Program-made: the position numbers and the translations under genes | In this document: positions 1-47,596 of the stretch, piece by piece | Position numbering within the stretch: position 1 is the first letter of the stretch | Layout: every line of letters begins with the position of its first letter | The notes under the pieces: model-generated | What the model saw: the letters and a program-made list of their open reading frames with translations, nothing else | The model's database searches: none | What the model was told of the DNA's origin: nothing | Assembly (NCBI GenBank): GCA_030448025.1 | Contig: JAUJNQ010000005.1 | Span: 1-47,596, forward strand | DNA: 47,596 nucleotides | Direction: 5' to 3' | Source: Acidimicrobiales bacterium | GTDB lineage: Bacteria > Actinomycetota > Acidimicrobiia > Acidimicrobiales > GCA-2861595

Positions 1-74
1 CTGGTGGGCAGGACGCCCTGGCGTGGACGGCGACGAAGAGTCCGCTGCCCTCCTCAGGCTCGGACTGCGACCAT
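1..74. repeat. Dispersed repeat, copy A (partial at window edge)
   Basis: From about base 19 to 74 this aligns with 7328-7385 at roughly 80 percent identity with a few 1-base gaps. The last 21 bases, ending in CGGACTGCGACCAT, differ at only two positions. Both copies lie just upstream of decayed gene fragments: an antitoxin remnant here and a Uma2 remnant at 7431. No coding sense is clear on either strand. The alignment was done by eye. Confidence 0.55.
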
Positions 75-127
75 TGGACGGGCTTTGGGAAAGATCGGCC
101 GCCGTCTGCCATCGCCACGATGTCGCG

Positions 128-192
128 ATGACAGAGGTTGGCGTCCACGAAGCCGAGACCACCCTCTCCCGCTCCTGCGGCGAGGCATCGAC
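128..192 (+). pseudogene. Remnant of a Phd/YefM-type antitoxin gene
   Basis: This starts with ATG at 128 and reads MTEVGVHEAETTLSRS. It matches the start of the intact antitoxin at 2598 (MAEVGVHEAKTTLSRL), with strong nucleotide identity that extends a little upstream of the ATG. One base is missing near 174 (CCCG-CTCC against CCCGGCTCC), which shifts the frame after residue 15. Similarity fades near 192 and no partner toxin follows. It is a dead paralogue, probably from duplication of, or recombination with, the locus at 2598. Confidence 0.7.
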
Positions 193-294
193 GAGGGCGT
201 CGAAGTCCTCGGGGTACTCGAGGTCACGGCGCCGTCGACATCCTGCGAGCTGGGGCCGGCCCAGCCTTCCCTGGGCAAAGGTCGCCAGACGCGG

Positions 295-726
295 TCACCC
301 GGCGAGCGGGTTCTGCCACTTGAGGCCGGTGAAGCGGCCAAAATCACGGTCGGCGGTGCAGAGCGTGGCGCCGTGCTCGATGGCGATGGCGCCCAAGTGG
401 GCGTCTGTCACGAGGTTTCCCCCCGTCCCGACCGGCTCCAGAAGCTCCCGCACCACCTTGGCGTGACGCTCGGTGGGGCCGATGACCGTCGTCGAGGGCT
501 GCGCCAGCCAGTCGTCGACCATGTCGAGGGCGTCGGCCAGAGGGTACGGGTCCTCGAACACCCTCGGGTTGGTGGTGAGCCGCACAAAGGCGAGCAGAAC
601 GGTCCACGCGAAGGCAAAGGTCTCGCCGCTCGACAGCTCGGCCTCCAGCCAACGCCGAGCAGGGTCATGGGCTGGGGCGGCGGTGTCGGCGGCGTAGATG
701 AGCAGGTTGGCGTCGGGTAGCTTCAC
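295..726 (-). CDS. VapC-family PIN-domain toxin (pair 1)
   Basis: A 143-residue PIN-domain protein, expected to be an Mg2+-dependent RNase that cleaves tRNA or other RNA when its antitoxin is lost. PIN acidic residues are visible at D5 (start motif PDANLLIYA), D108 (NLVTDAHL) and D126/D128 (TADRDFGRF). The start is the GTG at 726, which overlaps the antitoxin stop as GTGA; a longer frame upstream is only the antitoxin region in another phase. The C-terminus (FGRFTGLKWQNPL) closely resembles that of the toxin at 7860, so the two are paralogues. The target RNA cannot be told from sequence. Confidence 0.88.
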   Translation of the reverse strand: MKLPDANLLIYAADTAAPAHDPARRWLEAELSSGETFAFAWTVLLAFVRLTTNPRVFEDPYPLADALDMVDDWLAQPSTTVIGPTERHAKVVRELLEPVGTGGNLVTDAHLGAIAIEHGATLCTADRDFGRFTGLKWQNPLAG

Positions 727-983
727 TTCCGAAGCTCGAGCTTGCGGATGAGCTCTTCGTCCTCGAGCGCGGCCGCCAGCTGCACCGCCTTGGTGAGGTC
801 GAGACCGGGGCGGAGCCCGAGGCGGCGGCGAGGCATGCGGTAGCGGCGGGCCGGAGGGGCCCCACTGCGCAGTCCAGCCCGCACGGCGGCGTTGAGGGCC
901 TCCTTGAACGACACTCCCCGTTCGCCCACCACCCGCTTGAGGGCGGCGGCCACGTCCTCGTCGAGGGTCACCGTGGTTCGCAC
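723..983 (-). CDS. Ribbon-helix-helix antitoxin VapB (pair 1)
   Basis: An 86-residue protein with an N-terminal strand and two helices typical of ribbon-helix-helix DNA-binding antitoxins (MRTTVTLDEDVAAALK). The C-terminal half (about residues 45-86) would bind the toxin. The start is GTG at 983: a TAAGAT -10 lies exactly 6 bases upstream, and the ATG at about 991 is out of phase. It overlaps vapC by 4 bases (GTGA), so the pair should be translationally coupled. RHH antitoxins normally repress their own promoter; an ATCATGAT palindrome 30 bases upstream is a candidate operator. Confidence 0.85.
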   Translation of the reverse strand: MRTTVTLDEDVAAALKRVVGERGVSFKEALNAAVRAGLRSGAPPARRYRMPRRRLGLRPGLDLTKAVQLAAALEDEELIRKLELRK

Positions 984-1020
984 AGAGGCATCTTAGCAGC
1001 AGCTGATCTGCAATCATGAT
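984..1020 (-). promoter_or_regulatory. Leaderless promoter and candidate operator of VapBC pair 1
   Basis: On the minus strand, TAAGAT (995-990) stands 6 bases before the GTG start. Upstream, at 1013-1020, is the palindrome ATCATGAT. The same 8-mer occurs upstream of the related vapB at 8544. The hexamer spacing fits the leaderless pattern seen across this window; the operator role is inferred from the shared palindrome. Confidence 0.5.
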
Positions 1021-1278
1021 GTCAGGCGGGGGCGGGAGCTGGTGCGATCCCGCAGGCATCGGCCCAGCCTTACTCCCCAATGCCTACGCCGAACCCGAAG
1101 CCAACGGCCGCGAGCGCCGGCGTTCGGGCGCCAAGATCTGGCCGGGACTCGGGCTGCTCACTCGGGCGGGCCTATGGCGGCCCTGAACCAGACCGACCAC
1201 ATCGGGCGAGCCGGCGGAAGGTGACGGGCGGCGGCACGGATCGCCGGGTGGGGTCGGATGTCACAGGGTCTGTGTTGA
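984..1278. other. Intergenic stretch between VapBC pair 1 and the AbiEi/DUF559 gene
   Basis: About 295 bases without a supported gene. The plus strand around 1130-1185 reads GAKIWPGLGLLTRAGLWRP and then a stop. This is loosely reminiscent of the fragment at 3245-3345 (IWLRQAGLIGPERWPELC), so both may be shreds of one lost gene; I cannot name it. Only the pair-1 promoter and operator, annotated separately, are supported. Confidence 0.3.
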
Positions 1279-2187
1279 ATGCGGGCCATGGCCGCGTTGG
1301 ACCGAGTCGTCGAGAAGCTGGCTTCCAAGCAGGCCGGCGCCTTCTGCGGGCGCCAGGCGATGGCGGGCGGCGCCGGCGCCCAGGCGAGGTACCGGCGGGT
1401 GCGCTCGGGCGCCTGGGTGCGCCTCACGCCGCCCAAGACCTATCGCCTCGCCGCCTTCCCACCCACTTGGGAGCAGCGGCTGTGGGCGGCGTGGCTGTGG
1501 GCCGGTGAGGGCGCCGCCATCTCGCACCGGTCGGCGGCGGCGCTGCTCGGGCTGGAGCACTTCGGGCCAGGACCGGTGGAGCTCAGCGCGCCGCCCGGCG
1601 GTCACCACCGCTGTGCTGGCGTGCGCGTCCACGAATCGGAGCTGGCGCCAGGTGAGACCCGCCGGGTGTCGGGCCTGGTGGTGACCGGGCCTGAGCGCAC
1701 CCTGATCGACGTCGCCGGGCGTCGGGGGGTGTCGGTCGAGGTGGTCGACGACGCCATGGAGAGCGCCTTTGGCCTCGGCCTGACCACACCGCAGCGCCTG
1801 CAGGCCGTTCTGGACGGGCGGCGAGGCTCGGGCGTGCTGCGCCGGCTTCTCGCCGCCCGGCCGCCGGGCCGGCCTCGGGGCAGCGCCCTCGAGGGCCGGT
1901 GGCTGCGCCTGGTGAGGAGCGCCGGGGTACCCGAGCCGGCGGGCCAGCTCGAGGTCCGAGCGGGCAGCGAGCGCTACTTCCTCGACTTCGCCTTCCCGCA
2001 CCGCCGGCTGGCGGTGGAGCTCGACGGCTTTGCCAAGCTCTCCACAAAGGTGGCCAAGCAGGACCTCCTCACCCGTGACACCAACTTGGGCCTGGCCGGC
2101 TGGACGGTCCTGCACTTCACCTGGGACGACGTCAACCTCCGCCCGCAGTGGGTGCTGGACTCCCTGCGCACCGCACTGGCGTCATGA
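1279..2187 (+). CDS. AbiEi-like winged-helix / DUF559 (Vsr-like) protein
   Basis: A 302-residue protein. Roughly residues 1-130 look like the winged-helix and AbiEi antitoxin region found in type IV toxin-antitoxin proteins, including the motif ISHRSAAALLGL (about 79-90) and TGPERTLIDVAG (about 137-148). Roughly residues 195-302 look like DUF559, a Vsr-like PD-(D/E)xK fold: FLDFAFPHRRLAVELDG (about 236-252), a lysine in the following helix and a C-terminal WTVLHFTWDDV strand. No AbiEii nucleotidyltransferase partner follows, so it may be a solitary protein, as is common in actinobacteria. ATG at 1279 and ATG at 1288 are both possible starts. A role in defence is inferred from family and neighbours. 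Confidence 0.75.
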   Translation: MRAMAALDRVVEKLASKQAGAFCGRQAMAGGAGAQARYRRVRSGAWVRLTPPKTYRLAAFPPTWEQRLWAAWLWAGEGAAISHRSAAALLGLEHFGPGPVELSAPPGGHHRCAGVRVHESELAPGETRRVSGLVVTGPERTLIDVAGRRGVSVEVVDDAMESAFGLGLTTPQRLQAVLDGRRGSGVLRRLLAARPPGRPRGSALEGRWLRLVRSAGVPEPAGQLEVRAGSERYFLDFAFPHRRLAVELDGFAKLSTKVAKQDLLTRDTNLGLAGWTVLHFTWDDVNLRPQWVLDSLRTALAS

Positions 2188-2349
2188 CTGGCCCGCCGGC
2201 GGGACCACCTCGAGCCGGCGGATGGTGCCGGCGAACAGCACGGAGCGCCGAGTGGGCAGGTGCGCCCGAGGGCGGTCGTCGGGAGCCCGATGGGGCAGCT
2301 GGCCCCAACAGTCCCTCACCGATGAGGGCTGGATGCGGATGCCGGCGGC

Positions 2350-2448
2350 CTAGTAGGTGATCTCGACCTCACCCACGCCCAGGCCGACCCGGTCCCGCAG
2401 CGCCCGAGGGGTAACCACTCGCCCTGCCCTGTCAATGCTCGTGCGCAC
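2350..2448 (-). pseudogene. Remnant of an AbrB/SpoVT-type antitoxin gene
   Basis: From GTG at 2448 the minus strand reads VRTSIDRAGRVVTPRALRD and then RVGLGVGEVEITY, the signature of a swapped-hairpin AbrB/MazE-like VapB (family form RTTIDRAGRVVIPKALRDRLGL). A TAG at 2350-2352 ends it after about 32 residues. The frame beyond continues with AGIRIQPS, which resembles the expected next segment, so the stop is probably a nonsense mutation in a once longer antitoxin of about 80 residues. No PIN partner is adjacent in the same orientation. Confidence 0.6.
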
Positions 2449-2571
2449 ACCATGACGCTACCGACTCCCCAGAGCCGAGTGCTCTGCTCTCAGGTCGGTC
2501 CGGCTGAGACCCAAGAGGAGCGTCGTGGACGGTCGGCGTCCAAGATGGGCCGGGGCATTAACTTGACCAAG

Positions 2572-2583
2572 CTAAGGACTTAG
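2572..2583 (+). promoter_or_regulatory. Candidate autoregulatory operator of Phd/VapC pair
   Basis: An inverted repeat, CTAAG-GA-CTTAG, lies 14 bases before the antitoxin ATG at 2598, where a Phd-type repressor would be expected to bind. A TTGACC lies just upstream at 2563-2568. The function is inferred from position. Confidence 0.35.
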
Positions 2584-2597
2584 TCCACCATGGCCCG

Positions 2598-2828
2598 ATG
2601 GCAGAAGTTGGCGTCCACGAGGCCAAGACCACCCTCTCCCGGCTCCTGCGGCGAGTGGCCGCCGGCGAGGAAATCGTCATCACCCGTGGCCGGGAGCCGG
2701 TGGCGCGCCTGGTGCCGGTCGGCGAGCAACCGTCGCGAGGGCTAGGCATGGACAGCGGCCGGTTCGCCGTACCCGACGACTTCGACGCCGCCCTTCCCGA
2801 CGAGTTGCTGGCCCACTTCGAGCGGTGA
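2598..2828 (+). CDS. Phd/YefM-family antitoxin (pair 2)
   Basis: A 76-residue antitoxin. Residues 1-45 follow the Phd/YefM DNA-binding pattern (VGVHEAKTTLSRLLRRVAAGE, then VITRGREPVARLVP). The C-terminal tail (PDDFDAALPDELLAHFE) is the usual segment that plugs the VapC active site. It would bind and neutralise the PIN toxin encoded directly downstream, which it overlaps by 4 bases (GTGA), and repress the operon. ATG at 2598 is preferred because the N-terminal strand starts there; ATG at 2590 is out of frame. A mutated copy of its start lies at 128. Confidence 0.88.
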   Translation: MAEVGVHEAKTTLSRLLRRVAAGEEIVITRGREPVARLVPVGEQPSRGLGMDSGRFAVPDDFDAALPDELLAHFER

Positions 2829-3217
2829 CCTACCTGCTCGACACCCACGTGTGGCTGTGGATGCTGGCTGCTCCGGAGCGGCTGGGCGGGGCGGCCCTGG
2901 CCATCGTGGAGAGCATCGCCAACCGCCTCCTCCTGTCCGCGGCCAGCTCCTGGGAGATCGCCGTCAAGCACTCCATCGGCCGGCTCGACCTGCCCGAAGC
3001 TCCCGAGGTCTACGTTCCGGAGCGCATGCGGCTCAGCGGCGTGGAGGCCCTGGCCGTGGGGCACGCTCACGCCCTACGGGTGGCTTCGCTCCACCTCCAC
3101 CACCGTGACCCGTTCGACCGGCTGCTCGTGGCCCAGGCCCAACTGGAAGGCGTGGCCATAGTCACCGCAGACGCTGTCTTCGAGCGCTACGACGTGGAAG
3201 TCGTCCCAGCAGGCTGA
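2825..3217 (+). CDS. VapC-family PIN-domain toxin (pair 2)
   Basis: A 130-residue PIN toxin of the DTHVWLW type usually paired with Phd/YefM antitoxins. Acidic residues expected of the active site are D6 (LLDTHVWLW), E44 (SSWEIAVK), D95/D98 (HRDPFDRLL) and D116 (VTADAVF). It starts at GTG 2825 inside the antitoxin stop (GTGA), implying coupled translation. The length is normal and the reading frame intact, so this pair looks functional. RNase activity is family knowledge; the target is unknown. Confidence 0.9.
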   Translation: MTYLLDTHVWLWMLAAPERLGGAALAIVESIANRLLLSAASSWEIAVKHSIGRLDLPEAPEVYVPERMRLSGVEALAVGHAHALRVASLHLHHRDPFDRLLVAQAQLEGVAIVTADAVFERYDVEVVPAG

Positions 3218-3355
3218 CCTGATGGCGCTCATTGGCCCGAGGTCGAGGCGCCACGATCTGGCTTCGCCAGGCCGGGCTCATCGGCCCCGAGCGCTGGCCG
3301 GAGCTTTGCTTGGCCATGGGCAAGGTGATGGCCTTGCTGAAGACGCCGCCGGCCT

Positions 3356-3922
3356 TCAGTCCTCCCGCTCCCCCAGCCCGGCCACCAGATCGGCCGGTGC
3401 CAGGAGGACCTCGAAGGGGTAGTCGGCCTGATGGCGCTCGTCGGCCACGACCCTGGTCTCCTCGACATAGCCGTCCTCGCCCAGGCGCAGCACGGTGAGG
3501 CTGGGCTCGGCCGGATCGACCAGCCAGTAGGCGGGGACCCCGGCCGCCTCGTAGGCCAGCCGCTTGGTGCCGAGGTCGGTAAGGCGGGTGCTGGGTGAGA
3601 GCACCTCCACCACCAGCAGTGGGGAGCGCTCCAACCGGGCCTCTCCCAGATCCTCACGCCGGGCCACGAGGACGTCGGGCTGGAGCACGGTGGTCGGGCC
3701 CACCACGTAGTCGTAGGGGGCGCACAGGACGACGGCTCCCATGGCAGCCGCCCCTGCGGTGAGCTTGGCCACCAGCTGCACCACACAGGCCTGGTGGGCG
3801 GTGCCGGGCGCCGGGGTCACGACCAGGACGCCGTCGATGAGCTCCCGGCGGTGGCCGTCGTCAGGCATCGACTGCAGGTCGTCATAGGTAAGGGGCTTCC
3901 CCCACGGCAGCGCCACCGCCAT
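3356..3922 (-). CDS. Uma2-family (DUF820) PD-(D/E)xK nuclease-like protein, copy 1
   Basis: A 188-residue Uma2-family protein, a restriction-endonuclease-like fold of poorly known role. The nuclease core is visible as P82-D83 (VLQPDVLV), E106 (LLVVEVLSPSTR) and K120 (LGTKRLAYEAAGVP), followed by the YWLVDP strand. The N-terminal motif LTYDDLQSMPDDGHRRELIDG is diagnostic. Start ATG at 3922 is supported by TACACT seven bases upstream (leaderless pattern); longer in-frame starts exist but reach into unlike sequence. It is one of four intact copies in the first 10.5 kb. DNA cleavage is inferred from the fold. Confidence 0.85.
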   Translation of the reverse strand: MAVALPWGKPLTYDDLQSMPDDGHRRELIDGVLVVTPAPGTAHQACVVQLVAKLTAGAAAMGAVVLCAPYDYVVGPTTVLQPDVLVARREDLGEARLERSPLLVVEVLSPSTRLTDLGTKRLAYEAAGVPAYWLVDPAEPSLTVLRLGEDGYVEETRVVADERHQADYPFEVLLAPADLVAGLGERED

Positions 3923-4161
3923 GATCGTGAGTGTAAGCGCCTCCCCGCGAGCACCAGCTCCACCCCCCGGGTGGCGGGACTCGGGACCGGTACGGCGCAA
4001 CAGCCCACGGTCGGGCGGCGGCGGAAGCAGGCGCCCAACGGCTCCGAAGGCGGGCATGGCCATCGTCGAGGAGGACGACCGCCTCCTGTGTCACCCCTCG
4101 CTGGTGCGGGTCCTACCCGGCGACGCCGCCATCGAGGTGGACTCGAGTCCCACCCACCCCC

Positions 4162-6549
4162 TCAGGAAGAGCGGCTCACGTCGACCCGCATGCGGCGATC
4201 GGCCACCAGCTCCAAGCGTTGCGCGCCTCTGTCCCTGTCCGAGGGCCGGCCGTCGGCCCTCCAACCCTGCGGTAGCTGCACTGAGGTCGTGTAGGCGTCG
4301 GGAGCCAAGAAGGGCTGGCGATGGAGGTCGAGACGGTACCTGTCGCCGCGGCCCTCCCGGCGCTGAACCCGGCCTCTCAGGTCCAGCTCGATGGTCGAGG
4401 AGCCACCAGGGGGGATCACGACGTAGGTGGAGTACACATGGCGGTCCCGCTCCCGCTCCGACTCGAGCCCCGCAGGTCGGCCGTCGACCCGGGCCCCGGT
4501 GAGGGCCAACGGGCTGTACACCGACAGGTAGAGCTTGTTGGCGCCTTTCGGTATCGGCGGTCTGGTGTCGCTGCCGATGACGTAATCGGGCAGTCCGCTG
4601 CTGGGCGCCATGTTCTGGAGTGAGATTCGCACCGTGGAGCGGACCTCACCCGAAGCGGGGTCGAACCGGGCCCGGTAGTCCACAGCACGCCGCAGGAACC
4701 AGTCGATCTTGTTGGCGCTGGCGTTTTGGGTGACCACTCCGAGGAAGTCCCCCTGCACCGGCGCCATGGCTCCCGCCACCCCCAGGCGTTCGAGCGCCCC
4801 TTCCTCGCCCGGATTGGTGCTGGCCACCTGGATGTGCTTCTCGGCGATGACCGGGCTGAGGGCCTGGGCCAGCTCGGCAACACCAGGGGTGGAGGTGGTG
4901 AGGCGCTGCCACACGGCATCGGTGACCCGGGCCAGGAAGTCCACCCGAGCGTCGCCTTGGAGTCTCACGTACTGGTCGAACAGGAGCACCTGGGCGGCAT
5001 TGTCGGCGGTGATGGGCACCGGCCATTCCTTCACCTGCACCGGCCCGACCACCTTCAACAGGGCGGCCAGGCCGATGGGGTCGACGGCAATCACTCCGTC
5101 CACGGGCCGGCCCCCCGACTGGGGGTAGAGACTGGCGATGGCCTGGGCCACGCTCGGGAAGTCGGGGGACATGGTGATGTTCTGCCAGCTGAGCTCGGGG
5201 TCGAAGCGGGCGTAGCGGGCCGTGTAATCGGGAGGGGCGGCGAGCCGGCGAGCCTTCGGGTTCCCCCCGGTGTTCAGATCCACCGTCCTACCCAACCGAT
5301 CCAGGCTGAGGCGACCTCGATCGGCGCTGATCTCGCCGAAGTTGCCGATGAAACCCCCGCTGCCGCGCGCCTCGGCGGGGGTCTGAAGGGCGAGGAAGTA
5401 GCGGCGGGGGCGATCGGCCCCGAGGAGCGCCGGCGCCACCTCGGAAGCGACGGTGGCCACCTCCACGTCGCGCTGCGCCTGGCTCACCCGCCCCGAAAGG
5501 GTGTCGAGGCGGCGGGCCACGGGCGGGACCAGCCACGGTGAGTGCATCTCGTCGAGGCGGGCATCGGCCTCGGTGAGGGAGGACAGTGCCTGCCGGGCGG
5601 GGGCCTGGAGCGAGATGATCCGCTCCAACGGCACCGTCCCGTTGGCCAACTGGAGGGGCGTGGCCTGGGCTTGGTTGGCGGCACGAGCCCCCGCCGCGCT
5701 CAACGCCGAGCCCGACTCGGCCATGGCCAGCAGCGCCCGGCTGTGGCGTGCCACCACCGGTACTGCCATGGCAGGGCGAGCCCACCAGGCGCCCAGGTGG
5801 GCCGACGCGGCGGCGAAGGACTCGGCCCCTTCGTCGAAGCGGGCCCCAGAGCCGGCCGTGTCACCGGCCCGGGCACCACTCACTGCCGAGGTGGCGGCAG
5901 CGATGCCCTTCTCGACGTGGGGACGGGCCAAGAGCACGGACAGGGCCCCGATGGCGCTGCCCACGGCGGCCACACCGGCCACCGCCAGCGCCATTCGGAT
6001 CGACCGGCGGCGGGCGGGCTTGCGCAGCCCGGTGACGCCCCCCGCAGCGAGGAGAGCGAACACCGCCATGGCCACCATTGCCGTGCCCAAGGCGACGCTG
6101 GGTCGATCCAGGCGCAGCGCGGCCTGGCTGGTGAAGCCGGCGGCCAGGGCCCGCAAGAGGGGAGCGTTGAGCCGGGCCGAGGCCGCCCCGAGGGCCAGGC
6201 CGAAGCCGGCCCCGGCCAACCACACCGAGGAGGGCCCGGCCGCCACCAGAGCCAGGGCTGCTGCTGCGACCACCAACCAGCGGCTGAGCTGGCGCTGACG
6301 GCGAGACCGGGACCCGTTGGCCGACACCAGGGCCACGGAGCCCCCGCAGAGGAGGGCCCGGAACACGGCGTCGAGGCCGGCGATGCCCGTCGCGGCAGGT
6401 TCGGAGACGATGCCACCGAAGGCGGCCATTCCCACCAGCACGGCCACCAGGCCACCGGCGCGAAGAACCGCTCGGGGGACGTAGAGGCCGCCCATGCCGG
6501 AGAAGGCGAGCCCCGCGGCGGTGGCTACGAAACCAGAGAGGACCAGAAT
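4162..6549 (-). CDS. DUF4012 membrane-anchored protein, apparent ATT start
   Basis: About 795 residues. The N-terminal third has several hydrophobic helices, then one at about residues 187-208. The long extracellular part carries the DUF4012 region (RYFLALQTPAEARGSGGFIGN near residue 380, and DGVIAVDPIGLAALLKVVGPV near 475). In other bacteria DUF4012 proteins sit in exopolysaccharide or surface-glycan loci; the biochemical role is unknown. The first ATG is at 6495, but the frame continues upstream for 18 more residues, mostly hydrophobic, to ATT at 6549. TAAGGT lies exactly 6 bases before that ATT, with an in-frame TAA beyond it. I therefore place the start at ATT. If translation begins at 6495, the first membrane helix is lost. 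Confidence 0.75.
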   Translation of the reverse strand: MLVLSGFVATAAGLAFSGMGGLYVPRAVLRAGGLVAVLVGMAAFGGIVSEPAATGIAGLDAVFRALLCGGSVALVSANGSRSRRQRQLSRWLVVAAAALALVAAGPSSVWLAGAGFGLALGAASARLNAPLLRALAAGFTSQAALRLDRPSVALGTAMVAMAVFALLAAGGVTGLRKPARRRSIRMALAVAGVAAVGSAIGALSVLLARPHVEKGIAAATSAVSGARAGDTAGSGARFDEGAESFAAASAHLGAWWARPAMAVPVVARHSRALLAMAESGSALSAAGARAANQAQATPLQLANGTVPLERIISLQAPARQALSSLTEADARLDEMHSPWLVPPVARRLDTLSGRVSQAQRDVEVATVASEVAPALLGADRPRRYFLALQTPAEARGSGGFIGNFGEISADRGRLSLDRLGRTVDLNTGGNPKARRLAAPPDYTARYARFDPELSWQNITMSPDFPSVAQAIASLYPQSGGRPVDGVIAVDPIGLAALLKVVGPVQVKEWPVPITADNAAQVLLFDQYVRLQGDARVDFLARVTDAVWQRLTTSTPGVAELAQALSPVIAEKHIQVASTNPGEEGALERLGVAGAMAPVQGDFLGVVTQNASANKIDWFLRRAVDYRARFDPASGEVRSTVRISLQNMAPSSGLPDYVIGSDTRPPIPKGANKLYLSVYSPLALTGARVDGRPAGLESERERDRHVYSTYVVIPPGGSSTIELDLRGRVQRREGRGDRYRLDLHRQPFLAPDAYTTSVQLPQGWRADGRPSDRDRGAQRLELVADRRMRVDVSRSS

Positions 6550-6561
6550 GCGGGGACCTTA
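6550..6561 (-). promoter_or_regulatory. Leaderless -10 element in front of an ATT start
   Basis: On the minus strand, TAAGGT (6561-6556) is followed by CCCCGC and then ATT CTG GTC. The spacing of 6 matches other leaderless starts in this window. The same hexamer contains the in-frame TAA that prevents any further upstream start. Confidence 0.5.
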
Positions 6562-6618
6562 GACGCCCCGACCACTACGCCCAAGGCGCCTCCGGGCGTT
6601 GTGGGCCGCCGCTGACTG

Positions 6619-7173
6619 CTAGGACTCGATGGCCTGGGCGCTGCGCCGACGGCGAGTGGTGGCCACGGCGAAGGCACCGATCAGCACCATGCCAACACCA
6701 GCAGCAGTGAGCGGCGTGGTGGACGCGGTGCCCGTACGAGGCAGGGCTCCCCCGCCCCCGCGGGCGCCGCCGGCCCCACCCTCGCCCGGGCATTCACCTT
6801 CGGCCACGGTGATTGCGGTGCTGAAGGTGGCGGGCTGACCGTTGGGCCCGGTTCCAATGAGCCCCAGGGTGGTGGGCCCCGGCGGGGTCTCGCAGGGGAT
6901 GGTCACCCGGGCGGTGAGCCCGCCCTGGGCGTCAGCGTTCACCCTGGCCAACAACTCTTCTCCGAGCACCACGCTCACCTCGGAGCCGGGAGCGAAGGTG
7001 CCAGGAGGAGCGACGATGGTGACCTCTTCGCCCGGAGCGGGATTTGCGTTGTCAACGGTGGGGGCGGTAGTGGCGGGCGGGTACTCCTGGGCGAACGCGG
7101 TATGGGCCGACCCCAAGGCCAAGAGCCCAACCAGTCCGGTCATGCCGATGATGGTTCGAAACCGCAGTCTCAC
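6619..7173 (-). CDS. Secreted LPXTG-type cell-wall protein
   Basis: A 184-residue surface protein. Residues 1-30 form a signal peptide (charged start, hydrophobic core, cleavage likely after AHTAFA). A middle domain of about 100 residues, starting near NANPAPGEEVTI, resembles an Ig-like fold. A Gly-rich stretch leads to LPRTG (about residue 145), a hydrophobic helix and an Arg-rich tail (TTRRRRSAQ), the standard sortase sorting signal. Start GTG at 7173 has a clear ribosome-binding site (GGGAGAG), unlike most genes here. No sortase gene is in the window. The ligand or function of the exposed domain is unknown. Confidence 0.8.
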   Translation of the reverse strand: MRLRFRTIIGMTGLVGLLALGSAHTAFAQEYPPATTAPTVDNANPAPGEEVTIVAPPGTFAPGSEVSVVLGEELLARVNADAQGGLTARVTIPCETPPGPTTLGLIGTGPNGQPATFSTAITVAEGECPGEGGAGGARGGGGALPRTGTASTTPLTAAGVGMVLIGAFAVATTRRRRSAQAIES

Positions 7174-7273
7174 GTAGCTCTCCCAGATCTCGTGGATTCC
7201 GTCACCGGCACGTCCATTCCCGCCAAAACCCCGGTCTTTGCAATTGCCGTATCGACAAGCGGTACCCACACTA
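7174..7273 (-). promoter_or_regulatory. Long 5' leader of the LPXTG gene, possibly structured
   Basis: On the minus strand a TAGTGT -10 (7273-7268) predicts transcription from about 7261, giving a leader of about 88 bases that ends in GGGAGAG before the GTG. In a window where most units look leaderless this is exceptional. The leader contains CAATTGCAAAGACCGGGG (7246-7229) and a possible CCGG/CCGG pairing around it. GCAAAG followed by a GC-rich stem is faintly like class I c-di-GMP riboswitches, but their other conserved block (GGGCAAACC) is not present. Confidence 0.3.
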
Positions 7274-7327
7274 GACGAAACCCACGCCCATTGGAAGCAA
7301 ACAGGCGGCAGGGGGCTGGCGAACCGG

Positions 7328-7385
7328 TGCTGGCGTGGGCTGGCGACGACGATCCGCTCCCTCATCAGGTGCGGACTGCGACCAT
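7328..7385. repeat. Dispersed repeat, copy B
   Basis: Partner of the repeat at the left edge of the window (about 19-74). Both share CTGGCGTGG, GGCGACGA, TCCGCT and a 21-base end that differs at two positions. This copy lies about 45 bases before a decayed Uma2 fragment. Confidence 0.55.
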
Positions 7386-7430
7386 AGACACGCTCCCAGA
7401 CGCTTCGGGGTCGTCTCACCCGTCTCCGCG

Positions 7431-7716
7431 CGCCTTGCAGGACCCGCCTACTGGATCGTGGACCCAAGTGACGGCACCTGCTGGCCCTGCGTCTGGCGGT
7501 TCGACAGCCTCGAGGAGCGCTTCACGGTCCGGTTCGACAGCCTCAGTGAGCGGTTCGACTTGAAACTGGGCTCGGCGACCAACGAGCTGCGGGCCCGACT
7601 TCAGGGGTGAGATCACCGCTGCCATCACCGCCCAGACACGCACGGTGATCCTCGCCCTTTTCGGGACCTTCCTCAGCTCGGGCGGCCTGGTGCTGGCTGC
7701 CGCTCGCCTGGGCTGA
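7431..7716 (+). pseudogene. Fused remnant: Uma2 C-terminal piece plus coiled-coil/TM tail
   Basis: Bases 7442-7491 are nearly identical to the Uma2 gene around 9023-9071 (AYWIVDPSDG followed by the LLALRLA region). The frame then runs into a coiled coil (FDSLEERFTVRFDSLSERFD, then LKLGSATNELRARL). After an extra base near 7606 in CAGGGGTGAG it continues as EITAAITAQTRTVILALFG and a further hydrophobic stretch to a stop at 7716. The tail resembles small coiled-coil plus membrane-helix proteins (DUF1640/CCDC90-like). It has no start, carries a frameshift and joins two unrelated pieces, so it is a recombination relic. Confidence 0.6.
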
Positions 7717-7859
7717 TCGACCCTGTGCTTCTCGAGTTGTCCAGAGTTGCTGCGCACGCCCCCGCCATGCCGTCGTCGGGCCCGAGGGGCAGCTCGGGTG
7801 GCTGCACCACCAACCTCGGGTAGTCGCCAACCTGCCGCCCTATTCCACGAACGAGGGTC

Positions 7860-8294
7860 TCAGCCGTCGGGCAGCGGGTGACGCCACCGAAGTCCCCGGA
7901 AACGGGCAAAGCCCCGGTCCGTGGTGAGCCAGGTTGCGCCATGCTCCAGGGCCAGCGCGGCCAGGTATGCGTCCGGTACCACGTTGGCCCGGGCACCGAC
8001 GACACGGCAGGCGTCAACGAACAGCGCCCAGTGGGCCGGGCCGGGGCGCAGGCGTACAGCCGCCGGTCCGGCCAACAGGCCCTCGCAGAACTCCAGCGCC
8101 ACCTCCGGGGGCGTCGGGTCCCGGTACACCCGGTGGTTGGTGACGATGCGCAAGAACCCGGACAGCACCAGCTCGCTCACCCCGAACGACTCCGGCCCGG
8201 CCAATACGGCCGTCAACCATGACCGGTAGTCGTCGTGGCGCCTGCTCTCCGGCCGGTGGGCGTAGACGAAGGCGTTGACGTCAGAGACCAGCAC
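7860..8294 (-). CDS. VapC-family PIN-domain toxin (pair 3)
   Basis: A 144-residue PIN toxin with D5 (SDVNAFVYA), E41 (SELVLSGFLRIVTNHRV), D108 (VVPDAYLAALALEHGA) and D126 (TTDRGFARF). It resembles pair-1 VapC in layout and C-terminal motif. It starts at GTG 8294 and overlaps the antitoxin end by 14 bases. It should be an RNase held inactive by the RHH antitoxin encoded just upstream. All catalytic positions look intact. Confidence 0.88.
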   Translation of the reverse strand: MLVSDVNAFVYAHRPESRRHDDYRSWLTAVLAGPESFGVSELVLSGFLRIVTNHRVYRDPTPPEVALEFCEGLLAGPAAVRLRPGPAHWALFVDACRVVGARANVVPDAYLAALALEHGATWLTTDRGFARFRGLRWRHPLPDG

Positions 8295-8544
8295 GTGGGC
8301 GGTCCTCGTCGGGGTCGAGCAGGGCGCTCAGCGCCTCTTTGTCCTCGAGGTCGACCCCGGGCTGCAGCCCGCTGCCCCCGTAGGTGGGGAGCGGGGCCGG
8401 ATTGGGGGGCACACCTTCGTGGACCCTGCTCAGCAACAGCGTGAGAGCGTCGTCGACAACTTGGCCCAGCGGGCGACCGGTGCGCACGGCCAGCTCCTTG
8501 GCCTCCTGGAGGAGCGCATCGTGGATGTTGACCGTTGTACGCAT
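8281..8544 (-). CDS. Ribbon-helix-helix antitoxin VapB (pair 3)
   Basis: An 87-residue RHH antitoxin (MRTTVNIHDALLQEAKELAV). The N-terminal MRTTV matches the pair-1 antitoxin at 983. The C-terminal part (GLQPGVDLEDKEAL) resembles the corresponding GLRPGLDLTKAVQL of pair 1. Start ATG at 8544 is chosen over the upstream in-frame ATG at 8565 because TACGGT lies 8 bases before it. Stop and toxin start overlap. Likely autoregulation through the CATCATGATG palindrome at 8573-8582. Confidence 0.85.
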   Translation of the reverse strand: MRTTVNIHDALLQEAKELAVRTGRPLGQVVDDALTLLLSRVHEGVPPNPAPLPTYGGSGLQPGVDLEDKEALSALLDPDEDRPRAGL

Positions 8545-8582
8545 GCCACCGCACCGTAGCATCACTGCTGGACATCATGATG
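8545..8582 (-). promoter_or_regulatory. Promoter and candidate operator of VapBC pair 3
   Basis: TACGGT (8558-8553, minus strand) lies 8 bases before the ATG. The palindrome CATCATGATG at 8573-8582 shares ATCATGAT with the upstream region of pair 1. It also lies about 45 bases before the TACGGT of the divergent Uma2 gene, so it could influence both directions. Confidence 0.5.
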
Positions 8583-8640
8583 CACCAACCGTCAGCTACT
8601 CCTCTGTGGGCCGCCCCCTTGCCCGGGTACGGTGATACTG

Positions 8641-9174
8641 ATGACGACCGCCACGTCCAACGCCTTCACGCTCGAGGATCTCGAGGCCCTCCCCGACGAC
8701 GGCAACCGCTACGAGCTCATCGGAGGCGCCATCGTGATGACCCCTGCACCCGAGCCGGTTCACCAACGGGTGTCGGGCCGGCTGCTGCGCTTGATCGAGG
8801 ACGCCTGCCCCGAGGGCCACGAGGTCTTCCACGCCCCCATCGACTTCGACCTGCCCGGAGGCCAGCGTGTGGAGCCGGACCTCATCGTGGCCCCCGACGC
8901 CAGCGTGGGGTCCAAGCGCCTGGCGGGGCCGGCCCTGCTCGTGGTCGAGATCGTCTCACCGGGCTCGAGGATCAACGACACCGTCACCAAGCGGGCGGCC
9001 TACGCCGAGGCCGGGGTGCCCGCCTACTGGATCGTGGACCCAAGTGACGGGCACCTGCTGGCCCTGCGGCTGGCTGACGGCGGCTATGAGGTCTACGCCG
9101 AAGGCGCCGGGCCGGTCAGCCTGAGCTGGCCCATCTCGGTGTCCCTCGCCGTGGGCGACCTGGCCAAGCGCTGA
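8641..9174 (+). CDS. Uma2-family (DUF820) nuclease-like protein, copy 2
   Basis: A 177-residue Uma2 protein. Core residues: D80 (RVEPDLIVAP), E103 (LLVVEIVSPGSR) and K117 (TVTKRAAYAEAGVP), then YWIVDPSDG. N-terminal motif FTLEDLEALPDDGNRYELIGG. Start ATG 8641 is chosen over GTG 8632 because TACGGT ends 7 bases before it (leaderless pattern). It is transcribed divergently from VapBC pair 3. A fragment of a close relative is the remnant at 7431. Cellular role unknown; nuclease activity inferred from the fold. Confidence 0.87.
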   Translation: MTTATSNAFTLEDLEALPDDGNRYELIGGAIVMTPAPEPVHQRVSGRLLRLIEDACPEGHEVFHAPIDFDLPGGQRVEPDLIVAPDASVGSKRLAGPALLVVEIVSPGSRINDTVTKRAAYAEAGVPAYWIVDPSDGHLLALRLADGGYEVYAEGAGPVSLSWPISVSLAVGDLAKR

Positions 9175-9191
9175 CGGCCCCCGAACTTCTC

Positions 9192-9740
9192 TCAGCGGGC
9201 CAGCAGCGCGGCGACGTCCACCCTGAGCAAGGGCAGCGACATGCTGGTGAGCACCTCGCCCGGCTCGACGATGCTCGGCTTCGGGTAGGACGAGGCCCGG
9301 AGGCGGTACACCTCCACCCGGTCGGCGTCGGGATCCACGACCCAGTATTCGGGCACACCATGGCGGGCATACAGGTCGCGCTTGCGCACCCGGTCGGTGC
9401 GGGGGTCGGAGACGACCTCGACCACGAGGCTGGGGGGCCCTTGGACGTTGGCCTCGGTGACGATATGGGCGTGGGCGGCGGCCACGAAGGCGATGTCGGG
9501 CTGCACAACGTCGTGGCGGCTGAGCACCACGTCGTAGGGGGCTATGAAGACCTCGCCGGCGTGGTGCTCGTCCGCGTGGTCGGCGAGGAGGCGTGCCAGG
9601 CGGAGGGCGATCCGCTGGTGCCGGGTAACCGGTGACGGCGTCACCTGGACCTCCCCCTCGATGAGCTCGCGCCGGATGCCGTCGTCGGGGAAGGAGGTGT
9701 AGTCCTCGTAGGTCAGCTTCGTCCGCGGCTGGACCGCCAT
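9192..9740 (-). CDS. Uma2-family (DUF820) nuclease-like protein, copy 3
   Basis: A 182-residue Uma2 protein starting MAVQPRTKLTYEDYTSFPDD. Catalytic motif: D in DVVQPDIAFV, E in SLVVEVVSDPRTD and K in RVRKRDLYARHGVPEYWVVDP. ATG at 9740 has TAGCAT seven bases upstream. An open frame continues far upstream of this but only overlaps the next gene in another phase. It ends 18 bases from the end of Uma2 copy 2, so the two are convergent. Confidence 0.85.
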   Translation of the reverse strand: MAVQPRTKLTYEDYTSFPDDGIRRELIEGEVQVTPSPVTRHQRIALRLARLLADHADEHHAGEVFIAPYDVVLSRHDVVQPDIAFVAAAHAHIVTEANVQGPPSLVVEVVSDPRTDRVRKRDLYARHGVPEYWVVDPDADRVEVYRLRASSYPKPSIVEPGEVLTSMSLPLLRVDVAALLAR

Positions 9741-9873
9741 CGGCTGAATGCTACCGACGCGCTTCTCCCCGAACGGTGCGGTGGGGAAGATGGCTGTCAG
9801 TGCAGGACCGACGACTGCCTTCACGTGGCGTCGGTCAAGTTCCCAGACGGGCCGTGAACGAAGTGCCCCGCGC

Positions 9874-10440
9874 TCAGAGCTCCGCCGACCCGCCTTCCCA
9901 CCTGACGAACAGGCGGGGGCCGGGGGCGGAGGCGAAGGTGGCCCCGAGTGCATCGGAGCGGACCGCGCCGGCGTCGTCCCCCTGGACCAGCACGGCGCTT
10001 CGGCCCCGGAACACGAACAGCTCCACTCGCCGCTCTTCGGGGTGGACGACGAGCACCTCGCCCACACCGAGGTCGGCGTAGAAGCCGAGCTTGGCGTAGG
10101 TCTCGTCACCGGGGGAGGCCAGCTCCACCACCACCTCGGCCGGCCCGTCCACGCCTCGTTCCGTGGCCAGCTCAGGTCGGGCGTAGACATGGTCGGGCAC
10201 CCGGTAGTCGCGGTCGGTGCCCGGCCGGTACAGCCCGGTCTCATACGAGCCCACCAGGCCGCGAGCCTCGGCCAGGGGCAGCAGAACCACGAACAGCTTG
10301 CTCCCCAGGCGCTGGTGCAGCCCCGACGGTGGCGGCGCCATGTGCAGCTCCCCTTCCCACAGCTCGTCCCAGCAGTCGGCACCCGTCCGGCGCCGCTCCT
10401 CGAGCAGGGCTTCGGGCACCTCGACCATCACGGCCTTCAT
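9874..10440 (-). CDS. Uma2-family (DUF820) nuclease-like protein, copy 4 (divergent)
   Basis: A 188-residue protein, more divergent: CWDELWEGELHMAPPPSGLHQRLGSKL replaces the usual start. The core is still visible as YRVPDHVYARPEL, VVVELASPGDETYAKLGFYADLGV (E and K) and EVLVVHPEERRVELF. ATG 10440 is preferred over TTG 10449; TATCCT lies 8 bases upstream of the ATG. It lies in the same direction as copy 3 but 133 bases away, so is probably transcribed separately. The low identity to copies 1-3 argues for independent acquisition rather than recent duplication. Confidence 0.8.
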   Translation of the reverse strand: MKAVMVEVPEALLEERRRTGADCWDELWEGELHMAPPPSGLHQRLGSKLFVVLLPLAEARGLVGSYETGLYRPGTDRDYRVPDHVYARPELATERGVDGPAEVVVELASPGDETYAKLGFYADLGVGEVLVVHPEERRVELFVFRGRSAVLVQGDDAGAVRSDALGATFASAPGPRLFVRWEGGSAEL

Positions 10441-10471
10441 GGCCGCCAAGGATAGGCGGCCGGGCGCCGGG

Positions 10472-11740
10472 CTACAGGTGCTCGACGCGGTCGCCGGTGA
10501 GCCGGCGGCGGGTGTCGAACACCGCCTTGGCCTCGGCCCTCACCATGTCGTAGTCGAACTCGTCGTGGTCGGTGAGCAGCACCACCAGGTCGGCGCCGGT
10601 CACCTCCTCGGCGCTGCACTCCACCCGGGCCACCCGCTCGCTGATGTGGCCCTCCACCACGTGGGGATCGGCAGCGCGCACGTCGGCGCCGAGGGCCAGG
10701 AGGCGGTCGGCCACCACCACCGCCGGTGACTCCCGGGCGTCGCCCGTGTTGGCCTTGTAGGCCAGGCCCAGCAGCAGGACGCGGCTGCCGTTGAGGGCCA
10801 GGCGCCGGCGGTTCAGGCTCATCATGAGCCGGCGCACCACGTAGTCGGGCATGTGGTCGTTGACGTCGTTGGCCAGCTCCACGAAGCGGAAGCTCTGCCC
10901 GAGGGCCCGCTTGACCCGCCACGAGAGGTAGCTGGGGTCTATGGGCAAGCAGTGGCCGCCCACGCCGGGGCCGGGGCGGAAGGGCATGAAGCCGAAGGGC
11001 TTGGTGGAGGCGGCGTCGATGGCCTCCCAGGCGCTGATGCCAAGCTCTCCGGCGAACATGGCCAGCTCGTTCACCAGGGCGATGTTCACGTGGCGGAAGG
11101 TGTTCTCCAGCAGCTTGGTGAGCTCGGCCACCTTGGTGCTCGACACGGTGACCGTGCGCTCCACGATGTCGTCGTAGAAGGCGTGCACCGCCTCCAGGGA
11201 GGCCTCGTTCACGCCGGAGACGACCTTGGGGGTGGTGTGGAGGGTCCACACCTGGTTGCCGGGGTCGATGCGCTCCGGGCTGTAGCCGAGGAAGAAGTCG
11301 CGGCCCGCCACCAGGCCCGAGTCCTCGAGGATGGGGGCCACCAGCTCCTCGGTGGTGCCCGGGTAGGTGGTGGACTCGAGGATCACGGTAGCGCCGGGCC
11401 GCAGGTAGCGGCCCAGGTTGCGCGCCGCGTCCTCGATGTAAGACAGGTCGGGGTTGCCGTCGGTGAGGGGGGTGGGCACGGTGATGACGGCCACGTCGAA
11501 GCCCTCGCAGGCCCGAGCCTCGCTGGACGCCCGGTAGCGCCCGGAGGCGATGGCCTCCTGGAGGGCCTCTGAAGAGATGTCCTCCACGAAGGACTGGCCG
11601 GCGGAGAGCCGCTTGGCCCGGCCGTCGTCAACGTCGTAGCCCACCACCGTGTAGCCCACCTCGACCGCTCGCATGGCGAGGGGCAGGCCCACGTAGCCCT
11701 GCCCGACGACCACGACCTTGGCTCCCGCCGCCGTGTCCAT
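10472..11740 (-). CDS. Nucleotide-sugar dehydrogenase (UDP-glucose / UDP-ManNAc dehydrogenase family)
   Basis: A 422-residue enzyme that oxidises a UDP-sugar C6 alcohol to the acid using two NAD+. The Rossmann motif VVVGQGYVGLPLA is near residue 9. The central helical domain contains NTFRHVNIALVNE. The catalytic cysteine is in GVGGHCLPIDPSY (about residue 265). The C-terminal substrate domain has LLGLAYKANTGDARESPA. GGHCLPIDP and the lack of other subgroup marks do not separate UDP-glucose from UDP-N-acetylmannosamine dehydrogenases. The epimerase at 17101 and the DUF4012 gene suggest supply of uronic acids for surface glycans. Confidence 0.88.
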   Translation of the reverse strand: MDTAAGAKVVVVGQGYVGLPLAMRAVEVGYTVVGYDVDDGRAKRLSAGQSFVEDISSEALQEAIASGRYRASSEARACEGFDVAVITVPTPLTDGNPDLSYIEDAARNLGRYLRPGATVILESTTYPGTTEELVAPILEDSGLVAGRDFFLGYSPERIDPGNQVWTLHTTPKVVSGVNEASLEAVHAFYDDIVERTVTVSSTKVAELTKLLENTFRHVNIALVNELAMFAGELGISAWEAIDAASTKPFGFMPFRPGPGVGGHCLPIDPSYLSWRVKRALGQSFRFVELANDVNDHMPDYVVRRLMMSLNRRRLALNGSRVLLLGLAYKANTGDARESPAVVVADRLLALGADVRAADPHVVEGHISERVARVECSAEEVTGADLVVLLTDHDEFDYDMVRAEAKAVFDTRRRLTGDRVEHL

Positions 11741-11886
11741 CACCGATCGATGATCGCACACGGCGCAGGCTCAGGCGCCCGTGGAGGTTCGGCTCAGGCG
11801 CCGTGGAGCGTGGCCAACTCCGGTGAGCCCGGGGCCACGTGGCGCAGGCCGCCGACGACTCCGAAGGCTCGATCGGCGGAGACAGT

Positions 11887-12022
11887 GCCTAGCAGACGTC
11901 GAGGTCGTCGGTGATGGTGGGAGACCCGAGGGCCTCCCCGCCATCCCACCGATGAGCACGAACCGCACACCGTGGCGCTGCAGCGCGCGTAGGGCGGCTC
12001 GGGGAGCGAAGCGGACCGTCAT
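11887..12022 (-). pseudogene. Remnant of a nucleotidyltransferase gene (AbiEii/DUF6036-like)
   Basis: Starting at ATG 12022 the frame reads LRALQRHGVRFVLIGGMAG, the N-terminal helix and GG motif of small nucleotidyltransferases. The next motif appears in another frame as SPTITDDLDVC (expected LDxD-like site), ending at a TAG near 11887-11889. A frameshift lies after GGMAG, and the rest of the enzyme (some 130 residues) is missing. The ATG overlaps the stop of the XRE gene (ATGA), so this was the second gene of a two-gene operon. Confidence 0.6.
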
Positions 12023-12342
12023 CTGCGGGCAACGACCTTCGCCCCGTCGAAGAGGGCCAGGGCCTCGGCATTGGCGGCCGCCACGTCGATCCGCTCGGCC
12101 GGGGTGAGACGGAGCAACTGGCGGATGCCGGTGCGGTCGAGGCCCACGCCAGCGAGGGGCACGGCCTCCACGGTGTCACCGCAGGCCCGGAGCAGCCTGT
12201 CCAGGGTGTCGACCCTCGGGACCTCGTGACCCCGCTCGATGCGGGCGATGGTGGGTTGAGCGACGCCGGTGGCAGCGGCCAGCCGGCGCTGGCTGAGCCC
12301 GGCCCGGCGTCGAGCGTTGCGCAGGGCTGCAGCGGTGTTCAT
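12019..12342 (-). CDS. XRE-family helix-turn-helix regulator (probable orphan antitoxin)
   Basis: A 107-residue protein with a Cro/C1-type HTH at residues 1-60 (ALRNARRRAGLSQRRLAAATGV, then PTIARIERGHEVPRVDTLDRLL). Its C-terminal half contains LTPAERIDVAAANAEAL, typical of XRE regulators linked to nucleotidyltransferases. Start ATG 12342 has TATCAT 9 bases upstream. The downstream partner gene is broken (11887-12022), so this may be a surviving antitoxin without a toxin. Autoregulation is likely through the inverted repeat at 12354-12375. Confidence 0.78.
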   Translation of the reverse strand: MNTAAALRNARRRAGLSQRRLAAATGVAQPTIARIERGHEVPRVDTLDRLLRACGDTVEAVPLAGVGLDRTGIRQLLRLTPAERIDVAAANAEALALFDGAKVVARR

Positions 12343-12353
12343 CGGCCTACGAT

Positions 12354-12375
12354 GATAGCGCAACGACTATCGCTA
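12354..12375 (-). promoter_or_regulatory. Inverted repeats over the XRE gene promoter
   Basis: GATAG (12354-12358) and CTATC (12367-12371) form an inverted repeat, and TAGCG/CGCTA (12356-12360 and 12371-12375) form an overlapping one. The TATCAT -10 of the XRE gene falls inside the first arm, so an XRE dimer bound here would block transcription. Confidence 0.4.
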
Positions 12376-12473
12376 GGTGGTGCTCGATGGTTGTCCGGCG
12401 CCCGGTGGTGAGGACCTTCGAGCGACCCCTCGAGACGACGAGCCAACGTGGGGGCCCCTGTCCACTGGTACAG

Positions 12474-14273
12474 CTACTCGTCCAGGCGGAGGGCGGAGAT
12501 GAAGGCCTCCTGGGGGACCTCCACCCGCCCGATGTTCTTCATGCGCCGCTTGCCCGCCTTCTGCTGCTCGAGCAGCTTGCGCTTGCGGGTGATGTCGCCG
12601 CCGTAGCACTTGGCGATCACGTCCTTGCGCATGGCCCTCACCGTCTCCCTGGCCACGATGCGACCACCGATGGCGGCCTGGATGGGCACGTCGAACATCT
12701 GGCGGGGGATGACCTGGCGCAGCTTCTCGGTCATGCGCCGCCCGTGGTCTTGGGCCTTGGAGCGGTGGATGATGGTGGAGAAGGCGTCCACCGGCACCTG
12801 GTTGAGCAGCACGTCGAGGCGCACCAGGTCGGACGGCTCGTAGCCGAGGGGCTCGTAGTCGAGGCTGGCGTAGCCCTTGGTACGGGACTTGAGCTGGTCG
12901 AAGAAGTCCACCACCACCTCGGCTAGGGGTAGTCGGTACACCAGCTCGAGGCGCTCCGGCGACAGGTACTCCATCTTCACCATGTCTCCGCGCCGCGCCT
13001 GGCACAGGTCCATCACCGTGCCCGTGTACTCGCTCGGCAGCAGCACGGTGACCGTGAGGAACGGCTCCTCGATCGTCTCCACCTCTCCGGCATTGGGCAT
13101 GTCCGAAGGGTTGTCGACCTCGACGGTGGCGCCGCCGCGCAGGTGGGCCAGGTACTCGACGGACGGCGCGGTGGCGATGAGGGCCAGGTCGAACTCGCGC
13201 TCCAGGCGCTCCCGCACGATCTCCATGTGGAGCAGGCCGAGGAAGCCGCACCGGAACCCGAAGCCGAGGGCCCCCGACGTCTCTGGCTCGTAGGTGAAGC
13301 TGGCGTCGTTCAGGCGGAGCTTCTCCAGGGCATCGCGCAGGTCGGCGAAGTCGTCGCCCTCCACGGGGTAGAGGCCACAGAAGACCATGGGCTTGGGCTC
13401 GCGGTAGCCCGGTAGCGGCGCGGCGGCGGGGCGGGACGCGGTGGTCACCGTCTCACCCGAGCGAGCCTGGGAGAGATCCTTTATCCCCGCCATCAAGTAG
13501 CCCACCTCGCCCGGGCCGAGGGTGGCCACGGGCGTGAGGGTGGGCGCCCGTACCCCGATCTCCTCCACGTCGTGCACGCTGCTGGCCTGCATGAAGCGCA
13601 GTCGCTGGCCGGCGGCCAGGGTGCCGTTCATCACCCGCACCGAGCTCACCACGCCCCGGTACTGGTCGTAGTGGGAGTCGAAGATGAGGGCCTGCAGCGG
13701 GGCGTCGGGATCGCCGATGGGGGGCGGGATGCGCTCCACGACGGCGTCGAGCAGCTCGGGCACCCCGGCGCCGGTCTTGGCGCTGATGCGCAGGATGGAA
13801 TCGGCGGGGATGCCGAGCACCCGCTCGATCTCGGTGGCGTAGCGGTCGGGGTCGGCGGCGGGCAGGTCGATCTTGTTGAGCGCGGCCACGATCTCGAGGT
13901 CGTTCTCGAGGGCCAGGTAGCAGTTGGCCAGGGTCTGGGCCTGGATGCCCTGGGCCGCGTCGACCACCAGCACGGCCCCCTCGCAGGCAGCCAGGCTGCG
14001 GCTGACCTCGTAGCCGAAGTCCACGTGTCCTGGCGTGTCGATGAGGAACAGGTGGTGGTCGCCCCAGGCCACGCGCACGTTCTGTGCCTTGATGGTTATG
14101 CCCCGCTCGCGCTCCAGGTCCATGGAGTCGAGGAACTGCTCGCGCATGTCCCGGGGGTCTACGGCGTTGGTCAGCTCCAGGATGCGGTCGGCCAGGGTGG
14201 ACTTGCCGTGGTCGATGTGGGCCACGACCGAGAGGCAGCGACGGCGGCCGATGGCGGGGGCTGGCTCGGGCAT
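12474..14273 (-). CDS. lepA: Elongation factor 4 (LepA), ribosome back-translocating GTPase
   Basis: A 599-residue translational GTPase of normal length. G-domain motifs: AHIDHGKST (P loop, about residues 18-26), the switch I region [17 protein letters not shown] (G3) and NKIDLP (G4). It continues with domain II, the LepA-type domain III ([22 protein letters not shown]) and the LepA-specific C-terminal domain ([18 protein letters not shown]). Start ATG 14273 has TAACCT 8 bases upstream. It acts on the ribosome and is highly conserved; this copy is intact. It is divergently oriented to the ABC importer, with a 66-base gap. Confidence 0.97.
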
Positions 14274-14320
14274 TCGAGGTCAGGTTAGGGGCCCCACCTT
14301 GACGCTCGGACCGGGGCCTT

Positions 14321-14339
14321 GTTGACTAAGTTGATAAAT
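14321..14339 (+). promoter_or_regulatory. Promoter region of the ABC importer operon with tandem 9-mer
   Basis: GTTGACTAA followed directly by GTTGATAAA (14321-14338) forms an imperfect tandem repeat ending at the ATG (14340). It contains TAAGTT (14327-14332) 7 bases before the ATG, fitting a leaderless start. The AT-rich tandem repeat in a GC-rich genome could be a binding site for a regulator of the importer; none is identified. Confidence 0.4.
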
Positions 14340-15404
14340 ATGATCGGGAAAGTCGGGAATTGCCGGGGGGCTGGCCTGGTCGCCCTGTCGGCGGCGTTGT
14401 CGCTCGTCGCCGCCACGGCCTGCGGCGACGACTCCTCGGCCTCCTCCGCCGAACCTGACGGTCCCGCCACTGTCCGGCTCGGGCACTTCGCCAACGTCAC
14501 CCATGCCACTGCCATCGTGGGCGTGGAGAAGGGCATCTTCGCCGCCTCCCTCGGCGCCGACAAGCTCGAGGTCAAGACCTTCAACGCCGGGCCGGCGGCT
14601 GTGGAGGCCCTCCTTTCGGGCGGCCTGGACGCCACCTACATCGGCCCCAACCCGGCCATCAACGCCTTCGTGAAGTCCGACGGCAAGGCCGTGCGCATCG
14701 TCTCGGGGGCCACCTCGGGCGGCGCGGCCCTGGTGGTGAAGCCCAGCGTGGCCGACGCCGCCGGCCTGCGGCGCAAGAAGGTGGCCAGCCCGCAGGTGGG
14801 GGGCACCCAGGACGTGGCGCTCCGCCAGTGGCTGGCGAGCAAGGGCCTGAAGACCACTCCCCAGGGCGGCGGCGACGTCTCCATCGTGCCCCAGGAGAAC
14901 GCCCAGACGCTGGAGACGTTCAGGGCAGGCCAGATCGACGGTGCCTGGGTTCCCGAGCCGTGGGCCACCCGCCTGGTGCAGGAGGGTGGGGGCAAGGTGC
15001 TGGTTGACGAGCGGGAGCTGTGGCCGGACGGGCAGTTCGTGACCACCCACCTGGTCGTGCGCACCGCCTTCTTGAAGGAGCACCCCGGGACCGTGCGCCG
15101 CCTGCTCCAGGGCCAGGTGGAGGCCAACCGGTTCATCGCCGACCAGCCCGACCAGGCCAAGCAGGTGGTGAACCAGGGCATCACCAAGATCACGGGGAAG
15201 GGCCTCCCGGCCACCGTCATCGACGGGGCCTGGAAGAACCTTTCCTTCACCAACGACCCGATTGCCACGTCGCTCTCCACGTCGGCCAGACATGCCAAGG
15301 ACGTCGGGCTGCTGGCCGACGCCGAAGTCGCGGGGATCTACGACCTGACCCTGCTCAACGAGGTGCTGCGCAGCACCAACCAGCCGGAGTTGAAGGGACT
15401 ATGA
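14340..15404 (+). CDS. ABC importer substrate-binding lipoprotein (SsuA/TauA/NrtA-like)
   Basis: A 354-residue extracytoplasmic solute-binding protein. A signal peptide ends in a lipobox (AATAC), so it is lipid-anchored, then a Ser/Ala-rich linker. The binding domain carries RLGHFANVTHATAIVGVEKG near its start and AGQIDGAWVPEPWATRLV near residue 195, the pattern of periplasmic proteins for sulfonates, taurine or nitrate. Start ATG 14340 is supported by TAAGTT at 7 bases; the TTG at 14319 lies inside the promoter. The gene ends in an ATGA overlap with the ATPase gene. No sulfonate monooxygenase is nearby, so the substrate is open. Confidence 0.85.
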   Translation: MIGKVGNCRGAGLVALSAALSLVAATACGDDSSASSAEPDGPATVRLGHFANVTHATAIVGVEKGIFAASLGADKLEVKTFNAGPAAVEALLSGGLDATYIGPNPAINAFVKSDGKAVRIVSGATSGGAALVVKPSVADAAGLRRKKVASPQVGGTQDVALRQWLASKGLKTTPQGGGDVSIVPQENAQTLETFRAGQIDGAWVPEPWATRLVQEGGGKVLVDERELWPDGQFVTTHLVVRTAFLKEHPGTVRRLLQGQVEANRFIADQPDQAKQVVNQGITKITGKGLPATVIDGAWKNLSFTNDPIATSLSTSARHAKDVGLLADAEVAGIYDLTLLNEVLRSTNQPELKGL

Positions 15405-16180
15405 CCTTGACGGTGGAAGATCTGGTCTCGGTGGCTCCGGCCGTCGGGATCAACGCGGTGTCCAAGGCCTACGGCCGGGGGCCGGACGCGGTGCGGGCCC
15501 TCGACCGGGTGTCGCTGGACGTGAGGGCGGGCGAGTTCGTCTGCCTGGTCGGCGCCTCGGGCTGCGGGAAGACCACCCTCCTCAACCTGGTGGCCGGCCT
15601 GGACTCGCCAACGCTCGGGACGATCGACACCGGCGGGCGGCGGACGGGCCTGATGTTCCAGGAGGCGGCCCTGTTCCCGTGGCTCACGGCCGGGGCCAAC
15701 GTGGAGCTGGCCCTCGAGCTGCGTGGCGTGCGCTCCCGCACCGAACGGCGGGAGCAGGCCGCCGAGCTGCTGGAGCGCGTCCACCTTCGAGGAGCCGCCG
15801 ACCAGCGCCCCCACGAGCTGTCCGGGGGCATGCGCCAGCGGGTGGCGCTGGCCCGGGCCCTGGCCCAGGACGCCGAGGTCTTGCTGATGGACGAGCCCTT
15901 CGGCGCGCTCGACGCCATGACCCGTGACCTGCTGCACGACGAGCTGGAGCGCCTCTGGTCCACCACCGGGCTCACCGTGGTGTTCGTGACCCACAACGTG
16001 CGGGAGGCGGCCCGCCTGGGCGACCGGATCGTGCTGCTCACCAGCCGGCCCGGGAGGGTGGCGGCCAGCTACGACGTGGACATCCCCCGTCCCCGCCGCA
16101 TCGAGTCGCGCGAGGTGGCCGCCCTGGCCGCCGACGTCACCGACCGGCTCCGCAGCGAGGTCCGCCGCCATGGGCACTAG
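15401..16180 (+). CDS. ABC importer ATPase (SsuB/TauB/NrtD-like)
   Basis: A 259-residue cytoplasmic ATPase energising the importer. Walker A GASGCGKTT (about residues 51-59), Q loop LMFQEAALFPWLT, signature ELSGGMRQRVALARALAQ (about 140-157), Walker B VLLMDEPFGALD, and the H loop in VTHNVREA. FPWLT after the Q loop is typical of the nitrate/sulfonate/taurine group. It starts inside the stop of the binding-protein gene and is followed 5 bases later by the permease. Confidence 0.93.
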   Translation: MTLTVEDLVSVAPAVGINAVSKAYGRGPDAVRALDRVSLDVRAGEFVCLVGASGCGKTTLLNLVAGLDSPTLGTIDTGGRRTGLMFQEAALFPWLTAGANVELALELRGVRSRTERREQAAELLERVHLRGAADQRPHELSGGMRQRVALARALAQDAEVLLMDEPFGALDAMTRDLLHDELERLWSTTGLTVVFVTHNVREAARLGDRIVLLTSRPGRVAASYDVDIPRPRRIESREVAALAADVTDRLRSEVRRHGH

Positions 16181-16185
16181 GCGTC

Positions 16186-17049
16186 ATGGCCATTGACAGC
16201 CGGCTCCTCGAGGAGGAGCTGGCCGGCCTGGACGCCCTCGACCTGGAAGAGGACAAGCCGGTCGATCGGCTGGCCAAGGTGTGGTCGGCGTTGTGGCCCA
16301 AGCTGGCTGCGGTGTTCCTGGCCGTGGCCGCGTGGCAGCTCACCGTATGGTCCCACTGGCGGCCCGAGTACGTCCTGCCCAGCCCCGTCCGGGTCCTCGG
16401 CCAGTTGGGAAACCTGCTGGGCGAGGGGGAGTTCTACCGCGCCATCGCCATCACGCTCCGCCGGGCGCTCACCGGCTACGCCCTGGCCGTGCTGGTGGGC
16501 ACCTTGGTGGGGGCGTCGGTGGCCCGGGTCCGCCCCCTCCGCACCGCCGTCGGATCCCTCATCACCGGCCTGCAGACGATGCCCTCGATCGCCTGGTTCC
16601 CCCTCGCCATTCTGCTCTTCCAGCTCAGCGAGTCGGCCATCTTGTTCGTGGTGGTGCTGGGGGCCGCGCCGTCCATCGCCAACGGCCTCATCGCCGGGGT
16701 CGACCACGTGCCGCCGCTGCTCTTGCGGGCCGGGCGGGTGCTCGGTGCCTCGGGTCTACGCCTCTACCGCCACGTCATCCTCCCCGCCTCGCTGCCGTCC
16801 TTCGTGGCCGGGCTCAAGCAGGGGTGGGCCTTCGCCTGGCGCAGCCTCATGGCCGGTGAGCTGCTGGTGATCCTGGCCAACCGGCCCTCCATCGGGGCCC
16901 GGCTCCAATTCGCGCGGGAGCTGTCCGACGCCCCCGCCCTCCTCGCCCTGATGATCGTGGTGCTGCTGATCGGGATCGTGGTGGACGGCGTGTTCAACCA
17001 GGTGGACGGCCACATCCGCCGCCGCCGGGGCCTGACCGCCGGGGCCTGA
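16186..17049 (+). CDS. ABC importer permease (SsuC/TauC-like)
   Basis: A 287-residue integral membrane protein with a charged N-terminus and about six hydrophobic segments from residue 42 on. The cytoplasmic EAA-type loop that docks on the ATPase is visible (AGRVLGASGLRLYRHVILP, about residues 185-203). It completes the binding protein-ATPase-permease set in one operon; a homodimer of this subunit would form the channel. The start at ATG 16186 overlaps nothing and is 5 bases after the ATPase stop. Confidence 0.9.
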   Translation: MAIDSRLLEEELAGLDALDLEEDKPVDRLAKVWSALWPKLAAVFLAVAAWQLTVWSHWRPEYVLPSPVRVLGQLGNLLGEGEFYRAIAITLRRALTGYALAVLVGTLVGASVARVRPLRTAVGSLITGLQTMPSIAWFPLAILLFQLSESAILFVVVLGAAPSIANGLIAGVDHVPPLLLRAGRVLGASGLRLYRHVILPASLPSFVAGLKQGWAFAWRSLMAGELLVILANRPSIGARLQFARELSDAPALLALMIVVLLIGIVVDGVFNQVDGHIRRRRGLTAGA

Positions 17050-17100
17050 TCCCAGCGAGCACTGCTCTTGCGCCGAGGTCTGCTTCTCTGGGGGGCGGGG

Positions 17101-18054
17101 TCAGACCCGAACGCCGGCCCGGCGCAGGTGCCAGCGGGCCTGCTGCTCCACCCCCTGGCGGAGGTCCACCAACGGCTTCCACCCGAGGAGGGCGGTGGCT
17201 CGGTCGGTGGACCCGCCCTCCCGGTCCACGTCGCCCGGCTGGTCCATGACCCGCACCACCCGCACGGTGGTGCTGAGCACGTCGCCGACGAGGGTGACCA
17301 GGTCGTTCATGGTGGTGGAGGACCCGCCGGCCACGTTGAGCACCGTCCCCGGGCTTAGGTCGGCGGTGGCGGCGTCGATCGTGGCCCGGACGGCGTCGCC
17401 GACGAAGGTGAAGTCCCGCACCTGGTTGCCCGTGCCGAACAGCGTGAAGGTCTGGTTCGACATGGCCGCCTCCACCAGGCGGTGGATGGCCATCTCCGGG
17501 CGCTGCCGGGGGCCGTACACGGTGAAATACCGCAGCGACACCGCGGGCACGCCCCAGTTGTCGGCGTACATGTTGCAGAGGTGCTCGGCCGCGGCCTTGG
17601 TGGCGCCGTAGGGGCTGTGGGGCCTGGGCACCACGTCCTCCGTCGTCGGGTAGTGGGGGGCCTCGCCGTACACCGAAGAGCTGGACGCGAAGACGAACCG
17701 GCCGACGTCGGCCGCACGGGCCCCCTCGAGGAGTCGCTGCGTGGCCAGCAGGTTGTGCTCGGCGTACTCGGGGAAGTTGGCTGCCCACGACCCCCGCACG
17801 CCTGGCTGGGCGGCCAGGTGGAACACCGTGTCGACGCCGGCGAGGAGGCCGCTCGGTTCCCGCACCCGCAGGTCGGCCTCGGCGAGCTCGAACCCCGGCT
17901 CCCCGGCCAGCTCGTCGAGGTTCTGCCGCTTGGTCCGCGGGTCGTAGTACGGGGTGAAGCAGTCGACCCCACGAACCTGGTGGCCCTCGGCGAGGAGGGT
18001 CTGGGCCAGATGACTGCCGATGAACCCGGCCACGCCGGTGACCAGTGCGTTCAC
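17101..18054 (-). CDS. NAD-dependent nucleotide-sugar epimerase/dehydratase
   Basis: A 317-residue extended short-chain dehydrogenase. The NAD motif TGVAGFIGSHLA is at residues 6-17. The catalytic triad is suggested by SSSVYG (about residue 120) and YGATKAAAEH (tyrosine near residue 144). The segment DCFTPYYDPRTKRQN is typical of UDP-glucuronate 4-epimerases and related sugar epimerases. Start GTG 18054 has TACCGT seven bases upstream; the longer frame adds ten residues inside the promoter. With the dehydrogenase at 10472 it could supply UDP-uronic acids; the exact substrate is inferred. Confidence 0.85.
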   Translation of the reverse strand: MNALVTGVAGFIGSHLAQTLLAEGHQVRGVDCFTPYYDPRTKRQNLDELAGEPGFELAEADLRVREPSGLLAGVDTVFHLAAQPGVRGSWAANFPEYAEHNLLATQRLLEGARAADVGRFVFASSSSVYGEAPHYPTTEDVVPRPHSPYGATKAAAEHLCNMYADNWGVPAVSLRYFTVYGPRQRPEMAIHRLVEAAMSNQTFTLFGTGNQVRDFTFVGDAVRATIDAATADLSPGTVLNVAGGSSTTMNDLVTLVGDVLSTTVRVVRVMDQPGDVDREGGSTDRATALLGWKPLVDLRQGVEQQARWHLRRAGVRV

Positions 18055-18183
18055 GAGTGTCACGGTACCGCCCACGGCCGACACCGCACCGCTGGTCGCC
18101 GCCCGACGTCGCTGGCTGCGCGCCTACCGGCTCCAGCACCCGACGCTTTGCTGCGGGCCGGCCGAGGCGGCGGCCGGCCAGAC

Positions 18184-18225
18184 CCGGATGGCCAGATCCG
18201 GATGGCCAGATCCGGATGGCCGGTC
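18184..18225. repeat. Tandem 14-base repeat upstream of rpsT
   Basis: CCGGATGGCCAGAT occurs at 18184-18197 and 18198-18211, and a third, diverged unit starts at 18212. It ends about 13 bases before the rpsT -10, thus covering the -35 region. It may affect promoter strength or be simple slippage. Confidence 0.7.
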
Positions 18226-18237
18226 GGGTGGCGCTGC

Positions 18238-18243
18238 TAGCCT
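18238..18243 (+). promoter_or_regulatory. rpsT -10 element
   Basis: TAGCCT lies 9 bases before the GTG of rpsT, within CTGCTAGCCTG. The same 11-mer precedes the tRNA-Ala gene at 30776-30786, suggesting a shared strong promoter type for translation-related genes. Confidence 0.5.
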
Positions 18244-18252
18244 GACCGCCCC

Positions 18253-18522
18253 GTGGCCAACATCAGAAGCCAGATCAAGCGCAACCGCCAGAACGAGGGC
18301 AGGCGCGTGCGCAACAAGGCAGCCCGGTCGGAGATCAAGACCCGGGTCAAGCTGGCCGTGGGCGCGGCCGAGTCCGGCGCCGAGGACAGCGCCGAGGCCC
18401 TGCGCCTGGCCGTGAAGCGCCTGGACAAGGCGGCAGCCAAGGGCATCATCCACAAGAACCAGGCCGCCAACCGCAAGTCCCGGCTGATGGCCCGCCTGTC
18501 GCAGGCGAACACCGGCTCCTAG
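18253..18522 (+). CDS. rpsT: 30S ribosomal protein S20
   Basis: An 89-residue basic protein that binds 16S rRNA early in 30S assembly. Start MANIRSQIKRNRQNEGRR and end GIIHKNQAANRKSRLMARL match S20 along its whole length. GTG at 18253 is the only sensible start; TAGCCT nine bases upstream suggests an almost leaderless mRNA. It is convergent with holA, the arrangement often seen for holA-rpsT in bacteria. Confidence 0.97.
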   Translation: MANIRSQIKRNRQNEGRRVRNKAARSEIKTRVKLAVGAAESGAEDSAEALRLAVKRLDKAAAKGIIHKNQAANRKSRLMARLSQANTGS

Positions 18523-18568
18523 CCCGCGCTGCCCGTGGCCTGCCGGGCCGCTGTGATGTGTCTGACGA

Positions 18569-19546
18569 TCAGCGGCGCCGACCCGAGCCCAGGCGGCTGA
18601 GCCGGGCCACCAGCACCTCCATCACGAGTATCTCGGGGCAGGCCGTGGCCCCCCGGAGGTCGAGGTCGGCCTTGGCCAGCAGCTCGATGGCCCGGCTCAC
18701 ACCGGCGAAACCCAGCCGCCGGGCCTGGCCGAGGGACTTCTTGGCCGGGAACGGGGCCATGCCGAGCACCTTGGCCGCGCCTCGCTCGTCGGCCACGCCC
18801 GTCCCGTCCAGGCGCAGCATGTTCGCGTAGTGGCGGTGCAGCGTGGACATCACCACCAGCGGGTGGCGCTCCCCCGCCTCCACCATGCGATGGAGCTGGG
18901 TCAGGGCCCCCTCTGTGTCACCCCGGTCGATGGCGTCGGTGAGCTCCCAGGGGGCCACCCCGCCGGCTTGGCCGAGGAAGGGTCCGAGCTCCTCGGTCCC
19001 GACTCTGGCCCCGTCGCCGTAGGCCGCGGCCAGAGACTCCAGCAGGTTGGTGAGCCGGCCCACGTCCTCGCCCAGGTGCTCGCCCACGAGGCGTGCCGCC
19101 GGAGGGTCGAGTCGCACCTGCGCCCGCTGGAGCTGCGACGCCAGCCACTGGCCTCGTGCCTTGCCGGTGCCGACGGTGGCGTCCACCACGTGGCCCACCT
19201 TGCGCAGGGCGCCCAGAAGGCGCTGGCTCACCTGACCGCCCCCCGACGTCAGGACCAGCGCGGTGGTGGGAAGGGGGTCGGCCAGCCACTCGATCAGCGG
19301 CTCCAGAGCCTCGGTGCGGAACCGTCCGATCTCCCGAGCCACCACCACACGGCGTTCGGCCAGGAACGGAGGCGTGCGACAGGCGTCCACGATGGCGGCC
19401 ACGTCCAGCTCCTCACCCGACAGGTCCTCCACGGCGGTGGCGTCGCCGCTCGACAGCTCACGGGTCAGCCGGCGCACCTCCTCCCCCACCAGAGCCGGAT
19501 CGTCGCCCTTCACATACCAGGCGGCCACCGGCGCCTTGGCCGTCAC
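18569..19546 (-). CDS. holA: DNA polymerase III subunit delta
   Basis: A 325-residue clamp-loader subunit that opens the sliding clamp. Its N-terminal domain starts AAWYVKGDDPALVGEEVRRL, then LSGEELDVAAIVDACRTPPFLAERRVVVAREIG; the C-terminal collar region includes HRHYANMLRL. Length is normal. The start is GTG 19546, preceded by a good Shine-Dalgarno (CTGGAGG) inside the end of the folP-like gene. The two overlap by 4 bases (GTGA), so holA is the downstream gene of that operon. Confidence 0.92.
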   Translation of the reverse strand: MTAKAPVAAWYVKGDDPALVGEEVRRLTRELSSGDATAVEDLSGEELDVAAIVDACRTPPFLAERRVVVAREIGRFRTEALEPLIEWLADPLPTTALVLTSGGGQVSQRLLGALRKVGHVVDATVGTGKARGQWLASQLQRAQVRLDPPAARLVGEHLGEDVGRLTNLLESLAAAYGDGARVGTEELGPFLGQAGGVAPWELTDAIDRGDTEGALTQLHRMVEAGERHPLVVMSTLHRHYANMLRLDGTGVADERGAAKVLGMAPFPAKKSLGQARRLGFAGVSRAIELLAKADLDLRGATACPEILVMEVLVARLSRLGSGRRR

Positions 19547-20373
19547 GGAGCCTCCAGGATGGCGGCGAGGACGTCGCACACCCGCCGGGTGCCGCGCACG
19601 TCGTGGGCCCGGACGACCCGGCACCCCCTGGTGACGCCGAGGGCCGCGGCGGCCAGGCTGGCCTCTCGGCGCTCGGCGATGTCGAGGCCCAGCAACAGGC
19701 CGAGGAAGGGCTTGTTGGACGCCGAAAGCAGGAGCGGGTAACCGAGGGCCGCCAGGCGGTCCGAGGCCCGCAGCAGCGCGAGGGACTGATCGGCGGTCTT
19801 GCCCAGGTCCAGACCCGCATCGACCAGGATGCGCTCGGCGTCGATGCCCTCGGCCTCGGCCCGGCGGGCGCGATCTACGAGGAAGTCGCGCACGGCCCCC
19901 ACCACGTCGTCATAGACCGGCTCGGGATCGGGTTGGCGGGGGCGGAGGCGGATGTGGGTGGCAACCACCGAGGCCCCGGCGGCCGCGGCCACGCGGAGGT
20001 AGTCGGGGTCGGCGAAACCGCTGATGTCGTTGCCCACCACCGCTCCGGCATCGAAGGCGGCGCCGGCCACCGACGCCCGCCAGGTGTCCACCGACAGCGG
20101 CAGGTCGAAGCGGGCGGTCAGGGCCTCCACCGCCGGCAGCACCCGGTCGAGCTCCTCCTCGGCGCTCACGTCCGGGCCGGGACCCGCCTTCACGCCTCCC
20201 AAGTCCAGGAGGTCGGCGCCCTCGGCCACCAGCTGGTCGGCCCTCGCCAGGCACCGGTCCAAGGGGAAGTGGTCGCCCTGGTCGTAGAACGAATCGGGAG
20301 TCCGGTTGAGGATCCCCATGACCAAGGGCCGGGTGGTGACGTCGTAGCGCCGCGGCCCGAGCGAGAGGCGCAC
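19543..20373 (-). CDS. FolP2-type dihydropteroate synthase homologue
   Basis: A 276-residue TIM-barrel protein of the pterin-binding family. NRTPDSFYDQGDHF, DLLDLGGVKAGPG and SNKPFLGLLLGLDIAERRE follow the actinobacterial FolP2 pattern rather than classical DHPS, where GGESTRPG would stand in place of GGVKAGPG. FolP2 proteins are reported not to replace DHPS activity, so folate synthesis should not be assumed. Start GTG 20373 has TAGCTT exactly six bases upstream. It is co-transcribed with holA (4-base overlap). Confidence 0.82.
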   Translation of the reverse strand: MRLSLGPRRYDVTTRPLVMGILNRTPDSFYDQGDHFPLDRCLARADQLVAEGADLLDLGGVKAGPGPDVSAEEELDRVLPAVEALTARFDLPLSVDTWRASVAGAAFDAGAVVGNDISGFADPDYLRVAAAAGASVVATHIRLRPRQPDPEPVYDDVVGAVRDFLVDRARRAEAEGIDAERILVDAGLDLGKTADQSLALLRASDRLAALGYPLLLSASNKPFLGLLLGLDIAERREASLAAAALGVTRGCRVVRAHDVRGTRRVCDVLAAILEAP

Positions 20374-20400
20374 GGCCCGAAGCTAGCGGCGCAGCCCCGG

Positions 20401-20776
20401 GCGCGGTCTCAGCGCCTTCGGACCGACCGCCTGGCGACGCGAGCGCTGCCCTTGATGCGACCCCGCCGGGCCCGCTGGGCACGAGCCCGAGCACAGCGTC
20501 GGCCAGGCCCGCCCAGGCGGGGCCGTCGCCGCCGCGGTCGTCGGGCCAACCGACCTCACCGACGTAGCCCTGGGCCCCGTTCGTTCGAAGCCATCCGATG
20601 AAGTTGGCCAGCTCGGCCCGGACCCTGGAGCACAGGGCGTCACAGCCAGGCTCGGAGGTGGTTGTGGCGCTTGCCTCGGCGAGCCCCGAAGGGGCGTACT
20701 CGCTCAGGCTCACCAACGCCATCAGCGTGGCCATGGCCAGACCGAGGAGGGCACGGACCCTTCTTCTCCCGAGCAT
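20401..20776 (-). pseudogene. Truncated secreted glycosidase-like gene (GH5-like N-terminus)
   Basis: The first 30 residues form a signal peptide (MLGRRRVRALLGLAMATLMALV). After it, FIGWLRTNGAQGYVGEVGWP is similar to a segment of GH5 cellulase-like proteins (consensus LRxxGxxGYxGEFGxPxD). The normal-length catalytic domain is absent: the frame drifts into Gly/Ser-rich sequence and runs into the folP-like gene in a different phase. I read it as a surviving 5' piece of about 120 codons. It could instead be a short secreted protein of unknown role. Confidence 0.4.
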
Positions 20777-20818
20777 TCGAGGAGTTCGGCCTCACCGGGC
20801 AGGACTGAAGGGCGCTGT

Positions 20819-22636
20819 TCATTCTCGGCCCACGGGGTTGACCCGCACGTCGAGGCGGGGCCGCACGCTGACCACGTCCACCCGCAGGCCCCCCACGGTG
20901 ACGGTGCTCCCCGGCGTGGCCGTGGCGGGGGTGAGCACCACCCGGGCGGGGTGGCGGTCGAGCACGGGTGCCAGCGCCGGCCCGGCGCTGCGGCCGGGAC
21001 TGCGCACGGCCACCACGTCGATGTGACGGACACCCGCCCTCCGCAGCCCGCTGAGGAGCGCCCGAGCGCGGGGCCGGTCGACCACCAGGACCGAGGCACC
21101 GCCCTGACGCCAGAGGTCGGCGCCGTGGGCCACCGACTGGGCACCACCACCCGACACCGGGCGGGCGACGACGGTGACCCAGGCGCAGGCGGCCGCACCC
21201 ACGACGAGGGCCGGGAGGCGCAGGCGAGGGAGCACGACAGCAAAGACGACCGAGACGGCCAGAGCGAGCAGGTGTGGCGTTCGCATCTGGCCGAGGGGAA
21301 GGTCTGCGCCCAGGCGGGCCACGGCGGCCACCCAGGTCACGAGCAGCTCGGTGGGGACATGGAGGATGCTCGCCCAGGGATCTCCGAGCAGGCCGGCGGG
21401 GAGCCCGGCCGCCAACCCCCACATCATCACCGCCCCGGCCGCAGGGGCGGCGAGGAGGTTGGCCGGCACCGACGCCAGCGGCACGCCGCCGAACACCGGC
21501 GCCAGCAGCGGCGCCACGCCCACCTGGGCGGCCAAGGTGACGGCCAAGGGAAGTGGGAGGTGCCGGGACAGGGGCCCGGCCAGGGTGGCGATGCCGGCGC
21601 ACGCCCCGCACGACAACAAGAAGCCCACCGAGCGCACGAGGAGGGGGTCGACGAGCAGCAACCCGGTGACGGCCAGGGCCAGCACCCGGATGGTGGACAC
21701 CGGGCGACCCATCGTGGAGGCCAGCAGGGAGACGGCGGCCATGGCCTCGGCCCGCAATACCGACGGTTCCCACCTGGTAAGGACGCCGAACAGGACGAGG
21801 ACCGCCAGCGCGGCGAGGAACCGGCCCCGCAGCCCGAGCAATCGCAGCAGTGGCAGGGCCAGGGCCAGCACGAAGGCCACGTTCTGGCCCGACACGGCGA
21901 GGAGGTGGGAGAGCCCGGTGGCTCGGAAGTCGTCCACGGTGCCCACGTCCTGGTCCCGGTCGTCGCCCAGCACCAGGCCGGCGAAGAGGGCCCGGTCGTC
22001 GTCAGGGAGGGAGGAAGCGCCCCGCAGGAGCGTGCGGCGCACGCCGTTGGCCACGTGGGCAAGGGGACCGCCGTCCGAGCCGGCGCCGACGTGGTGGACC
22101 GTGAGGCGGGCGGCGACGTGACGGGAGGCGAGGGAGGCCCGGCGGCGCTCCGGCACCGCCGACAGCCGCCCGGCCATCTCCACCCGCTGGCCGGCCAGGC
22201 GGGGGCGAAGGCGACCCGCGGCCGGGCCCCGGGCCCAGGCCTCCACCCGCCGGCCTCCGAGGCGGACCTCGACGCGCAGCGCCCCTTCCACCGCGACGGG
22301 GTCGGTGACCAGGGTGGCCACACCGGAAACCCGCCCCGGCGCGGGTGGCCGGAGACCCTCCCAGGAGCGGGCGCCCAGGGCCGAGGCAAGCACCGCAGCG
22401 CCCAGGCAGAGCAGCGCCGGCCGCCGCAGGGCGAGCGCCATGGCCACGGCGCCCAAACCCAGCCACAGGGGCACGCCGCGCGCCATCACCGCCCCCCCGG
22501 CGGCGCACGCGGCGAGGGCCAAGGCCCAGCGATCACTCATCGTTCGCTCCGCCCGCCCCGCTTCTGTTGGCTGATCACCCACCGTTTCGGTCGGTGAATC
22601 GGGGTCGGTACGCCGAGCGCTGTGGGTCGCCGTCAC
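20819..22636 (-). CDS. comEC: ComEC/Rec2 DNA-uptake channel with degenerate beta-lactamase-fold domain
   Basis: A 605-residue inner-membrane protein expected to carry single-stranded DNA across the membrane in transformation. The DUF4131-like N-terminal part is followed by the competence domain (GLSHLLAVSGQNVAFVLALA near residue 227) and many membrane helices. The C-terminal region (about 490-605) has the usual metallo-beta-lactamase position but no HxHxDH: RHIDVVAVRSPGRSAGPALA stands there. Metal-dependent nuclease activity is thus unlikely. GTG 22636 overlaps the comEA stop (GTGA); ATG 22540 is an alternative start that would remove a polar 32-residue tail. Confidence 0.87.
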   Translation of the reverse strand: MTATHSARRTDPDSPTETVGDQPTEAGRAERTMSDRWALALAACAAGGAVMARGVPLWLGLGAVAMALALRRPALLCLGAAVLASALGARSWEGLRPPAPGRVSGVATLVTDPVAVEGALRVEVRLGGRRVEAWARGPAAGRLRPRLAGQRVEMAGRLSAVPERRRASLASRHVAARLTVHHVGAGSDGGPLAHVANGVRRTLLRGASSLPDDDRALFAGLVLGDDRDQDVGTVDDFRATGLSHLLAVSGQNVAFVLALALPLLRLLGLRGRFLAALAVLVLFGVLTRWEPSVLRAEAMAAVSLLASTMGRPVSTIRVLALAVTGLLLVDPLLVRSVGFLLSCGACAGIATLAGPLSRHLPLPLAVTLAAQVGVAPLLAPVFGGVPLASVPANLLAAPAAGAVMMWGLAAGLPAGLLGDPWASILHVPTELLVTWVAAVARLGADLPLGQMRTPHLLALAVSVVFAVVLPRLRLPALVVGAAACAWVTVVARPVSGGGAQSVAHGADLWRQGGASVLVVDRPRARALLSGLRRAGVRHIDVVAVRSPGRSAGPALAPVLDRHPARVVLTPATATPGSTVTVGGLRVDVVSVRPRLDVRVNPVGRE

Positions 22637-23355
22637 ACGCGGACCTTGGGCCGCAGCGCGGCCAGCTTGGCCTCGCCGATGCCCCGCACTTCGATCAGCT
22701 CGTCCACGTTGGCGAAACGCCCGTGCTCCTTGCGGTAGTCGAGGATGGCCTGGGCCGTGGCCGGACCCACGCCCGGCAGGGTCTCCAATTGGTCGAGCGT
22801 GGCCGTGTTGAGGTTGACGGGCCCGTTCGCCGACCCCGACGACGTCGACCCGCCCGTCCCCGAGTCGCCCGTGCCCGGCCCGACCGGCGTGGGCGGCGTC
22901 TCGCCTCGGCGGGGCACGTAGACCCGCTCCCCGTCGGCCACCTTGGCCGCCAGGTTGAGCTGCTGGAGGTCGGCGTCGGGAGCCGGCCCACCGGCCGCGT
23001 CCACAACGTCGGTGACTCGGGCACCGGCAGGGACCTGGTACACGCCGGAGCGCACCACCGCCCCTGCGGCGTAGACGAAGACCTTGCTGTCAGGGCCATC
23101 CGAACGTGAGGCGGCCTCGGGGCCGGCGGGACCCGACGAAGATGTCGAGGGGGGTCCGGCGCGAGGAAGGTTCATCTCCACCGGCGGCGGCGAGCCCCGC
23201 AGGCTCACGACCACCACCAGGGCGCCAACCACCGCCCCGACGCCGATGACCGCAGCAGCCAGGACCCCGGGCCGGTCGAGGGGCAACCCCGACAATCGGG
23301 CCGACACGCGGGCGCGCCACCACGAAGACGTCAACCATGGAGCCGTCTGGGCCAC
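22633..23355 (-). CDS. comEA: ComEA-family DNA receptor for natural transformation
   Basis: A 240-residue membrane-anchored DNA-binding protein. A single membrane helix lies at about residues 30-53, then a low-complexity linker, a SLBB domain (VFVYAAGAVVRSGVYQVPAG, about 92-111), a Gly/Ser linker and two helix-hairpin-helix motifs at the C-terminus (VNLNTATLDQLETLPGVG and IEVRGIGEAKLAALRP). It would bind double-stranded DNA outside the cell and hand it to ComEC, encoded in the same operon. GTG 23355 is preceded by GGGAGG. Confidence 0.9.
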   Translation of the reverse strand: MAQTAPWLTSSWWRARVSARLSGLPLDRPGVLAAAVIGVGAVVGALVVVVSLRGSPPPVEMNLPRAGPPSTSSSGPAGPEAASRSDGPDSKVFVYAAGAVVRSGVYQVPAGARVTDVVDAAGGPAPDADLQQLNLAAKVADGERVYVPRRGETPPTPVGPGTGDSGTGGSTSSGSANGPVNLNTATLDQLETLPGVGPATAQAILDYRKEHGRFANVDELIEVRGIGEAKLAALRPKVRV

Positions 23356-23487
23356 GAAGGCCTCCCATTTCCGACGAGCGCAGAGGGGAAGTGGGCGCCC
23401 CGAGGGAGAAGGGCCAGGGGAACGACGCCGGGGGAAGTGCCGTCACTCTAGCCCTGTTCGGGCGCCCTCAGAGAACTGGCCGGTCGT

Positions 23488-24192
23488 TCAGAACAGGCGG
23501 GCGGTGAGGGACTTGCGGTACTGGGAGGTGCGGGGGTCGTCGGGGCCCATGAGCTCGAGCAGGTCGATATAGCGCTGGCGGGCGGCTTCGTCGGTCTTCA
23601 CCTTGTCCAGCAGGGCATCCAGCTCGGCGGTGGTGTCGCCGTGGCGCTGGCCGTCACCCACGCCGACGCGGGCCATGGCCGCCACCCGGCGAACCTCGCC
23701 CGTCTCGGGCACGCGGGCGAGGAGGCCGAGGGCTTGCTCGCCCTGGCCCTGGCCGACGAGCACCTCGGCCAGGGCGACGACGGCACCAGGGTGGCTGGCG
23801 TCGAGCTCGAGGGCACGACGCAGCGAAGCCTCGTCACCCTTCTCCACCAACAGGTCGATCTCGCTCTTGGCCGGCAGGAGCCCGGCCACGAACTCCTTCA
23901 CCTGGGCCTCGGGCAGGGCGCCGATGAACTGGTTGACCACCTGGCGGTCCCGCAGGGCGAACACGGCGGGAATGGACTGCACCTGGAAGGTGGCGGCCAC
24001 GCGTGGGTTGGCGTCCACGTCCACCTTGGCCAGCTCCACCGCCCCGTCGGTGGCGGCCACCACCCGCTCCAGGATGGGGCCGAGCGTTCGGCAGGGACCG
24101 CACCAGGAGGCCCAGAGGTCGACCACCACCGGCACCTGAGCCGAGCGCTCGACGACCTGCTGCTCGAAGGTGGCGTCGGTGACATCGGCCAT
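23488..24192 (-). CDS. Thioredoxin-TPR protein (YbbN/CnoX-like)
   Basis: A 234-residue protein. Residues 1-105 are a thioredoxin domain with an intact active site, WCGPC (about residues 30-34), and cis-proline SIPAVFAL. Residues 110-234 are helical TPR-like repeats (SLRRALELDASHPGAVVALAE and the C-terminal KTDEAARQRYIDLLELMG). This matches the YbbN/CnoX group of thioredoxin-fold chaperones and redox proteins. TAGGCT lies 7 bases before ATG 24192. It is divergent from the PAC2 gene and shares its promoter region. Confidence 0.87.
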   Translation of the reverse strand: MADVTDATFEQQVVERSAQVPVVVDLWASWCGPCRTLGPILERVVAATDGAVELAKVDVDANPRVAATFQVQSIPAVFALRDRQVVNQFIGALPEAQVKEFVAGLLPAKSEIDLLVEKGDEASLRRALELDASHPGAVVALAEVLVGQGQGEQALGLLARVPETGEVRRVAAMARVGVGDGQRHGDTTAELDALLDKVKTDEAARQRYIDLLELMGPDDPRTSQYRKSLTARLF

Positions 24193-24201
24193 GCCTGTCA
24201 G

Positions 24202-24221
24202 CCTAGATTTGGCAGTCTAGG
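24202..24221. promoter_or_regulatory. Divergent leaderless promoters in a symmetric repeat
   Basis: CCTAGA (24202-24207) and TCTAGG (24216-24221) form an inverted repeat with an 8-base spacer. On the plus strand it supplies TAGGTT six bases before the PAC2 ATG; on the minus strand it supplies TAGGCT seven bases before the thioredoxin ATG. The two polymerase sites overlap. Confidence 0.55.
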
Positions 24222-24229
24222 TTTGCCCA

Positions 24230-25096
24230 ATGGCCGGCCTCTACGAGTTGCAGACCAACCCGGAGCTCCACTCGCCCGTGCTCGTCCTCGGGATGGAGGG
24301 GTGGATCGACGCCGGCCTCGGAGGAGGTGGCGCCATGGGCCATCTCCTCGACGCCATTCCCACCGAGGTGATGGCCACCTTCGACGGGGACCAGCTCCTC
24401 GACCTCCGCTCCCGGCGCCCCGCCGTGCGCATCACCGACGGCGTCCTCGGAGGCCTCACGTGGCCCGAGATCGAGCTCCGCGCGGGCCAAGACCGTGCCG
24501 GCCGCGACGTGATGATCCTCACGGGGCCGGAGCCCGACATGAAGTGGCGGGCCTTCGTGGCGGCGGTGGTGTCCCTCGCCACCGACCTCGGGACCCGGCT
24601 GGTGGTGGGTGTGGGCGCCTTCCCGGCCCCGGTGCCCCACACCCGGCCCGTGCGGCTGGCGGCGGTGGCCACCGACACCGAGCTGGCCGAGAAGGTCGGT
24701 TTCATGCCCGGGAGCCTGGAGGTCCCGGCCGGGATCCACGCCGCCCTCCAGGAGGGCTTCGCAGAGGCGGGCATCCCTGCCGTCGGCATGTGGGCCCGGG
24801 TTCCCCACTACGTGGCGGCCATGCCTTACCCGGCGGCCAGTGCCGCCCTCGTGGAGTGCCTGGCCACCGTGGCCGGACTCGACCTCGACGCCAAGGATCT
24901 CCACGCCGCCGCTGCCCTGGCAAGGAGCCGGATCGACGACATCATCGCCGCCAGCGAGGAGCACGCCGAGATGGTGCACCAACTCGAGGCCAGCGCCGAA
25001 ACAGAGGTCAACGTGGCGCCCATCAACCTGTCCGAGCTGCCCACGGGCGACGAGCTGGCCGACGAGCTGGAGCGCTTCCTCCGCGGCGAGCTGTAG
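24230..25096 (+). CDS. PAC2-family protein (proteasome assembly chaperone-like)
   Basis: A 288-residue PAC2-fold protein. Family marks: LVLGMEGWIDAGLGGGGAMGHLL (about residues 18-40), MILTGPEPDMKWRAF, and GMWARVPHYVAAMPYPAASAAL. In actinobacteria PAC2 proteins are widespread and are related by fold to eukaryotic proteasome assembly chaperones, but their bacterial job is not settled. No proteasome gene is present in this window. ATG 24230 has TAGGTT exactly six bases upstream. Confidence 0.85.
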   Translation: MAGLYELQTNPELHSPVLVLGMEGWIDAGLGGGGAMGHLLDAIPTEVMATFDGDQLLDLRSRRPAVRITDGVLGGLTWPEIELRAGQDRAGRDVMILTGPEPDMKWRAFVAAVVSLATDLGTRLVVGVGAFPAPVPHTRPVRLAAVATDTELAEKVGFMPGSLEVPAGIHAALQEGFAEAGIPAVGMWARVPHYVAAMPYPAASAALVECLATVAGLDLDAKDLHAAAALARSRIDDIIAASEEHAEMVHQLEASAETEVNVAPINLSELPTGDELADELERFLRGEL

Positions 25097-25097
25097 G

Positions 25098-25463
25098 TCA
25101 GGGGGCGGCCTCGATCAGGGAGGCCACGTCGTCGCGGGTGAGGATGCCTCCTATGGGCCCAGCGGGATTGAGAGCCAGCCCGGCGCAGTCCCCCGCCAGC
25201 ACCAGCTCGAACACCACCGTCGCCGATTCGAGTCGAGGGTCGAAGGCGGCGGGGAAGGCGGTCCGCATGGCGCCCACGTCGGTGAAGGCGGGCACGTAGG
25301 CCTCGTCGTCCTCTCCGATGGCCAGCACCAGCTCCTCTCCCTCGACGGCTAGCACCAGCTCGGCTTGGCGCAACGTCTCGAAGAGGGCCCGGCGGGTGAA
25401 CTGGTTGTCGCGCGCCGCCACCGCCTCGATGGCAGCCACCAGCTCGATGTTGCCGACGGTCAC
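25098..25463 (-). CDS. SseB-domain protein
   Basis: A 121-residue soluble protein resembling the SseB N-terminal domain: a helical start (NIELVAAIEAVAARDNQFTRRALFETL), then the strands ELVLAVEGEELVLAIGEDDEAYVPAFTDVGAM and a final ALNPAGPIGGILTRDDVASLI. Function is unknown in most bacteria. Start GTG 25463 follows a 49-base hairpin separating it from leuS; its last codons end 2 bases from the PAC2 stop. It may be read through from leuS if the hairpin is not a terminator. Confidence 0.7.
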   Translation of the reverse strand: MTVGNIELVAAIEAVAARDNQFTRRALFETLRQAELVLAVEGEELVLAIGEDDEAYVPAFTDVGAMRTAFPAAFDPRLESATVVFELVLAGDCAGLALNPAGPIGGILTRDDVASLIEAAP

Positions 25464-25469
25464 CGGGCA

Positions 25470-25518
25470 CGTCTGGAGGACATAGCCGGCGGAAACCGCC
25501 GGTCATGTCCTCCAGACG
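25470..25518 (-). other. Large perfect hairpin between leuS and the SseB gene
   Basis: CGTCTGGAGGACAT (25470-25483) pairs perfectly with 25505-25518. Inside it, CCGGCGG-AAA-CCGCCGG forms a second stem. The result is a 49-base structure of 14 plus 7 base pairs with small internal mismatches. No T tract follows on either strand, so it is not a standard terminator. It contains a good Shine-Dalgarno plus ATG (GGAGGACATG), buried in the stem. It resembles a small mobile palindromic repeat or an RNA control element. Confidence 0.7.
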
Positions 25519-25533
25519 CGAGATGGCGGGAGG

Positions 25534-27945
<2,412 letters not shown>

Positions 27946-28006
27946 GCGCGCGATGCTACCGGCGGGCTTGTATCCTTAGCGCTGCGCCAACTCTGGAGGA
28001 GGGCAG

Positions 28007-28807
28007 ATGAGAAGGTTTCGACTGGCGGCTCTTGCTGCCTGCGTCTCCCTTGTGGCTGTGGCCGGACCGGTGACTGCCGGTGCGGGCGGGGCCAAGGCCA
28101 GGTCCGCACCGAAGGGACAGCGGGCCCAAGCAAACGCCTTCGAGATCGGCCACATCCCGAAATGCCTGGAGGCCGTTCCCGCAGCACTTCCCACCGGGCT
28201 CCCCCGGCCGATCACCCTCGATGTCACGGTCCTCGTGGACGGCAATCCAGCGATCGCACCTTCCACCGTCATGGCCACGGCCGAACGGTCCTACAAGCCC
28301 CTTGGCATCACTTTGAGGAGCACTTTGCAGAGGGTGTCGTTCCGTGGCAGCTCTGCGTCAGGTCTCATCAAACAAGCCAAGGCCCGGTTCGGGGGTAGGC
28401 GCCCCAGCGGTAGTGACGTCGTTCTGGTCCTTACCGACAAGGACGTCGAAGAGGAGGGCAACGACAACGTCGCCGGGCTGGCCGACTGCATCGGGGGAGT
28501 CGCCTTCCCCGATCGTGCCTTCGCCGTCTCGGAGGTCTTCTCTCCAGCCGCAGATCGCTTCGCGGTGGGCCGGGTGTCCCTGCTCAACAACCTCTCGGCC
28601 AAGGTCGCCGCCCATGAGATCGGCCACTTGCTCGGAGCTCATCACCACTACGCCAACTGCGCAGAGGGAATCCCGTCCGAGCTCACCCAGCTCGAGGTCT
28701 CGCCGTGCACCCTGATGTTCAACTCGGTGGACGGGGCTTCGCTGAACTTCTCCACGGCGAACGGTTTGGTCGTCCGCGGTCACGCCGAGGCCTACGCCCG
28801 GCCATAG
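28007..28807 (+). CDS. Secreted metzincin-type zinc metalloprotease
   Basis: A 266-residue protein with a signal peptide (RRFRLAALAACVSLVAVAGP), then a domain typical of reprolysin/M12-like proteases. The zinc site AAHEIGHLLGAHHHYANC (about residues 202-219) matches HExxHxxGxxHH. Upstream segments VLVLTDKDVEEEGND and GGVAFPDRAFAVSEVF form the beta-sheet core. A met-turn-like methionine is present in CTLMFN. It has TATCCT and an unusually strong ribosome-binding site (GGAGGAGGG) before ATG 28007, so it is not leaderless. Its substrate is unknown. Confidence 0.82.
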   Translation: MRRFRLAALAACVSLVAVAGPVTAGAGGAKARSAPKGQRAQANAFEIGHIPKCLEAVPAALPTGLPRPITLDVTVLVDGNPAIAPSTVMATAERSYKPLGITLRSTLQRVSFRGSSASGLIKQAKARFGGRRPSGSDVVLVLTDKDVEEEGNDNVAGLADCIGGVAFPDRAFAVSEVFSPAADRFAVGRVSLLNNLSAKVAAHEIGHLLGAHHHYANCAEGIPSELTQLEVSPCTLMFNSVDGASLNFSTANGLVVRGHAEAYARP

Positions 28808-29178
28808 GTCTCGGGAGCTGCCGCTTCCTCCGCCAGCCATGCCGCCTGGAGCAGGACCATCGTCCCTGCCGAGGGCGTCGAGGACCTCCATTCGCTCATA
28901 AGCTCTTCTGGGTCCACAAGCTCGGAGTTGACGCCGCGCCCGGTCCAGCGCTCAACGAACGCTCTGCTGTGCTCGCTGAAGGCGACGCCGTTGAAATGCG
29001 CCTTTGTGCGGCGGGACAGGATTTCGTCGGGCAGGAGATCACGAAAGAGGAAGCGCATCGCCGCTGTACGGCCTGGGAAGCCTTTCCAGCCACCCGCATC
29101 CCCTAGAGCGTCAAGAAACGCGTGGTCAAGGAACGGGTGCACGAAGAGGACGTCAGATTGACGTGCCACCCGGTTCAT
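28792..29178 (-). pseudogene. 3' fragment of an asparagine-synthase-like gene
   Basis: 128 residues matching the C-terminal end of asparagine-synthase-related proteins of the kind linked to lasso-peptide or glycan modification: VLFVHPFLDHAFLDALGDAGG, DLLPDEILSRRTKAHFNG and TMVLLQAAWL. The ATP-binding SGGxDS part and the glutaminase domain are absent. Upstream of 29178 the same protein seems to continue in other frames (VHELRKLIETGESKQLAAPF) up to about 29250, so it is both frameshifted and cut. It overlaps the metalloprotease end by 16 bases. Confidence 0.65.
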
Positions 29179-29210
29179 GTTTCTGAACAGGCCCTCCTGA
29201 ACGGTGCGGC

Positions 29211-29642
29211 AAGCTGCTTCGACTCACCAGTCTCGATGAGCTTCCTCAGCTCGTGAACGTCCTGCAGGGATCGATGAGCCTCGTGGGGCCCCGACCGGCA
29301 TTGCCGGCCGAAACGGATCAGTTCGATGCCAGACTCATCGAGATTCGCCGTCAAGTCAGGCCCGGAATCACCGGGCTATGGCAGGTCGAGGCACGCGACC
29401 ATCCTTCCTTTGAGCAGTATGCCCGCTACGACATTTTCTACGTCGACAATTGGTCGGTGCTCTTGGACCTGGCCATCTTTTTCGAGACCTTCGAGAAGCT
29501 GATCACCCGTCCGATACAAGTGTTCCGCGAGCGCAGGCGTGCTGGTGACGCGCGCGCTGGTGACGCGGCGGCGTCAATGACCGTTATCGACCTGACCGCT
29601 CCTCTACCTTTGCAAGAGGAAGAGAGCAGGACTCATTATTAG
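29211..29642 (+). pseudogene. 3' fragment of a bacterial sugar transferase gene
   Basis: An open frame from 29211 with no start: KLLRLTSLDELPQLVNVL, MSLVGPRPALPAETDQF, RPGITGLWQVEARDHPSFEQY and YVDNWSVLLDLAIFFETFE. This is the conserved C-terminal half of exopolysaccharide polyprenyl glycosylphosphotransferases (WcaJ/PssY type). The N-terminal membrane and catalytic parts are missing; the frame ends at TAG 29642. Its cut 5' end abuts the cut 5' end of the asparagine-synthase fragment. Confidence 0.75.
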
Positions 29643-29649
29643 CATCGCT

Positions 29650-30639
29650 TCAAGAGCGGGCGAGCTCCTCCAGCGCGCACAGCTGGGCGGGGGTGCCGAT
29701 GGCGATGAGGATCTGGCCCGGGGCGATCTCGGTCTCGGGTGCCGGGTTGGTGTTGAACGTCCCGTCCTCGGCCCGTAGGGCCAGCACCAGCGCCCCCGTT
29801 TGGTCGCGGATGTGGGTCTCCCGCAGGCTGTGCCCGGCCAGCGGTGAGCGCTCGGGGACCTCGATCTCCTCCAGGCGGAACTCGATGTCGCCGTCGTGCA
29901 TCACCACGTCGAGGAACTCGGCCACGTGGGGCTGCATGGCCAGCGCCGCCATGCGGGCACCCCCGATGCGCTGTGGGTTCACCACCCGGTTGGCTCCCGC
30001 TCGCTCCAGCTTGGGCTCGGAGGAATCGGAGTGTGCCCGGGCGATTATGAACAGGTCCTGGCGCAGGGACCGGCCGCTCAAGGTGGCGTAGAGGTTGGCC
30101 GCGTCGGTGTCGAGGGCGGCCACCAGGGTCCGGGCCCGCTCGATGCCGGCGGCTCGCATGACCTCGTCGTCGGTGACGTCTCCCAGCACGTGGGGATGGG
30201 AGATCTCGGGTATGCGCTCGGGGTCGCGGTCGATCACCACCAGCTGCTGGCCCGCGTTGGCCAGGTAGTGGGCGATGGACTGACCGACTCGCCCCCAACC
30301 GCACACGATCACGTGGTCGGTCATCTTCTCCATCTGACGTTGCATGCGTCGCCTCCCGAACAGGTCGCGAAGATGGCCGTCGATCAGCGTCTCGAGGGCC
30401 ACGGTGAAGGTGTAGAGGGCGGTCCCCACGCCCGTGAGGATCACGAAGATGGTGAACAGCTTCCCGCTGTCGGAGAACGGCTCGACCTCCCGGAAGCCGA
30501 CCGTGGTGATGGTGGTCACCGTCTGGTAGATGGCGTCGAGGACGCTGAAGCCGAGCATCACGTAACCCACGCTTCCCACCACGAGCACCACGGCGAGGCC
30601 CACGAGCCCCAGCACCACTCGCCGGTAGAGGACGGTCAC
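29650..30639 (-). CDS. Two-TM potassium channel with TrkA-N/TrkA-C regulatory domains
   Basis: A 329-residue membrane protein. Two helices flank a pore loop with filter TTITTVGFREVEP (about residues 42-54; TVGF in place of TVGY). An RCK/TrkA-N Rossmann domain follows (VIVCGWGRVGQSIAHYLANAG, about 109-129; VVIDRDPERI) and then a TrkA-C domain (EVPERSPLAGHSLRETHIRD). It likely conducts K+ under nucleotide control. Start GTG 30639 has a GAGGG motif shortly upstream. A LexA-type box lies about 95 bases upstream and could also face this gene. Confidence 0.9.
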   Translation of the reverse strand: MTVLYRRVVLGLVGLAVVLVVGSVGYVMLGFSVLDAIYQTVTTITTVGFREVEPFSDSGKLFTIFVILTGVGTALYTFTVALETLIDGHLRDLFGRRRMQRQMEKMTDHVIVCGWGRVGQSIAHYLANAGQQLVVIDRDPERIPEISHPHVLGDVTDDEVMRAAGIERARTLVAALDTDAANLYATLSGRSLRQDLFIIARAHSDSSEPKLERAGANRVVNPQRIGGARMAALAMQPHVAEFLDVVMHDGDIEFRLEEIEVPERSPLAGHSLRETHIRDQTGALVLALRAEDGTFNTNPAPETEIAPGQILIAIGTPAQLCALEELARS

Positions 30640-30723
30640 ACGTTCAGCATGCCCTCAGGTGCACCTGTCTCGCCGGATCGCTCAGCCAGCGGCCTGACGA
30701 CCGGACTGATTGCCGGTGGCTGC

Positions 30724-30744
30724 TAGACTACGAACGTGTGTTCG
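30724..30744 (+). promoter_or_regulatory. Leaderless promoter overlapped by a LexA (SOS) box
   Basis: TAGACT (30724-30729) is followed, six bases later, by GTG at 30736. A perfect 14-base LexA palindrome, CGAACGTGTGTTCG, occupies 30731-30744, covering the predicted transcription start. It matches the CGAAC-N4-GTTCG consensus as well as the box before dnaE2 does. Bound LexA would block the transcript that enters the tRNA-Ala and LAGLIDADG unit. On the minus strand TAGTCT (30730-30725) could also serve the K+ channel gene. Confidence 0.7.
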
Positions 30745-31347
30745 ACCTGCCAGGCTTACGAAACCCGTGGGCGTGCTGCTAGCCTGGCCCCTCAGCTCGG
30801 GGCTGTAGCTCAGTTGGAAGAGCGCGTGACTGGCAGTCACGAGGTCGTCGGTTCGAGCCCGATCAGCTCCACGTCGCATCGCCGGGGATTCCTCCTCGGT
30901 GGCCTCGTGGCAGGGGAGGGCTCCTTCATCGTCACCCGGCGCCTGCCGCCGTTCACCGACGGCCGAGAACGGTTGCGGTTCAGGCTCTGCGTGGAGATGG
31001 CTTCCCGAGATCGAGATCTGCTCGAGAACCTCCGTGACTTCCTGGGTCGCGGCTCGATCCATGATTCCGGTGCGCGCCGGTCGAACTGGCAACCGACGAG
31101 CACGTTCACCATCGCATCCTTGATCGGCCACCACATGGCGACCATCCCGTTCGCAGAGACCTATCTCTTGGACAGCGCCAAGCGACGCCAGTTCGAGTCC
31201 TGGAAGGAGGCGATGCGGGTGTACGAGACGGCGAACGCAGGCCGCTACAGGAACGGCCGTTCCGCGTGCTCCGAGCTCGGCTGTGAGAAACCTGTTCGCG
31301 GGCGAGGACTATGCCGCCAGCACTACTACCGTGCAACCGGTTACTGA
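30736..31347 (+). CDS. LAGLIDADG endonuclease 1, open frame spanning tRNA-Ala
   Basis: The frame gives 203 residues. Residues 1-21 come from the spacer, 22-45 from the tRNA (GAVAQLEERVTG and onwards), and 46-203 form the endonuclease. The LAGLIDADG helix is GFLLGGLVAGEGSF (acid E61). FRLCVEMASRDRDLLENLRDFLG and STFTIASLIGHHMATIPFAE follow the single-motif fold. The tail holds a zinc-like set, C178, C183, C193 and H196 (GCEKPVRGRGLC). After the tRNA the only in-frame start codon is a GTG inside the LAGLIDADG motif, so translation must begin upstream: GTG 30736 (leaderless promoter), GTG 30826 or a TTG within the tRNA. Confidence 0.75.
   Translation: MCSTCQAYETRGRAASLAPQLGAVAQLEERVTGSHEVVGSSPISSTSHRRGFLLGGLVAGEGSFIVTRRLPPFTDGRERLRFRLCVEMASRDRDLLENLRDFLGRGSIHDSGARRSNWQPTSTFTIASLIGHHMATIPFAETYLLDSAKRRQFESWKEAMRVYETANAGRYRNGRSACSELGCEKPVRGRGLCRQHYYRATGY
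30780..30785 (+). promoter_or_regulatory. -10 element of tRNA-Ala
   Basis: TAGCCT in CTGCTAGCCTG, 13 bases before the first base of the tRNA, giving a short 5' leader. It is identical to the rpsT -10 region. It is a second promoter, downstream of the LexA-boxed one, and presumably keeps tRNA-Ala expressed without SOS. Confidence 0.5.
30799..30871 (+). tRNA. tRNA-Ala (anticodon GGC)
   Basis: A complete 73-base cloverleaf: acceptor GGGGCTG/CAGCTCC with the G3-U70 pair that defines alanine tRNAs, D arm GCTC/GAGC, anticodon arm CGTGA-CTGGCAG-TCACG with anticodon GGC, T arm GTCGG-TTCGAGC-CCGAT, discriminator A. CCA is not encoded. Nothing interrupts it, but an open reading frame starting at 30736 runs through all of it in frame, and a LAGLIDADG coding sequence begins directly after its last base. 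Confidence 0.96.
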
Positions 31348-31732
31348 GTACCTCGCGGACTACCTCGGCGGAGTGGTCGTCGGGGAGGGCTGTTTCACGA
31401 AGAGCGGCATGCCAACCAAGTTCACCTTCTCGGTCAGCTTGGGCGCAGCGGACTTCGACACCTGCAACCTCCTGAAGTCCTTCCTCGGTGTTGGCCACCT
31501 TGTCCACTCGCCTCGCCGCCAACCTCACTACGACGATGAGGTGGCGTTTCAGGTGCGGAAACTGGCTGACCTGGCCCACGTAGTCATCCCGTTCATGGAC
31601 GAACACCTTGCGCCGTCCCACAAGCGGGTTCAGTACAGCGCTTGGCGAGAGGAGGTTCTCGACTCGTGGGCCCAGCGCCAGGGCCGGGCCCTGGGGCGAC
31701 CGCCTCCGGCGCCCGCGCAGTCAGGCCCGTAG
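31331..31732 (+). CDS. LAGLIDADG endonuclease 2 (overlapping partner)
   Basis: A 133-residue protein starting at GTG 31331, overlapping the end of endonuclease 1 by 17 bases in another frame. The LAGLIDADG helix is [16 protein letters not shown] (acid E19), followed by [21 protein letters not shown] and [19 protein letters not shown], and [15 protein letters not shown] near the end. The last 15-20 residues run into the 3' end of the bacterioferritin gene on the other strand and are probably not original. Each protein has one motif; the linked pair may act as a heterodimer (inference). Confidence 0.75.
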
Positions 31733-32188
31733 CTGCTGGGCCGGTAGTTGGCCTCGCCGAGCTGGGCCATGAGGCCGATCTGGGCCTCCAGCCAGTCGGC
31801 GTGTTCCTCCTCACCTCGGAGGATCGCCTGCAACACGTCCCGACTCCCGTGTCGCTGTGTTCCACGCAGGTGGAGATGCCCGGTTCAGCCGCTCCACGGC
31901 CGCCACCTCGAGGCCGAGGGCGGCGGTGAGCTTCTCCCCCACCGTCTGGCCGACGGCCACGGTGCCGAGACGCTGGAGGTTGGGCATGCCCTCGAGGTAG
32001 AGGATGCGGTCCACGAGGGCCTCGGCGTCTCGCATCTCGTCGATCGAGTCCTCACGGAACCTCTGGGCCAGCCGCTCGTATCCCCAGCTCTGGCACATCG
32101 TGGCGTCCACGAAGTACTGCTTGAGGGCCGTCAGCTCGGCCGGTGAGCACTGGTTGAGCTACTCGACGACCTGGGCGTCTCCCTGCAT
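31721..32188 (-). pseudogene. bfr: Bacterioferritin gene with four lesions
   Basis: Reading across frames gives a full bacterioferritin: MQGDAQVVE-stop-LNQCSPAEL, CQSWGYERLAQRFREDSIDEM with ferroxidase-type E and YERL positions, [20 protein letters not shown] and a C-terminal RAQQLRA. Lesions are a TAG at codon 10 (32159-32161, probably from TAC) and three single-G losses, near 31881, 31845 and 31741. All three deletions fall in G runs, so assembly error is possible; the TAG is not of that type. The gene starts two bases after bfd and would be its operon partner. Confidence 0.8.
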
Positions 32189-32190
32189 GC

Positions 32191-32376
32191 TCAGCCTTCC
32201 CTGCTCGTGTCGGACCGTCCGCTTCCCGCCAGCAGGGACTCGAGCGCCGGCCAGCAGCCTCCGCACTCGGCGCCCGCGCCACCGCACTCCACCAGCGCTC
32301 CCACGTCCCGGGCGCCGGCCAGGATGGCGGCGGACACGGCGCGGTCAGTGACGACTCGGCAGTGACAGACGACCAT
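32191..32376 (-). CDS. bfd: Bacterioferritin-associated ferredoxin
   Basis: A 61-residue [2Fe-2S] protein of the BFD-like family, which donates electrons to bacterioferritin to release stored iron. Cluster ligands are C4, C6, C38 and C41 (MVVCHCRVV and ECGGCWPAL). Start ATG 32376 is chosen because it puts the CxC at its usual place; a longer frame adds 12 residues. It lies two bases ahead of the broken bfr gene. An iron-box-like palindrome lies 64 bases upstream. Confidence 0.87.
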   Translation of the reverse strand: MVVCHCRVVTDRAVSAAILAGARDVGALVECGGAGAECGGCWPALESLLAGSGRSDTSREG

Positions 32377-32439
32377 CGGGGACCAGATCACGACGGGTAG
32401 GCGGAGGGCCACGCAAGACGGTGGGGCCGGGCACTGACC

Positions 32440-32453
32440 TTAGGCTTCCCTAA
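32440..32453 (-). promoter_or_regulatory. Candidate IdeR/DtxR iron box upstream of bfd-bfr
   Basis: TTAGGCTTCCCTAA has TTAGG and CCTAA arms and matches 12 of 14 bases of the right part of the IdeR/DtxR consensus (TTAGGCTAACCTAA). It lies between bfd and rsfS, in the expected place for iron-dependent control of the bfd-bfr operon. The left third of the 19-base consensus is poor. Confidence 0.5.
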
Positions 32454-32487
32454 CGAGCACTCCGAGTCAAGGGCCCGTCGCTCGGTC

Positions 32488-32522
32488 GATCAGGGGGAGA
32501 GGACTGATCAGGGGGAGAGGAC
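32488..32522. repeat. Tandem 18-base duplication over the rsfS stop
   Basis: GATCAGGGGGAGAGGACT at 32488-32505 is repeated at 32506-32522 with the last base different. The stop codon of rsfS (32508-32510, minus strand) lies in the right copy, so the duplication probably altered or restored the end of the protein. Confidence 0.8.
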
Positions 32523-33044
32523 AGGACGAGCCTGGGCCCCGGCGTCCTGGGCGGCCCCGACGGCCCCGGCGTCGGCTTGTTGTCCGGCTTCGTGCTCGGC
32601 TTGGTGTCGGGCTGCGTGCTCAGCTTGGTGCTCGGATTCGTCCACCCACTCGACGGTGGGGGCATCGGACCAGAGGCGCTCGATGTCGTAGTACCGGCGT
32701 ACCTCGTCGAGGAACACGTGGACCACGAAGTCGCCGTAGTCGAGCAGCACCCAGCGGGCGTCGTCGAGGCCCTCGGTCCGGAGGGGCTTGACCCCGGCGA
32801 ACTGGGCCAGGCGGGCCTCGACCTCCTCGGCGATGGTGCGGACCTGGCGGGCGTTGGCGGCGCTGGTGATGACGAAATAGTCGGTGATGGCCAGCACGGC
32901 ACCGACCTCGAGCACCACCGTGTCCACGCCCACCTTGGCCGCCGCGGCCCGAGCCGCAACCACCGCCCGGTTCCGGACCTCGCCGAGGCCGATGCTGCTC
33001 ACGCCCTTTGTCACGCCCCCCTCGCTCTCGTCTTCGACAGTCAC
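32508..33044 (-). CDS. rsfS: Ribosomal silencing factor RsfS with extended C-terminus
   Basis: A 178-residue protein of which about residues 20-130 are the RsfS/Iojap domain: VDTVVLEVGAVLAITDYFVITSA, ARQVRTIAEEVEARL and LDYGDFVVHVFLDEVRRYYDIERLW. It binds ribosomal protein uL14 and blocks subunit joining under starvation. Beyond the domain lies a low-complexity tail rich in EHQAEH and Gln/Ala units, about 45 residues longer than usual. The start is GTG 33044 or the later in-frame GTG before TKGVSS. Third gene after nadD and the LCP gene. Confidence 0.9.
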   Translation of the reverse strand: MTVEDESEGGVTKGVSSIGLGEVRNRAVVAARAAAAKVGVDTVVLEVGAVLAITDYFVITSAANARQVRTIAEEVEARLAQFAGVKPLRTEGLDDARWVLLDYGDFVVHVFLDEVRRYYDIERLWSDAPTVEWVDESEHQAEHAARHQAEHEAGQQADAGAVGAAQDAGAQARPVLSP

Positions 33045-33061
33045 CGATCTTCTACAGGCAC

Positions 33062-34513
33062 TCAGGGACGGAAATCCTTTCCGACGATCACGGTGACGTC
33101 CACTACGTCGAGCGGACGGCGGCTGAGCACCAATGCTCCCACGCCCAGCGCCTGTCGAAGACGATCAGCCACCGCTTCCTGGTCGCGGTCGTAGAAGACG
33201 ATCTCTGTGCGCTCGTACTCGAAGTTGGCGGCGTTGCCGGTGAGACGGACGTCGAAGCCCGCACCGAGCTTGGCCCGTACGGTGTCGGCCACCTCCAGGG
33301 CCCCCGTCCCGTTGAGCACCTGCACGCGCGGCCGCCCTGCGAGCCCTTGGCCGGTGGACGTGGGGAACACGTCGGCCACGAGGCGCGAGAGCTCGTCGCT
33401 GCGCACCTTGTACAGCTCCCCACCGTCGCCGGCCGTGCCGAAGGCCTCCACCGGGAGGAGGCGGGTTTGCACCGGGCCGGAGGCCAGGGCCGCGATGGCG
33501 GCGCTGAGCTCGGTCGATCGGGTGGGGACGGCCGCTGGCTGGGCGCCGAGCCGGGTCAACCACGCCTCCCAGAAAGCCTGGTGACGGGCCAGGCGGGCCA
33601 GGTCGCTCTCCCGGCCCTTGACCGAGAGGAAGCGACCGGCGCCGGCGGGCGCCAGGGTGCCGGCACCGGCTTCGTAGAGCACCTCGACCCGGCCGTTCGG
33701 GCTCACCCGCTCGACCCGCTCGGGCACGGTCACGGGGAAAGGTCCGACCGGAGCCAGCAGACCGGCCAAGCCGGCGTCGTCCACGGCGACCACGCCGCCC
33801 AGGGGTGCCCCGAGGAGGTTCTCCACTGTGGCCCGCAGGCGGGTCGGCCCACCCAGCTCGAGAGACTGGCGCACGGGCTCGAGACCGAGCGAGACGACTT
33901 CGGCCATGGTGCCCGGGGGGACCAGCACCAAGGTCCCGCCCTTCCCGCCCGCCGCCGGGACCAGCACGGTGAGCGAAGAGGCCCGTCCGGAGGCGTCCTG
34001 GTAGGCCACGAGCACCGGAGCCACGGTGGGGGCAGGCGGCGGCGCCCCCTGGGCCACCCCGGTGCGAGCCCCTTCGCGGCTCCCGGCATCGCCGCTCCCA
34101 GCGTCACGGCTCAGAGCGTCACGGCTCAGAGCGTCACGGCTCAGAGCGCCGCGTCCGACGAGGCGGCCCACGGGGGCGGCGAGCCCCGCCATCAGGGCGC
34201 TCACCACGGCGACAACCGCGAGGACGAGGGCGCCCCGGCTGATCCGCTTACGCCGGCGCCTCCGGAGCTCCTTGCGGCGCCGGCGAATCCTCCCGTTCAA
34301 GGCAACATCGGGGAGAGGGATCGGATCCAGCTCGTTCCGACCGGACGCTGAGTCCGGCTGCTGGTCGTTCGACGGGTCGTAGGCCGGGAAGATCGTGGCT
34401 GGCGGGTGCGACTGAGCGTTGCCCGACTGAGCGTTGCCCGACTCGGCCTCGTCCGGCTCGGCTTCGTCCGGCTCGGGGGGGGTGGCGGGAGCGAAGCCCG
34501 GGGACGCGCTCAA
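33062..34513 (-). CDS. LCP / LytR_C-domain envelope protein
   Basis: A 483-residue membrane protein: a polar N-terminal tail with repeats (EPDEAEPDEAE, SGNAQSGNAQS), a basic stretch, one membrane helix (about 93-113), an ALSRD pentapeptide repeat, a divergent LytR-CpsA-Psr-like domain (GTLVLVPPGTMAEV to SDLARLARHQAFWEAWL) and a LytR_C domain (RVQVLNGTGALEVADTVRAKL). LCP proteins attach glycans to peptidoglycan; here conserved arginines of the LCP site are not obvious, so activity is uncertain. It starts at TTG 34513, three bases after nadD. The nadD-LCP-rsfS order is common in actinobacteria. Confidence 0.8.
   Translation of the reverse strand: MSASPGFAPATPPEPDEAEPDEAESGNAQSGNAQSHPPATIFPAYDPSNDQQPDSASGRNELDPIPLPDVALNGRIRRRRKELRRRRRKRISRGALVLAVVAVVSALMAGLAAPVGRLVGRGALSRDALSRDALSRDAGSGDAGSREGARTGVAQGAPPPAPTVAPVLVAYQDASGRASSLTVLVPAAGGKGGTLVLVPPGTMAEVVSLGLEPVRQSLELGGPTRLRATVENLLGAPLGGVVAVDDAGLAGLLAPVGPFPVTVPERVERVSPNGRVEVLYEAGAGTLAPAGAGRFLSVKGRESDLARLARHQAFWEAWLTRLGAQPAAVPTRSTELSAAIAALASGPVQTRLLPVEAFGTAGDGGELYKVRSDELSRLVADVFPTSTGQGLAGRPRVQVLNGTGALEVADTVRAKLGAGFDVRLTGNAANFEYERTEIVFYDRDQEAVADRLRQALGVGALVLSRRPLDVVDVTVIVGKDFRP
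34101..34145. repeat. Three tandem 15-base units inside the LCP gene
   Basis: GCGTCACGGCTCAGA at 34101-34115, 34116-34130 and 34131-34145, exact. Read in frame this gives repeated ALSRD just outside the membrane helix. A two-unit 15-base repeat also encodes EPDEA near 34450-34480. These are likely length-variable linkers. Confidence 0.85.
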
Positions 34514-34516
34514 TCT

Positions 34517-35101
34517 TCAGCCAGCGTACAGACCGAGCCGACGGATCTCACGTACCGCACCTGCGGGCACCAGCACGTCGATGGGGCGCCCGGCGGCCAC
34601 ACGGGCTCTGAGGTCGGTGCTCGACACGTCGAGGGCGGGCACCTCGACCACCTCCATCCGCCAGGACGGGGGAGGTGGGCTCACGTTGACGCCGGGGCGG
34701 GCTACGGCGACGAGCGTGGCCCGGCGTCCGACTTCGTCCGCCCGCTCCCAGGTGGGCAGCTCACCCACCACGTCGGAGCCGACCACGAGGAACAGCTCGG
34801 CACCGGGGTGGCGAGCTGCCAGCTCGGTCAGAGTGTCAGCGGTGTAGGACGGTCCGCCCCGGTCTATCTCCAGCCGGCTGGCCTCGATGCCCTCCAGGCC
34901 CTCGGCGGCGGCTCGCACCACGGAGTAGCGGTCCTCGGCATCGGTCACCGATCGCTCTCCGGCCTTCTGCCACGGGATGTTGGCCACGACCAGAAGGACG
35001 CTCCGGAGGCCGAGAGCGTGGCGGACGTTGACCGCAGCGGCCAGATGTCCTACGTGCACCGGATCGAAGGTGCCCCCGAAGACCCCGATGCGCTCGCCGA
35101 T
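34517..35101 (-). CDS. nadD: Nicotinate-nucleotide adenylyltransferase, apparent ATC start
   Basis: A 194-residue enzyme making deamido-NAD from nicotinate mononucleotide and ATP. The nucleotide-binding start IGVFGGTFDPVHVGHLAAAV has the HxGH motif; a C-terminal SSTDLRARVAAG corresponds to ISSTxIR. The first standard start codon (GTG 35059) would delete GGTFDP. The frame continues upstream to an in-frame TAG at 35112-35110 with no ATG, GTG or TTG. ATC at 35101 lies exactly six bases after TAGAGT and gives IGERIGVFGGTFDP, the expected N-terminus. I therefore place the start at ATC. Confidence 0.85.
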   Translation of the reverse strand: MGERIGVFGGTFDPVHVGHLAAAVNVRHALGLRSVLLVVANIPWQKAGERSVTDAEDRYSVVRAAAEGLEGIEASRLEIDRGGPSYTADTLTELAARHPGAELFLVVGSDVVGELPTWERADEVGRRATLVAVARPGVNVSPPPPSWRMEVVEVPALDVSSTDLRARVAAGRPIDVLVPAGAVREIRRLGLYAG

Positions 35102-35113
35102 CCCGGGACTCTA
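35102..35113 (-). promoter_or_regulatory. Leaderless -10 element in front of an ATC start (nadD)
   Basis: TAGAGT (35113-35108, minus strand) plus six bases leads to ATC GGC GAG CGC ATC GGG GTC. The layout is the same as before the ATT-start gene at 6549. The hexamer also holds the in-frame TAG, so no longer N-terminus is possible. Confidence 0.5.
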
Positions 35114-35188
35114 CGGCTCGGCCTGCCTGGGCGCCCGCCCGCTACCGGTGTTCCTGCCCGGCGCGGTCACTCCCCTACGCTGGAGGCC

Positions 35189-36520
35189 GTGAGGGAGTGG
35201 ACACCGAGATCCTGGCGCGAGCGGCCGGCCGACCAGCAACCGGACTGGCCGGACGAAGCGATCCTCGAGCAGGCACTGAAGCACCTCTCGACGCTGCCCC
35301 CGCTGGTCTTCGCCGGGGAGGCCCGCCAGCTCACTTCCAGCCTGGCCGAGGTGGCCGAGGGCCGAGCCTTCATGCTCCAGGCGGGCGACTGCGCCGAGTC
35401 CTTCGACGACTTCACCGCCGACGCCATCCGGGACAAGCTCAAGGTCATCCTCCAGATGGCGGTGGTGCTCACCTACGGCTCGGGCGTGCCGGTCGTGAAG
35501 GTGGGCCGCATCGCCGGGCAGTTCGCCAAGCCCCGATCGTCGCCCACCGAGCGGATCGGTGACGAGGACTTCCCGTCCTTCCGCGGCCACAGCGTGAACG
35601 ACCTCATGGCGACTGCCTCGGCCCGAGCGGCCAACCCGGAGCGGCTCCTCGCCGCCTACCACCAGTCGGCGTCCACGCTGAACCTGCTGCGGGCCTTCGC
35701 CAAGGGGGGCTTCGCCGACCTGCGCCAGGTCCATACCTGGAACCAGGAGTTCGTGGCCACGAGCGCCGAGGGCCGGCGCTACGAGGCCATCGCGTCCGAG
35801 ATCGAGCGCGCCCTGCGCTTCATGAAGGCGTGCGGCATCGACGTGGAGACGGCCGCCCTTCACCAGGTGGACTTCTACACCTCCCACGAGGCGCTGCTCC
35901 TCGGTTACGAGGAGGCCCTCACCCGTCAGGACTCCCTCACCGGCGCCTGGTACGACTGCTCGGCCCACATGCTCTGGGTCGGCGAGCGCACCCGGGCCGT
36001 CGACCGCGCTCACGTGGAGTTCCTGTCCGGGGTCGGGAACCCCCTCGGGATGAAGCTGGGGCCGGCGGCAGTGCCCGACGACGTGGTGGCCGTCTGCGAT
36101 CGTCTCGACCCACAGCACACGCCCGGGCGGCTCACCCTCATCTCCCGCATGGGATCGGCTCGGGTGACCGACGCGCTGCCTCCCCTTATCCGCGCCGTGC
36201 GCGACTCCGGTCATCCGGTGGCGTGGGTTTGCGACCCGATGCACGGCAACACCTTCACCAGCCCGTCCGGACGAAAGACCCGTCACCTGGACGACGTCCT
36301 GAGCGAGATCGAGACGTTCTTTTCAGTGTGCCGGTCCGAGGGTGCATGGCCCGGCGGCGTGCACGTGGAGCTCACCGGCGACAACGTCACCGAGTGCCTG
36401 GGTGGCTCGGAGGAGATCCTGGACCTCGACGTGCGCTACACCACCACGTGTGACCCACGGCTCAACGCCCGCCAGTCCATCGACCTGGCCTTCCGGGTGG
36501 CGGAGCTGCTCCGAGCCTGA
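35189..36520 (+). CDS. aroG: Class II DAHP synthase (shikimate pathway entry)
   Basis: A 443-residue enzyme condensing phosphoenolpyruvate and erythrose 4-phosphate. Class II marks: MLQAGDCAESFDDFTADAI (metal-binding Cys), VVKVGRIAGQFAKPRSSPTE, DCSAHMLWVGERTRAVDRAHVEF, and WVCDPMHGNTFTSPSGRKTR, VELTGDNVTECLGG and YTTTCDPRLNARQSI near the end. Start GTG 35189 has TACGCT seven bases upstream plus GGAGG; the much longer open frame upstream is nadD antisense. It is divergent from nadD and complete. Confidence 0.95.
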   Translation: MREWTPRSWRERPADQQPDWPDEAILEQALKHLSTLPPLVFAGEARQLTSSLAEVAEGRAFMLQAGDCAESFDDFTADAIRDKLKVILQMAVVLTYGSGVPVVKVGRIAGQFAKPRSSPTERIGDEDFPSFRGHSVNDLMATASARAANPERLLAAYHQSASTLNLLRAFAKGGFADLRQVHTWNQEFVATSAEGRRYEAIASEIERALRFMKACGIDVETAALHQVDFYTSHEALLLGYEEALTRQDSLTGAWYDCSAHMLWVGERTRAVDRAHVEFLSGVGNPLGMKLGPAAVPDDVVAVCDRLDPQHTPGRLTLISRMGSARVTDALPPLIRAVRDSGHPVAWVCDPMHGNTFTSPSGRKTRHLDDVLSEIETFFSVCRSEGAWPGGVHVELTGDNVTECLGGSEEILDLDVRYTTTCDPRLNARQSIDLAFRVAELLRA

Positions 36521-36544
36521 CGCCTGAGGCCCCTGGGCCCCGAA

Positions 36545-37285
36545 TCAGCCCGAGTGTTCCCGAGCCTGGGCGACGAAGCCGTCGAACAGCGCCTGCTGGG
36601 AGGGGTCTTCGGCTGCGGTCATCTCGGGGTGCCACTGCACGGCCATCACCCAGGGCTCCTCGGCGTCGAGCTCGATGCCCTCCACCAGGCCGTCGTCGCT
36701 CCAGGCCGTGGGCACCAGCCCCTCACCCAGGCGGTCGACGCCCTGGTGGTGGTGGGAGATGCACCAGAGCGTCTCTCGGCCGGAGACGTCGGACAGGCGG
36801 GTTCCCGACGCCACCTTCACGTCGTGGAACACCGACGCTCCGGTGATGGGGAGGCCGTGCGGGTGCATCCCCTCGACCTCGGGAAGGTGCTGGTACAGCG
36901 TTCCCCCGGTGGCGACGTTCAGGATCTGGAGGCCCCGGCAGATCGCCATGGTGGGAAGGCCGATCCTCATCGCCGCCTGCACGAGGGCCAGCTCGGCTTC
37001 GTCGCGCTCGGCGTGGGTGCCGTAGACGTCGGGGTGGGCGGCCGCGCCGTAGCGGGCGGGCTCCAGGTCGCCACCCCCGGGGAGGAGGAGCCCGGCGAAC
37101 GGGGACAGCGCCTCCTCCGGTGGGTAGGCGCTGGTGGGCGGCAGCAGCACGGAGCGCGCCCCGGCCCGGTGCAGGGCCGACACGTAACGATCGGGGAGCG
37201 CATAGCCGCCGGCGGTCCACCCGAGGACGCGTCCCGACGCCAGGTGCGGGGTGGGGATGACGACGAGCGGTGCCGGCGAAGCCAC
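36545..37285 (-). CDS. Gamma-glutamyl-GABA hydrolase-like peptidase C26
   Basis: A 246-residue class I glutamine-amidotransferase-fold hydrolase. LLLPGGGDLEPARYG (oxyanion region), nucleophile Cys in MAICRGLQILNVA, and histidine-glutamate in VQWHPEMTA form the triad. ISHHHQGVDRLG is typical of PuuD-like enzymes, which release glutamate from gamma-glutamyl compounds. TACCTT lies exactly six bases before GTG 37285, so I prefer that start to GTG 37291. It is convergent with the DAHP synthase and divergent from corA. Confidence 0.85.
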   Translation of the reverse strand: MASPAPLVVIPTPHLASGRVLGWTAGGYALPDRYVSALHRAGARSVLLPPTSAYPPEEALSPFAGLLLPGGGDLEPARYGAAAHPDVYGTHAERDEAELALVQAAMRIGLPTMAICRGLQILNVATGGTLYQHLPEVEGMHPHGLPITGASVFHDVKVASGTRLSDVSGRETLWCISHHHQGVDRLGEGLVPTAWSDDGLVEGIELDAEEPWVMAVQWHPEMTAAEDPSQQALFDGFVAQAREHSG

Positions 37286-37326
37286 GGTCACAAGGTACTT
37301 CCACGGCGTGAATGTACGGTTGGCCG

Positions 37327-38289
37327 GTGACCATCTCGGTGTGCGCCTACCGGCCCGGCGGGGCAGCGGAACAAGTCGCCGAGCCGGCTCAGATATCCGA
37401 TGTCCGGGGCCGGGACGGCCGCCTCCTCTGGGTCGACATGGTCGACCCCTCCGATGCCGACCTGGAGTGCATCGCAGACGAGTTCCAGCTGCACCACCTG
37501 GCCCTGGAGGACGCCAAGAAGCACGGGCAGCGGCCCAAGCTCGAGCAGTACCCCTCCCATGCCTTCGTCGTGGCCTACTCCGACTCGCCGACCGAGGTGG
37601 ACGTGTTCTTCGGGCCGGACTGGCTGGTCACGGTGCGGGATCGAAACCCCGACGGTGACCCCTGGTCGTTGGACGGCGCCCGCACCCGCTTCGAGCGCAC
37701 CAGGCCCGAGAACGCCACGGTGGGCTTCCTCCTCTACGTCGTGCTCGACGAGCTGGTGGACGGGTACTTCGGCGTCATCGAGAAGGCGGAGGACCACGTC
37801 GAGGTCCTGGAGGAACGCCTCTTCTCCGACGCACGCCCGGACGAGCGGACCATGCAGCAGGACATGTTCGCCGTGCGCCGCGACCTGTTGCAGTTCCGTC
37901 GCCGGGTGGTCCCGTTGCGGGAGGTGGTGGCGGCCCTGCTCCGCCGAGAGGTGGGTTGGATCGACGACGACACGCTCGTACACCTCCAGGACGTGTACGA
38001 CCACGTGCTGCGTGCCACCGAGCTCCTCGACGAGCAGCGCGAGCTGCTGGGAAACGTGGTGGAGGCCCAGCTGGCCCTCGCCTCCAACCACATGAACGAG
38101 GTGATGAAGACCATGACCAGCTGGGGGGCCATCCTCCTGGGCGCCACCCTGGTGGCCGGAATCTACGGCATGAACTTCGAGAACATGCCCGAGCTGAAAT
38201 GGGGGTTGGGCTATCCCTTCGCCCTCGGCATCATGCTCACCATCACCATCGTGGGCTACCGGGCGTTCAAGCGGCGCGACTGGCTGTAG
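37327..38289 (+). CDS. corA: CorA-family Mg2+/Co2+ channel
   Basis: A 320-residue CorA. The large cytoplasmic domain (RLLWVDMVDPSDADLECIADEF near the start; RRDLLQFRRRVVPLREVV mid-protein) is followed by two membrane helices, the first ending in the signature YGMNFENMPEL (GMN filter), and a basic C-terminus (FKRRDWL). It forms a pentameric Mg2+ channel. Start GTG 37327 has TACGGT exactly six bases upstream. The convergent MgtE-like and DUF1003 genes follow, making a small Mg2+-related neighbourhood. Confidence 0.95.
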   Translation: MTISVCAYRPGGAAEQVAEPAQISDVRGRDGRLLWVDMVDPSDADLECIADEFQLHHLALEDAKKHGQRPKLEQYPSHAFVVAYSDSPTEVDVFFGPDWLVTVRDRNPDGDPWSLDGARTRFERTRPENATVGFLLYVVLDELVDGYFGVIEKAEDHVEVLEERLFSDARPDERTMQQDMFAVRRDLLQFRRRVVPLREVVAALLRREVGWIDDDTLVHLQDVYDHVLRATELLDEQRELLGNVVEAQLALASNHMNEVMKTMTSWGAILLGATLVAGIYGMNFENMPELKWGLGYPFALGIMLTITIVGYRAFKRRDWL

Positions 38290-38302
38290 CCCCCGACCCC
38301 CC

Positions 38303-38785
38303 TCACCGTTGGGTGTCGTCCGCCCGGCGGCCCTCGATGGCCCTGTCGACGTGCTCCAGAACCCGGTCGAGGTCGGCGTTGGTGGCCACGTCGGCCAGGA
38401 CCAGGCGTATCGAGGCCAGCTCCCGGGCCAGGAACTCGGTGTCGGCCTGGGTGCGGGTGGCCTGCCCACGATCGCGCTCGACCTCCTCACGGTCGCGGAT
38501 CTCTTGGCGGTTCTGGGCCAGGAGGATGAGGGGCGCGGCGTAGGCGGCCTGCAACGAAAGGGCCAGCGTCAGGAGGATGAAGGGGTACTCGTCGAAGCGA
38601 AGGCCCGGGACGGTGGCGTTTATGAAGATCCACACGATGACCACGACCGTCTGGATGACGAGGAACCGAGCGGTGCCGATGAAGCGGGCGATGGACTCCG
38701 AGAACCGCCCGAAGGCCTCCGGGTCGTAATGGATTCCCACCCGGATGCCCCTCCGGGGGGTGGAAAGATCCTGAGGGCGCTTCAT
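38303..38785 (-). CDS. DUF1003 membrane protein
   Basis: A 160-residue protein with two membrane helices (about residues 43-57 and 69-92: LVIQTVVVIVWIFINA and PFILLTLALSLQAAYAAPLI). Between and after them is the DUF1003 signature AAPLILLAQNRQEIRDR. The C-terminal 60 residues are helical and charged. Function is unknown. It starts 10 bases after the stop of the MgtE/CBS gene and has been seen with that gene in other actinobacteria, so a role beside Mg2+ sensing is possible. Confidence 0.87.
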   Translation of the reverse strand: MKRPQDLSTPRRGIRVGIHYDPEAFGRFSESIARFIGTARFLVIQTVVVIVWIFINATVPGLRFDEYPFILLTLALSLQAAYAAPLILLAQNRQEIRDREEVERDRGQATRTQADTEFLARELASIRLVLADVATNADLDRVLEHVDRAIEGRRADDTQR

Positions 38786-38795
38786 GACCTGCTCC

Positions 38796-39995
38796 TCATC
38801 GCTGGCGCCAGTCCTCGGGCAGGACTCGGTCCAGGACGTCGTCCACGGTGACGGCGCCCACCAGACGGCCGGCGTCGTCGCACACGGGCAGGGCGATGGC
38901 GTCGTAGGCGGCCAGCCGGCGGGCCACGACCAGTTCGCTCAGGTCCGGCTCCACGACCACCGGGTCACCCTCGATGCAGCCGCCGACGGGGTTGCCGGGG
39001 GGCTCGCGCAGCAGGCGCTGGAAGCTCACCCATCCGAGGTAGCGGCCGGTGGGCGTCTGGGTGGGGGGCTGGACCACGAACACCTGGGCCGCCAGGGCCA
39101 TGGGCACCTCGGGTTGGCGGGCTCGGGCCAGCACCTCGGCCACCGTGGTCTCGGGCGTCACCACCATGGGCTCGGGTGTCATGAGGCCGCCGGCGGTGTC
39201 GCCCTCGTAGCGCAGCAACCGCCGGAGGGGGTCGGCGTCCTCGTCGGCCATCTCCTCGAGCAGCTCGTTGCGCTCTGCCAAAGGCAGCTCGGCCAGCAGG
39301 TCGGCGGCGTCGTCGGGGTCCATCTCCTCGAGCACGTCAGCGGCGCGCTCGAGGTCGAGGCTCTCGATGAGGCGCACCTGCTCGTCCTCGGGCAGCTCTT
39401 CGAGGAGGTCGGCCAGGCGCTCGTCCTCCATGGCCTCGGCCAGCACCCGGCGCCGCTCCAGCGGAAGGGCGACGATGGCCTTGGCCAGATCGGCAGGATG
39501 CAGCTCTCGGAGGGCGGCGACCTGGCGACCGGTGGGGCCGGTGTCGAAGAGTCCGGCCACTTCGGTCCATTCCACGTCCCGGCTGGACCGGCGGCGCCGG
39601 AGCAGCCCGCTCGGGCCCAGCGAGACCTTGGCCAGCTGCCAGCCGGCCGGCTCGGTGGTGGCCTCGAGGGCAAGGTCGTTCACGACCTGGCCGTCGACCT
39701 GGCGATTGAGGATCGATCCCCGGGCCAGCAGCTCACCCGAACGGAGCTCGAAGCGGCGCAGGTCCACCGTTCCCGTGCGCATGTGTGCTCCCGACGAGTC
39801 GATCTCACCAACCCGGCTGGCGTTGACGAAGATCTGCCGACGCTGCACGTTGGCCACGAAGCCGAGGACCCGGGGCGGCTCGCTGGCGCCCCTCGGCGCG
39901 AGCAACACGTCCTCGAGGCTGCCAACGGCCATGCCGTCGGCGCCCACCAACGACAGGCGCAGGAGGCGGGAGAGGTAGATCGGCGGGCCGGCCAT
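38796..39995 (-). CDS. Soluble MgtE N-domain / CBS protein (no channel domain)
   Basis: A 399-residue cytoplasmic protein. Residues 1-125 hold a PRC-barrel-like region (DGMAVGSLEDVLLAP). Residues 150-265 are an MgtE N superhelix (RELHPADLAKAIVALPLERR, DLLEELPEDEQVRLIESL, DPDDAADLLAEL). A CBS pair follows, including YEGDTAGGLMTPEPMVVTPETT. The membrane channel of MgtE is missing, so this is a Mg2+-sensing module without a pore. TAGAGT lies seven bases before ATG 39995. It is likely co-transcribed with DUF1003. Confidence 0.87.
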   Translation of the reverse strand: MAGPPIYLSRLLRLSLVGADGMAVGSLEDVLLAPRGASEPPRVLGFVANVQRRQIFVNASRVGEIDSSGAHMRTGTVDLRRFELRSGELLARGSILNRQVDGQVVNDLALEATTEPAGWQLAKVSLGPSGLLRRRRSSRDVEWTEVAGLFDTGPTGRQVAALRELHPADLAKAIVALPLERRRVLAEAMEDERLADLLEELPEDEQVRLIESLDLERAADVLEEMDPDDAADLLAELPLAERNELLEEMADEDADPLRRLLRYEGDTAGGLMTPEPMVVTPETTVAEVLARARQPEVPMALAAQVFVVQPPTQTPTGRYLGWVSFQRLLREPPGNPVGGCIEGDPVVVEPDLSELVVARRLAAYDAIALPVCDDAGRLVGAVTVDDVLDRVLPEDWRQR

Positions 39996-40045
39996 GGCGG
40001 GCACTCTAAAGGGAGCCACCAGACCTAGTGGCGGGACTTCGACCC

Positions 40046-40534
40046 TCAACCCGGCTTGAACGCAGGAAGGCCGTCGCCCTCCCTGCTCACCGGTGAGGCG
40101 TCACGGCCGGTGTGCTCACCGAGCTGGCGGGCCCAGGCGTTGGCCCGCTCGCGGTCCCAAGCCTCGCTGGTGGCCACCACCATGCCGGCGTCGACGAGCA
40201 CGAGGGTGGGAACCGACGTCACGGCGTAGGCGTCGGAGACGGCGTAGCCGTCGCTCGCGTCGTCGAGGGCCAGGCCGGCGAAGCCCTCGTCCTCGAGCCA
40301 GGGGACGGTCTTGGCCAAGGTGTCCTGGCTCACCGCCACCACGGGGACGGCGTCGCCGTAGCGCCGCTCGAGCTCGGCATAGACAGGGAAGGCCAGCTGG
40401 CAGGTGGGACAGCCGGTCTTGAAGAAGGCGAGCAGGACGGGCCCGGCGGCGGTCAGGTCGTCCAGCGAGGATGCGCCGCCATCCGACGACGGGAGCTCGA
40501 AGGCCGGCGCTTCGGCGCCGGGAGGGAGGGGCAC
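40046..40534 (-). CDS. Thioredoxin-fold redoxin (AhpC/TSA-TlpA-like)
   Basis: A 162-residue redoxin. It begins PGAEAPAFELPSSDGG, has an active site KTGCPTCQLAFPVYAEL (CxxC near residue 42) and cis-proline SVPTLVLVDAG near 108. CPTC together with a peroxiredoxin-like start places it between TlpA-type thioredoxins and peroxiredoxins. No signal peptide is seen, so it should be cytoplasmic. TACCCT lies exactly six bases before GTG 40534. It is divergent from the membrane protein at 40557. Confidence 0.82.
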   Translation of the reverse strand: MPLPPGAEAPAFELPSSDGGASSLDDLTAAGPVLLAFFKTGCPTCQLAFPVYAELERRYGDAVPVVAVSQDTLAKTVPWLEDEGFAGLALDDASDGYAVSDAYAVTSVPTLVLVDAGMVVATSEAWDRERANAWARQLGEHTGRDASPVSREGDGLPAFKPG

Positions 40535-40556
40535 GGCACGAGGGTACTTTCACACC

Positions 40557-40979
40557 GTGCTCGGCTTCGTCACTCGGCACATCCCTCGGGACCTCGTCGG
40601 AGGGCTGGTCGGCGGGGCCGTGGCCGCCGTGGTGAGCGGCGCCCCGTCCACCGCGGCCGCCCTGGTCACCGGCCGGGACCCCCTGGAGGCGGTGCGGGCC
40701 GCCGGCAGCCTGGTCGGCCGACCCGCATTGGGGGCGGGACTGGTGGTGCACACCGTCGTCTCCCTTGGCTGGGGCGTGGTGGTCGCCACCGCGCTCCCCC
40801 GCCGCTGGCCCGTGCTCTGGGGCGCGGCCGGCGGCGGGGCCATCGCCCTGGTGGACCTGGGGCTGGTGGGTCGTCGCTTCCCGGCCATCCGGGCCCTGCC
40901 GGCAGCCCCGCAGCTGGCCGACCACCTGGCCTTCGGCGCCGTGGTGGGGGCCGTGGTCAGCGAGTGTCGAAGCCGCTGA
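40557..40979 (+). CDS. Small multi-pass membrane protein, unknown
   Basis: A 140-residue protein with about four hydrophobic segments rich in Gly, Ala and Val (LVGGLVGGAVAAVVSG; LGAGLVVHTVVSLGWGVVVATAL; WPVLWGAAGGGAIALVDLGL; HLAFGAVVGAVVS). I do not recognise a named family. GTG 40557 is preferred over longer in-frame starts because TACTTT lies exactly six bases before it. It overlaps the acyP stop by 23 bases on the other strand. Confidence 0.65.
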   Translation: MLGFVTRHIPRDLVGGLVGGAVAAVVSGAPSTAAALVTGRDPLEAVRAAGSLVGRPALGAGLVVHTVVSLGWGVVVATALPRRWPVLWGAAGGGAIALVDLGLVGRRFPAIRALPAAPQLADHLAFGAVVGAVVSECRSR

Positions 40980-41238
40980 GCCCCTCGGGCTCCTCTTCGG
41001 ACACCTCGATCCCAGTGACCTCGGCCCTCGATGAGCCCTGCCCGCACCAGTCCACCAGGCGCTCCACGGCGGCTTGGTCACCCTCGAGGACGACCTCCAC
41101 CCGGCCGTCCGAGCGGTTGCGGGCCGAGCCGGCCACGCCGGCGCTCTGCGCCTGCTTGCGGCACTCGTCCCGGAAGAAGACGCCCTGCACGTCTCCTTCC
41201 ACCACCACTCGACGGCGAACGACCCCCACTACGGTCAC
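40957..41238 (-). CDS. acyP: Acylphosphatase
   Basis: A 93-residue enzyme hydrolysing acylphosphates. Active-site motif VEGDVQGVFFRDECRKQA (Gly-rich loop and catalytic Arg) and the Asn in GSARNRSDGRVEVVLEG are intact. Start GTG 41238 is backed by a perfect GGAGG six bases away. The frame extends further upstream without homology, overlapping the divergent PEBP gene. Confidence 0.92.
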   Translation of the reverse strand: MTVVGVVRRRVVVEGDVQGVFFRDECRKQAQSAGVAGSARNRSDGRVEVVLEGDQAAVERLVDWCGQGSSRAEVTGIEVSEEEPEGLSGFDTR

Positions 41239-41311
41239 CTCCCGCTTCTGATGACTCGACTGTCTACAACCTCGACCGTGCCGCTGACGAGCTTCGCCGT
41301 AGGCTTCTCCG

Positions 41312-41881
41312 GTGCGTCGGATCCAGGTTCGAACGGTCGCGGTGGCTCTGGTCCTTACCGTCATGACCGTCATGGCCGCCGCGTGTGGCGACGAGAAACC
41401 GAGCGTCCTGCAGCCCGGTGAACGTGAGCCCAAGGGCATCAAGGTCACCAGCACCGCGTTCGGCGCCGGGCGACCCGTACCCGAGCGCTACTCCTGCGAG
41501 GGAGACAACGTGCCCCCTCCCCTGCGTTGGAAGGGCACGCCGCCGGGCACGGCGGAGGTGGCCATCGTGATCGAGGACCCCGACGCTCCGAGCGGCACGT
41601 TCGTGCACTGGATCGCAGTGGACATCGAGCCCGCCACGACGAGCATCGAGCCCGAGACGCTGCCACCGGGCGCCAAGGTGCTGGCGGGCAGCAGCGACAA
41701 CCCCACCTACGTCGGACCGTGTCCGCCCGACGGAAGCGGCACCCACCGGTACTTCTTCGAGGTCTACGCCCTCCCCCGCCGTCTCGACCTGCCCTCCGCC
41801 GCCCCACCCCTGGACCAGGTGCGCACGATCCGCAAGGAGGCGTCGGCGGGCGGCTGGCTCGTCGGCACGTTCACACGCTGA
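41312..41881 (+). CDS. PEBP/YbhB-family lipoprotein
   Basis: A 189-residue protein with a signal peptide ending in a lipobox (VMAAAC, Cys near 25), so it is anchored outside the cell. The domain follows the phosphatidylethanolamine-binding protein / YbhB pattern: YSCEGDNVPPPLRWKG, VIEDPDAPSGTFVHWIA and GTHRYFFEVYAL. Bacterial YbhB-like proteins have no firm function. GTG 41312 has TAGGCT exactly six bases upstream. Confidence 0.87.
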   Translation: MRRIQVRTVAVALVLTVMTVMAAACGDEKPSVLQPGEREPKGIKVTSTAFGAGRPVPERYSCEGDNVPPPLRWKGTPPGTAEVAIVIEDPDAPSGTFVHWIAVDIEPATTSIEPETLPPGAKVLAGSSDNPTYVGPCPPDGSGTHRYFFEVYALPRRLDLPSAAPPLDQVRTIRKEASAGGWLVGTFTR

Positions 41882-41905
41882 CCAACCGTGGCGACGGGCG
41901 CCGCG

Positions 41906-42688
41906 TCAGCGGTCCCGAGCCTCCAACAGGGAGCGCACGGGCGCCAGGTCGAAGGGATGACCCCGACCCAGGATGAGGTGCTGGGCCCCCACCTGTAAGT
42001 AGGCGTCGACCTTGTCTGCGTCCACGTCGCTGGCGTCGTTGAGGGCCACGGTGCGTTCGATATCGGCCGGGTCGCGCCCCGCCTCGGCACAGCGCTCCTC
42101 CAGCACACGGCTCTTGGCCGCGAAGTGCTCGGGGGGGCCGAAGGTGTTCCATGCGTCGGCGTGCTGGGCCACCAGGCGCAGCGTCACCTTCTCCCCACCC
42201 CCGCCGATCATGATCGGGAGGGGGCCGAGCGGTGGCGGGTTCAGCTTGCCCAGGCGTTCCTTGATCCGGGAAAGGGAGGCCTCCAGGTCCCGCAGCCGGC
42301 TGGGGGCGGTGCCGAACTCGTAGCCGTACTCCTCGTAGTCCTTCTCGAACCAGCCGGCTCCGATGCCGAGGATGACGCGCCCGCCGCTCAGGTGGTCGAC
42401 GGTGCGTGCCATGTCGGCCAACAGCTCGGGGTTGCGGTAGCTGTTGCACGTGACCAGGACCCCGAGCTGTGCCCGCTCGGTGTCGACGGCCATGGCCGCC
42501 AGCAGCGACCAACCCTCGAAGTGGGCGCCGTCGCCGTCGCCGTCGCCGTCGCCGTAGAGCGGGAAGAAGTGGTCCCACGTCCAGATGCTGTCCACGCCGA
42601 GGGCGTCCGCCTCGCGCCATGCGGCGCGCAGATCGTCGATCGAGGAGTGCTGGGGATGGAGCTGGACGCCCACCTTGAACCGTGCCAT
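41906..42688 (-). CDS. LLM-class (F420-type) oxidoreductase
   Basis: A 260-residue TIM-barrel enzyme of the luciferase-like monooxygenase family, F420-dependent subgroup. Typical segments: FKVGVQLHPQHSS at the start, DSIWTWDHFFPLYG, LGVLVTCNSYRNPELLADMARTVDHLSGGRVILGIGAGW, and PIMIGGGGEKVTLRLVAQHADAWN. A GDGDGDGDG stretch near residue 48 comes from a hexanucleotide repeat. TAGTGT lies eight bases before ATG 42688. The substrate is unknown; F420 use is inferred from the subgroup. Confidence 0.88.
   Translation of the reverse strand: MARFKVGVQLHPQHSSIDDLRAAWREADALGVDSIWTWDHFFPLYGDGDGDGDGAHFEGWSLLAAMAVDTERAQLGVLVTCNSYRNPELLADMARTVDHLSGGRVILGIGAGWFEKDYEEYGYEFGTAPSRLRDLEASLSRIKERLGKLNPPPLGPLPIMIGGGGEKVTLRLVAQHADAWNTFGPPEHFAAKSRVLEERCAEAGRDPADIERTVALNDASDVDADKVDAYLQVGAQHLILGRGHPFDLAPVRSLLEARDR
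42527..42556. repeat. Hexanucleotide repeat in the LLM gene
   Basis: GCCGTC is repeated four times (42527-42550) with a fifth, partial unit. On the coding strand it gives alternating Gly-Asp near the active-site loop. A slippage hotspot that keeps the frame when whole units are gained or lost. Confidence 0.85.
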
Positions 42689-42856
42689 GGGCGCCGACAC
42701 TAGGGCCTCGATCCGACGGCCCGAAGGTCAAGCATCACGTAGCCCTACATCATGCTCCTAAGCCAGAATCTCACTGACCGAGGAGGAGCGTCGGGCCCTC
42801 GATGCCGCTTCGACGCCGAGTTGGCCGAGAAGGCAGGCGCCCTGGGACGCAGCTGG

Positions 42857-43231
42857 TCAATAGGGTGCCCGCAACCTCGGGAACATCGGGTAGTGGCGTA
42901 CGTTGGCGGTGGCCAACTGAGCGCCGAGGTGGACGGTGGTGCCGGCCACGATGAGGTCCACGACGCCGATCCCGGCGTGGCTGCGCCGGAAGCGACGGCC
43001 GAGCTGCCCTGCCAGGCGAGCGACCGTCTCACTCACCGGGACCCAGTCGAGACCGGCGAAGAAAGTCTCGGCGACGCTCCGCTCATGTGACCGCAGACCC
43101 TGCATCACCTCCACCCGGGTGACTTCGGAGCAGAAGGGGGCGTCGGTGAGGGTGGCGAACAAGGCTTGGGTGAGAGCCGCATCCCTGAGGTGATCGATCA
43201 CGACCGTGGTGTCGAGAACTACTCTCGCCAT
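42857..43231 (-). CDS. VapC-family PIN-domain toxin (pair 4)
   Basis: A 124-residue PIN toxin of the VapC/FitB type. Acidic residues: D7 ([13 protein letters not shown]), E41 (SEVTRVEVMQGLR) and D92 (GVVDLIVAGTTVHLGA), followed by TANVRHYPMF. It starts at ATG 43231 within the end of the antitoxin gene (13-base overlap). The type differs from pairs 1 and 3. It lies between the LLM gene and dnaE2, at the far side of the window from the main island. Confidence 0.88.
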   Translation of the reverse strand: MARVVLDTTVVIDHLRDAALTQALFATLTDAPFCSEVTRVEVMQGLRSHERSVAETFFAGLDWVPVSETVARLAGQLGRRFRRSHAGIGVVDLIVAGTTVHLGAQLATANVRHYPMFPRLRAPY

Positions 43232-43500
43232 TGGCGCTCGAGTGCCTCCAGGCGCTGAAGATCGGCCTGGCGGATCTTGGTCGTGTACTCGGCGCCGGAG
43301 GGCAGTCGAGGGACCTTGCCGGCGCTCGCCTCGGAGGCGGCCCGAAAGCGTGCAAGCCGCGCCGCTTGGTCGTCGGGATCGCGCAGGTAGCGATCGATGG
43401 CTTCGCGGATGAGGTCGGACTTGGTGCGACGGGTCTCGACAGCACGGACCGCCAGCCTCTGGTCGTGCTCCTCGTCCAGGTAGATCTGTGTCCGCTTCAC
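43219..43500 (-). CDS. CopG/RHH-type antitoxin (pair 4)
   Basis: A 93-residue ribbon-helix-helix protein ([20 protein letters not shown]; second helix [13 protein letters not shown]), then a toxin-binding tail. GTG 43500 has TACGCT eight bases upstream, and a GATGTA-N6-TACATC inverted repeat lies directly before the start, the expected autoregulatory operator. Confidence 0.85.
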
Positions 43501-43518
43501 GATGTATGAGCGTACATC
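43501..43518 (-). promoter_or_regulatory. Operator of VapBC pair 4
   Basis: GATGTA (43501-43506) and TACATC (43513-43518) are perfect inverted arms with a 6-base spacer. The -10 TACGCT (43514-43509) is inside, so bound antitoxin would block polymerase. The site fills the 19-base gap between dnaE2 and vapB. Confidence 0.55.
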
Positions 43519-43519
43519 G

Positions 43520-46500
43520 CTACCTGAAGTCCCTCGACTTGGTGCCCATGGCCAGGTCCAGAGCTTCGATGCGCTCGGCCACCACGTTGACCACCCCCTC
43601 GGCTCGCTCCAGGCGGCCCCGTATGAGGAGGGCCGGAGCCGAGCGGGCCACCCGGCGGTAACGGGCCCAAACGCCCCGCGAGCAGATCACGTTCACCAGG
43701 CCGGTCTCGTCCTCCAGGTTGACGAAGGTGGTGCCCTCGGCCGTAGCCGGGCGCTGGCGGTGGGTGACGACCCCGCCAACCAGGACCCGGGAGCCGGGTT
43801 CGGTGTGGGCCAGGTCCGCCGACGTCACCACGCCCAGCTCCTCGAGGTGGGGCCGGACGAACTCGGTGGGCGACGAGGTGGGCGACAGGCCGGTGGCCCA
43901 GAAGTCCGCAGCCGCCTCCTCCACCGGTGCCATGCCCGGGAGGGTGGGGGCATGGGCTCCCGTCACCACGCCACTGAGTCGCTCGGGCCGGGACTGGCTG
44001 ACGGCGCCGGCGGTCCACAGAGCCCGGCGTCGATCGAGGTCGAAGCAACCGAAGGCGCCGGCCGTGGCCAGGGCCTCCACCTGGGGCTGGGTGAGCCCGC
44101 AGCGGCGCACCACGTCCTCCATGTCGGCATAGGGGCGACCGACGGCGATGCGCTGATCCACGAGGCGCCGGGCTACGTCGTCGCCGATGGTGCGCACACA
44201 CCCCAGCCCGAGCCGCACTGCCGGCTCCCGTCCCCCCCTTCTGGTGGCGGAATATCGCCCTCTGGCGTGCGATTCCGCCACCAGAACGGGCTCGAGCAGA
44301 ACGGGTTCGAGGGCGGCCTTGGCCGCGCTGGCGTTGACGTCGGGGCCCCTCACCACCACGCCGTGGCGACGGGCGTCGGCCACCAGCGTGTGGGGCGACC
44401 AGAAGCCCATGGGCTGGGCGTTCAGCAGCGCGGCGCAGAACGCCGCCGGGTAGTGGTGCTTGAGCCAGGCGCTGGCGTAGACGAGGTAGGCGAAGCTCAC
44501 CGAGTGGCTCTCGGGGAAGCCGAAGTTGGCGAAGGCCACGAGCTTGTCCCAGATGGCGTCGGCCACCTCACCGGTGATGCCCCGCTCGGCCATGCCGTCA
44601 TAGAGCCGGCCCCGCAGCGCCTCCATGCGGGCCTGGCTGCGCTTGGAGCCCATGGCCTGGCGCAGCTGGTCGGCGTCGGCGGGGCTGAAGCCGGCCACGT
44701 CGATGGCCATCTGCATGAGCTGCTCCTGGAACAGGGGCACGCCGAGGGTCTTGGCCAGGCTGCGCTCCAGCAGGGGGTGCAAGTAGGTGACGGGCTCGTC
44801 TCCCTTGCGGCGGCGGATGTAGGGGTGCACCGAGCCGCCCTGGATGGGCCCGGGGCGGATGAGGGCCACCTCCACCACCAGGTCGTAGAAGCACCGGGGC
44901 CGCAGGCGGGGCAGGGTGGCCATCTGGGCCCGGCTCTCCACCTGGAACAGGCCCACCGAGTCGGCCCGGCACAGGTCGTCGTAGACCTCGTCCTCCTGGG
45001 CCAGGGTGGCCAGGTCGACCTCCACGCCGTGGTGCTCGGCGATCAGGTCCACGGCCATGTGGACGGCCGAGAGCATGCCCAGGCCCAGCAGGTCGAACTT
45101 GACCAGGCCCACCGCGGCGCAGTCGTCCTTGTCCCACTGCAGCACCGTGCGACCCGCCATGCGGCCCCACTCCACCGGGCACACCTCGGTGACGGGGCGG
45201 TCGCAGATCACCATGCCGCCGGAGTGGATGCCGAGGTGGCGGGGGAAGCCCTGCACCTGATGGGCAAGGTCCATGACAGGCTGGGGGATGTCGTGGTCGG
45301 GTCGGCCATCGGGGCCGACCGAAGACGCCGTGTGGCTGAGCGGTCCCCAGGCATCGACCTGCTTGGACCATGCGTCCTGCTGGCCCGGTGAGTGGCCAAG
45401 GGCCTTGGCCATGTCCCTGATGGCGGAGCGGGGCCGGTAGGTGATGATGTTGGCCACTTGGGCGGCCCGGTCCCGGCCGTAGCGCTCGTAGACGTACTGG
45501 ATGGCCTCCTCCCGGCGGTCGGACTCGATGTCGAGGTCGATGTCGGGGGGGCCGTCCCGCTCGGGTGAGAGGAAGCGCTCGAACAGCAGCCCGAGGGCCA
45601 CGGCGTCGGCGTTGGTGATGCCGAGGGCGTAGCAGGTGGCGGAGTTGGCGGCCGAGCCCCGGCCCTGGCAGTAGATGTCGGACCGGCGGCAGAACTCGAC
45701 GATGTCCCAGACGATCAGGAAGTAGCCGGCGAAGCCCAGGTGCTCGATGACGTCGAGCTCGTGGGCGATCTGGGCATAGGCGCCGTTCACCCGCTCGCCC
45801 TGGGGGGGGCCGTAGCGCTTCTCGGCGCCTTCGCTGGTGAGGTGGCGGAGCCAGGTCATCTCGGTGTGACCGGGGGGCACGGGCCAGTCGGGCAGGCGGG
45901 GCGCCACCAGCGACAGGTCGAAGGCGCACTGTCGTGCGATGTCGGCGGCCTGTTGGACGACGCCGGGATAGCGGGCGAAGCGCGCCGCCATCTCCCGGCC
46001 GCTGCGCAGGTGGGCCGAGGCGGCCGGGGGGAGCCAGCCGTCGATCTCGTCGAGGGAGCGCCGGGCCCGTACGGCTGCCAGGGCGGTGGCCAGGGGCCGA
46101 CGGGCGGGGGTGGCGTAGTGCACGTTGTTGGTGGCCACGAGCTGGGTGTGGGCGCTGGTGGCCAGTTGGGCGAGGGCGTCGTTGCGGGCCGAGTCGACGG
46201 GGTCGCCGTGGTCCCACAGCTCCACGGCCACGTTGTCCCGCCCGAAGCAGGCGCTGAGCTCGCCCAGGCGGCGGGCGGCGGCCTGGGGGCCGTGGTCCAC
46301 GAGGGCCTTGGGCACGGTCCCCTTGCGGCACCCGGTGAGGACCAGCCAGTGGCCGCCGTGGGCTTCGGCCAGGGCCGACAGGTCGAACTGCGGCCGACCC
46401 TTCTCCTGGCCGTGGAGCTGGCCCTCACTGATGGCCCGGCACAGGCGGGCGTAGCCGTCGGGGTCGCGGGCGATGACCACCAGGTGGGTGCCCTCGGGAT

Positions 46501-46882
46501 CGGCGACGCCGTTCTGGGGCTTGGTGAGGCCCAGGCTCAGCTCGGCCCCGAAGACGGTGGGCAGGTGGGCCGTGTCGGCGGCCGCGGCGAAGCGGACGGC
46601 ACCGTACATGCCGTCGTGGTCGGTGAGGGCCAGGGCTCCCAGGCCGAGGCGGGCTGCCTCTTGGACCAGCTCCTCGGGGTGGGAGGCCCCGTCCAGGAAG
46701 CTGAAGTTGGAGTGGCAGTGCAGCTCGGCGTAGGGGACGGTCCCGGTGCTGGATGGAGGCTCGGCCGGCCAGGGTGATGATTGTTGCTGTTCGGCGAGGG
46801 CGAGCTTCGGGGGCCGCGGCCTTCCGTCCGAGAGCCGTCGCTCGAGCTCGGACCATGGGATCGGGGGGTTTCTCCAGCCCAT
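43520..46882 (-). CDS. dnaE2: Error-prone DNA polymerase DnaE2
   Basis: A 1120-residue C-family polymerase for SOS mutagenesis and lesion bypass with ImuA and ImuB. PHP domain at about 50-110 ([34 protein letters not shown]); palm catalytic aspartates in [18 protein letters not shown] (about 445); [65 protein letters not shown]-terminal OB fold ([17 protein letters not shown]). A clear LexA box precedes ATG 46882. Residues of about 850-890 contain an extra stretch made by a palindromic insertion and a tandem LEPVL repeat. Confidence 0.95.
44239..44286. repeat. Perfect 15-base inverted repeat inserted in frame in dnaE2
   Basis: TTCTGGTGGCGGAAT (44239-44253) is exactly the reverse complement of 44272-44286, with an 18-base loop. 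It lies in a region where DnaE2 homologues are short and variable, and adds the residues [19 protein letters not shown]. Next to it a 15-base unit, CAGAACGGG(C/T)TCGAG, is doubled. The features suggest a REP/MITE-like palindromic element tolerated in a coding sequence. Confidence 0.75.
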
Positions 46883-46893
46883 AGGGGAGGACG

Positions 46894-46914
46894 ACTCTAG
46901 CGAACACCTGTTCG
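46894..46914 (-). promoter_or_regulatory. LexA box and -10 of dnaE2
   Basis: CGAACACCTGTTCG (46901-46914) is a perfect CGAAC-N4-GTTCG SOS box. It is directly followed on the minus strand by TAGAGT (46899-46894), 11 bases before ATG 46882. LexA binding would cover the promoter, so dnaE2 should be induced by DNA damage. Confidence 0.85.
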
Positions 46915-46972
46915 CCTTGCCTCAGGGCTCTTCTCCGGGGACGCCTTGCCTCGGCTCGAAGTGTGAAGCATC

Positions 46973-47260
46973 ATGAGATGCCGTGTGGAGGAAGCCGCAA
47001 CGGCCAGCAGCTATGACGTCGACTGGGGAGACGACTCCTCGTCGCGGGGGCTGACCTCGAGTGGCGGCCCATGGCCCGACGGTGACGTGCGCCACGTCTA
47101 CACGACGCAGGGCACCTACACGGTGAGGGTGCTCGAGCGCTGGACGGGCACGTGGTCGCTGGCCGGTGGTGGCGGGGGCGCGGTGAGCGGCACGCTGAGT
47201 AGCGAAGGCCGCATTGACGCCTTCCCGGTGGTCCAGGTACAGGCGGTGCGCAACCGCTGA
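46973..47260 (+). pseudogene. C-terminal piece of a PKD-domain protein
   Basis: A 95-residue open frame with a PKD-like repeat: YDVDWGDDSSS, WPDGDVRHVYTTQGTYTVRVL and the ending GRIDAFPVVQVQAVRNR. The first part (signal peptide, rest of the domain) is missing and no promoter or ribosome-binding site is clear. It is in the opposite direction to imuB and dnaE2 and splits what is normally a tight imuB-dnaE2 operon. Confidence 0.5.
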
Positions 47261-47275
47261 CGCGAATCCAACGGC

Positions 47276-47596
47276 TCAGTCGTAGCGGGCGTCGGCCCAC
47301 CAGCGACCGGCTTCCAGACCCAGCAACCAACCCGAGCCGTCGACCGTCACCACCTGGAAGCGGGCCCGGCGTCGATGAGCGGGCGCGTCCCACCACCGCT
47401 CCTCCACGGGCCACGGCCCGGCCCAGGCCACCACGTCGGTCCACGCCGCCCCGGCCACCGACACCTGGGCCGGCGGTGCCGTCACCGCCCCTCGACCGCT
47501 GACGCCCACCGGCACCCCGGTGGCGTCGAGCACCTGGGCGGCCACCGGCTCGGTGAACACGGTGGCCGGTGACGGCGGCGGCATCCGCCCCGGCCA
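47276..47596 (-). CDS. imuB: ImuB (Y-family polymerase-like), C-terminal part only
   Basis: The last 100 or so residues of ImuB; the gene continues beyond the window edge. The motif PWPVEERWWD, then RARFQVVTVDGSGWLLGLEAGRWWADARYD, is the typical actinobacterial ImuB C-terminus. ImuB bridges the sliding clamp and DnaE2 in SOS mutagenesis, which agrees with dnaE2 next door. The stop is at 47276-47278. The catalytic part cannot be judged here. Confidence 0.8.
   Translation of the reverse strand, partial: WPGRMPPPSPATVFTEPVAAQVLDATGVPVGVSGRGAVTAPPAQVSVAGAAWTDVVAWAGPWPVEERWWDAPAHRRRARFQVVTVDGSGWLLGLEAGRWWADARYD

What the first reader, a model, noticed from the sequence alone, without database searches (positions are those of the whole stretch)
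25470..25518. 49-base nearly perfect hairpin hiding a Shine-Dalgarno and ATG
The 14-bp outer and 7-bp inner stem is far stronger than other intergenic structures in this window, has no T tract, and sequesters GGAGGACATG. Together with the palindrome in dnaE2 (both start TCTGG and end CCAGA) it may belong to a family of small palindromic elements, or it may control the SseB gene.
Basis: partly seen in the sequence, partly recalled or inferred. Interest (0 to 1): 0.5.

Follow-up and report, generated by a model that had tools for sequence, protein, structure and literature searches.

The report
Mobile DNA hairpins paired with nuclease
The hairpin is one of about ten scattered copies of a small jumping-DNA-like palindrome, and such palindromes go together with genes for an uncharacterised DNA-cutting protein, which suggests an unfamiliar way for bacteria to spread short repeats.

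Summary
The hairpin is real, far stronger than chance, and not a local SseB switch. It is one of 10 dispersed copies in its genome of a fixed-length 45-bp palindrome (TCTGGAGGACAT, 21 nt, ATGTCCTCCAGA). Six other genomes hold 99, 22, 2, 1, 0 and 0 by pattern; the same-genus one has none and its leuS-sseB gap is empty. One pair of copies flanks a ~305-aa gene: an AbiEi-like region fused to a DUF559 (Vsr/I-Bth0305I-type) nuclease domain. This is general: palindromes are about 100-fold enriched within 200 bp of such genes (25 of 80 loci); hairpin sequence tends to follow the protein clade and is shared by 0 of 11 same-genome paralog pairs; at least 8 of 13 genomes tested carry further dispersed copies. 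Best reading: REP-like mobile palindromes whose partner is a Vsr-type nuclease, not a RAYT transposase. Partnership is well supported by sequence; that the nuclease moves the hairpins is inferred. Eight searches of an open-access library listed no paper describing the link. REP/RAYT membership fails.

The parts
25470..25518 (.). Family-1 palindromic element (core 25472-25516, 45 bp), between leuS and SseB
44239..44286 (.). Family-3 palindromic element inside dnaE2, reading frame kept open
   Evidence: related copies flank DUF559 gene C9:121646
25534..27945 (-). leuS (leucyl-tRNA synthetase), upstream neighbour of the hairpin
   Evidence: PF13603, PF00133
25098..25463 (-). SseB-domain gene, downstream neighbour
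   Evidence: PF07179
43520..46882 (-).
   Evidence: PF07733, PF17657, PF02811
1279..2187 (+). AbiEi-DUF559 paralog in the window, without a detectable hairpin of its own

Best explanation
The hairpin is a non-autonomous mobile palindrome. Its partner is the AbiEi-DUF559 gene whose two ends carry the same palindrome (in this genome C10:322862 and C10:323861, ~1 kb apart). Shown by sequence: multi-copy dispersal, absence at orthologous sites, gene-hairpin pairing, hairpin sequence tending to follow the nuclease clade. Inferred: the AbiEi-like region recognises the conserved outer arms, the Vsr/EDxHD-type domain cuts at or near the hairpin (perhaps extruded on single-stranded or supercoiled DNA) and at a target, often just behind a stop codon, and host repair or replication copies a hairpin into the break. 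Copying one arm from the other would explain why the inner arms change quickly yet stay complementary. It works like the REP/RAYT (REPtron) arrangement but with an unrelated enzyme and a different hairpin.
For: 10 copies in the own genome; 9 of them with perfect outer arms at a fixed 43-bp span, reversed-pattern control 0; 99, 22, 2, 1 copies in G012, G002, G018, G029, control 0. Empty orthologous sites for the window copy, four other family-1 copies and one family-3 copy, out of seven copies aligned. Three families in the own genome, each with one close pair in the listed matches, and each pair flanks a DUF559 gene; same in G002, whose only PF04480 hit is the flanked gene. Palindromes near gene ends: 31 for 154 bins of 200 bp versus 7 in 3,664 more distant bins, 80 named loci; 30 other loci 0.99 versus 0.08 per kb. 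12 hairpins chosen only for flanking a DUF559 gene, 13 genomes: 8 show further places in the listed rows, 3 more only by number of matches. Hairpin shared (score >=14) by 56% of 25 gene pairs with protein similarity >=0.6, 11% of 19 pairs at 0.5-0.6, 0-1% below, 0 of 11 same-genome paralog pairs. Inner-stem covariation 0.217 versus 0.107, 0 of 500 shuffles. AlphaFold model pLDDT 87; AbiEi 6y8q Z 13.0, NGO0050 12.9, I-Bth0305I 12.3, Vsr 10.6.
Against: No movement was observed; no target-site duplication could be read in the empty-site comparisons. 55 of 80 named loci and 15 of 30 PF04480 loci have no hairpin in the zone at the score used; PF04480 genes occurred in 12 of 12 genomes searched, also where I saw no hairpin beside them. 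In 2 of 13 genomes the hairpin seems single-copy. 44% of the 25 closest protein pairs do not share a hairpin at the score used. Some flanked genes look frameshifted (L047, L057, L060). The 41 G012 rows used for covariation all have perfect outer arms (41 of 99 were listed, best first), so outer-arm invariance there is partly by choice of rows. A different enzyme could move the hairpins, with the DUF559 gene as passenger.
Confidence: 0.72

Rival explanations
1. A local regulatory hairpin (attenuator or translation switch) of the leuS-SseB transcript that hides a Shine-Dalgarno and ATG.
For: A very stable structure between two co-directional genes; any such stem may affect the transcript. Hairpins of other sequence stand behind leuS in G003 and G014 too.
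Against: The same sequence occurs at 9 other sites; absent in the same-genus leuS-sseB gap and behind leuS in 27 of 30 loci read; the hidden ATG is out of frame with SseB and GGAGG lies 2 nt from it.
Confidence: 0.05
2. The palindromes are moved by another enzyme (for example a Y1/HUH transposase) and the DUF559 gene is merely cargo between two copies.
For: Nuclease action is not shown; REPs are credited to RAYTs (PMC2817692, abstract).
Against: Hairpin sequence tends to follow the DUF559 clade and no same-genome paralog pair shares it; in the own genome each of three families has one close pair and it flanks a DUF559 gene. Y1 genes were not searched for in the genomes.
Confidence: 0.15
3. The hairpins are operators or self-marks: binding sites through which the AbiEi part regulates its own gene, or protects host DNA in a defence system.
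For: AbiEi antitoxins bind inverted repeats at their own promoters (recalled); five of five proteins scanned match PADLOC AbiEi models; 20 of 31 near palindromes lie upstream of the genes.
Against: Hairpins also sit downstream (11 of 31), at 10 places in G000 and 99 in G012, inside dnaE2, and are missing at orthologous sites. Binding for regulation does not exclude mobility.
Confidence: 0.08

Closest known systems
REP elements / REPINs with RAYT (REPtron)
   Same: Short dispersed palindromes, gene flanked by copies, gene and palindrome sequence go together, several independent families per genome, sites behind genes
   Different: No GTAG/CGTC unpaired tag; symmetric palindromes of mostly 45-58 bp instead of 20-40 bp; partner is an AbiEi-DUF559 nuclease, not an HUH tyrosine transposase
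Homing endonuclease I-Bth0305I and Vsr endonuclease (EDxHD/PD-(D/E)XK)
   Same: Predicted catalytic-domain fold (Z 12.3 and 10.6)
   Different: Fused to an AbiEi-like region; gene flanked by dispersed palindromes
AbiE type IV toxin-antitoxin (AbiEi)
   Same: N-terminal ~200 aa predicted to fold like AbiEi 6y8q; PADLOC AbiEi models match
   Different: Nuclease domain at the C terminus; a partner toxin AbiEii was not looked for
MITEs and Rickettsia palindromic elements (recalled)
   Same: Small non-autonomous palindromes, sometimes inside genes (dnaE2 here)
   Different: No target duplication could be read; a nuclease gene bears the same palindromes

Membership tests
REP (GTAG or CGTC class) | Unpaired GTAG or CGTC tag at one end, 20-40 bp | tested here: not met
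   45-bp symmetric arms; the CG before TCTGG in the window copy is not kept in all copies; definition from PMC3733652 abstract
REP (GTAG or CGTC class) | Dispersed palindromic repeat in many copies | tested here: met
   10 copies in G000, 99 in G012
RAYT / REPtron | HUH-Y1 tyrosine transposase flanked by the palindromes | tested here: not met
   Flanked proteins hit PF04480 and, in some, PF13338; no Y1 match in Pfam
RAYT / REPtron | Gene always flanked on both sides by its cognate palindromes, co-evolving | tested here: inconclusive
   Pairing is strong but not general: at least one in 25 of 80 named loci, both sides in 5 of 80; similarity trend
DUF559 / Vsr-like nuclease | PF04480 domain and Vsr/EDxHD fold | tested here: met
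   PF04480 above cut-off in all 7 such proteins scanned; Vsr 1cw0 Z 10.6, I-Bth0305I Z 12.3
DUF559 / Vsr-like nuclease | Nuclease activity | not testable with these tools
   Only conserved E/D/H residues seen in alignment A1
Intrinsic terminator | GC stem followed by T run | tested here: not met
   no T tract on either side, by reading
Known Rfam RNA family | Match at gathering score | tested here: not met
   best 27.5 bits against a cut-off of 168

The most novel reading that the evidence does not exclude
A separate class of bacterial mobile DNA: palindromes of about 45-58 bp that are bound, cut and copied by a dedicated AbiEi-Vsr-type nuclease without any transposase, found in Actinomycetota and in myxobacterial/deltaproteobacterial MAGs, with fast switching of hairpin sequence so that one and the same site (dnaE2 loop, leuS 3' end) carries different hairpins in different lineages. 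The same logic might supply the missing partner of other orphan palindromic repeats, such as the CGTC class.
Probability: 0.5. Interest if true: 0.9.

Novelty: categorically new. Interest (0 to 1): 0.76.

Why it matters
REP-like repeats have been credited to one enzyme class (RAYTs), and the CGTC class is described as apparently lacking a dedicated transposase (PMC3733652, abstract). Here a second, unrelated enzyme type shows the same sort of evidence that tied RAYTs to REPs: flanking, matching sequence evolution, dispersal. It would give a function to many uncharacterised DUF559 genes, define a testable hairpin-directed nuclease reaction, and explain in-frame palindromes in genes such as dnaE2.

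Tried and rejected
Insertion into the loop of an existing terminator stem: looked likely by eye, but flanks of the same copy pair no better than mismatched flanks (permutation p 0.95, 0.30, 0.85, 0.92, 0.61, 0.06, 0.45 in seven sets).

Target-site duplications: none readable in the pairwise empty-site comparisons. At the C9:54671 site G003 holds a different stretch of similar length without a scored palindrome, unexplained.

Rfam: only far sub-threshold matches. NCBIfam: no name for the four flanked proteins scanned. Plasmid search for isolates: 5 records, not followed.

Link to CGTC REPs: the window copy begins CGTC, but other copies do not all do so. Whether alphaproteobacterial DUF559 genes carry CGTC repeats was not tested.

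Papers: searches (listings). Read: PMC3733652 abstract, sections 6 and 16, part 1 of section 17, passages; PMC2817692 abstract and outline; PMC12907096 passages. Of the 15 papers with DUF559 or PF04480 I looked into one, PMC12907096: it treats a Caulobacter Vsr-like DUF559 protein in mismatch repair; 'palindrom' and 'transpos' occur 0 times. Subscription journals are mostly, and bioRxiv preprints wholly, outside the library.

Odds left unchanged.

Full report
OBSERVATION. The hairpin is at 25470-25518, between leuS (25534-27945, minus) and an SseB-domain gene (25098-25463, minus). It folds with a 14-bp outer stem, one mismatch, an 8-bp inner stem and a 3-nt loop; z -7.8. By my scan the window holds only two palindromes of score 11 or more, this and the dnaE2 one; 20 first-order Markov simulations of the window never exceeded 13.0.

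COPIES. A BLAST of the own genome (2.70 Mb, 13 contigs) finds 10 copies on five contigs. Nine have perfect CTGGAGGACAT / ATGTCCTCCAG arms at a fixed span of 43 bp; the tenth has an inserted base in one arm. A half-arm search finds TCTGGAGGACAT exactly 20 times, 18 of them in these elements. Of 397 genomes (own included), 6 gave a BLAST hit: G000, G002, G012, G018, G029, G071 (at most two candidates were scored per genome, so this is a lower bound). Pattern counts up to 3 mismatches in seven genomes: G012 99, G002 22, G000 9, G018 2, G029 1, G001 0, G071 0; reversed control 0 in each. The inner arms vary and covary: score 0.217 against 0.107 for shuffles and about 0.10 at most when slid. That alignment holds 49 copies typed: all 41 listed of 99 for G012 (all with perfect outer arms), 3 of 9 G000, 2 of 22 G002, 2 of 2 G018, 1 of 1 G029.

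INSERTION. The same-genus genome G001 has leuS and sseB 23 nt apart without the hairpin. Orthologous empty sites were also read for copies at C9:54671 (G001, G005), C10:35376 and C7:668857 (G001), C4:693242 (G003) and family-3 copy C12:162244 (G001). Flanks of 20 copies were searched; I aligned seven, the seventh being the dnaE2 site, which is occupied in the relatives (below).

PARTNER GENE. Two of the ten copies lie about 1 kb apart and flank one gene, 304 aa, with AbiEi_4 and DUF559 domains. G002's only PF04480 hit is flanked in the same way. Several of the 30 DUF559 loci fetched carry near-perfect palindromes of other sequences at one or both ends; counted with fixed zones (gene ends partly estimated), 19 palindromes at 0.99 per kb near the genes and 6 at 0.08 per kb elsewhere, 15 of 30 loci having at least one. 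In 80 further named loci (best 80 of 176 relatives; Acidimicrobiia, Solirubrobacterales, other Actinomycetota, Acidobacteria, myxobacteria/deltaproteobacteria, Gemmatimonadetes), 31 palindromes fall within 200 bp of the gene match (20 upstream, 11 downstream, one of these overlapping its end) and 7 in the 3,664 more distant bins; 25 of 80 loci have one within 250 bp, 5 on both sides. Some loci are near-duplicates (L116 and L064, L165 and L070, L157 and L188), so counts are not all independent.

PREDICTION TEST. Twelve hairpins picked only because they flank a DUF559 gene were searched together in 13 genomes. In the rows listed, each genome matched one hairpin segment, its own (G018 and G071 share one). 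Further places are listed for 8 of 13 (G003, G004, G071, G018, G012, G397, G400, G401). G398, G399 and G404 have more matches (9, 10, 6) than their own gene's hairpins should give, but the places were not listed. G402 and G403 (3 and 2 matches) seem to have only the gene's own. Forty candidates at most were scored per genome.

THE dnaE2 PALINDROME. Searching the own genome with it and with the hairpin of DUF559 gene C7:65933 gave ten places of the latter family and, for the former, besides itself C4:518899, C12:162244, C9:161266 (E 0.04) and a pair at C9:120842 and C9:121867 (E 0.02 and 8e-4) that flanks DUF559 gene C9:121646; both fold as hairpins.

SAME SITES, DIFFERENT HAIRPINS. In dnaE2 the same loop carries a hairpin, with the frame kept open, in G000, G001, G003, G004, G005 and G010: 6 of 30 dnaE2 loci read, five by the scan, G001 by eye and fold. 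The sequences are of several types: G000, G001 and G003 differ; G004, G005 and G010 share an outer arm near GAGNAAATA or GAGGCAATA but differ inside. In G000, G003 and G004 the hairpin resembles a DUF559-linked one of the same genome. Behind leuS, G003 has a hairpin resembling its own DUF559-linked family where G000 has the window element, and G014 has a third, unassigned one about 40 nt behind the stop; 27 of 30 loci have none. Whether these are preferred targets or old elements whose sequence was replaced is open. Di Nocera et al. list DnaE2 among REP-carrying genes (PMC3733652, passages). In 19 of the 20 G071 copies fetched (one dropped at a contig end), a stop triplet stands within 16 nt of 20 of 38 hairpin ends, control mean 4.6, maximum 9.

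PAIRING OF SEQUENCES. Among 43 hairpin-bearing genes, 56% of 25 pairs with protein similarity 0.6 or more share the hairpin (score 14 or more), 11% of 19 pairs at 0.5-0.6, at most 1% below; 0 of 11 pairs of paralogs in one genome share it. Mantel Spearman is modest, 0.152, p 0.004 (for L107 the dnaE2 copy stood in for its hairpin). Genes of the clade of the window's hairpin lie beside an ilvC-like gene in G012, G018, G071 and G004, beside a sufC-like gene in G000 and elsewhere in G002 (names of neighbours read by eye), so the unit itself has changed place or been acquired separately.

PROTEIN. The AlphaFold model of the G018 protein (pLDDT 87) matches AbiEi over residues 1-196 (6y8q, Z 13.0) and NGO0050, I-Bth0305I and Vsr over 202-308 (Z 12.9, 12.3, 10.6). 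Pfam: PF04480 above cut-off in all 7 DUF559 proteins; AbiEi_4 above cut-off in 1 of those 7 and in the G000 protein; PADLOC AbiEi models match 5 of 5.

MECHANISM AND STATUS. Shown: dispersal, empty sites, pairing, a sequence trend with protein clade, in-frame insertion. Inferred: arm recognition by the AbiEi-like part, cutting by the Vsr-like domain, copying by repair. [quoted passage not shown] Membership in REP or RAYT fails on the tag and on the enzyme; 'works like' stands. I rate it categorically new because neither partner belongs to a described palindrome-mobility system in what I could search; a stricter reader may call it a new variant of the REPtron plan.

Noticed in passing
window 1279-2187 (+): An AbiEi-DUF559 gene in the window itself without a flanking palindrome at the score used; an orphan or older relative of the partner genes.
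   Followed up: partly
L109:2217-2265, L110:980-1030, L099:2864-2914 (own genome): Further hairpins of other sequences, two near the DUF559 hits C12:125223 and C12:181576, one alone; probably a fourth and fifth family.
   Followed up: partly
L107, L070, L072: The 3' end of the DUF559 frame runs into the downstream hairpin, giving some proteins a hairpin-encoded C-terminal tail.
   Followed up: no
L047, L057, L060: Several hairpin-flanked DUF559 genes appear frameshifted, as expected for decaying mobile units.
   Followed up: no
L267:2066-2125 (G014): A 60-nt near-perfect hairpin of another sequence about 40 nt behind leuS, not assigned to any DUF559 gene.
   Followed up: partly
L011:2043-2087: A family-1 copy sits at the junction of a DHH-type gene and a truB-like gene (read by eye); pseudouridine synthase genes are also named as REP hosts in PMC3733652.
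   Followed up: no

Follow-up and report, generated by a model that had tools for sequence, protein, structure and literature searches.

Leaderless translation is well known, and AUC start codons are known on leadered mRNAs. Non-canonical AUU, AUC and AUA starts occur in infC, where they go with IF3 autoregulation, and leaderless mitochondrial mRNAs that start at AUU, AUC or AUA are known. In mycobacterial reporters, only ATG and GTG were active at the leaderless position, and ATC served as the presumed incompetent negative control (Shell et al. 2015; PMC4633059). In E. coli, leaderless mRNAs strongly require AUG, with GUG, UUG and CUG being much weaker, and IF3 affects initiation of both the leaderless and the non-canonical type (PMC9031893). 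Searches of the open-access literature yielded no description of a bacterial mRNA with a leaderless AUC start. Here we report that nadD, an essential gene for making NAD, lacks a canonical start codon in a genome of the little-studied actinobacterial class Acidimicrobiia, and that its likely start is an ATC codon placed as in a leaderless gene. The gene is encoded on the minus strand of the window, i.e. the whole stretch of 47,596 nucleotides that was analysed, with the following features:

34517..35101, minus strand: nadD, nicotinate-nucleotide adenylyltransferase, 194 aa (NF000840; start slot kept in relatives, start of the same-genus relative identical)
35099..35101, minus strand: proposed nadD start codon ATC, aligned with the ATG, GTG or TTG of relatives, 6 bases after the -10-like box
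35102..35107, minus strand: six-base spacer CCCGGG, read from the sequence (the leaderless ATG/GTG spacing peaks at 6-7)
35108..35113, minus strand: TAGAGT, -10-like box (TANNNT), which contains the in-frame stop TAG and is also present in the same-genus relative
35087..35089, minus strand: second ATC, not accepted as the start; it encodes the conserved Ile within ERIG and is 18 bases away from the box

The product is NadD, with a score of 189.4 bits against the equivalog model NF000840 (cut-off 150), a match to Pfam PF01467, and the motif GGTFDPxHxGH. On the minus strand, the frame reads TAG AGT CCC GGG ATC GGC GAG CGC ATC GGG GTC TTC GGG GGC ACC TTC GAT CCG (IGERIGVFGGTFDPVHVGH), the part after GTC TTC continuing GGGGGCACCTTCGATCCG. 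The original prediction, made from the letters of the window, had placed the start at ATC 35101 (35101-35099), six bases past TAGAGT, and had noted a second ATC at 35089 (35089-35087); both codons and the distance are as described. Its in-frame TAG, given as 35112-35110, was off by one, the stop being at 35113-35111. Reading the frame on the minus strand also bore out its statement that no ATG, GTG or TTG lies between this stop and GGTFDP, and CTG is absent from the same interval. The earliest canonical codon in the frame is GTG 35059, within the active-site motif (MHVGH). The bases preceding the ATC are GTAGAGTCCCGGG and contain no Shine-Dalgarno-like sequence.

The leaderless anatomy of the genome was surveyed over 767 kb with 660 predicted genes (about 28% of the genome). 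A TANNNT box stands 6 (49 cases) or 7 (43 cases) bases before ATG or GTG, over a background of about 3 per position, and TTG was not encountered at these peak spacings behind the box. TAGAGT of nadD, at six bases, thus has the commonest spacing of leaderless ATG and GTG genes in this genome, which supports leaderless initiation as the reason that the original prediction had offered for the unusual codon; such initiation may have relaxed the choice of start codon at nadD. With leaderless genes of mycobacteria and other actinobacteria, the locus shares the probable lack of a leader, the missing Shine-Dalgarno site and a start a few bases past TANNNT, and in this genome, as in mycobacteria, the codons behind the box are mostly ATG or GTG, with no TTG at the peak spacing. 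The difference is a conserved ATC (also ATT, perhaps CTG) in the start position. A box 6-10 bases before the start (TAGAGT + 6 + ATC) and the missing Shine-Dalgarno site both agree with the known definition of a leaderless gene; among the features testable from sequence, the departure lies in the start codon, which instead of ATG or GTG is ATC, both for nadD in two genera and for a phosphatase gene throughout most of the order (see below). Behind a box at spacing 6, ATC, ATT or ATA was counted 5 times in the 767 kb, compared with about 2 per position, and from this small excess such genes should be few in this genome. Three further ATC candidates from the same screen were not taken as starts: C12:143880, where GTG follows directly, 133542 and 286577. 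A search for an altered initiator tRNA turned up an initiator-type tRNA of the ordinary kind, with anticodon CAU.

The upstream region was aligned with that of relatives, as the original prediction had suggested, and box, spacing and ATC proved to be kept in a second species of the same genus (TAGAGT GCCCGG ATC GGC GAG CGC ATC GGG ATC TTC). Box, spacing and the opening six codons of nadD are the same in the two species; the 45 bases above the box contain an indel and many differences, and third-position changes are numerous in the coding sequence below the start. ATC 35101 aligns with ATG, GTG and TTG starts of other relatives and is followed by the same G-E-R residues: among 162 nadD loci, the slot eight codons ahead of GGTFDP holds GTG in 16, ATG in 15, ATC in 5 and TTG in 3, with x-E/Q-R-I/L-G after it (e.g. 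ATG GGT GAG CGC ATC, TTG GGC GAG CGC ATC or GTG GGT GAG CGG ATC). Standard starts at another position were also sought; the closest relative has none, and relatives that use the slot begin exactly there. The genomes compared are mostly metagenome assemblies.

ATC also occupies the nadD slot in three species of a second genus from another family, preceded by TAGAAT + 7 or 8 bases or by TAATAC + 6; in one of these species, canonical GTG codons occur only at -24 and beyond. A canonical ATG, GTG or TTG is present at -4 to -40 in 153 of the 163 distinct nadD 5' regions and missing in 10, some of which reflect contig edges or CTG. ATC is therefore a minority state in nadD, which arose at least twice or was often lost. 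TANNNT precedes the canonical start by 5-10 bases in 88/162 nadD loci of the group. Four further pattern matches to an ATC nadD within the class have an in-frame ATG close by, so that the ATC is not the start. The nadD of locus L118 (G064) lacks a canonical start; a CTG stands at -6, shortly after the stop codon upstream.

On a leadered mRNA, ATC 35101 could be served by a promoter further up, and leadered AUC starts are real in this genome, where infC uses ATC behind the Shine-Dalgarno sequence AAGGAG. At nadD this is unlikely, since GTAGAGTCCCGGG offers no such site before the ATC and TAGAGT, which is conserved in the same-genus relative, stands at the distance typical of leaderless genes. 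Other near-cognate codons, namely ATC 35089 or GTC/ATC at 35083, would retain the GGTFDP motif, and some relatives have a GTG at the -2 position; however, these codons align with internal residues of the relatives that start at -8, lie at least 18 bases away from the box and come after conserved G-E-R residues, all of which makes a start there very unlikely. The second ATC (35089), at 18 bases from the box, coincides with the start of none of the relatives and is much less likely than ATC 35101.

A sequencing or assembly error that conceals a true ATG at 35101 would fit the probable metagenome origin of the assembly and the presence of an apparently broken bacterioferritin gene 3 kb from nadD. 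Such an error is nonetheless highly improbable, because the second species of the genus, which was assembled independently, has ATC at this place with substitutions around it, and because three species from another genus have ATC in the slot. Hardly any weight falls on readthrough of the TAG, or frameshifting, from an upstream start: an in-frame GTG (35168) is indeed available 19 codons above the TAG, but the segment above the box diverges strongly between the same-genus species, including an indel, while the sequence from TAGAGT onward does not, which speaks against readthrough and an upstream start alike. Moreover, the TAG belongs to the -10 box, and readthrough is required in none of the relatives.

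The preferred reading remains a leaderless start at ATC 35101. TAGAGT would be the -10 box of the nadD promoter, six bases before the ATC, and with initiation about 7 bases past the box, the transcript would begin at, or 1-2 bases from, the A of ATC, giving a messenger with neither leader nor Shine-Dalgarno site. On its 5'-terminal AUC, a 70S ribosome carrying the ordinary initiator tRNA (CAU) could then start by tolerating a C:C mismatch in the third position and would place fMet at residue 1 of NadD; the weak codon would probably keep expression low or sensitive to IF3. This proposal has 70S initiation and IF3 sensitivity in common with leaderless initiation in E. coli, which differs by its strong AUG requirement. 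Leaderless mitochondrial mRNAs can likewise initiate at 5'-terminal near-cognate codons of the Ile type, though with an organelle ribosome and a single tRNA-Met, whereas here a bacterial initiator tRNA with anticodon CAU would be used. At high G + C content, Ile is usually encoded by ATC, so that conservation of this codon alone would be weak evidence, and the argument for an ATC start is drawn from the missing canonical start together with the box.

The recurrence of ATC starts at other genes, above all at a low-molecular-weight protein tyrosine phosphatase (PF01451), lay beyond the view of the original prediction. The phosphatase was reached through a screen for genes lacking a canonical start, which also yielded as candidates fmt and the genes for a sigma factor, a flavin reductase and an exonuclease-like protein. 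It combines an intact C(X)5R loop with ATC in the start slot. In the five relatives of the family, no canonical start precedes the catalytic loop (5/5); the 5' end reads TAGACT + 6 or 7 + ATC in four species and TAGACT + 7 + CTG ATC in this genus. A slot pattern that admitted ATC, ATG, GTC and GTG alike was run on 298 Acidimicrobiales genomes and gave 45 matches, with ATC in 41, ATG in two, and GTG and GTC in one each, the lone GTC being a register shift with ATC one codon earlier. The ATC matches cover at least 17 families on the tree. Counting distinct 5' regions, ATC is in the slot of 40 out of 44; 36 of these 40 have TANNNT 6-8 bases before the ATC and two more at 10 bases (38 in total), and a canonical start is absent at -4 to -30 in 30 of the 40. 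In a subset collected by protein similarity, with no restriction on the codon, the slot holds ATC in 20/24, which means that the pattern did not cause the result. The same pattern gave only ATG or GTG outside the class (8/8; 296 genomes of the phylum), and the contrast in ATC inside versus outside the class has a Fisher P of 2e-7, a value that is too small because related species are not independent. One species within the class has GTG in the same slot behind TACACT + 6, which identifies the slot as a start slot. The phosphatase sequences of one family (f35) form a separate long branch on the tree, possibly a paralog or a second origin. At phosphatase locus L278 (G022), the in-frame ATG belongs to the -10 box TATGCT; an ATG inside such a box is likely to be a trap for gene callers.

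A further non-canonical start is proposed within the window:

4162..6549, minus strand: DUF4012 membrane protein gene, proposed leaderless ATT start at 6549-6547 (TAAGGT + 6 + ATT; end estimated from ORF length)

In the same-genus species (G001), the ortholog reads TAAGGT + 6 + ATG and its N-terminus is just as long; the present genome (G000) has ATT. The infC start is ATC in this family and ATA in the second genus (g32), in each case behind the Shine-Dalgarno sequence AAGGAG (L218 to L222), and such starts are therefore in use in these organisms. infC resembles nadD and the phosphatase in having AUC as a natural, conserved start codon and differs from them by its strong Shine-Dalgarno sequence, both of the latter having none and looking leaderless. 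The definition of an IF3-autoregulated, infC-type start accordingly fits infC itself and not nadD, which is another gene and has no Shine-Dalgarno site. In fmt (methionyl-tRNA formyltransferase), CTG is the only likely start in three relatives (L231, L232 and L233), and the corresponding slot is CTC in the present genome (G000:C9 near 69150).

For nadD, the canonical start is missing, the box, the spacing and the ATC are conserved, the slot is equivalent to the ATG, GTG or TTG of relatives, and ATC starts recur in other genes. Comparative evidence of this kind makes it likely that AUC can serve as a start codon of leaderless mRNAs in Acidimicrobiia and that nadD of this genome is one case. Its ATC is best read as one instance of a class-wide ability, the phosphatase apparently keeping a leaderless ATC through much of the order. 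With somewhat less assurance, we regard it as probable that 5'-terminal AUC is a genuine leaderless start in Acidimicrobiia that evolution has maintained, for the phosphatase throughout most of the order and, by independent recruitment, for nadD in two genera, perhaps in the service of low-level or IF3-responsive control. If true, leaderless AUC across at least 17 families would mean that the AUG/GUG-only rule of mycobacteria is bound to their lineage, and ortholog slots with ATG versus ATC or ATT would be natural pairs for studying how 70S ribosomes read a 5'-terminal codon. Annotation is affected as well: gene finders must misplace such starts, moving them to a later Met that lies past the phosphatase's catalytic loop or NadD's nucleotide-binding motif.

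The surroundings of nadD in the window comprise the following features:

35189..36520, plus strand: class II DAHP synthase gene, divergent, GTG start, leaderless-looking (PF01474, E 2e-202)
35176..35181, plus strand: TACGCT, 7 bases before GTG 35189, the -10-like box for this DAHP synthase gene
33062..34513, minus strand: LytR_C domain protein, downstream of nadD (PF13399)
32508..33044, minus strand: rsfS, ribosomal silencing factor (PF02410)

The bacterioferritin-like gene (Ferritin, PF00210) on the minus strand of the window (31823-32188) looks broken: an in-frame TAG (32161-32159) comes after ATG 32188, and the homology of the frame ends near 31880. Elsewhere in the genome, a type IV pilin-like gene on the minus strand (G000:C9 near 100035) has an N-terminal helix that is seemingly split over two frames.
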